In this document: positions 1 through 34,527 of the stretch, one piece after another
Numbering within the stretch: position 1 is the first letter of the stretch
Layout of the letters: each line of letters starts with the position of its first letter
From: Novosphingobium sp. 17-62-19
GTDB lineage: Bacteria; Pseudomonadota; Alphaproteobacteria; Sphingomonadales; Sphingomonadaceae
NCBI RefSeq assembly: GCF_002256775.1
Contig: NZ_NCII01000023.1
Span: 1 to 34,527, forward strand
Direction: 5' to 3'
DNA length: 34,527 bases
The notes under the pieces: model-generated
Databases searched by the model: none
Told to the model about the DNA's origin: nothing
The model's input: only the letters and a program-made list of their open reading frames with translations
Made by a program: the position numbers and the translations under genes

Positions 1-963
1 GAAAATCGCGTGGCGTTCAGCATCGCTGATGTCGAGCGCATCGACATAGCGCTTGGTGTCATCGAAATAGAAGCCGGTGGTGGGATCGATCCCGCGCACA
101 GCGCCGACCATTTCAGACCCGAACAGGATGTTCTTGTTCTCGATCACGTCGGCCAGCAGATCGACGCCGGGCTGGTGATAGACGCAGGTATCGAAATAGA
201 CATTGTTCATCAGATGGCCCGAAAGATCGGGTTTCTTGAGCATGTCGGCCAAACCGCGATAGCGCCCCCAGTGATAGGGCACCGCGCCGCCGCCGTGTGG
301 GATGATGAAGCGCAGGGTGGGGAACCTGCTGAACAGATCGCCTTCGAGCAGTTGCATGAAGGCGATAGTGTCCGCCGCGATATAGTACCCGCCCGTGGCG
401 TGCATGGCCGGGTTGCACGATCCCGAAACGTGGATCATCGCCGGAACGTCCAGCTCCACCATCTTCTCGTAGAACGGGAACCAGTATTCGTCGGTCAGCG
501 GCGGATGGGTGAAGCGCCCGCCGCCCGGATCGGGATTGAGATTGCAGCCGATGAAGCCCAGTTCGTTCACGCAGCGGTCCAGCTCGGCAATGGAGCTGGT
601 CATGTCGGCTTCAGGCGACTGCGGCAACATGCACACGCCCGCAAATGTCTCGGGGTAAAGCCCGACGACGCGCGCAATCAGATCGTTGCAGACTTGCGCC
701 CACTTCACCGCGACTGACTGGTCGCCCACGTGCGGGGCCATCGCGCTGGCACGGGGCGAGAAGATCGTCATGTCCGCGCCGCGCTCCTTGAGAAGGCGCA
801 ACTGGTTGGATTCGATGGTCTCGCGAATCTCGTCATCCGAAATGTCGGGATAAGGTGGCGCGGCTTCGCCTGCCTTGAACGCGGCCTTCTGCTTCTCGCG
901 CCACTCGTCGTGCGCCTTGGGCAACACGGTGTAGTGGCCGTGGCAGTCGATGATCATGGTCAT
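1..963 (-). CDS. ligJ: 4-oxalomesaconate hydratase LigJ (3' end outside window)
   Basis: LigJ adds water to the enol/keto form of 4-oxalomesaconate to give 4-carboxy-4-hydroxy-2-oxoadipate in the cytosolic protocatechuate 4,5-cleavage pathway. The leftward frame is open to base 1 (321 codons, no stop); the family is about 340 residues, so roughly 20 C-terminal residues are missing. It is an amidohydrolase-fold protein: the N-terminal metal motif DCHGHYT gives His8 and His10, later segments MIHVSGSCNPAMH and PHGGGAVPYHWGR fit the metal/substrate site, and FGSEMVGAVRGIDP follows near the end. The sequence is very close to my memory of SYK-6 LigJ. The ATG at 963 overlaps the stop of the upstream dehydrogenase (ATGA), implying translational coupling; an in-frame ATG two codons later (957) would also fit the family. 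Downstream ligABC are expected but not visible. Confidence 0.93.
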   Translation of the reverse strand, partial: MTMIIDCHGHYTVLPKAHDEWREKQKAAFKAGEAAPPYPDISDDEIRETIESNQLRLLKERGADMTIFSPRASAMAPHVGDQSVAVKWAQVCNDLIARVVGLYPETFAGVCMLPQSPEADMTSSIAELDRCVNELGFIGCNLNPDPGGGRFTHPPLTDEYWFPFYEKMVELDVPAMIHVSGSCNPAMHATGGYYIAADTIAFMQLLEGDLFSRFPTLRFIIPHGGGAVPYHWGRYRGLADMLKKPDLSGHLMNNVYFDTCVYHQPGVDLLADVIENKNILFGSEMVGAVRGIDPTTGFYFDDTKRYVDALDISDAERHAIF

Positions 964-1781
964 GCGACTTCGGTCCTCTCTGCGGTGAATGCGATTGTCT
1001 TGCCTGCCTGCTCGCGCTGGCGCTTGACCGTGCCGCTGGTCATCAGCGGCTCCACGCCCAACGCTTCCAGCGTCTTGGCGGACTCTTCCATCTCGGCGGC
1101 GCGGCGCAGCCCGTGCGTGGTCATGCGCTCGACGTTGTACTCGGCGCGCTCGAACCAGCTCTGCGCCTTTTCACTGGCGTCGAGCGAGGACAGGACTTCG
1201 TCAACCACGCCAGCCTTGGTCGCCGCCAGCATCATCTCGGCGGTTAGCGCCTCGATGCCCTTGACCATGACCGAACGGATCATCTTGATCGCGCTGGCTC
1301 GGCCGATCTCGTCGCCCACCACACGCGTTTTGGCAAAGCCTGCCGCCCGCAGCAGCGCTTCAGCCTCACTGCCATGTGCGCCCGAAATCAACAGCGGCAC
1401 ATTCATCCGCGCCGGGTTGACCGGGGCCAGCACCGCCACATCGACGTAACGCCCGCCCTCCGCTTCGATGGCCTTGGCGGCGGCACGCTTGGTATCGGGG
1501 GCCACCGAATTCATGTCACACCAGATCGCGCCCGGCTTCAAAAGCGCGGCGAAGTCTTGCGCGGCAGGCAACGCTGAATCCGCGGTTACCAGAGAAAACA
1601 CCAAATCCGCGTCCGACAGCGCACATTCCGCCGTCGCGCAGGCAACGACGCCCGCCTCTTCCATCACCGCGCGGCGCGCCGGATTGATGTCAAAGGCCAG
1701 CGCCGCACACTCCCAGCCTGCCGCCTTGGCAAAAGTGGACCCGGCCTCGCCGAAGCCGATCAGGGCAATTGTGCTCTCCAT
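960..1781 (-). CDS. NAD(P)-dependent oxidoreductase, 6PGDH-like with DUF1932 domain
   Basis: The 273-residue protein opens with a Rossmann dinucleotide motif, ALIGFGEAGSTFA (GxGxxG at about residues 8-13), typical of the 6-phosphogluconate/3-hydroxyisobutyrate dehydrogenase superfamily. The C-terminal half contains the segment SAIKMIRSVMVKGIEAL, whose lysine is the expected catalytic position, and matches the DUF1932 type of all-helical C-terminal domain. The start at 1781 is chosen because the Rossmann strand begins at once and AGGA lies about 9 bases upstream; longer readings run back into the regulator gene. It sits between the LysR gene (62-base gap) and ligJ, with which it shares an ATGA overlap, so it probably belongs to the lig regulon. 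No role for it in protocatechuate breakdown is known to me; reduction of a keto or aldehyde intermediate is a guess. Confidence 0.82.
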   Translation of the reverse strand: MESTIALIGFGEAGSTFAKAAGWECAALAFDINPARRAVMEEAGVVACATAECALSDADLVFSLVTADSALPAAQDFAALLKPGAIWCDMNSVAPDTKRAAAKAIEAEGGRYVDVAVLAPVNPARMNVPLLISGAHGSEAEALLRAAGFAKTRVVGDEIGRASAIKMIRSVMVKGIEALTAEMMLAATKAGVVDEVLSSLDASEKAQSWFERAEYNVERMTTHGLRRAAEMEESAKTLEALGVEPLMTSGTVKRQREQAGKTIAFTAERTEVA

Positions 1782-1843
1782 GACGGCGGTCCTGCGCGGA
1801 CACGCGCAAAGGAACAAATGCAAACATCGCGGCAGGTATAAAT

Positions 1844-3776
<1,933 letters not shown>

Positions 3777-3777
3777 T

Positions 3778-3913
3778 TCCTCCCCGTCACGGGTAGGGGG
3801 ACCGCGTAGCGGTGGAGGGGGCTATCCATTGCCCGACACTTCTCGCGTTGGTGCTGATGCGATAGCCCCCTCCACCACGCTTCGCGCGGTCCCCCTCCCC
3901 GTGCCAGGGAGGA
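3778..3913. repeat. Family A palindromic element, copy A1 (ligK-ligU gap)
   Basis: About 136 bases fill nearly the whole ligK-ligU gap. The outer arms are TCCTCCC (3778-3784) and GGGAGGA (3907-3913). The core arms GGTGGAGGGGGCTATC (3811-3826) and GATAGCCCCCTCCACC (3861-3876) are a perfect 16-base inverted repeat around a 34-base unique loop. Closely related copies occur at 31706-31833 and 33047-33190. It begins 2 bases after the ligK stop and ends 4 bases before the ligU ATG. Confidence 0.92.
3907..3912 (+). promoter_or_regulatory. ligU Shine-Dalgarno inside palindromic element
   Basis: GGGAGG stands 5 bases before the ligU ATG at 3918. It is the right outer arm of element A1, so the ribosome binding site of ligU is built from the repeat. 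In the mRNA this arm can pair with the left arm at 3778-3784, which could mask it. Confidence 0.7.
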
Positions 3914-3917
3914 TCAC

Positions 3918-4970
3918 ATGACGTCAGCTCCCTGCATGTGGATGCGCGGCGGGACGTCGAAGGGCGGCTACTTCCTCAAGGATGATCTGCCCTCAGACAC
4001 CGCCGCCCGCGACGCCTTCCTGCTCGCCATGATGGGCAGCCCCGATCCCGTTCAGATCGACGGGATGGGCGGCGCGGACCCGCTGACCAGCAAGGTCGCC
4101 GTCGTCAGCAAATCGACCCGTGAAGGCATCGACGTTGACTACCTGTTCCTGCAGGTCTTCGTCGATCAGGCCATCGTCACCGACGCGCAGAACTGCGGCA
4201 ATATCCTTGCTGGCGTCGGCCCCTTTGCCATCGAGCGCGGCCTTGTTTCGGCCACCGGCGATGAAACCCGCGTCACCATCTTCATGGAGAACACTGGGCA
4301 AGTCGCCGTTGCTTCGGTCAGCACGCCTGGCGGTAAGGTCTCCTACAAGGGCAAGGCAAAGATCGACGGCGTCCCCGGCTCGCACGCGCCGGTCCCGCTC
4401 GAATTCCGCGACACCGCCGGGTCTTCCTGCGGTGCGCTCCTGCCCACCAGCAACGCGGTCGATGTGGTCAACGGCGTTGCCGTCACGCTAATCGACAACG
4501 GAATGCCCTGCGTGGTGATGAAGGCCGAAGACCTGGGCATCACAGGATATGAGGACCGGGACTGGCTTGACGCTGCGACCGACCTCAAGGCAAGGATCGA
4601 AGCCATCCGCCTGATCGTCGGCCCGATGATGAACCTTGGCGATGTGAAGGAAAAGTCGGTCCCCAAGATGATGCTCGTCGCCCCGCCCAAGAACGGCGGC
4701 GCGGTGACGGTGCGCAGCTTCATTCCCCACCGTGCGCACGCCACCATCGGCGTGCTGGGCGCGGTCAGCGTCGCCACAGCATGCCTTATCCCCGGTTCGC
4801 CTGCGGCCGAAGTTGCCGAAATCCCCGAAGGCAGCCGTAAACTGCTGTCGGTAGAACACCCAACAGGCGAAATGAGCTGCGTGCTTGAAGTGGACGACAG
4901 CGGCGACGTCCGCACCGCCGCCTTGCTGCGCACCGCGCGCAAGCTGATGGATGGGGTGGTGTATGGCTGA
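3918..4970 (+). CDS. ligU: 4-oxalomesaconate tautomerase LigU (PrpF/DAP-epimerase fold)
   Basis: LigU is a 1,3-allylic isomerase that moves the double bond of 4-oxalomesaconate, making 2-keto-4-carboxy-3-hexenedioate for LigJ. The 350-residue protein belongs to the PrpF branch of the diaminopimelate-epimerase superfamily and shows its two related halves: N-terminal CMWMRGGTSKGGYF, then DGMGGADPLTSKVAVVSK, DAQNCGNILAGVGPFAIE, and in the second half SFIPHRAHATIGVLGAVSV. Lys59 and Cys93 correspond, with a constant seven-residue offset, to the catalytic Lys66 and Cys100 that I recall for SYK-6 LigU. The ATG at 3918 is set by GGGAGG five bases upstream, a site lying within palindromic element A1. 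Gene order ligK-ligU-ligI is that of SYK-6. The next gap carries repeat C1. Confidence 0.92.
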   Translation: MTSAPCMWMRGGTSKGGYFLKDDLPSDTAARDAFLLAMMGSPDPVQIDGMGGADPLTSKVAVVSKSTREGIDVDYLFLQVFVDQAIVTDAQNCGNILAGVGPFAIERGLVSATGDETRVTIFMENTGQVAVASVSTPGGKVSYKGKAKIDGVPGSHAPVPLEFRDTAGSSCGALLPTSNAVDVVNGVAVTLIDNGMPCVVMKAEDLGITGYEDRDWLDAATDLKARIEAIRLIVGPMMNLGDVKEKSVPKMMLVAPPKNGGAVTVRSFIPHRAHATIGVLGAVSVATACLIPGSPAAEVAEIPEGSRKLLSVEHPTGEMSCVLEVDDSGDVRTAALLRTARKLMDGVVYG

Positions 4971-4984
4971 GGCGGTGCAACATG

Positions 4985-5973
<989 letters not shown>

Positions 5974-5986
5974 TCGGCTGCGAAGG

Positions 5987-6071
5987 TGCGCCCCCGCGAA
6001 GGCGGGGGCCTCAGGCCATTTACGCGAACATTCCGATACAACACCGAGACCCCCGCCTTCGCGGGGGCGCA
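5987..6071. repeat. Family B paired hairpin element, copy B1
   Basis: Two GC-rich hairpins (CCCCCGCGAAGGCGGGGG and CCCCCGCCTTCGCGGGGG) lie in inverse orientation about 45 bases apart, making one large inverted repeat bounded by TGCG and CGCA. It begins 14 bases after the ligI stop and could end or stabilise that transcript. The remaining bases to the chemoreceptor start (6072-6260) show no gene or clear promoter. Confidence 0.88.
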
Positions 6072-6260
6072 GCAGCGCGTTAACCACACAACGCCGCGCA
6101 TTTCCGTGCTCTGATCCGGCCAGCCCAAGCGCCGTCGCAATACAACTGAGCGAAATCCTTACCCACCGCTGCGCAGCATTACGGGGCCGCGCCCTTACCG
6201 AAACTTGCCCTTGTTCCCTTAGCACCGGTTCCCATGCCGAGAGCCTTTGCGGGGACCGAG

Positions 6261-8156
6261 ATGCTCAAGTTCAATATCACTGCCAAGTTCATAGCCGCAT
6301 TCGCACTGCTTCTTGCGGCCACCGCCGCAATGGGCCTGTTTGCCATTTCCAAGCTTGGCGAAGTCAACGACATCGCAGCCGAACAGCGCACAGTGTGGAT
6401 TCCCGGCGCTGAAACGCTTGGTGATATCCACGCCTTCACCTCGCAGTACCGGTTGAAGCAGGGCGAGATGTTTGCAGGCTCATCGCCCGATGCGATGGCC
6501 CGGAGCCAAAAATTGCTCCGTAGCGCCCGCAATGCCATCGAAGGCGGCCTTGGCGACTATGAAAAGCTGGTCGTCACGCCCGAGCAGAAGGCGGCTGTCG
6601 GTGCGATGAAAGACGCGTGGGGCGCGCTGACGGCACAGGACGAAACACTGCAATCCATGGCGCTTGCCGGAGACACAGCAGGTGCCAGCGCAATGCACGA
6701 AGGCGAAGGTCTCGACACTTTCTACACGCTCGAAGACACGATCCTCACCGCGATCGACGCCAACAAGAAGGCCGCAGACGCTGTCGCCACCCGCGCAGAG
6801 CATATCCACGCATCCGCCCGCAAATTCACATTCGCCGCGATGGGACTTACGCTTCTTGCCGCGCTTGTCATGCTCGGCCTGCTGATCCGCAGCATTGCCC
6901 GCCCGGTCGTGAAAATGTCCGAGGCCGTTTCACGCCTGGTGGACGGCGATCACGCGGTCAATGTCCCCGGCCTGTCCCGCAGTGACGAACTTGGCCAATT
7001 GGCCCGCGCGCTTGACCGGTTCCGCGATGTCTTTGCTTCTGATCACGCACGCGCCGAATCCGAAAAGGCACAGGCCCGCGAAACGCAGATCACTATCGAT
7101 GCGATTGGCGATGGCCTCACCGCGCTCGCCGAAGGCAACCTCACGTTCCGCGTTAACGAAAACGGCTCGGGCGCGCTTGCCAAGTTGCATGTCGACTACA
7201 ACGCCGCCGTTGCTTCGCTCGAAGGCGTGCTGTCGAAAATCGTCGATGGCTGCAACACGATCAAGCTTGGCACGGACGAAATTGCCAGCGCCTCAAATGA
7301 TCTGGCCATGCGCACAGAACAGCAGGCCACCTCGCTTGCCGAAACCTCGCGCACGCTCAACGAATTCACCACATCGGTAAAGACTACGGCAGAGAATGCC
7401 AAACAGACCAGCGCACGCCTCACTGTGGCCCGCTCTACCGCCGATGGCGTGGGCGACACCGCCAACCGCGCCATTGCCGCCATGCGCAGCATTGAAAGCA
7501 GCTCGAAGGAAATGGCTGAAATCGTCGGCGTGATCGATGGGATTGCCTTCCAGACCAACCTGCTGGCGCTCAATGCCGGGGTCGAAGCCGCCCGTGCTGG
7601 TGATGCGGGCAAGGGCTTTGCCGTGGTTGCTACCGAAGTGCGCGCGCTTGCCCAACGCTCAGCCGATGCCGCCAAGTCCATCCGCGATCTGATCAGCAAA
7701 AGCACCGAAGAAGTCAGCGGTGGCGTCGCGCTCGTGGAATCGAGCGGCGAAGCGTTGCGGCAAATCGTCAGCGAAGTCAGCGCCGTTTCTGGTCTGGTCG
7801 ATGCCATTGCCGAGGCAGCAGGCCAGCAGGCCGCAGGCATCGCCGACATCTCAGGCATGGTCGGATCGATGGACTCGTTCACGCAGCAGAACGCCGCGAT
7901 GGTCGAGGAAAGCTCGGCCGGCACCCGTAACCTTGCAACCGAAACAATCTCGCTGGTCGATCAGCTCGCCCGCTTCCAGCTTGGCAAAGCGTCCGGCCTC
8001 AGCGCAGGCGCTGCCTTTGGCAAAGCCAGCTACACGCCGCCTAGCGAAGAACCGGCCGCACGCATGGCCCCACCATCACGATCAGCCCCACCACCTCCAC
8101 GGGTTGTCGGCAATACCGCCCTCAAGCCCAGCGAGGACGACTGGTCCGAGTTCTGA
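6261..8156 (+). CDS. Methyl-accepting chemotaxis protein with 4-helix sensor and CheR-tether tail
   Basis: Inner-membrane chemoreceptor of 631 residues that senses a periplasmic signal and controls CheA. Order: TM1 at about 10-30; a helical periplasmic domain, about 31-188, of the four-helix-bundle type; TM2 at about 190-212; HAMP at about 211-264; a second HAMP-like unit at about 283-328; and the signalling domain whose hairpin tip contains [20 protein letters not shown] and [19 protein letters not shown] (about 428-467). After a Pro-rich linker the protein ends DDWSEF, which fits the WxxF pentapeptide that tethers CheR/CheB in some receptors. The ATG at 6261 follows GGGGA by about 7 bases and leads directly into TM1. 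No che genes are nearby. Its place beside ligI suggests, but does not prove, a role in taxis to aromatic acids. Confidence 0.93.
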
Positions 8157-8198
8157 CGCCTTCCCCCCATCCCTCAACCACCACGCAAGGACAAATCC

Positions 8199-8543
8199 AT
8201 GAAAATGATCGAGAAGTTCGCCTTCTGCTTCGCTGCCCTGGCACTCACCGCAACCTCCGCCTTTGCCCAGTCAGCAGACTGGCAGAAGCAGGTTGCCCGC
8301 ATCATCGGCTCGAAGCAGACCTATCCCCGCACCGCCCAGATGCGTGGCGAAGAAGGCACCGCCCGCGTCAAGGTCTATGTCGGCGCTGGCGGCCAGATCG
8401 AACGTGCCGAATTGGTCGCCCCATCGGGATCGTCAACGCTCGACAAGGAGGCCGTTGCCATGCCTACCCGCGCCGGATCGGTTCCACCCCCGCCAGGAGG
8501 TGCTACCGCAATCATCGTGCCGGTCACTTGGAAGTTGCTCTAA
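8199..8543 (+). CDS. Small periplasmic TonB C-terminal-domain protein
   Basis: The 114-residue protein has a Sec signal peptide (basic start, hydrophobic core FCFAALALTATSAFA, cleavage near AFA-Q at about 23-24). After it comes one TonB C-terminal-like domain: YPRTAQMRGEEGTARVKVYV, then GQIERAELVAPSGSSTLDKE and a final VPVTWKL strand. True TonB has an N-terminal membrane anchor and a long Pro-rich spacer. Here both are missing, so it cannot reach ExbBD in the usual way and is probably not a classical energy transducer. AAGGA precedes the ATG at 8199. It lies 42 bases after the chemoreceptor, on the same strand, and is followed by a strong terminator at 8629-8659. Its role is unknown to me. 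Confidence 0.82.
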   Translation: MKMIEKFAFCFAALALTATSAFAQSADWQKQVARIIGSKQTYPRTAQMRGEEGTARVKVYVGAGGQIERAELVAPSGSSTLDKEAVAMPTRAGSVPPPPGGATAIIVPVTWKLL

Positions 8544-8628
8544 TTCAAAAGCTTGGCATCGGCATCGCCACCCCCTGCGGCGCTCGCCGATGCCCAGAAC
8601 TGCCGGATACCCCTCTCGGCATATGATT

Positions 8629-8659
8629 GGGGCGGTCCCAAGTGGACCGCCCCCTTTTT
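8629..8659 (+). terminator. Rho-independent terminator after the TonB-C gene
   Basis: GGGGCGGTCC (8629-8638) pairs perfectly with GGACCGCCCC (8644-8653) around a 5-base loop and is followed by C and five T residues. It is a textbook intrinsic terminator for the rightward chemoreceptor/TonB-C transcript. Bases 8544-8628 before it show no gene. Confidence 0.9.
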
Positions 8660-8680
8660 GCGTTGCATAACGCCCAGTGA

Positions 8681-8757
8681 GACCCCGCAAAGGCTGGGAC
8701 CTCGGCGGTTTCACTGAATTTGGTTCGGACTGCCTGAGGCCCCCGCCTTCGCGGGGG
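8681..8757. repeat. Family B paired hairpin element, copy B2 (left half degenerate)
   Basis: The right hairpin CCCCCGCCTTCGCGGGGG (8740-8757) is intact. The left unit (8681-8700, CCCCGCAAAGGCTGGG) has decayed and pairs poorly. The element lies between the convergent TonB-C gene and clpB, 47 bases from the clpB stop. Confidence 0.78.
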
Positions 8758-8804
8758 AGCAGGTTGTGGAGAGAGGGAGAGGGAGCGCAAAGGCCCCCCA
8801 ACCC

Positions 8805-11384
8805 TCAACTCACCACAAAACTCAGCGCTCCATCGCCTTCGTCAATCATCACAGTGCTGCCATCAGGCACTTCGCCGCGTAGCAGCTTTTCCGCCAGCGG
8901 ATCCTGCAAGTACCGCTGCACCGCCCGCTTCAACGGCCGCGCGCCATAGACCCGATCGTAGCCAACCCGGCCCAGCCAGCGCTTGGCCGCATCGCTCAGA
9001 TCCAGCACGATCTTGCGATCCTTCAGCAGCTTGGCCACCCGCGCCACCTGGATTTCGACGATCGGCGCCATGTGCTCCTGCCCCAGCCGGTGGAACAGGA
9101 TGATCTCGTCGAGCCGGTTGAGGAATTCGGGCCGGAAATGCCCGCGCACCACCTCCATCACCTGCGGCTCCACCAGCCCCACATCCTGCCCCTCTTCCAG
9201 ACTGGCAAGGTATTGGCTGCCAAGGTTGCTGGTCAGGATGATCAGCGTGTTGGTGAAGTCCACCACGCGGCCCTGCCCATCGGTCAGGCGGCCATCGTCG
9301 AGAACCTGCAGCAGCACGTTGAACACGTCGCCGTGGGCCTTCTCCACCTCGTCGAACAGCACGACCTGATAAGGCCGCCTGCGAACCGCTTCGGTAAGAA
9401 CTCCACCTTCATCGTAACCAACATAGCCTGGAGGCGCACCGATCAACCGGCTCACGGAGTGCTTCTCCATGAACTCCGACATGTCGATCCGAACCATCGC
9501 GGTGTCGTCATCGAACAGGAATCCGGCCAGCGCCTTGGTCAACTCGGTCTTCCCCACACCCGTCGGGCCGAGGAACAGGAAGCTGCCCAGCGGCCGGTTC
9601 GGATCCTGCAAACCAGCCCGTGCGCGGCGCACGGCCTTGGACACGGCAATCACCGCGTCCTTCTGCCCGATCACGCGCTTGCCGATCACTTCTTCCATCT
9701 TGAGCAGCTTCTCGCGCTCACCCTGCAGCATCCGGTCCACCGGCACGCCGGTCCATTTGCTGACCACGGCGGCGATGTCGTCGGCGGTCACTTCCTCGCG
9801 CAGCATCGCGTTTTCGGCAACGCCCTCTGCTTCGGCCAGTTGCCGCTCCAGTTCGGGGATGCGGCCATAGGCAAGCTCGCCCGCCTTCGCCAGATCACCG
9901 TTGCGCTGCGCAACTTCCAGTTCGCTCTTCGCGGCGTCCAGCGCTTCCTTGATCTTGCCCTCGGCGGCAATCTTGTCGCGCTCGTTCTGCCAGCGCGTGG
10001 TCAGTTCGGCCGATTGCTGCTCGTGATTCGCCAGTTCCTCGCGCAAGGTCGCCAGCCGGTCCTTGCTTGCCTGATCGGTTTCCTTGGCCAGCGCCATCTC
10101 CTCGATCTTCATCTGGATGATGCGCCGGTCGAGCTTTTCGATTTCCTCGGGCTTGCTTTCCACTTCCATGCGGATGCGGCTCGCGGCCTCGTCCATCAGG
10201 TCGATGGCCTTGTCGGGCAAGAAGCGGTCGGCGATATAGCGGTTGGACAGCGTCGCCGCCGCCACGATCGCATTGTCGGCAATGCGCACGCCGTGGTGCA
10301 GTTCGTACTTGTCCTTGATCCCGCGCAGGATCGAGATCGTATCCTCCACGGTCGGCTCACCCACGAACACCGGCTGGAACCGCCGTTGCAACGCGGGGTC
10401 TTTCTCCACGTACTTCTGGTATTCATCGAGCGTGGTTGCGCCGATGCAGTGCAGTTCGCCGCGTGCCAGTGCGGGCTTGAGCAGATTGGAGGCATCCATC
10501 GCCCCCTCGCCCTTGCCCGCGCCGATCAGCGTGTGCATCTCGTCAATGAACAGGATGATCTCGCCCTCGGCGCCCTTCACCTCGTCGAGCACGGCCTTCA
10601 GCCGCTCCTCGAACTCGCCACGATACTTGGCGCCCGCGATCAGGCTGCCCATGTCGAGCGACATCAGGCGGCGGTCCTTGAGGCTGTCCGGCACGTCGCC
10701 ATTGGCGATGCGCAGCGCGAGGCCTTCGGCAATCGCGGTCTTGCCCACGCCCGGTTCGCCGATCAGCGCCGGGTTGTTCTTGGTGCGCCGGGCAAGGATT
10801 TGCACGGCGCGGCGGATTTCCTCGTCGCGCCCGATCACGGGATCGAGCTTGCCCTCGCGCGCCGCCTGCGTCAGATCGCGGGCATAGCGCTTCATCGCGT
10901 CATAGGCGTTCTCGGCGCTCGCGCTGTCAGCGTTGCGCCCGCCCCTCAGTGCGGTGATCGCCGCTTCCAGCGCCTGCGCGGTGACATTCGCCGACTTCAA
11001 CGCTTGCCCGGCCGATGTCGCCGCCGCCAGCGTCAACGCCACCAGCATCCGCTCCACCGTCACGAAGCTGTCGCCGGACTTGGCCGCAATCTGCTCGGCA
11101 GAGTCCAGAACGCGCACCGCATCGTTGTCCAGCCCCGGCGTCTGCTGCGCGCCGGAGCCTGAGACGGCGGCGATTTTGGCCAGCGCCTTGTCCACTTCAG
11201 CCTGCGCCAGCGCGGCATTGCCGCCCGCGCGCTGGATCAAGCCGCTAGCCATGCCTTCGCTGTCTTCCAGCAGAGCCTTCAGAATATGATCGGGCGTGAT
11301 CCGCTGATGGTTCATGCGGATCGCCACGGTCTGTGCGGCCTGCAGAAAGCCCTTGGCGCGGTCGGTGAATTTTTCGAGGTTCAT
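8805..11384 (-). CDS. clpB: ATP-dependent disaggregase ClpB
   Basis: ClpB is the hexameric AAA+ (Hsp100) chaperone that, with DnaK, pulls polypeptides out of aggregates. The 859-residue length is typical. Domains: Clp N-terminal repeats (about 1-145); AAA-1 with Walker A GEPGVGKT at 209-216 and Walker [10 protein letters not shown]; the coiled-coil middle domain (about 400-520), which separates ClpB from ClpA and ClpC; AAA-2 with Walker A GPTGVGKT at about 605 and Walker [12 protein letters not shown]; then the D2-small domain. Pore loops [10 protein letters not shown] and GYVGYDEGG are present. AGGAGG lies 12 bases before the ATG at 11384. A sigma-32-like promoter precedes it. The gene stands alone, with repeat B2 downstream and B3 upstream. 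Confidence 0.97.
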
Positions 11385-11412
11385 GGTGTTGAACTTCCTC
11401 CTGTTGCGCTGA

Positions 11413-11440
11413 ACATGGTGTGGCTTTTTCGCAACACAAG
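11413..11440 (-). promoter_or_regulatory. Putative heat-shock (RpoH/sigma-32) promoter of clpB
   Basis: Reading leftward, CTTGTG (11440-11435) is followed after 14 bases by CACCATGT (11420-11413). This resembles the sigma-32 consensus CTTGAA, 13-15 bases, CCCCATNT, with most key positions kept. It would start transcription about 20 bases before the clpB ATG, leaving room for AGGAGG. ClpB is a classical RpoH target, which supports the reading. Confidence 0.55.
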
Positions 11441-11476
11441 GGCCGCGCCGACGAAAATGCTACGCGGTTCGACCAG

Positions 11477-11560
11477 CGCGTCCCCGCGCAGGCGGGGACC
11501 TCGGTCGGATTACGCTGCCGTTCTGTGATAGCCCTGAGGCCCCCGCCTTCGCGGGGGCGC
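11477..11560. repeat. Family B paired hairpin element, copy B3
   Basis: The left unit TCCCCGCGCAGGCGGGGA and right unit CCCCCGCCTTCGCGGGGG are inversely oriented about 43 bases apart. The right end lies 7 bases after the stop of the leftward M28 peptidase gene, and the left end lies upstream of the clpB promoter. It may therefore insulate clpB from readthrough. Confidence 0.87.
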
Positions 11561-11567
11561 AAGCATG

Positions 11568-13187
11568 TTACTTGGTAGGATCAGCCGCCTTCGCCGCTCC
11601 CGCCGCAAATTCCTTGCCGAAGAAGCTCCCCGCATACCACTTCGGTCGCTCGTCCGCGTTTGCCAGCGCTTGCACGGTATAGTAGTTCACTTTGGCGAAC
11701 AGCGCCCCTGCCTCCCAGTCGAACGGCAGCTTCATGTCGTCGCTCGGCTTGTGATAGTGGTCCTTGAGGAAATCGCGGAACGCCTTTTCGCCCGGTCCGG
11801 CAAAGCCCGTCATCATGAACACCGCAGGTACACCCTGCTGCACGAAGCGGTAATGATCAGAGCGGGTGAACAGCCCCTCCTCCGGCATCGGATCGGGCGA
11901 GAGTGTGATCCCGGCCTTCCTGGCAGCCTCGGCCACGACCGGACCCATCGTCGAATTCTCCGCGCCAAAGGCCACGACATCGCTGAACTTGTAGGTCAGC
12001 ACCGGCATGTCGAAATTGACGAGACCCACGACCTCACCCTTCACGACAGGATTGCGTGCCAGATAGTCTGACCCGATCAGCCCGCCCTCCTCGCCGGTCA
12101 GCGCGGCAAACATCACCGAACGGCGAGGTTTGTCCTGCACCACCGCGCGGGCGACCTCCAGCATCGTCGCCACGCCCGAAGCGTTATCCATCGCGCCGTT
12201 GAACAGCTTGTCCTCACCCTTCCCATGATCGCCGATGTGATCGAGATGCGCGGTCATGCCCACGAACTCGCCCGCCACTTTGGGATCGCTCCCCGGCAGC
12301 ATGGCGACGACGTTTTCGCTCACCACGTCTTTCCACGTGTTGGCGAACGACAGGCTGGCCTTGGCCTTCAGATCGAACCCCTTGGGCCGTCCGCCGGTCT
12401 TGTTGGCCTCGGCAAAGATCTTCGCCAGCGGCTTGCCTGCTGCTGCAAACAGCGGCGCGGCGGCATCAGGGTTGAGCGTCGCCGAACCCCTGATCGCGCT
12501 TGTGCGGCTGAAGGCCTTGCCATCGGTGCCGACCCAGCCCTTGGCCGGACCATCGGAAATCTCCACCCGGCGCGCCCATGGGCGGCGCGCGGTGTCCTCG
12601 ATGGTCGGGACCGAGATGACCGCCACTGCCCCGCGCTTCATCGCCATCACTGCCTTTTCAGAATTGAGGTGCGCGCCTAGCTCGCTCGGCGTGCCCTTGG
12701 GAAAGCCGGTGAGCACGACCACGATCTTGCCCTTCACATTCAGGCCCTTGTAGTCGTCAAAGCCCAGATCGGGCCGATCAAACCCGAAGCCCGCGAAGAC
12801 AAGCGGCGCTTCTGTCGCCACCGCCTTGTCGCTCAGACTCGGCCGCACCAGCACTTGCGCGGTGTCGGACAGCACGGTCTCCTTACCGCCAAAGGTCAGC
12901 GCCAGCTTGGGCTCGCCGTCAAGCCGTGCTTCGCGCACGGTCAGTTTCTGGAAGAATGAGCCGTCCGGCCCAGCAGGTTTCAGCCCCATCGCGATGAACT
13001 GCGACGCGACGTAGTTGGCAGCAATGTCGTAGCCCTTCGACCCGGTATCACGCCCTTCCAGCAGATCGTCGGCCAGAAAAGTGACATGCGCGCGCACGGC
13101 TTCGGGGGTGAACACCGGCTCTTCCGCAAGTGCCGGAACGGCAACGGAAACCAGCAGGGCGGTGGAGAGCAAAAGCTTGACGTTCAT
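11568..13187 (-). CDS. Exported M28-family zinc aminopeptidase
   Basis: A 539-residue secreted metallopeptidase. A Sec signal peptide (core LLLSTALLVSVAVPALA, cleavage near residue 21) is followed by an N-terminal segment, a PA-type insert at about 125-230, and an M28 catalytic domain with the co-catalytic two-zinc site: His314 in AHLDHIG, Asp334 in GAMDNASG, catalytic Glu366/367 in TGEEGG, Asp393 in VNFDMP and a late His in HYHKPSDD. It should trim N-terminal residues from peptides in the periplasm or outside the cell. The ATG at 13187 is preferred because the signal peptide starts there; an ATG at 13208 adds only charged residues. It is divergent from the M16 peptidase gene. The 208-base gap between them shows no recognisable promoter boxes. 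Confidence 0.9.
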   Translation of the reverse strand: MNVKLLLSTALLVSVAVPALAEEPVFTPEAVRAHVTFLADDLLEGRDTGSKGYDIAANYVASQFIAMGLKPAGPDGSFFQKLTVREARLDGEPKLALTFGGKETVLSDTAQVLVRPSLSDKAVATEAPLVFAGFGFDRPDLGFDDYKGLNVKGKIVVVLTGFPKGTPSELGAHLNSEKAVMAMKRGAVAVISVPTIEDTARRPWARRVEISDGPAKGWVGTDGKAFSRTSAIRGSATLNPDAAAPLFAAAGKPLAKIFAEANKTGGRPKGFDLKAKASLSFANTWKDVVSENVVAMLPGSDPKVAGEFVGMTAHLDHIGDHGKGEDKLFNGAMDNASGVATMLEVARAVVQDKPRRSVMFAALTGEEGGLIGSDYLARNPVVKGEVVGLVNFDMPVLTYKFSDVVAFGAENSTMGPVVAEAARKAGITLSPDPMPEEGLFTRSDHYRFVQQGVPAVFMMTGFAGPGEKAFRDFLKDHYHKPSDDMKLPFDWEAGALFAKVNYYTVQALANADERPKWYAGSFFGKEFAAGAAKAADPTK

Positions 13188-13395
13188 CGGTTTCTCTTTG
13201 TCATTCATCGAAAGGGACTGCGCGGCGCACAGCCAAAGCAAACGCCGCACTTGCGCGCGCGATCATGGGCATTAGAAAGTTACCAATCAAACCAAATCTG
13301 GAGCAATCGCATTCCGGCTTCGTTCAGCCCTGCCCCGCTCTGGAACCACAGCACAACGGCAGTCGTATTGCTGCCACGACAACATCGGGAAGCCC

Positions 13396-16254
13396 ATGCA
13401 GCGTAAAATCACCACCAGCCTGTTTGCTATCGCCGCCGCCACCGCACTCACGGCTCCAGCAGCCGCGCAGGACGCTAAGGCAGCACCGCTGGCCGATCTG
13501 GTATCGAAGGTCAAGATCCCCTACGAGAGCTTCAAGCTCGACAACGGGCTGACCGTGCTGGTCCACACCGACCGCAAGGCTCCGGTGGTCGCCGTTTCGA
13601 TCTGGTACGGGGTGGGTTCGAAGAACGAGCCGAAGGGCAAGACCGGCTTTGCCCACCTGTTCGAACACCTGATGTTCAACGGCACCGAAAACGTCCCCGG
13701 CGATTTCTTCGCGCCATTGCAGCAGGTCGGCGCGACTGATCTGAACGGCACGACATGGTTTGACCGGACCAACTACTTCCAGACCGTGCCCACCGCCGCG
13801 CTGGACATGGTGCTGATGATGGAATCAGACCGCATGGGCCACTTGCTTGGCGCAGTGACTCAGGAAGTGCTCGATAACCAGCGCGCCGTTGTGCAGAACG
13901 AAAAGCGGCAGGGGGACAACAACCCTTACGGCATGGTCGAGTACGAGCAGCTCGAGAACCTCTACCCTTCGGGCCACCCTTACCACCACTCCACCATCGG
14001 TTCGATGGCAGACCTCGATTCGGCCAGCCTGGATGACGTGAAGGGCTGGTTCCGCGACAATTACGGCCCCAACAATTCGATCCTCGTCCTTGCTGGCGAT
14101 CTCGATGTGGCAACGGCAAAGGCCAAAGTGGCCAAGTGGTTCGGCGATATCAAGCCCGGCCCGGCGGTAAAGCCGGTCAGCGCCCCGGTGCCTACCCTGC
14201 CCGCGCCGCTGGCCAAGACGATCAAGGATCAGGTCGCTACCACGCGCATCTATCGCATGTGGGCGGTGCCGGGGCTGGACAACCCGGATTACCTGCCGCT
14301 CGATCTTGGTGCTTCGGTGTTGGGCGGCCTCGCCTCGTCAAGGCTGGACGATTCGCTCGTGCGGCAGCAGAAGCTGGCCGTCTCGGTTTCCGCCCAAGCT
14401 GAAATCTTTGCACAAGCCTCGCAATTCGTGGTGAAGGCGGACGTCACCCCGGGGCAGGATCCAGCCAAGGTTGCCGCCGCGCTCGATGCAGAAATTGCAA
14501 AGTTTATCAAAGAAGGCCCCAGCGCCGACGAACTGCAGCGCGCGGCAATGTCGGCCACGGCCAACGAAATCCGTGGGTTGGAACGTACTGGCGGATTCAA
14601 CGGAAAGGCACCGACGCTGGCGGAGGGGCTTCTCTACAATGGCGATCCGGCACACTACCGCACCGAACTGGAACGCACCGCAGCGATGAAGCCTGCCGAT
14701 GTGCAGGCGGCACTGGCCAAGTGGCTGTCGCGTCCAGCGTTTGCCCTGACGGTGGAACCGGGTGAACGCGTCGAAGGTGGCGAAGGGCGCGGCGGGTTCT
14801 ATACAGACAATGCAACCGGTATGCGCCCTGCCTTCTACGCCGATCCCGCACTGCCGACAAAGGGAGCGCCAGTCGCCAGCACCGGCGCGGCAGACCGTTC
14901 AAAGCTGCCCGCCGTGGGGGAACTCGCCCCACTCGATTTCCCGGCGATCCAGCGCGCCACGCTCAAGAACGGAATCCCCGTCTATTTCGCCAAGCGCAGC
15001 GAAGTGCCGACCGTTTCGGTCCGCGTCAGCTTCGATGCGGGCTATGCCGCCGATCCCAAATCGGCGCTGGGCACGCAATCGCTGCTTCTCAACCTGATGA
15101 ATGAAGGCACCGAGACGCTCGACAGTTCAGCGCTTGCGCGTGAGCGGGAGCGACTGGGCGCGGAGATTTCGCTCTCGGCAACGAGCGACCTCACTTCTTT
15201 CCAGGTCAACGCACTTTCGCCCAATCTCGCCCCATCACTTGGCCTTCTGGCCGACGTTGTGCGCCGCCCCGCGCTCGATCCCGCAGAACTTGAGCGCGTG
15301 CGCACGCAGCAACTCACGGCGATTTCCGCGGAATTGAAGAACCCGCAGGCACTGGCAGCCCGTGTGCTGGTGCCTATGCTTTATGGCAGCCACCCCTATG
15401 CCTTCCCGGCGAGCGGACTGGGTGATCCAGCGGCGGTCAAGGCCATGAGCCGTGACGACCTGAAGGCCTTCCACACACGCTGGTTCCGGCCCGATACCGC
15501 GAAGATCTTTGTGGTGGGTGATACAACGCTCGATGCAGTGGTGAAAATGCTGGACGAGAGCTTCGGAAATTGGCCATCCAACCGCATGGCGCGCCCGATG
15601 AAGGACTTTTCCGCCGCCGTTCCGGCACAGAAGAGCCGCGTGATCCTCGTCAACCGCCCCGGATCGCCACAGTCGTTCATCATGGCGGGCAAAGTGATCG
15701 ATGCGAAGGGCACCGACGACAACCTGGCACTCGGCACGGCCAACGACATCCTTGGCGGGAACTTCCTGGGCCGCATCAACATGAACCTGCGCGAAGCCAA
15801 GGGCTGGACCTATGGCGCCTACAACGGCGTGACTGAACCGCTCGACAAGGTGCGTTTCCAGGTGATCGCACCGGTACAGACGGACCGCACCGGGGAATCC
15901 ATCGCCGAGATCAAGCGCGAAATCGACGAGTTCGACACGAGCAAGGGCGTGACCGCCGAAGAGTTCGACTGGTCAACCAAGGGCAGCGCGCGCGAACTGC
16001 CGGGCGCGTTTGAAACCAGCGCGGCAGTGCTGGAAGGCGTCGCCAAGATCGTCAACTACCAGCGCCCGGATGACTTCTACGAAACGCTGTCGGCCCGCTA
16101 CGGCAAAATGACCGCTGCCGAGGCTGACAAGGCCTTCCGGTCAAAGGTCAACACCGATGGGATGGTCTGGGTCGTCGTGGGCGATGCCGCCAAGGTGAAG
16201 CCGCAGTTGGAAAAGCTGGGCCTGCCGGTGGAAGACATGGCCACGCCGGAGTGA
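13396..16254 (+). CDS. Exported M16-family zinc peptidase, two-domain fusion
   Basis: A 952-residue pitrilysin/insulinase-family protease with a signal peptide (cleavage near AAAQ, about residue 24). The N-terminal M16 half has the inverted zinc motif HLFEH at 87-91, with Glu169 in NEKRQG about 78 residues later as the third ligand. The C-terminal half repeats the fold (from about 515, QRATLKNGIPVYFAKR), lacks HxxEH, and carries the R/Y element GRINMNLREAKGWTYGAY that completes the active site in trans. This active-plus-inactive arrangement is common in bacterial periplasmic M16 enzymes, which digest peptides inside a closed chamber. It probably works with the neighbouring M28 enzyme on exported peptides. 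The ATG at 13396 is preceded by CGGGAAG. Element D1 starts 7 bases after the stop. Confidence 0.93.
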   Translation: MQRKITTSLFAIAAATALTAPAAAQDAKAAPLADLVSKVKIPYESFKLDNGLTVLVHTDRKAPVVAVSIWYGVGSKNEPKGKTGFAHLFEHLMFNGTENVPGDFFAPLQQVGATDLNGTTWFDRTNYFQTVPTAALDMVLMMESDRMGHLLGAVTQEVLDNQRAVVQNEKRQGDNNPYGMVEYEQLENLYPSGHPYHHSTIGSMADLDSASLDDVKGWFRDNYGPNNSILVLAGDLDVATAKAKVAKWFGDIKPGPAVKPVSAPVPTLPAPLAKTIKDQVATTRIYRMWAVPGLDNPDYLPLDLGASVLGGLASSRLDDSLVRQQKLAVSVSAQAEIFAQASQFVVKADVTPGQDPAKVAAALDAEIAKFIKEGPSADELQRAAMSATANEIRGLERTGGFNGKAPTLAEGLLYNGDPAHYRTELERTAAMKPADVQAALAKWLSRPAFALTVEPGERVEGGEGRGGFYTDNATGMRPAFYADPALPTKGAPVASTGAADRSKLPAVGELAPLDFPAIQRATLKNGIPVYFAKRSEVPTVSVRVSFDAGYAADPKSALGTQSLLLNLMNEGTETLDSSALARERERLGAEISLSATSDLTSFQVNALSPNLAPSLGLLADVVRRPALDPAELERVRTQQLTAISAELKNPQALAARVLVPMLYGSHPYAFPASGLGDPAAVKAMSRDDLKAFHTRWFRPDTAKIFVVGDTTLDAVVKMLDESFGNWPSNRMARPMKDFSAAVPAQKSRVILVNRPGSPQSFIMAGKVIDAKGTDDNLALGTANDILGGNFLGRINMNLREAKGWTYGAYNGVTEPLDKVRFQVIAPVQTDRTGESIAEIKREIDEFDTSKGVTAEEFDWSTKGSARELPGAFETSAAVLEGVAKIVNYQRPDDFYETLSARYGKMTAAEADKAFRSKVNTDGMVWVVVGDAAKVKPQLEKLGLPVEDMATPE

Positions 16255-16261
16255 CAGTGCT

Positions 16262-16363
16262 CCCCCTCCTCTTCAGAGGAGGGGGCAAGGGGGTGGTGTT
16301 TCCTACGCACAAGCATCGTCGAAACGCCACCACCCCCAACCCCCTCCTCTGAAGAGGAGGGGG
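16262..16363. repeat. Family D compound palindrome D1
   Basis: Two 24-base hairpins, CCCCCTCCTCTTCAGAGGAGGGGG (16262-16285, given here by position with an 11-base stem) and its reverse complement (16340-16363), enclose further complementary arms (GGGGGTGGTG and CACCACCCCC). The whole is one inverted repeat with a central unique stretch. It starts 7 bases after the M16 stop and ends CTTTTG, so it could act as a terminator. Only one copy is in this window. Confidence 0.88.
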
Positions 16364-16440
16364 CTTTTGTTGGCCTGTCTTGCTATTGACACTTTTGTAA
16401 TTAGACTACGCGCGACCAACACGAAAATGGGAGAGCATCC

Positions 16441-16737
16441 ATGTCCGTAGCCGGCACCTACAATTGCGTGACCCACACCCCCATGGGTGACCAGACCAGC
16501 ACCTTCACCGTCAATGTCGATGGCGACAGCTTCACCGGCACCAACGCTGGCCAAACCGGAACGATGGAAGTGGAGAACGGCAAGGTCGATGGCAACACGC
16601 TGACCTGGCAGATGAAGATGACCGTGCCGATGCCCATGACGCTGGATTGCACCGCCACCGTCGAAGGCGACAAACTGGACGGCAAGGTCACGGCAGGTAT
16701 GTTCGGCACCTTCCCGATGGAAGGCACACGGGCCTGA
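16441..16737 (+). CDS. Small beta-rich protein of unknown function
   Basis: A 98-residue protein that I cannot assign to a characterised family. It begins SVAGTYNCVTHTPMGDQTST and continues as alternating short beta-strand patterns (TFTVNVDGDSFTGT, GTMEVENGKVDG, TLTWQMKMTVPM, TVEGDKLDGKVTAG, GTFPMEGTRA), like the repeated up-and-down strands of small calycin/lipocalin-like barrels. There is no signal peptide and no membrane segment. GGGAG stands 7 bases before the ATG at 16441. Spacing, start and composition support a real gene. It is monocistronic, bounded by D1 on the left and a bidirectional-looking terminator on the right. Ligand binding is only a guess from the fold pattern. Confidence 0.75.
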   Translation: MSVAGTYNCVTHTPMGDQTSTFTVNVDGDSFTGTNAGQTGTMEVENGKVDGNTLTWQMKMTVPMPMTLDCTATVEGDKLDGKVTAGMFGTFPMEGTRA

Positions 16738-16755
16738 CTTCACACAAACGGACGC

Positions 16756-16792
16756 AAAAATAGGGGGCAGGTACTTGGCCTTGCCCCCTATT
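16756..16792 (-). terminator. Terminator of the exported-protein pair (possibly bidirectional)
   Basis: AATAGGGGGCA (16759-16769) pairs perfectly with TGCCCCCTATT (16782-16792). Read leftward, the hairpin is followed by five T residues, a good intrinsic terminator for the gene ending at 16798. Read rightward the trailing run is weaker (CCGTTT), but it may also stop the small gene ending at 16737. Confidence 0.85.
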
Positions 16793-16797
16793 CCGTT

Positions 16798-17682
16798 TCA
16801 GCGGACCGCAGGCGTGGTCTGCGCTGCCTGAGCGGTCAGGTCGATGACCTTGCCGCGCTCGTACCGCATCACGCCGTCGATCGGCATTACGCGGTCAACT
16901 TCAAGGCCGAACCAGTTGGGCATCCGGTCAACCGGCATGAAACGCGCCACCACGACTAAGTCGGCCGGGACGCGCGGATCAGCAAACGGTGTGGGCGCGA
17001 ACGCCAACGAGGTTGTGCCTTCGGGCAAATCTAGCGAGGTTTTGGCGCGCGCTTCCTTTGGCCCACGCAGGGATTCGATCCAAGGCAGGCGCATCTTGCC
17101 AAGCGAGGTGACCTTGCCCGCTTCCGCCTGGAACGCCACGGTCCCGAGGCACGCGCAAAGCCCGCCGGGCACGGCGGCCATGACATTGCCGTAAAACACG
17201 TATTCGCCCGGCTCGACCTCGTGCAGATAGGTCGAAGCTCCGCCCTCAGCCTTTGCGAAGCGATTTTGTGGGCCGATGTGGACAGTGTGGACCTGCTCAT
17301 AGCGCGGCCATGAGAAGTTTGCCTCAGTCGGTTCCTGCGGCTCCTTGGGGCGGCCTGATGCCGGAGTTCCCTTGGACAGCAGTGCCACTTCCTTCTTCCA
17401 CGAAGCGTGCTTTTTCGCCCACTTCTCATGTTCCTTGGCCAGTTCCTCTGCACGTTTGGCCGCGTGCTTTGCAGCTTCATCGGCATTCGGACGCTTCATC
17501 AGCAGCGGGTTGACCTGATAGTCCCCCTGCACCGCGATATAGGCCTTGGCCGGGTTGAGCACGACCTGCGGCTTGTCCGCTACGGCCTTGTGCTCCCACT
17601 TCTCCTTGTCGTCCGCCGCATGGGCTGCGAGCGGCAGGAGAGCAATTGCGCTGATGAGCGCCAGTGTTTTCACGATCCTCAC
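16798..17682 (-). CDS. Exported protein of unknown function with a charged helical region
   Basis: I do not recognise a characterised family. The 294-residue protein has a clear signal peptide (LALISAIALLPLAAHAA, cleavage near residue 22). A strand-rich stretch (VVLNPAKAYIAVQGDYQVNP) follows, then a Lys/Glu/Ala-rich helical, probably coiled-coil region at about 64-106 (AAKRAEELAKEHEKWAKKHA). The C-terminal domain is beta-rich and includes TYLHEVEPGEYVFYGNVM and a Cys-x-Cys pair (GGLCACLG). The start is a GTG at 17682 that overlaps the stop of the upstream gene as GTGA, so translation of the two is coupled. The product is likely periplasmic or surface-attached and may partner with the upstream product. 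A strong terminator follows. Confidence 0.8.
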   Translation of the reverse strand: MRIVKTLALISAIALLPLAAHAADDKEKWEHKAVADKPQVVLNPAKAYIAVQGDYQVNPLLMKRPNADEAAKHAAKRAEELAKEHEKWAKKHASWKKEVALLSKGTPASGRPKEPQEPTEANFSWPRYEQVHTVHIGPQNRFAKAEGGASTYLHEVEPGEYVFYGNVMAAVPGGLCACLGTVAFQAEAGKVTSLGKMRLPWIESLRGPKEARAKTSLDLPEGTTSLAFAPTPFADPRVPADLVVVARFMPVDRMPNWFGLEVDRVMPIDGVMRYERGKVIDLTAQAAQTTPAVR

Positions 17683-18266
17683 AGGCCCAAGTCCTTTCCT
17701 GCCGGGGCCGGACCGGAAGCGACCTTCGCCTGTTGGGCGAGCAGCATCTGCCGCTCGGCTTCCTTCACACCATCAAGGCCTTCCTCGAAATTGAACGGCT
17801 CCCACTTCTCCTTGGCGAGTCCGTAGCGCGAATAGCCTTTGTAATTCATGCAGCGGCGCATGTTCACGCGGCGCAGGCGGCGCTTTTCCGAAGAGCCGAA
17901 AATTGCGCCCATCAGTGCGTTCGCAATCAGACCGCCCGCCGCTCCTGCCATCGTGTAGGTGTAGGGATAGGGCGCGTCCTGATAGCGGTAGCCCGAATCC
18001 AGCCCGCGCGCGAGATTGTCGCATTCGCGGATGTCGCTCAGCGCTTCGGCGAACGACGTTTCGGCGCGGTTGAAGACGTAATATTTGTCGAAGTCTTCTT
18101 CGATCAGCGGTGTGGACGTGAATGCCAGATCGGGCATCGACACGCTGGCCGAGTCCGGGATCGCGGTCATCACATCGTCTGCAGTTGCTTTTGCGGCGTC
18201 CTGAGCGCGCGCAACCCCACTTGCCGCCAGCGCGGCACAGGCCAGAATGGCCAGCTTTCCCTTCAT
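17679..18266 (-). CDS. Exported protein with glycine-zipper segment, unknown function
   Basis: A 195-residue protein with a signal peptide (LAILACAALAASGVARAQ, cleavage near residue 22). A short hydrophobic glycine-zipper-like stretch, TMAGAAGGLIANALMGAIFG, lies around residues 106-125. Next comes a basic patch (KRRLRRVNMRR) and the motif CMNYKGYSRY, a CMxxKGY pattern seen in many small envelope proteins. A second Cys in RECDNLA could form a disulfide with it. It is the first gene of a two-gene unit, and its TGA overlaps the GTG of the next gene. The ATG at 18266 is preferred because the signal peptide begins there and GAGGGGGTG precedes it; that site lies partly inside the hairpin at 18276-18310. 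Role unknown. Confidence 0.8.
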   Translation of the reverse strand: MKGKLAILACAALAASGVARAQDAAKATADDVMTAIPDSASVSMPDLAFTSTPLIEEDFDKYYVFNRAETSFAEALSDIRECDNLARGLDSGYRYQDAPYPYTYTMAGAAGGLIANALMGAIFGSSEKRRLRRVNMRRCMNYKGYSRYGLAKEKWEPFNFEEGLDGVKEAERQMLLAQQAKVASGPAPAGKDLGL

Positions 18267-18275
18267 CGGTGCACC

Positions 18276-18310
18276 CCCTCGTGATGCTGCACAATGCAGC
18301 ATCACGAGGG
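18276..18310 (-). promoter_or_regulatory. Perfect 16-bp hairpin overlapping a ribosome binding site
   Basis: CCCTCGTGATGCTGCA and its exact reverse complement (18276-18291 and 18295-18310) are separated by 3 bases. Read leftward, the distal arm ends in GAGGG, which is part of the Shine-Dalgarno stretch for the ATG at 18266. If transcribed, the hairpin would mask translation initiation. It lies 59 bases beyond the gatB stop and has no T run, so it is a poor intrinsic terminator. Confidence 0.75.
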
Positions 18311-18368
18311 ACTACGTAACCAGCGGCGCAGGCGGCGGCAAGGCTGCCTTACGCGCCGACCTGTGGAA

Positions 18369-19862
18369 TCAGGACAGCTTCTTCTTCAGCAGTTCGTTGA
18401 CCATGCCGGGGTTGGCTTTGCCCTGCATGGCCTTCATCGTCTGGCCCACGAAGAAGCCAAACAGGGCTTCCTTGCCGCCCTTGTACTGCTCGACCTTGTC
18501 AGCATTGGCCGCAAGGATGGCGTCGATGGCAGCTTCGATGGCGCCGGTGTCCGATGTCTGCTTCAGCCCTTCGCGCTCAACAATCACGCCCGCGCCGTCG
18601 CCGGTTTCGAGCATCTTTTCCAGCACCTGCTTGGCGATGGAGCCGGAAATCGTGCCATCGGCGATCAGCGCCAGCAGTTCCGCGCCTGCCGCCGGGCTGA
18701 CGGGCGAGGTTTCGAGGCTCGCACCCAGCTTGTTCAGCGCGCCGAACAGTTCGGAGATCAGCCAGTTGGCGGCCTGCTTGGCCACCTCGGCTTCGGGCTT
18801 CTTCGCCAACGCCGCCGTTTCGGCCAGCAGCACTTCGAACCAGCGCGCGGTTTCGACATCTGCCGTCAGCACATTGGCGTTGTAGGCCGAAAGGCCGAGC
18901 GCGGTTTCATAGCGTTCACGCTTGGCATCGGGCAGTTCGGGCAGGCTCGCGCGGCATTCCTCAAGGAACGCATCATCGAGTTCGAGCGGCAGCAGATCAG
19001 GATCGGGGAAGTAGCGGTAATCGTGCGCGTCTTCCTTCGACCGCATCGAGCGCGTCTCGTTGCGATCGGGATCGTAGAGGCGTGTTTCCTGAACGACCTT
19101 GCCGCCGTCCTCGATCAGCGCGACCTGACGTTTGGCTTCCTGTTCGACCACGGCCATCACGAAGCGGACCGAGTTGACGTTCTTGGTTTCAGTGCGGGTG
19201 CCCAGCTCACCGCCAGGCTTGCGGACCGAGACATTGACGTCGGCGCGCATCGAGCCCTGATCCATGTTGCCATCGCAACTGCCGACAAAGCGCAGGATCG
19301 TGCGCAGCTTCGACAGGTACGCCCCGGCCTCGGCGGGTGATCCCATGTCCGGGCGGCTGACAATTTCCATCAGCGCCACGCCCGAACGGTTGAGGTCGAC
19401 ATAGGACATCGTCGGGTGCTGATCGTGCATCAGCTTGCCTGCGTCCTGCTCCACGTGGATGCGTTCGACCCCGATGGTCTTCTTGGTATCGGGGTTCTTG
19501 TCGTCCAGCTGAATCTCGATCGCGCCTTCGCCCACGATGGGGTGATAGAGCTGGCTGATCTGATAACCCTGCGGAAGATCGGCATAGAAGTAGTTCTTGC
19601 GGTCAAACCGCGACCACTTGTTGATCTGCGCATTGATGGCCATGCCGGTGCGCACCGCCTGCCGGATGCATTCGCGGTTGGGCACGGGCAACATGCCCGG
19701 CATTGCCGCATCAACCAGGCTGACCTGCGTGTTCGGCTCCGCGCCGAACGCCGTCGCCGCGCCGGAAAACAGCTTGGCGTTGGTGGTGATCTGCGCATGA
19801 ACTTCGAGGCCGATCACGACCTCCCATTCACCAGTGTCGCCCTGAATACGATAATCGCTCAT
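18369..19862 (-). CDS. gatB: Asp-tRNA(Asn)/Glu-tRNA(Gln) amidotransferase subunit B
   Basis: GatB binds misacylated Glu-tRNA(Gln) or Asp-tRNA(Asn), activates the side chain with ATP and transamidates it with ammonia from GatA. The 497-residue product shows the family signature: [20 protein letters not shown] at the start, then [44 protein letters not shown], and [16 protein letters not shown] helical tail of YqeY/GatB-C type (about 350-497) contacts the tRNA. The ATG at 19862 lies one base after the TAA of gatA, so translation is coupled; an upstream in-frame extension falls inside gatA in another frame and is discarded. It is the last gene of gatC-gatA-gatB. Alphaproteobacteria typically depend on this route. 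Confidence 0.97.
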
Positions 19863-19863
19863 C

Positions 19864-21348
19864 TTACCACCACTTCGCCGGACGGGCTGTAAACTGCGCG
19901 CGCTGTTCGAGCGCGAGGCTGGCGTTGAGGACGCCTTGCTCGTCGAATGCCTTGCCGATGACCTGCAGACCAAGCGGCAAACCGCTGCGGTCCAGCCCGG
20001 CGGGGACCGACATGGCGGGCAGGCCTGCAAGGCTGGCGGGCACCGAGAACACGTCGTTCAGGTACATCTCCAGCGGGTCGGCGCTTTTTTCGCCCAGCGC
20101 GAAGGCCGAGGACGGCGCGGTGGGGACAAGGATCACGTCAACCTGCTGGAACGCCTCGGTAAAATCGCGGGCGATCAGGGTGCGGACCTTCTGCGCCTGC
20201 GTGTAGTAGGCGTCATAGAAGCCTGCCGAGAGCACATAAGTGCCGATCATGATGCGGCGCTTCACTTCCGGGCCGAACCCGGCAGCGCGTGTGGCGGCGT
20301 ACATGTCCTGCAAACCGGCACCATCGGGCAGATCACGCAAACCATAGCGCACACCATCGTAGCGGGCGAGGTTCGACGAGGCTTCGGCAGGCGCGATGAT
20401 GTAGTAGGTGGGCAGCGCGTACTTGGTGTGCGGCAGGCTGATCTCGACGATCTCCGCGCCTGCATCCTTCATCCACGCAATGCCATCGTCCCAGCTCTTG
20501 GCCACATCTGGGTCCATGCCATCCAATCGGTATTCGCGCGGGATGCCGACCTTCTTGCCCTTCATGTCGGCGTTCAGGCCTGCAGTCCATGCGGGGACGG
20601 GCAGGTTGAGACTAGTCGAATCCTTCGGATCGAACCCGGCCATCGCTTCGAGCATGATCGCGCAATCGGTCACGTCATGCGCCATCGCGCCTGCCTGATC
20701 GAGCGAGGATGCGAAGGCGACAACGCCCCAGCGCGAGCAGCGGCCGTATGTCGGCTTGATGCCCGAAATTCCGGTGAAGGCGGCAGGCTGGCGAATCGAG
20801 CCGCCGGTGTCAGTACCAGTGGCAGCAGGTGCGATGCGCGCGGCCACGGCAGAGGACGAACCGCCCGACGAGCCGCCGGGGGCCAGCGGCGCGGTGTCAT
20901 TCGGACGACGCCACGGCGAGATCACGTTGCCGAAAGCGCTGGTTTCATTCGAGGAGCCCATCGCGAACTGGTCAAGGTTCAGCTTGCCCAGCATCCCCGC
21001 ACCCGCATCCCACAGCTTCTGGCTGACGGTGGATTCGTACTGCGGGGTGAAGCCTTCGAGGATCTTCGAGGCGGCAGTGGTCTGCGTGCCCTTGGTGGCG
21101 AAGAGGTCCTTCATGCCGATGGGGACGCCCGCCATCGTGCCGAGCGGGTTTCCGGCGGCGCGGTCAGCATCGACCTTCGCGGCGGCTTCCAGCGCCTTTT
21201 CGGGCGTGGTGACGATGAAGGCGTTCAGCGCGGGCTGCGCAGCTTCGACTGCGGCGTTGAAGGCGGTGGCGACTTCGGTGGCGGTGAAATCACCCTTGGC
21301 CACGCCATCGCGGAGGGCGGCAATGCCGAGATTTGTGAGGTCGGTCAT
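19864..21348 (-). CDS. gatA: Asp-tRNA(Asn)/Glu-tRNA(Gln) amidotransferase subunit A
   Basis: GatA is the glutamine amidase of the GatCAB complex, feeding ammonia to GatB. The 494-residue product is an amidase-signature enzyme with the Ser-cisSer-Lys triad: Lys80 in VPIGMKDLF, Ser160 in [12 protein letters not shown] and Ser184 in [11 protein letters not shown]. The following [20 protein letters not shown] segment and the C-terminal [14 protein letters not shown] are also typical. The start at 21348 gives the family N terminus (helical, ending in NAFIV). The gap to gatC is 118 bases and holds repeat C2, unusual for an operon whose other junction (gatA-gatB) is one base. Coexpression with gatC therefore relies on reading through the repeat. 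Confidence 0.97.
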
Positions 21349-21380
21349 CAGTTCTTGTTTCCGAGGGTAGCGCTGGCGTG

Positions 21381-21449
21381 CTTCGACAGGCTCAGCACGA
21401 GCGGGATCTGGGATAGGCTTAAAATCCGCTCATCCTGAGCTTGTCGAAG
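21381..21449. repeat. Family C inverted repeat, copy C2 (gatC-gatA gap)
   Basis: CTTCGACAGGCTCAG (21381-21395) and CTGAGCTTGTCGAAG (21435-21449) form the outer arms, with one mismatch. Inner arms GAGCGGAT and ATCCGCTC extend the pairing. It is the same type as C1 and sits between gatC and gatA. Confidence 0.88.
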
Positions 21450-21466
21450 GATGCAAACGCAACTCA

Positions 21467-21769
21467 TCATTCGATCACCTTGGGCACGCCAAAGAAGCCA
21501 TGTTCCGGTGCAGGCGCATTGGCCAGCACCGCATCGCGCATGTCACCGCCGGTCAGCGGGTCGGCGTTCACCACATCGTCGCGCAAGCGCTGCGTGTTGG
21601 GGATGACGGCGGTCATCGGCTCGACCCCGGTCACATCGACTTCGGCGAGTTGTTCGACCCAGGCGAGAATGCCGTTCAATTCGGGGACCATCGCGCCGAT
21701 TTCGGCCTCGGTCACCTTGATGCGGGCCAGCGAGGCGATCTTGGCCACGGTGGCGGTATCTACGGACAT
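21467..21769 (-). CDS. gatC: Asp-tRNA(Asn)/Glu-tRNA(Gln) amidotransferase subunit C
   Basis: GatC is the small subunit that wraps around and stabilises GatA against GatB. The 100-residue length is normal. It shows the family pattern: N-terminal helix [20 protein letters not shown], then [21 protein letters not shown], and the extended C-terminal part [37 protein letters not shown] (read across two stretches) ending in the typical FxVPKVIE-like tail. The ATG at 21769 has only a weak AAGAG upstream. A terminator-like hairpin ends 21 bases before the ATG, so the promoter for gatCAB is not obvious; it may lie inside the upstream FKBP gene. Confidence 0.93.
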
Positions 21770-21790
21770 GGCGGATACTCTTGACGTGAG

Positions 21791-21827
21791 AAAAAGGAAC
21801 GCCGCGCGCTACCAGAGCGCACGGCGT
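21791..21827 (-). terminator. Terminator-like hairpin between the FKBP gene and gatC
   Basis: Read leftward, ACGCCGTGCGC (21827-21817) pairs with GCGCGCGGCGT (21809-21799), 11 bases with one G-T pair and a 7-base loop, followed by TCC and five T residues. It would end FKBP transcripts. Being 21 bases before the gatC ATG, it could also act as an attenuator of gatCAB. Confidence 0.75.
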
Positions 21828-21868
21828 GCTTCAAGCCAAGGCCGGACCGCAAAGGCCCTGCCCGGCTA

Positions 21869-22465
21869 CTATTTGGGTTGTGGCGCGCCTTCAGGGCCGC
21901 CGGGCATTGGAACGCCACCGGGCATTGGCGGCATCGCTGCGCCACCCGGTGCACCACCGGCCCCGCCCTGCATCCGCTGCATCTGTTCGAGCATCATGCG
22001 CTGCTGTTCCAGTTCAGCCGCGCTCTTGTAATCGATCAGCTCGATTTCGAAGACGAGGTCGGAATTGGCGGGGATCACCACCTCACCGGTCTGCGGGTTG
22101 CGCTTTTCTTCGGCACCGTAACCCTTCTCGGCCGGGATTTCGAGGACGTACTTGCCGCCCTTCTGCATCTTGCCAAGGCCTTCGGAGAAGCCGGGGATTA
22201 CGGTTTCCAGCGGAAGCACCGCGCGTTCGCCCCGGTCAAATTCCTTGCCGCTGGCAAGACGGCCAACATAGTTGATCAGCGCAACGTCAGACTTGGTGGG
22301 CGAAGCACCTGCGCCAGCCTTGATCGTCTCGATCTCGATACCCTGATAGCGGGTGGCATAGGCCACGCCCGAACCGAGCACGACAGCGGCGATGACGCCA
22401 AGCCAGATCTTGCCGACGGAGCCTTTGGCAACAGGCTGGAGCGGGACGCGGGTAATTTCCGACAT
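21869..22465 (-). CDS. Membrane-anchored FKBP-type peptidyl-prolyl isomerase
   Basis: A 198-residue folding catalyst facing the periplasm. An N-terminal cytosolic tail (about 1-18) is followed by one transmembrane helix (KIWLGVIAAVVLGSGVAYA, about 19-37) and a complete FKBP domain: VALINYVGRLASGKEFDRGE, LETVIPGFSEGLGKMQKGGK, YVLEIPAEKGYGAEEKRNPQ, IPANSDLVFEIELID. Active-site positions Tyr, Phe-Asp, Val-Ile and the terminal Phe are kept. A Gln/Met-rich helix then leads into a Gly/Pro/Met-rich low-complexity tail (about 160-198). The ATG at 22465 is preceded by GAGGGG and gives the TM anchor; further upstream in-frame codons overlap the rpsU terminator. It lies between rpsU and gatC with terminators on both sides, so it is probably its own unit. 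Confidence 0.92.
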   Translation of the reverse strand: MSEITRVPLQPVAKGSVGKIWLGVIAAVVLGSGVAYATRYQGIEIETIKAGAGASPTKSDVALINYVGRLASGKEFDRGERAVLPLETVIPGFSEGLGKMQKGGKYVLEIPAEKGYGAEEKRNPQTGEVVIPANSDLVFEIELIDYKSAAELEQQRMMLEQMQRMQGGAGGAPGGAAMPPMPGGVPMPGGPEGAPQPK

Positions 22466-22533
22466 GCTTTTCCCCTCAAGCGCGATTCGCCCGAATCGCG
22501 CCGGATGATTCGAATGGCCATTCCCGGCACACG

Positions 22534-22559
22534 AAAAAGGGCGCCGGAGTTCGGCGCCC
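22534..22559 (-). terminator. Rho-independent terminator after rpsU
   Basis: Read leftward, GGGCGCCG pairs with CGGCGCCC (22559-22552 with 22546-22539), followed by five T residues (complement of 22534-22538). It ends the rpsU transcript about 60 bases after the stop codon. Confidence 0.85.
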
Positions 22560-22620
22560 TCTTGGCCCATGCAGGCTCAAACGGCAAGTAGCCAGATAGG
22601 GCGTTTCCGCCCCACCTTAC

Positions 22621-22827
22621 TTACTTTCCGCCGTCGCGTTCCATGCGCTTGCGTTCCATCTTGCGAGCACGGCGGACAGCAGCAGCCTTTTCACGGGCGC
22701 GCTTTTCCGACGGCTTCTCGAAGTGACGGCGAAGCTTCATTTCGCGATAGACGCCTTCACGCTGCAGCTTCTTCTTCAATGCGCGAAGAGCTTGGTCAAC
22801 GTTGTTATCGCGAACGAGAATCTGCAT
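22621..22827 (-). CDS. rpsU: 30S ribosomal protein S21
   Basis: S21 is a small, very basic protein of the 30S platform close to the 3' end of 16S rRNA, involved in initiation. The 68-residue product has the diagnostic start [20 protein letters not shown], then [20 protein letters not shown] and a Lys/Arg-rich helical tail ([20 protein letters not shown]). Length and sequence are typical for alphaproteobacteria. GAGGTG stands about 10 bases before the ATG at 22827. It has its own terminator at 22534-22559. The region between it and the divergent crcB start (22828-23013) contains no gene or riboswitch that I can recognise. Confidence 0.96.
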
Positions 22828-23013
22828 AAACGCCTACACCTCAAACTGTCAGCAAGAGCCCGCGAAACCGGCGGGAGTTGCCCTGATTCTGGAAATACCA
22901 AACGTGCCGAATCCGTACAGGACCGGCCCGAACGGGAGCGCCACTAGCCAAATCGGGCAGCAAAGGCAAGCAAAGTCGTGCATTTCTTGACCTGAGAGTC
23001 TAAGGGCGTGGGC

Positions 23014-23412
23014 ATGACATCTCCCAATACATTGACGGCAACCGCCATCGTCGCCCTTGGCGGCGGCGTAGGCGCCATGCTGCGCTTCCATGCGGGGCGC
23101 GCGGTTACCGCGTTTTCCGGCCCCAACAGCGTGTTCCCCTGGCACACCTTCCTTATCAACGTGGCAGGCAGCCTGCTCATGGGCGTCCTTGCCGGATATC
23201 TGGCGCGTGAAGGCGGCAGCGAATCGTTGCGCCTGTTGCTGGGCGTCGGTGTGCTGGGCGGTTTCACAACCTTTTCCGCCTTCAGCCTTGAGACTGCCCT
23301 GCTCATGCAGCGCGGGCTCTATGGCATGGCTGGGGCCTATGTATTTGGCTCGATCTTCGCAGGAATCGCCGGGCTGTTCCTTGGTCTTTCACTTATGCGA
23401 GGTGCAGCATGA
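23014..23412 (+). CDS. crcB: Fluoride channel CrcB/Fluc
   Basis: CrcB is a dual-topology dimeric inner-membrane channel that exports fluoride. The 132-residue protein has four hydrophobic helices (about 9-30, 44-64, 73-98 and 104-128). Family motifs are GGGVGAMLRF, the pore Asn49 in TFLINVAGSLLMG, and the Phe-rich track GGFTTFSAFSLET (83-93). The ATG at 23014 with AAGG about 8 bases upstream is chosen; a GTG two codons earlier (23008) is also possible. No fluoride riboswitch consensus is seen upstream. It is the first gene of a tightly coupled rightward operon: its TGA overlaps the next ATG. Pairing with a pseudouridine synthase gene probably reflects conserved sphingomonad gene order, not shared function. 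Confidence 0.94.
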   Translation: MTSPNTLTATAIVALGGGVGAMLRFHAGRAVTAFSGPNSVFPWHTFLINVAGSLLMGVLAGYLAREGGSESLRLLLGVGVLGGFTTFSAFSLETALLMQRGLYGMAGAYVFGSIFAGIAGLFLGLSLMRGAA

Positions 23413-24830
23413 GCGCTGTAAAGAAGGGGCAAGGCGCACTGTCGGATGTCAATGTCCGCCAGTTCACTATCGGCAAGGACGATGAAGGCGCGCGGCTGGA
23501 CCGCTGGTTCAAGCGGCACCTGCCGCAAGTGGGCTTTGCCACCGTATCGCGCTGGGCGCGCACCGGGCAGATCCGCCTTGATGGCAAGCGCGCTGATGTA
23601 GACACGCGAATCGAAGCGGGGCAAATCCTGCGCGTCCCGCCGGGCAATGCCACGCCGGTCGGCACGCCTGGCAAAGGTGAGCGTCCGCGCGCGCCCTTGA
23701 CCGACGCGCAAATCGAACTGGCCGAATCGATGGTGCTGGAAAAGGACCGCGCCGCGATTGTGCTGAACAAGCCGCCGGGCCTTGCCACACAAGGCGGCAG
23801 CGGGACCTACGAGCATGTCGACGGCCTGCTCGATGCCTATGCCGCAGAAGGCGCGCCACGTCCTCGTCTGGTCCACCGGTTGGACAAGGACACGTCGGGT
23901 GTCCTGCTGATCGCGCGCACGCCGGGCAGTGCCGCATTCTTTTCCAAGCGCTTTTCGGGCCGCACCGCGCGCAAGATCTATTGGGCGCTGGTCGTCGGCG
24001 TGCCCGATGTGAAGGACGGGCTGATCGAACTGCCCATCGCCAAGCAGCCGGGCACTGGCGGCGAAAAGATGATGGTCGACGAAAGCGGCCAAGGCCAGTC
24101 CGCCCGCAGCCGCTATCGCGTGATCAGCCGCGCGGGCAATGCTGCGGCTTGGGTGGAACTACAGCCGCTGACGGGCCGCACGCACCAGTTGCGCGTCCAC
24201 ATGGCGGCCATCGGCCATCCCATCGTGGGCGATGGCAAGTATGGCGGGCAAACCGCTTTCCTGACCGGCACAATCAGCCGCAAGATGCACCTGCACGCCC
24301 GCCGGTTGCGCATCGAGCATCCTGAAGGCGACCTGCTCGACGTGACGGCCCCCCTGCCTTCGCACTTCGAAGCGAGCATGGCGCAATTGGGCTTCCACGA
24401 GGAAGACGGCGATCTGGCGATCGATCCGATCAAGCCGATCCCCGAAAAGACCATGCAGAAGCGCGCCGCCAAAGCGCACGCCAAGGAATACCGCAAGGAA
24501 CGCCGGGGCGAACGCCGCAAGCGCGCCGATGACGAAAAAGGTGCTGGCAGCGCCGGACGTACGCCTACGGGCAAGCGCGCCGGGGCCAAGCCTGTTGGCA
24601 AAGCCGGTGCCAAGGCCGGGCCGAAGACTGCCGGACCCAAGGTTTCTGGAGCAAAGTCAGCGGGCCGAGGCGATGCGAAGGCGGCGGCAAGACCCGCTGC
24701 AAAGCCTGCCGGGGTGAAGTTCGGCGCGGCCAGAGCCTCAGTAGCGAAGGCTGCCGATGCCAAGGCTAGTGGCACGCGGCCGGCTTCGCGCAAGCCTGCT
24801 GGCGGGGCGCCAAGGGGCAAGGCGCGCTGA
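23409..24830 (+). CDS. RluA-family 23S rRNA pseudouridine synthase with long basic tail
   Basis: Converts specific uridines in RNA, probably 23S rRNA, to pseudouridine. The 473-residue protein has an S4 RNA-binding domain (about 28-90, with RLDRWFKRHLPQVGFATVSR) and a pseudouridine synthase domain (about 110-330). The catalytic motif is LVHRLDKDTSGVLLIAR with Asp159, and other family motifs are IVLNKPPGLATQGG and LTGRTHQLRVHMAAIGHPIV. This is the RluC/RluD type, usually about 320-350 residues. From about residue 349 it carries a 125-residue tail: a KR-rich helix, then a low-complexity stretch of Ala, Lys, Gly and Pro, like histone H1 tails. The start overlaps the crcB stop (ATGA). RluC is the likelier target class, but I leave the symbol open. 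Confidence 0.9.
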   Translation: MSAVKKGQGALSDVNVRQFTIGKDDEGARLDRWFKRHLPQVGFATVSRWARTGQIRLDGKRADVDTRIEAGQILRVPPGNATPVGTPGKGERPRAPLTDAQIELAESMVLEKDRAAIVLNKPPGLATQGGSGTYEHVDGLLDAYAAEGAPRPRLVHRLDKDTSGVLLIARTPGSAAFFSKRFSGRTARKIYWALVVGVPDVKDGLIELPIAKQPGTGGEKMMVDESGQGQSARSRYRVISRAGNAAAWVELQPLTGRTHQLRVHMAAIGHPIVGDGKYGGQTAFLTGTISRKMHLHARRLRIEHPEGDLLDVTAPLPSHFEASMAQLGFHEEDGDLAIDPIKPIPEKTMQKRAAKAHAKEYRKERRGERRKRADDEKGAGSAGRTPTGKRAGAKPVGKAGAKAGPKTAGPKVSGAKSAGRGDAKAAARPAAKPAGVKFGAARASVAKAADAKASGTRPASRKPAGGAPRGKAR

Positions 24831-24846
24831 TCGAGGGGAACAAGCT

Positions 24847-25503
24847 GTGAAACTGGCGATCTTCGATTGTGATGGCACGCTGGTGGACAGCCAGGCCGAC
24901 ATCTGTGCGGCAATGGACGCGGCCTTCACCGCTGCCGGGCTGATCCCGCCGGAACGCCATGCCACGCGGCGGGTCGTCGGGCTTTCGTTGCACGAAGCGA
25001 TGCGGCAGTTGCACCCTGAGGGCGAACATCACGATCACGCCAGCCTGACCGAGCTGTACAAGGACGCATTCCGTGCGCGCCGGGCAGCAGGCGCCGTGGG
25101 CGAGCCGCTGTATGACGGCATTGCCAGCTTGATCGTGGAACTGGCCGGGCAAGGCTGGCAGCTGGCCGTGGCGACAGGCAAGTCGGATAAGGGGCTCGCC
25201 CACTGTCTCGCCACGCACGGGCTGACCGGACACTTCGTTTCACTGCAAACGGCTGACCGGCATCCTTCGAAGCCCGATCCTTCGATGATCGAACAGTGCA
25301 TTGCCGATGCAGGTGCGGACCGGCTGCGCACCGCGATGATCGGCGATACCGTCTATGACATCCACATGGCCGTGAACGCAGGCGTCAAGGGCATCGGCGT
25401 GGACTGGGGCTATCACGAGACCGACGAACTGATCGAAGCCGGGGCGCAGGCCGTGGCGACAAGCGTGGACCATCTGCGTGACCTGCTCGGAGAAATCCAG
25501 TGA
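24847..25503 (+). CDS. HAD-superfamily phosphatase (Gph-like)
   Basis: A 218-residue haloacid dehalogenase-type hydrolase, subfamily IA, which dephosphorylates a small phosphorylated metabolite. Motif I is IFDCDGTLVDS (nucleophile Asp7, acid Asp9), motif II lies in LAVATGKSDKG, motif III is the Lys in PSKPDPSMI, and motif IV is MIGDTVYDIHMAVNAG. A helical cap occupies about residues 15-85. The pattern is close to phosphoglycolate phosphatases but the substrate cannot be read from sequence. The start is a GTG at 24847, set by GAGGGG upstream and by the Rossmann strand beginning at once; longer frames would overlap the tail of the preceding gene. It is 16 bases after that gene, and its stop overlaps the next gene's GTG. 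Confidence 0.88.
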   Translation: MKLAIFDCDGTLVDSQADICAAMDAAFTAAGLIPPERHATRRVVGLSLHEAMRQLHPEGEHHDHASLTELYKDAFRARRAAGAVGEPLYDGIASLIVELAGQGWQLAVATGKSDKGLAHCLATHGLTGHFVSLQTADRHPSKPDPSMIEQCIADAGADRLRTAMIGDTVYDIHMAVNAGVKGIGVDWGYHETDELIEAGAQAVATSVDHLRDLLGEIQ

Positions 25504-25724
25504 GCGATCCTGCGGCAGGCAGATTCTTCGCGCTACAGGCCGTGCGGCTTTCGGGCGCGGTCATGGTGCTGCTGGGCGTGATGATCGGAACGGGGCGCGG
25601 ACCTTCTCTCCTTGCCAGCTTGCCGCAAGAGGCGGGGTATGTGCTGGCCGTACTGGGCATGGCCGAATTTTTCTGGGTGCCACGTCTGCTGGCACGACAG
25701 TGGAAAACACCGGACGGACAATGA
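25500..25724 (+). CDS. Small two-helix membrane protein of unknown function
   Basis: A 74-residue protein with two hydrophobic segments, about 15-33 (LSGAVMVLLGVMIGTG) and 41-60 (AGYVLAVLGMAEFFWVP), and short polar ends (SDPAAGRFFALQAVR and ARQWKTPDGQ). It is embedded in an operon with overlaps on both sides: a GTG start inside the stop of the HAD gene (GTGA) and a stop inside the ATG of the ATP12 gene (ATGA). This strict coupling is strong evidence that it is translated. I do not recognise a named family. By position next to an F1-ATPase assembly factor it could assist ATP synthase or membrane assembly, but that is only inference. Confidence 0.8.
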   Translation: MSDPAAGRFFALQAVRLSGAVMVLLGVMIGTGRGPSLLASLPQEAGYVLAVLGMAEFFWVPRLLARQWKTPDGQ

Positions 25725-26413
25725 AGCGGTTTTACAAAGATGTAACGGTCGAGGCGGCAGACGGCGGCTTCGGGGTGCGGCTCGATGGGCGAGCGATCAA
25801 ATCGGTGGGCGGCAGGCCGCAACTGGTGCCCACGTGCGCGCTGGCCGAGGCACTGGCAGCGGAATGGGCCGGACAGGGCGAAGAGATCGATCCCGCACGC
25901 TTCCTCTACCGCGACATGACGGATTATGCGCTGGATGTGGTGGCAGGTGATCCAGCAGGCGTTGCGGCAGAAATCCTGCCTTACGCCGAGACCGACACCC
26001 TGTGCTATCGCGCCGAGCCGGACGAGGCTTTTGCCGCGCGACAAAGGCTGATGTGGGAGCCGCTGCTGCTGGATGCGGAAACGCGGCTGGGCGTAAAGTT
26101 CGTGCGCATTTCGGGCATTATCCACAAACCGCAGCCGCCTGAAACTCTGGCACGTTTGCAGGCGGAGCTGGACCGGCTGAACCCGTTCGAACTGGCGGCG
26201 CTGCGCAACACGGCGAGCCTTGCTGCATCGCTGGTAATCGGGCTCGCCGCGCTGACGCCGGGGGTGGACCTCGACGCGCTGTGGGATGCTGCCAATCTGG
26301 AAGAGGACTGGCAGGCCGAGCTTTGGGGCAAGGATGAAGAGGCACTGGAACGGCGTGAGCGGCGCTCTGCAGCGTTTGCCGCAGCAGCGCGGTTTGCGGG
26401 GTTAGCGCGCTGA
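25721..26413 (+). CDS. ATP12-family F1-ATPase assembly chaperone
   Basis: ATP12 binds the alpha subunit of F1 and prevents its aggregation until the alpha3-beta3 ring forms; it is found in mitochondria and alphaproteobacteria. The 230-residue protein shows MKRFYKDVTVEAADGGFGVR at the start, LDGRAIKSVGGRPQLVPTCA, LAAEWAGQGEEIDPARF, DTLCYRAEPDEAFAARQ and a final Trp/Glu-rich helix (LEEDWQAELWGKDEEALER). These are the family hallmarks, including the Trp-Gly-Asp/Lys-Asp-Glu-Glu stretch near the C terminus. The start overlaps the preceding small gene (ATGA). It is the last gene of the crcB operon, and paired hairpin B4 begins 15 bases after the stop. Confidence 0.92.
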   Translation: MKRFYKDVTVEAADGGFGVRLDGRAIKSVGGRPQLVPTCALAEALAAEWAGQGEEIDPARFLYRDMTDYALDVVAGDPAGVAAEILPYAETDTLCYRAEPDEAFAARQRLMWEPLLLDAETRLGVKFVRISGIIHKPQPPETLARLQAELDRLNPFELAALRNTASLAASLVIGLAALTPGVDLDALWDAANLEEDWQAELWGKDEEALERRERRSAAFAAAARFAGLAR

Positions 26414-26427
26414 GCCGTCAATCTTGC

Positions 26428-26508
26428 TTCCCCGCGAAGGCGGGGACCTCAGGCCGTTTACGCTAGGGTTGCTTGAGAACCCCGAGGCCCCCGCCTTCGC
26501 GAGGGCGC
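26428..26508. repeat. Family B paired hairpin element, copy B4
   Basis: Left unit CCCCGCGAAGGCGGGG and right unit CCCCCGCCTTCGCGAGGG are inversely oriented about 43 bases apart. It fills the gap between the convergent ATP12 and PqiC-like genes and is well placed to act as a bidirectional terminator. Confidence 0.86.
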
Positions 26509-26533
26509 TGATTTTAGGATAGAGGGCGGCACT

Positions 26534-27106
26534 TCAGCCCACCCAATCCGCCACCTGCTTTGCCACGGCATTGGCCGCCTCATTCAACGCAGGCCCCACA
26601 TACGCCGCTTCGGCATCAGCCACCGGGACCGTGCCTTCAAAGCGCTTCGTCTCGATCCGGCCGCCCGATTCCTTCACCGCATCGAAGCGCACCACCGCCA
26701 TACGGCTGCGCGCATCGTAACCCATGTCGAGAAGACGGCCAGACAGGTGCTGGTTGCTGGCACCCGGCTCACCCTCGATCACCAGACGGCTGCCTCGCGC
26801 GCGGATCGTTTCAGCCAGCAGGCGCTGGAACAGGCGTGAGGGACGTTCGACCCACATAGTCTTTTTAAGATAGGCGACGTTCGCATCGTCGATCTGCACC
26901 GGCACACGCGTGACGGCGAGGCGCGCTTCGGCTTCGGGCTCGATCACCACCAACGCGTTGCCGATGGTCCCGCTGGTGCCGCTGCCTGCCGCCGCGGTGG
27001 CCGTGGGAGTCAGTGCGAGCAGACTGTCGGGTGCCTTCGGCCCAAGGCTGACGCAGCCCGACAGGCTGGCGACAATGGCGGCGGCGAGCAGAGTGTTGCG
27101 GATCAT
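26534..27106 (-). CDS. PqiC/ABC-type transport auxiliary lipoprotein
   Basis: A 190-residue outer- or inner-membrane lipoprotein of the ABC_trans_aux (PqiC) type, the accessory component of an MCE lipid transport system. The lipobox LSGC places the lipidated Cys at residue 18. The mature part has the YajI/PqiC-like alternation of strands and helices: LVVIEPEAEARLAVTRVPVQ, then YLKKTMWVERPSRLFQRLLA, then VVRFDAVKESGGRIETKRFE. The start at 27106 is chosen over the ATG at 27112 because AGGAGG (27120-27115) is 8 bases from the former and only 2 from the latter. It is the last gene of the leftward operon after the MlaD-type gene. It probably connects the MlaD complex to the outer membrane. Confidence 0.87.
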   Translation of the reverse strand: MIRNTLLAAAIVASLSGCVSLGPKAPDSLLALTPTATAAAGSGTSGTIGNALVVIEPEAEARLAVTRVPVQIDDANVAYLKKTMWVERPSRLFQRLLAETIRARGSRLVIEGEPGASNQHLSGRLLDMGYDARSRMAVVRFDAVKESGGRIETKRFEGTVPVADAEAAYVGPALNEAANAVAKQVADWVG

Positions 27107-27114
27107 CTTCATCG

Positions 27115-27120
27115 CCTCCT
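27115..27120 (-). promoter_or_regulatory. Ribosome binding site deciding the PqiC-like start
   Basis: AGGAGG, overlapping the stop region of the MlaD-type gene, is 8 bases before the ATG at 27106 and 2 bases before the ATG at 27112. The spacing favours 27106. Confidence 0.7.
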
Positions 27121-28079
27121 CAATCCTTGTAATCGGGCAGCTTGGGGCCACCGACGAAGCCGCTGATGCCCTTGTCGTTCAGCTTGTCGGTCACTTCGCG
27201 CAAGCTCCGCGTTGTTGCCTGAAGGTCGCGGATCGCGGCTTCGGCGGCGGGCAGCGTGCGCTCGTTCAATTGCTTGGCGGCAGGGCGCGCATCGCTGAGT
27301 GTGCCTTGCAGTTCATCCGCCGCGCCCTGCGCCGACTTCAGCGTCTGGCGCAACTGCTTGGCAAGGCCATTGCCTTCGTCATTCAGCATCGAATCCGCCG
27401 AATTGGTCAGCTTTTCAAAGCTGGCCAGCGTGTAGTTGGCCTGCCGCAGCGTGGCCTGCAATTCAGCCATCGTGCGCTTCACGTCGGGCGCAGCGTCAGC
27501 AAGATTGCCTGAAAGCTTGTCGGTATTGGCAAGGATGTTCTCGATCGACTTCTGGTTCTTGTCAGACAGAACCATCGTCAACCGTTCGGTCAGCGTGGCC
27601 AGCCGCTCAAGCAGCAGCGGCGCGTTCGACAGGATTTCGCCAAGGCCGGAGCGCCGTGTCGGGATCACCGGCACGCCTTCCGGGCACGTCAGCCGCTTGT
27701 TTTCCTTGGGGCATTCGATCGGCGGGGCACCCTTGTGCGCGCCGGTCAACTGGATCGTGGAAACACCGGTAAAGCTGCCCTGCACACTGGCCGTGGTGCC
27801 CACGAGGATCGGCACTTTCTTGTCCACCGTTATGCGCACCCGCACGAATTCAGGATCGCGCTCCCACAGTTCGATCTCTTTCACCTGTCCCGATGGCACG
27901 CCGGAGAACGACACTTCCGAACCCTTGGCCAGCCCATCGACCGATTGCTTGAAGAAAATATCGTACTGTGCCGATTCGCTCTGGTTAAGCCGGGCGATCC
28001 ACATGGTAAGCAGGGCCGCAGCCGCCAGCAGCGCCAGCGTGACGAGGCCGACCCAGATATGGTTTGCGCGCGTTTCCAT
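27120..28079 (-). CDS. MlaD-type MCE-domain lipid transport protein
   Basis: The membrane-anchored substrate-binding subunit of an Mla-like phospholipid transporter. The 319-residue protein has one N-terminal TM helix (WVGLVTLALLAAAALLTMWI, about 9-28). An MCE domain follows at about 38-115 (YDIFFKQSVDGLAKGSEVSF, SGVPSGQVKEIEL, GTTASVQGSFTGVSTIQLTG). A long helical coiled-coil region (about 145-300) then ends in GFVGGPKLPDYKD. E. coli MlaD is only about 180 residues; the longer helical tail resembles the alphaproteobacterial and chloroplast TGD2-like versions. The Cys-containing insert IECPKENKRLTCPE (about 122-135) is unusual for MlaD. The gene starts 9 bases after the MlaF-type gene and ends 13 bases before the lipoprotein start. 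Confidence 0.92.
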   Translation of the reverse strand: METRANHIWVGLVTLALLAAAALLTMWIARLNQSESAQYDIFFKQSVDGLAKGSEVSFSGVPSGQVKEIELWERDPEFVRVRITVDKKVPILVGTTASVQGSFTGVSTIQLTGAHKGAPPIECPKENKRLTCPEGVPVIPTRRSGLGEILSNAPLLLERLATLTERLTMVLSDKNQKSIENILANTDKLSGNLADAAPDVKRTMAELQATLRQANYTLASFEKLTNSADSMLNDEGNGLAKQLRQTLKSAQGAADELQGTLSDARPAAKQLNERTLPAAEAAIRDLQATTRSLREVTDKLNDKGISGFVGGPKLPDYKD

Positions 28080-28088
28080 TGCCTATCC

Positions 28089-28946
28089 TTATGCCTCGTC
28101 CGGTCCGGCCCGCGAAGGCGTATCGTTTGAAATTGTCTCGCCCGATATTTGTGCCTTCACCGCATCGTGTCGCACTTGCGAATCCTGCGCCGCGCGGCCA
28201 CGCGGGCCGTTGAAGTATTCCTGAATCCACGGATGATCGAGCGCGAGCAGTTCGGGAATCGTGCCGACGGCAATCACCTTGCGGTCGGCGATCACGGCCA
28301 CCCGATCACAAATCTCATATAGCGTATCAAGATCGTGCGTGATCAGAAACACGGTCAGGTCCAGCGTCTGCTGCAAGTTGAGGATCAGCTGGTCAAACGC
28401 GGCAGCGCCAATCGGGTCCAGCCCGGCGGTCGGCTCATCAAGGAACAGCAGTTCAGGATCAAGCGCCAGTGCACGTGCCAAGCCTGCGCGTTTCTTCATG
28501 CCGCCGGAAAGCTCAGACGGGTACTTGGCTGTCGCCTCGGCGGGAAGACCTGACAGCAGCACCTTGTAGCGCGCAATTTCGTGGCGCAGTTCATCGGTGA
28601 TTTCGGGGAAGAACTCGCGCAGCGGGACCTCGACGTTCTCCGCCACGGTCAACGTGGAGAACAACGCGCCGCCCTGAAACAGCACGCCCCACCGGCTGCG
28701 GATGTCGATGTCAGCATCGTCGCGCGCATCGGTGATGGTGTCGCCCAACACTTCGACTTCGCCGGCATCGGGAATCTGCAAGCCGATGATCGTGCGCATC
28801 AGCACGGATTTGCCGGTACCTGATCCACCGACCACGCCCAGAATCTCGCCCTTACGGACATCCAGATCAAGCCCATCGTGAATCACATGGCTGCCGAACA
28901 CGTTGCGGACGCCGCGCACACGGATGGGGAACTCACCCTCTGACAT
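28089..28946 (-). CDS. MlaF-type ABC transporter ATP-binding protein
   Basis: The cytosolic ATPase that powers the MlaE-MlaD lipid transporter. The 285-residue protein has Walker A GGSGTGKS at 40-47, a Q-loop in WGVLFQGGALFSTLTV, the ABC signature LSGGMKKRAGLARALA, Walker B ELLFLDEPTAGLDP and the H-loop TVFLITHDLDT. The MlaF-type signature (SGGMKKR) separates it from generic importers. A C-terminal extension of about 35 residues (after YFNGPRGRAAQ) may contact a partner. The ATG at 28946 overlaps the stop of the permease gene by one base (TGATG). MlaF-type domains commonly contact MlaB/STAS; here the STAS domain is fused to the permease. Confidence 0.94.
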   Translation of the reverse strand: MSEGEFPIRVRGVRNVFGSHVIHDGLDLDVRKGEILGVVGGSGTGKSVLMRTIIGLQIPDAGEVEVLGDTITDARDDADIDIRSRWGVLFQGGALFSTLTVAENVEVPLREFFPEITDELRHEIARYKVLLSGLPAEATAKYPSELSGGMKKRAGLARALALDPELLFLDEPTAGLDPIGAAAFDQLILNLQQTLDLTVFLITHDLDTLYEICDRVAVIADRKVIAVGTIPELLALDHPWIQEYFNGPRGRAAQDSQVRHDAVKAQISGETISNDTPSRAGPDEA

Positions 28947-30064
28947 CAGCCCCACCCGATGTTGGTGAAGAACACCGCGAAGAAGGCGTCGAGCACGATC
29001 ACCGTAAAGATCGCCATGACCACCGCTGCCGTGGTGCGCGCGCCCACTTCCTCGGCATTGTTCTTTACCTGCATCCCCTGGTAGCAGCCCGCAAGCGCGA
29101 CGATCAGGCCGAACACCGGGGCCTTGGTCACACCCACCCACACGTCGTGCAGCGGCACCACTTCCTGAATGCGCGCAAGGAAGGTGAAGAACGGAATGCC
29201 GAGCGTAATGCTGGACAGAAACGCGCCGCCAACAATGCCGACGAAAGCAGAATAGAAGCCGAGCAGCGGCATCATGATCATCGTGGCAAGGATGCGCGGC
29301 AGGACCAGCGATTCCATGGGCGAGACGCCGATGGTGCGCATGGCATCAACCTCTTCGGTCAGCTTCATCGTGCCCAGTTGCGCCGCAAAGGCCGAGCCGG
29401 AGCGGCCCGCCACCATAATCGCGGTCATCAGCACGCCCAGTTCGCGCAAGGTGAGGCGGCCGACGAGGTTGACGATGTAGATCTCCGCCCCGAACTGACG
29501 CAACTGCACCGCGCCCTGCTGTGCGATGACGATGCCGACAAGGAAGCTCATCAAGCCGATGATGGCGAGCGAATTGACGCCGACCAGTTCCATCTGGTGG
29601 ACCAGCGCCTTCATGCGGAAGCGTCCCGGATGACGGATCAATGTGCCCGCAGAAAGTATGATCTGCCCAAGGAAGCCGACGACCTGCAACATGCCCCGAC
29701 CAAGGTCGATCATCACCTCGCCCACATGAGCGGGCACGCGGGTGAGCAGTGGCAGGCGCGGGGCGCGCACGTCTTCGGCGTTGGAATCGGCTTTGCTGAT
29801 CGCATCGACCAGCTTTTGCGCCTCATCACTGCAACCGGTGATCTTTGCATCATGATCACGCGACAGCCGCCACACGGTCCACGCCCCGACGGTATCGATG
29901 CGGGTGACGCCGGAAATGTCGATTTCGTTGAAAGAATCGCTGAGGTTGCGAAGCCGCGTGTCTGCCGCGCCGAGCGAAGCAACGGTCATCGGCCCGCTGA
30001 AAGCGAGCGTTGCAGCCCCCCCGTTGTCGGCAGGCACAAGATTGAAATCGGTCAGTTCCCGCAT
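28946..30064 (-). CDS. MlaE-type permease with fused N-terminal STAS (MlaB) domain
   Basis: The inner-membrane permease of the Mla-like lipid transporter. The 372-residue protein begins with a STAS domain (about 1-95; [20 protein letters not shown] and [20 protein letters not shown], including the DxS/T phosphorylation-type motif). A linker and the MlaE/YrbE permease domain (about 120-372) follow, with the motifs [60 protein letters not shown] and [19 protein letters not shown]. In E. coli the two are separate proteins, MlaB and MlaE; the fusion is known in many alphaproteobacteria. The ATG at 30064 begins the STAS domain. It is first in the operon and divergent from valS. Confidence 0.93.
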
Positions 30065-30192
30065 GTTGCCCGCTTCATGGGGTAAATCGGACGGGGCGAC
30101 AAGTGCAACACATGAGCCGTAACGAAGGAACAGCCTTTGCGGTTCCCCGCAATGCTTGCAGCCGGGCGCGGGGGATGGCAAGGCGCTGGCCC

Positions 30193-33033
30193 ATGAACGA
30201 GCACAACGCACAGCAGAATTCAGGCGAACTGGCCAAGACTTTCGAACCCGCCGGGATCGAGGCCAAGTGGTATGCCCACTGGGAATCGAACGGCCTGTTC
30301 CGGCCCGAACGGCCCGACGCCCAACCCTATACCATTGTGAACCCGCCGCCGAACGTCACCGGCAGCCTCCACATCGGCCACGCGCTCGATAACACGCTGC
30401 AGGACGTGGTGATCCGCTATGAACGCCTGCGCGGCAAGGATGCGCTGTGGGTGGTCGGCACCGACCATGCGGGCATTGCCACGCAGATGGTGGTCGAACG
30501 CCAGATGGAGGCCAAGGGCGACAAGCGCAGCAACTACACCCGCGATGAATTCATCGGCAAAGTGTGGGAGTGGAAGCACGAAAGCGGCGGCACGATCACC
30601 GGCCAGCTGCGGCGCCTGGGCTGTTCGATGGACTGGTCCCGCGAACAGTTCACGATGGACCCGCACTTCACCAAGGCGGTCGTGAAGGTCTTTGTCGACC
30701 TGCACAAACAGGGCCTGATCTACCGCGACAAGCGCTTGGTGAACTGGGACCCCAAGCTGAAGACCGCGATTTCCGACCTCGAAGTGGAAACGCGCGAGAC
30801 GCAGGGCGGCTTCTGGCACTTCAAGTACCCGCTGGCGGATGGCGTGACGCGCGATGATGGGCTGGATTACATCGAGGTCGCCACCACGCGTCCCGAGACG
30901 ATGCTGGCCGATATGTGCGTGGCGGTGCATCCTGAAGATTCGCGCTATGCCAGCGTGATCGGCAAGGACATCCTGCAACCGCTGACCGGTCGCCGGTTCA
31001 AAGTGGTAGCCGATGAACACGCCGATCCCGAACTGGGTTCCGGCGCCGTGAAGATCACACCGGGCCACGATTTCAACGACTTCGAAGTGGGCAAGCGCGC
31101 CGGGATCAAGGCCGCCGACATGCTCAACATGTTCGATGCCGAGGCGAAGGTTGTGCAGACGGCGGACGGTCTGGTGCCTGCCGAATTCATCGGCATGGAC
31201 CGGTTCGACGCGCGCAAGTTGGTGGTCGAGCGGATGAAGGAAGCAGGCTTCCTGATACCCCACGTGACGACGGACAAGGAAGGCAACGAAGTTTCCGCCG
31301 ATTTCGAACCACGCACGATCCAGACGCCGTTCGGCGATCGCGGCGGCGTGGTGATCGAACCGTGGCTGACCGACCAATGGTATGTCGATGCCGAGACTTT
31401 GGCCCAGCCCGCAATTGCTGCGGTGAAGTCTGGCGAGATCGAGATCGTGCCCAAGACGTGGGAGAAGACCTTCTTCAACTGGATGGAAAACATCCAGCCT
31501 TGGTGCGTCAGCCGCCAATTGTGGTGGGGGCACCGGATTCCGGCTTGGTATGGCTCTGACGGGCAATGCTACGTAGCCGAGACTGAAGAAGAAGCGCAGG
31601 CAAAGGCCGGGGCCAGCGTCACTCTGTCCCGCGACGAAGACGTCCTCGACACATGGTTCTCCTCCGCGTTGTGGCCCTTTGCCACGCTCGGTTGGCCGGA
31701 GGATCATCCTCCCCAGCATGGGGAGGGGGACCATGCGCAGCATGGTGGAGGGGGCTCTCCGCACGCACAGCCTTTTGGGGATAACCCCCTCCACCACCCT
31801 GCGGGCGGTCCCCCTCCCCGTTCCGGGGAGGATCGCTCCCTCCTCGCCAAACACTACCCCAACGACCTGCTGATTTCCGGCTTCGACATCCTGTTCTTCT
31901 GGGACGCCCGCATGGCAATGCAGGGGCTGCACTTCATGAAGGAAGTGCCTTGGAAGAAGCTCTATCTCCATGGTCTCGTCCGCGCCGCCGATGGCGCGAA
32001 GATGAGCAAGTCGAAGGGCAACGTGGTCGATCCGCTGCTGCTGATCGACAAGTACGGCGCCGATGCCCTGCGCTTCTTCATGTGCGCGATGGAGAGCCAG
32101 GGCCGCGACGTGAAGATGGATGAACGCCGCGTCGAAGGCTATCGCAACTTCGCCACGAAGCTGTGGAACGCCGCGCGCTTCTGCCAGAGCAACGGGATCA
32201 CCGGCAGCACGTCGGTAGCAGCTCCGGCAGCGACATCGGCGGTCAACAAGTGGATCATCGGCGAAGTGGTGGAAACCGTCGCCGCGCTCGATCAGGCCAT
32301 GGCCGACTTGCGCTTCGATGCTGCGGCAAACACCGTCTACCACTTCGTATGGGACCAGTTCTGCGATTGGTACATCGAACTGGTGAAGGGCAATTTCGAC
32401 GCCGAAACCCGCGCGGTGGCAGGCTGGGTGCTCGACCAGATTCTGGTGATGTTGCACCCGTTCATGCCGTTTGTGACCGAGGAATTGTGGCATTCGCTTG
32501 GGAAGCGTGAAGGCGAGCTGATCGTGGCCGCTTGGCCCGATCCGCAGGCCTCGGTCGATCCGGCGGCCAAGCGCGAGGTCGAATGGCTGATCGCACTCGT
32601 TTCCAACCTGCGCACCGCCAAGAACGAACTCGGCATCGCGCCGGGGGCAAAGCTGGACGCCTATCTGCCCGATCCTTCGGACCAGACGCGCGGCATCATC
32701 GAAGCCAACCCCGCAGCCATCGAGCGACTGGCGCGCCTGAACGGTATCCGCTTTGCAGCAGCGCCTGCGGGTGCGGCGATGCAGGTGGGTGCCGGGGACG
32801 CCAACATCGTGGTGCCGCTGGAAGGCGTGATCGACATTGCTGCCGAAAAGGCCCGTCTGGAAAAGGCCCTGGCAGTCTCGCAGAAGGAAACCAAGTCGCT
32901 CGAAGGACGCTTGGGCAATCCCTCGTTCGTCGAAAAGGCCAAGCCCGAGGCAGTCGAAAAGGCCCGCGCCGACCACGCCATGCACGCTGCCGAGGCCGAA
33001 CGGCTTGCGGCGGCGCTGGCGCGGTTGGGGTGA
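30193..33033 (+). CDS. valS: Valyl-tRNA synthetase with in-frame palindromic insert
   Basis: Class I synthetase that charges tRNA(Val), with editing of misloaded Thr. The 946-residue product contains the HIGH motif in [18 protein letters not shown], the editing (CP1) domain with [18 protein letters not shown] and [38 protein letters not shown], the KMSKS motif in [20 protein letters not shown], an anticodon-binding domain, and the C-terminal coiled coil (about 880-946). Between GWPE and [11 protein letters not shown] lies a Pro/Gly/His-rich stretch encoded by element A2 (31706-31833). Removing 129 bases joins GWPED to RSLLAKHYP, the usual continuation. The start at 30193 follows AAGG by about 9 bases; earlier in-frame ATGs are less likely. 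Whether the insert affects activity is unknown. Confidence 0.95.
31706..31833. repeat. Family A palindromic element, copy A2, inside valS
   Basis: 128 bases within the valS frame with outer arms ATCCTCCCC (31706-31714) and GGGGAGGAT (31825-31833) and inner arms GGTGGAGGGGG and CCCCCTCCACC. It is clearly related to A1 and A3. GGATC is found on both sides (31701-31705 and 31830-31834), so the net insertion may be 129 bases or exactly 43 codons. Confidence 0.93.
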
Positions 33034-33046
33034 TGCTACACAACGC

Positions 33047-33190
33047 CCATCCTCCCCGGCACGGGGAGGGGGACCGCGCGAAGCGTGGTGGAGGGGGCTA
33101 TCGTTGGAGAGCCGCCCTTCAAGATTGTGCCAGGTGGATAGCCCCCTCCACCGCCTGCGGCGGTCCACCTCCCCGTGCCGGGGAGGATGG
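33047..33190. repeat. Family A palindromic element, copy A3 (valS-queE gap)
   Basis: 144 bases. Each end forms its own hairpin (CCTCCCCGGCACGGGGAGG on the left) and the two ends pair with each other. Inner arms GGTGGAGGGGGCTATC and GATAGCCCCCTCCACC match A1. It begins 13 bases after the valS stop and ends 3 bases before the queE GTG. Confidence 0.93.
33181..33186 (+). promoter_or_regulatory. queE Shine-Dalgarno inside palindromic element
   Basis: GGGAGG is the right outer arm of element A3 and stands 7 bases before the GTG at 33194. It is the only good ribosome binding site near the queE start and it supports that choice. Confidence 0.7.
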
Positions 33191-33193
33191 CGC

Positions 33194-33937
33194 GTGCTGA
33201 CCCTCGCCACCGTAAACCCCGGCGAGCCGGAGGTCTTCTCCTCGCTGCAAGGCGAAGGCCCTTCAATGGGCCGCCCGTCAATCTTCGTGCGCCTGAGTCG
33301 CTGCAATCTGGCCTGCCGGTGGTGCGATACGGCCTACACCTGGCGCTTTTCCGGCGACAATCGCCCACACCGCGATGAAGTGGCGTTCGAGCGCATCGAC
33401 AACCAATTGACCATGACCGAAGACGACGCCGCCGCGCTGATCCTCGCCCACCCGGAGGACCGGCTGGTCATCACCGGGGGCGAGCCCTTGCTGCAAGGCG
33501 CGGCACTGGCGCGGATGGTGGCGCGGCTGAAAGAAGCACGCCCAGCCTTTCACGTGGAGATCGAGACCAATGGAACGGTGGCGGTGCATCCGGCGCTCGA
33601 CCGCCAAGTGGACCAGTTCAACGTCAGCCCCAAGCTGGCGCATTCGGGCAATGACGCCGCGCTGGCGCTGGTACCGGAGCGGTTGGCGCAGTGGGCACAG
33701 GACACGCGAGCATGGTTCAAGTTCGTAGTGGCAACGCCTGCCGATCTTGCGGAGATTTCAGCGTTGCAGGATCGCTACGGGATCGCGCCCGATCACTTGT
33801 TCGTGATGCCGGAAGGCACGGCCAGCACTGTTCTGCGCGAACGGTCGCGCTGGCTCGCCGAGGAAGCGCTGGAGCGCGGTTGGCGGTTTACCGACCGGCT
33901 GCACATCCACCTTTATGGGGATACGCGGGGGACATAA
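33194..33937 (+). CDS. queE: 7-carboxy-7-deazaguanine synthase QueE
   Basis: Radical SAM enzyme that contracts 6-carboxy-tetrahydropterin to 7-carboxy-7-deazaguanine in the queuosine/preQ0 pathway. The 247-residue product has the QueE opening EVFSSLQGEGPSMGRPSIFV, the iron-sulfur motif CNLACRWC (Cys37, Cys41, Cys44) followed by DTAYTW, and later VITGGEPLLQG, HVEIETNGTV and NVSPKL. The tail WRFTDRLHIHLYGDTRGT is typical. The start is GTG at 33194: the conserved N terminus begins within a few codons and GGGAGG stands 7 bases upstream. Reading further upstream translates repeat A3. queC and queD are not in the window. B5 follows the stop. Confidence 0.92.
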   Translation: MLTLATVNPGEPEVFSSLQGEGPSMGRPSIFVRLSRCNLACRWCDTAYTWRFSGDNRPHRDEVAFERIDNQLTMTEDDAAALILAHPEDRLVITGGEPLLQGAALARMVARLKEARPAFHVEIETNGTVAVHPALDRQVDQFNVSPKLAHSGNDAALALVPERLAQWAQDTRAWFKFVVATPADLAEISALQDRYGIAPDHLFVMPEGTASTVLRERSRWLAEEALERGWRFTDRLHIHLYGDTRGT

Positions 33938-33956
33938 CCGCTACCCCCCAAAAAAA

Positions 33957-34047
33957 CACTGCTCCCCCGCGAAGGCGGGGGCCTCAGGCGTTTTACTGAG
34001 AGGTTCCGTAAACGGCACGAGGCCCCCGCCTTCGCGGGGGAACAGTG
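33957..34047. repeat. Family B paired hairpin element, copy B5
   Basis: Left unit CTCCCCCGCGAAGGCGGGGG and right unit CCCCCGCCTTCGCGGGGG are inversely oriented, and flanking CACTG/CAGTG extends the pairing. It lies between the convergent queE and ssb stops (20 and 15 bases away) and probably acts as a bidirectional terminator. Confidence 0.88.
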
Positions 34048-34061
34048 CATTTTGGGTGGCT

Positions 34062-34527
34062 TTAGAACGGAATATCGTCGTCCAGATCGTCGCCGTAGCC
34101 GCCGCTGCTGCCACCTGCACTGGCACCGCCCTGATTCCAGCCGCCGCCAGCCGCTGCACCACCGCCGCGCGAACCGCCGCCTGACGATCCGCCATCATTC
34201 CAGCCACCGCCGGACGAACGACCGCCACCGCCGCCAGCACCGGGTGCGCCGTCGAGCATGGTCAGCACGCCGCCCATGCCACCAACCGACACTTCGGTGC
34301 TGTAGCGGTCATTGCCCGACTGGTCCTGCCACTTGCGGGTGCGCAGCTGGCCTTCGATATACACCTTGCTGCCCTTTTTCAGGTAGCGTTCGGCTACACC
34401 GACAAGGCCATCGGAATTGAGCACGACCGTGTGCCATTCCGTGCGCTCTTTCTTTTCGCCGGTGTTCTTGTCCTTCCAGTTTTCGGACGTGGCGATGCGC
34501 AAGTTGGCAATGCGCCCGCCGTTCTGG
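34062..34527 (-). CDS. ssb: Single-stranded DNA-binding protein (5' end outside window)
   Basis: SSB coats single-stranded DNA in replication, recombination and repair, and recruits partners through its C-terminal tip. The frame is open to the right edge, so about 25 N-terminal residues are missing. Visible: the OB-fold part [56 protein letters not shown] and [20 protein letters not shown] Gly/Ser-rich linker with several short GGGWN-like repeats follows, and the acidic tip DDLDDDIPF is intact. The Gly-rich linker is about 55 residues. It converges with queE across repeat B5. Confidence 0.95.

Follow-up and report, generated by a model that had tools for sequence, protein, structure and literature searches.

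An in-frame palindromic repeat in the valS gene of a Novosphingobium draft genome, and unlinked repeats in the same loop of its relatives

How does an essential, conserved enzyme gene come to hold a stretch of palindromic DNA within its reading frame, and does this happen once or repeatedly? The valS gene of Novosphingobium sp. 17-62-19 raises this question. We analysed it within a 34,527-nucleotide stretch of contig NZ_NCII01000023.1 (hereafter the window), together with the rest of the draft genome and with genomes sampled from the genus, family, order and class.

The palindrome inserted in valS

The gene and the parts of the inserted element are as follows.

30193..33033, + strand: valS, valine--tRNA ligase, 946 residues plus stop (open frame; NCBIfam)
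31705..31833, + strand: added valS codons 505-547, 43 codons without a stop, relative to the short loop in relatives
31706..31833, no strand assigned: 128-base palindromic repeat of family A within valS (imperfect palindrome, fold)
31706..31763, no strand assigned: left palindrome arm, 58 bases, pairing with the right arm
31776..31833, no strand assigned: right palindrome arm, 58 bases, pairing with the left arm

The valS product exceeded the NCBIfam cut-offs for valine--tRNA ligase, with the best-scoring stretch ending at residue 504-505, and no stop interrupts the frame. The two arms are 81% complementary. The RNA fold of positions 31701-31834 reached -100.2 kcal/mol (z -10.0), matched by none of 200 shuffles, and the single-stranded DNA fold of the palindrome (z -8.4) was likewise matched by 0 of 200. 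The original prediction had described a palindromic repeat that adds exactly 43 stop-free codons to an essential gene without breaking its frame, and its coordinates and size hold. As in the insertions of Rickettsia palindromic elements (RPEs), this is a palindromic sequence with further copies in the genome, lying in a conserved gene whose frame is intact and most of whose homologues lack the insert.

GGATC occurs on both sides of the element (31701-31705 and 31830-31834), and the original prediction had pointed out that deleting 129 bases between the two copies restores the expected family sequence. The pair is present but is not a conserved target duplication, since a second genome (locus L059), in which family A occupies the corresponding place, reads GAAGAC upstream; we regard the pair as incidental. 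A target-site duplication was also sought by way of an unoccupied site, and no strain-level empty site was found. The window gave no Rfam match at gathering score, and no terminator-like site was found in the valS insert. One promoter-like site (31679-31707) fell at the insert where 0.5 were expected, the region overall being at chance level.

The insert encodes a peptide rich in Pro, Gly and His. An AlphaFold2 model built on an 80-row alignment had a mean pLDDT of 79, with residues 511-540 at 25-26, and placed the low-scoring insert between helices 490-499 and 550-554. The best Foldseek match in the PDB was the Thermus ValS 1gax, which by sequence has four residues between the aligned parts where the insert sits. 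The expectation that the insert forms a loop agrees with this model, in which most of it is predicted to be unstructured (pLDDT about 25).

Family A copies and the ValS loop in relatives

Family A occupies 29 distinct places in the 3.8-Mb draft genome (149 contigs, 95% completeness; 47 matches, both strands). Nine copies are near full length and about 20 partial, some of these short. Two further copies lie in the window.

3778..3915, no strand assigned: family A copy with no spanning frame of more than 150 residues (repeat comparison)
about 33048..33190, no strand assigned: intergenic family A copy just past the valS stop (repeat comparison)

Sixteen entries were checked for spanning frames, the three copies on contig C141 counting as one entry and weaker places being left out. 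Four lie in frame in genes, namely in valS, twice in glyS and once in ligA. The glyS frame was identified as glycyl-tRNA synthetase beta by both Pfam and NCBIfam, and each of its copies spans 43 codons in the same phase as in valS. In ligA, which encodes the NAD-dependent DNA ligase, the Pfam match to the helix-hairpin-helix ends at the inserted copy. For two other entries (L026 and L006) a Pfam domain starts after the element, so both were taken as upstream of a gene; the remaining entries were judged by eye. Family A is therefore not restricted to intergenic space, and the original prediction erred in describing it as otherwise seen between genes and valS as the only gene hit. Across other genomes, 29 best loci (one per genome; L176, L182, L189 and L190, at contig ends, left unplaced) included three in genes, two in ValS (L169, L171) and one within TruB (L194), an identity that profile scoring confirmed.

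The family A copy adjoining the end of valS (33048-33190) has counterparts in three relatives (G006:C54:100721-100860; G094:C1:632100-632225; G018:C258:34816-34864). The copy inside valS may have arisen locally from such a neighbour.

The ValS loop flanked by GWP and LLxKHYPND was read in 107 of 119 Novosphingobium genomes. The other 12, without a listed valS row, had the lowest-scoring matches, and so represent fragments or divergent valS. Counted from FATLGWP to the anchor GFDILFFW, the loop measured 24-25 residues in 81 of the 107 and 30-72 residues in 26. One of these longer loops (L254) is plain sequence; repeat-type inserts, all linked to a repeat DNA group, occur in 25 of the 107 genomes.

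The survey was widened to 128 genomes of the order, 61 of them from other genera of the family and 61 from other families. Within the family, 13 of the 61 carry a ValS insert (12 seen as an alignment broken at the loop, one as extra residues). All 13 were read out; the loop of L397 is identical to that of L104, and the 12 distinct inserts all fall within the repeat groups. Among the 61 genomes from other families, one gave no match and two (G155 and G196) have matches that end nearby; in the others no break was seen at the loop. In a class sample of 124 genomes (117 matched), G311 was the only one outside the order with a break at the loop, and the match of G258 ends nearby; the G311 insert (L404) is of low complexity and not palindromic by eye. 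The trait is thus common in the family and rare in the samples outside it. The alignment bore out the forecast that most related ValS would lack the insert, and what distant relatives could have shown, the same 43 residues, did not appear; instead, different repeats were found at the same place.

Other variable features of ValS were seen in these alignments. L094 has a second in-frame repeat-like insert after about residue 736 of the window protein, and L400 (G220) holds two SSEVE-type units in tandem in the loop. A second variable region, from PAWYG to RDxDVLDTW, takes a short (~30 residues) or a long (about 67-97 residues) form; the long form (e.g., L062, L066 and L108) contains no palindrome-like sequence by eye.

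Unlinked repeat groups in shared loops

After removal of the gene flanks, the 51 distinct expansions of the ValS loop were grouped by DNA linkage, which replaced a regular-expression classification that proved too loose (one pattern caught many rows). They fall into three unlinked DNA groups of 20, 19 and 10 members, together 49 of the 51, and two plain singles, L254 and L119, which we counted as longer loops and excluded as repeats. Subfamilies were recognized within groups by eye; the group of 19, for example, includes a PELVEG and an SSEVE type. Where loop DNA was folded, the repeat-type loci gave z-scores from -1.6 to -7.7, against +0.7 for the plain L119. Of 39 ValS expansions, 32 match glyS or ligA expansions of the sampled genomes (E ≤ 1e-3; the weakest matches are short), which identifies them as dispersed repeats and not ValS features; the seven unmatched comprise both plain loops and five expansions of the PELVEG type.

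The abundance of one type was followed across genomes, with both strands counted. Five genomes with the SSEVE type in ValS gave 78, 21, 62, 14 and 14 matches. Four in which it is unseen in ValS and LigA (G070, G018, G006 and G000) gave 0, 1, 4 and 8, and three chosen because the LigA loop holds all or part of it (G028, G011 and G058) gave 79, 41 and 9.

Two glyS loops and one ligA loop follow the ValS pattern. For glyS, 82 loci were obtained from 89 genomes (7 had no match at the cut-off). Loop S1, read in 80 of the 82, has 14-15 residues in 64 loci, 19-23 in 6 and at least 35 in 10, and loop S2, read in 77, has 32-36 residues in 48 and 43-119 in 29, of which L383 is plain by eye. DNA matches to expansions at another site were found for 10 of 16 S1 and 22 of 29 S2 expansions. 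For ligA, 59 genomes were searched and 57 matched; the 30 loci fetched are the best matches to an insert-bearing query, which biases the ligA numbers. Twenty-nine were read, with 18 longer loops, 6 of which match expansions elsewhere.

In glyS we also observed several repeat units in a row in S2 of L282 (G028), with 119 residues between anchors. Read by eye, ARWLV precedes each expanded S2 loop (e.g., L275, L285 and L291) except L383, whereas most short S2 loops follow AEWLA or another version, so that filled loops go together with one flanking allele.

Repeats inside genes have been described in several bacteria. Di Nocera et al. (2013; PMC3733652) report REPs within genes, in 'E. lithoralis' and S. 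alaskensis those for tRNA synthetases and TruB, in O. terrae that for DNA ligase, and also name TruB as insert-bearing for Rickettsia. They describe different REPs near one recB site in two Xanthomonas species; besides recB, REPs in genes of the same category are described there as occupying different sites. Because intragenic REPs in sphingomonad synthetases were in print in 2013, the statement that no such case was known for sphingomonads was mistaken. Those repeats resemble ours in lying inside genes, including tRNA synthetases, TruB and DNA ligase, but are tagged GTAG or CGTC in that account; by eye, 31706-31833 contains neither motif nor its complement and so lacks the mark of REPs of those types. 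A RAYT as the mover in this genome was considered and set aside: the Y1 (RAYT-type) transposase profile PF01797 had no match in the draft (95% completeness), with 5 of 14 control genomes positive and a match in 37 of the 119 genus genomes.

The likeness to RPEs drawn in the original prediction is apt as to the manner of insertion, an in-frame palindrome in an essential gene. RPEs are described as palindromes of about 100-150 bases, both intergenic and in frame within conserved genes (PMC3767692, PMC2229807, PMC3733652). The host group here is another one and the DNA is GC-rich. Among spotted-fever Rickettsia, genes with an RPE are described as conserved in place (PMC3767692), whereas close relatives here differ both in loop state and in repeat group; for R. 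japonica, the same source suggests that different RPE groups at one locus mark insertion hotspots. MITEs such as QMITE of Coxiella, ERIC, Correia and YPAL are also described as short, non-autonomous, mostly intergenic and at times joined in frame to genes (PMC5896051, PMC2229807). Several of them have direct repeats or target duplications in these accounts, and no conserved one was seen here. By analogy, the insert would work like RPE and intragenic REP insertions, which does not imply membership in either sequence family. The papers listed by our literature searches mentioned, in their titles and abstract openings, neither in-frame palindromes in Novosphingobium nor recurrent use of these loops, and we found no account in print of reuse of one loop by unrelated repeats on such a scale. 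What is added to the known cases is this frequent reuse. The in-frame, RPE-like insert, predicted to be unstructured and absent from most relatives, thus stands, and its confinement to valS and the lack of a sphingomonad precedent do not.

How the inserts may persist and turn over

The best explanation, to which we assign a probability of roughly 0.8, is that valS received a copy of a short palindromic, non-coding repeat, mobile now or in the past, and that this copy was kept where a loop tolerates a disordered linker. Such a family would spread through the genome, chiefly into intergenic space, and copies within genes would survive only with the frame kept, no stop introduced and a tolerant loop at the site. 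A Pro/Gly/His-rich disordered linker between two helices would do ValS little harm, and ValS, GlyS and LigA would each own tolerant loops that successive repeat families occupy. The valS insert would then persist because it keeps the frame, brings no stop and lies in a loop between two helices that tolerates a linker. The 43 residues are probably translated, kept in the mature enzyme and near neutral, and the loop would be permissive rather than a preferred target; the repeat itself is, or was, probably mobile.

Selection for the inserts offers an alternative that we consider unlikely. An mRNA hairpin could slow translation of the catalytic domain, or the disordered loop could bind, with genes for tRNA enzymes continuing to gain such inserts. 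The same few loops are used again and again, the genes hit are two synthetases, TruB (in L194) and LigA, and the hairpin is very stable; this reuse of loops, like the tRNA-related genes hit here and in published cases, could mean a selected role. However, the inserts come from unlinked sequence groups, most ValS have none (81 of 107), and the state of the loop differs between close relatives. L067 and L076, 96.9% alike in ValS, are one filled and one empty, and the ValS in the set most like that of this genome (L062, 95.3% over kept columns) has an insert from another DNA group. Nor was peptide constraint seen in the single pair measured, the inserts of this genome and L059 (pN 0.067, pS 0.079; nine differences). 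Over the next 300 codons the same pair gave pN 0.073 and pS 0.409. We read the two inserts as two recent insertions or as homogenisation, in either case with little apparent peptide constraint, as far as nine differences can indicate.

This comparison also bears on a single ancestral insertion passed down by descent, with later divergence, loss or replacement. This genome and L059 do share the family at the same place and sit in a supported clade of five. Against common descent, the DNA falls into three unlinked groups, and the silent difference between the family A inserts (0.08) is far under that of the flanking gene (0.41). On a ValS tree of 80 rows, built by a quick method with loop columns removed and with 21 rows labelled as expanded by eye, filled and empty states required at least 18 changes, and 300 label shuffles averaged 18.8 (sd 1.3), 114 of them at 18 or fewer; alignment A1 excludes L088. 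Kinship therefore hardly predicts loop state. The filled or empty state shows no phylogenetic signal on this quick tree, where parsimony is blind to gain versus loss and thus leaves room for serial replacement at an old site. Altogether, we hold a single inherited insertion to be very improbable.

Still less probable is that the segment is cut from the RNA or bypassed by the ribosome and never enters the protein. It does form a compact hairpin, but a segment that is removed or skipped would not need an open frame. All 107 genus ValS run in one frame without a stop, and no stop was found in the 108 longer loops of valS, glyS and ligA, a set that, like the glyS loop readings, required equal frame on both sides (which cost the ValS set no locus). 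An assembly error is scarcely credible: repeats can misjoin pieces in a draft of 149 contigs, but family A also stands at this place in the assembly behind L030/L059, and many further assemblies have in-frame inserts at the ValS loop.

About a quarter of the relatives examined have repeats in this loop, often from unrelated families, which points to repeated tolerance of selfish DNA in housekeeping enzymes. Starting from the preferred reading of a tolerated mobile repeat, we give even odds to a further proposal: that the ValS GWP loop, the two GlyS loops and the LigA helix-hairpin-helix loop are standing harbours in which a lineage's abundant repeat lands, later to disappear or give way to another, and that this turnover outpaces the divergence of species. 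A loop made dispensable by an earlier insert may stay open as a harbour.

These observations indicate that essential genes in a large group of free-living bacteria often hold selfish palindromes within their reading frames, and that unrelated repeats return to the same protein loops. With both filled and empty alleles among close relatives, they amount to a natural insertion-tolerance experiment in housekeeping enzymes, which makes it testable whether such inserts are neutral, harmful or useful. They also carry a warning, as alignments and structural models of these enzymes can be led astray by inserts of this kind.

The window contains other palindromic repeats. A second family (family B), of ~84 bases or 28 codons, occurs at 5987-6070, 11477-11560, 26425-26508 and 33960-34043, with 81 matches (both strands) in this genome. 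At 9 of 30 own-genome loci (a set that includes L155 at a contig start, its position mis-set), a frame spans the element with 40 or more residues on each side. Two of these nine were run against Pfam, where a domain follows the element in L157 and L162 has no domain; the others were judged by eye, and none was counted as lying in a gene. Peptides that by eye are related (PAKAGASG..VPAFAGT) fill glyS loop S2 in several relatives. Finally, two short CCTCTTCAGAGG palindromes at 16262-16364 resemble, by eye, the ValS insert of L066 and L201.
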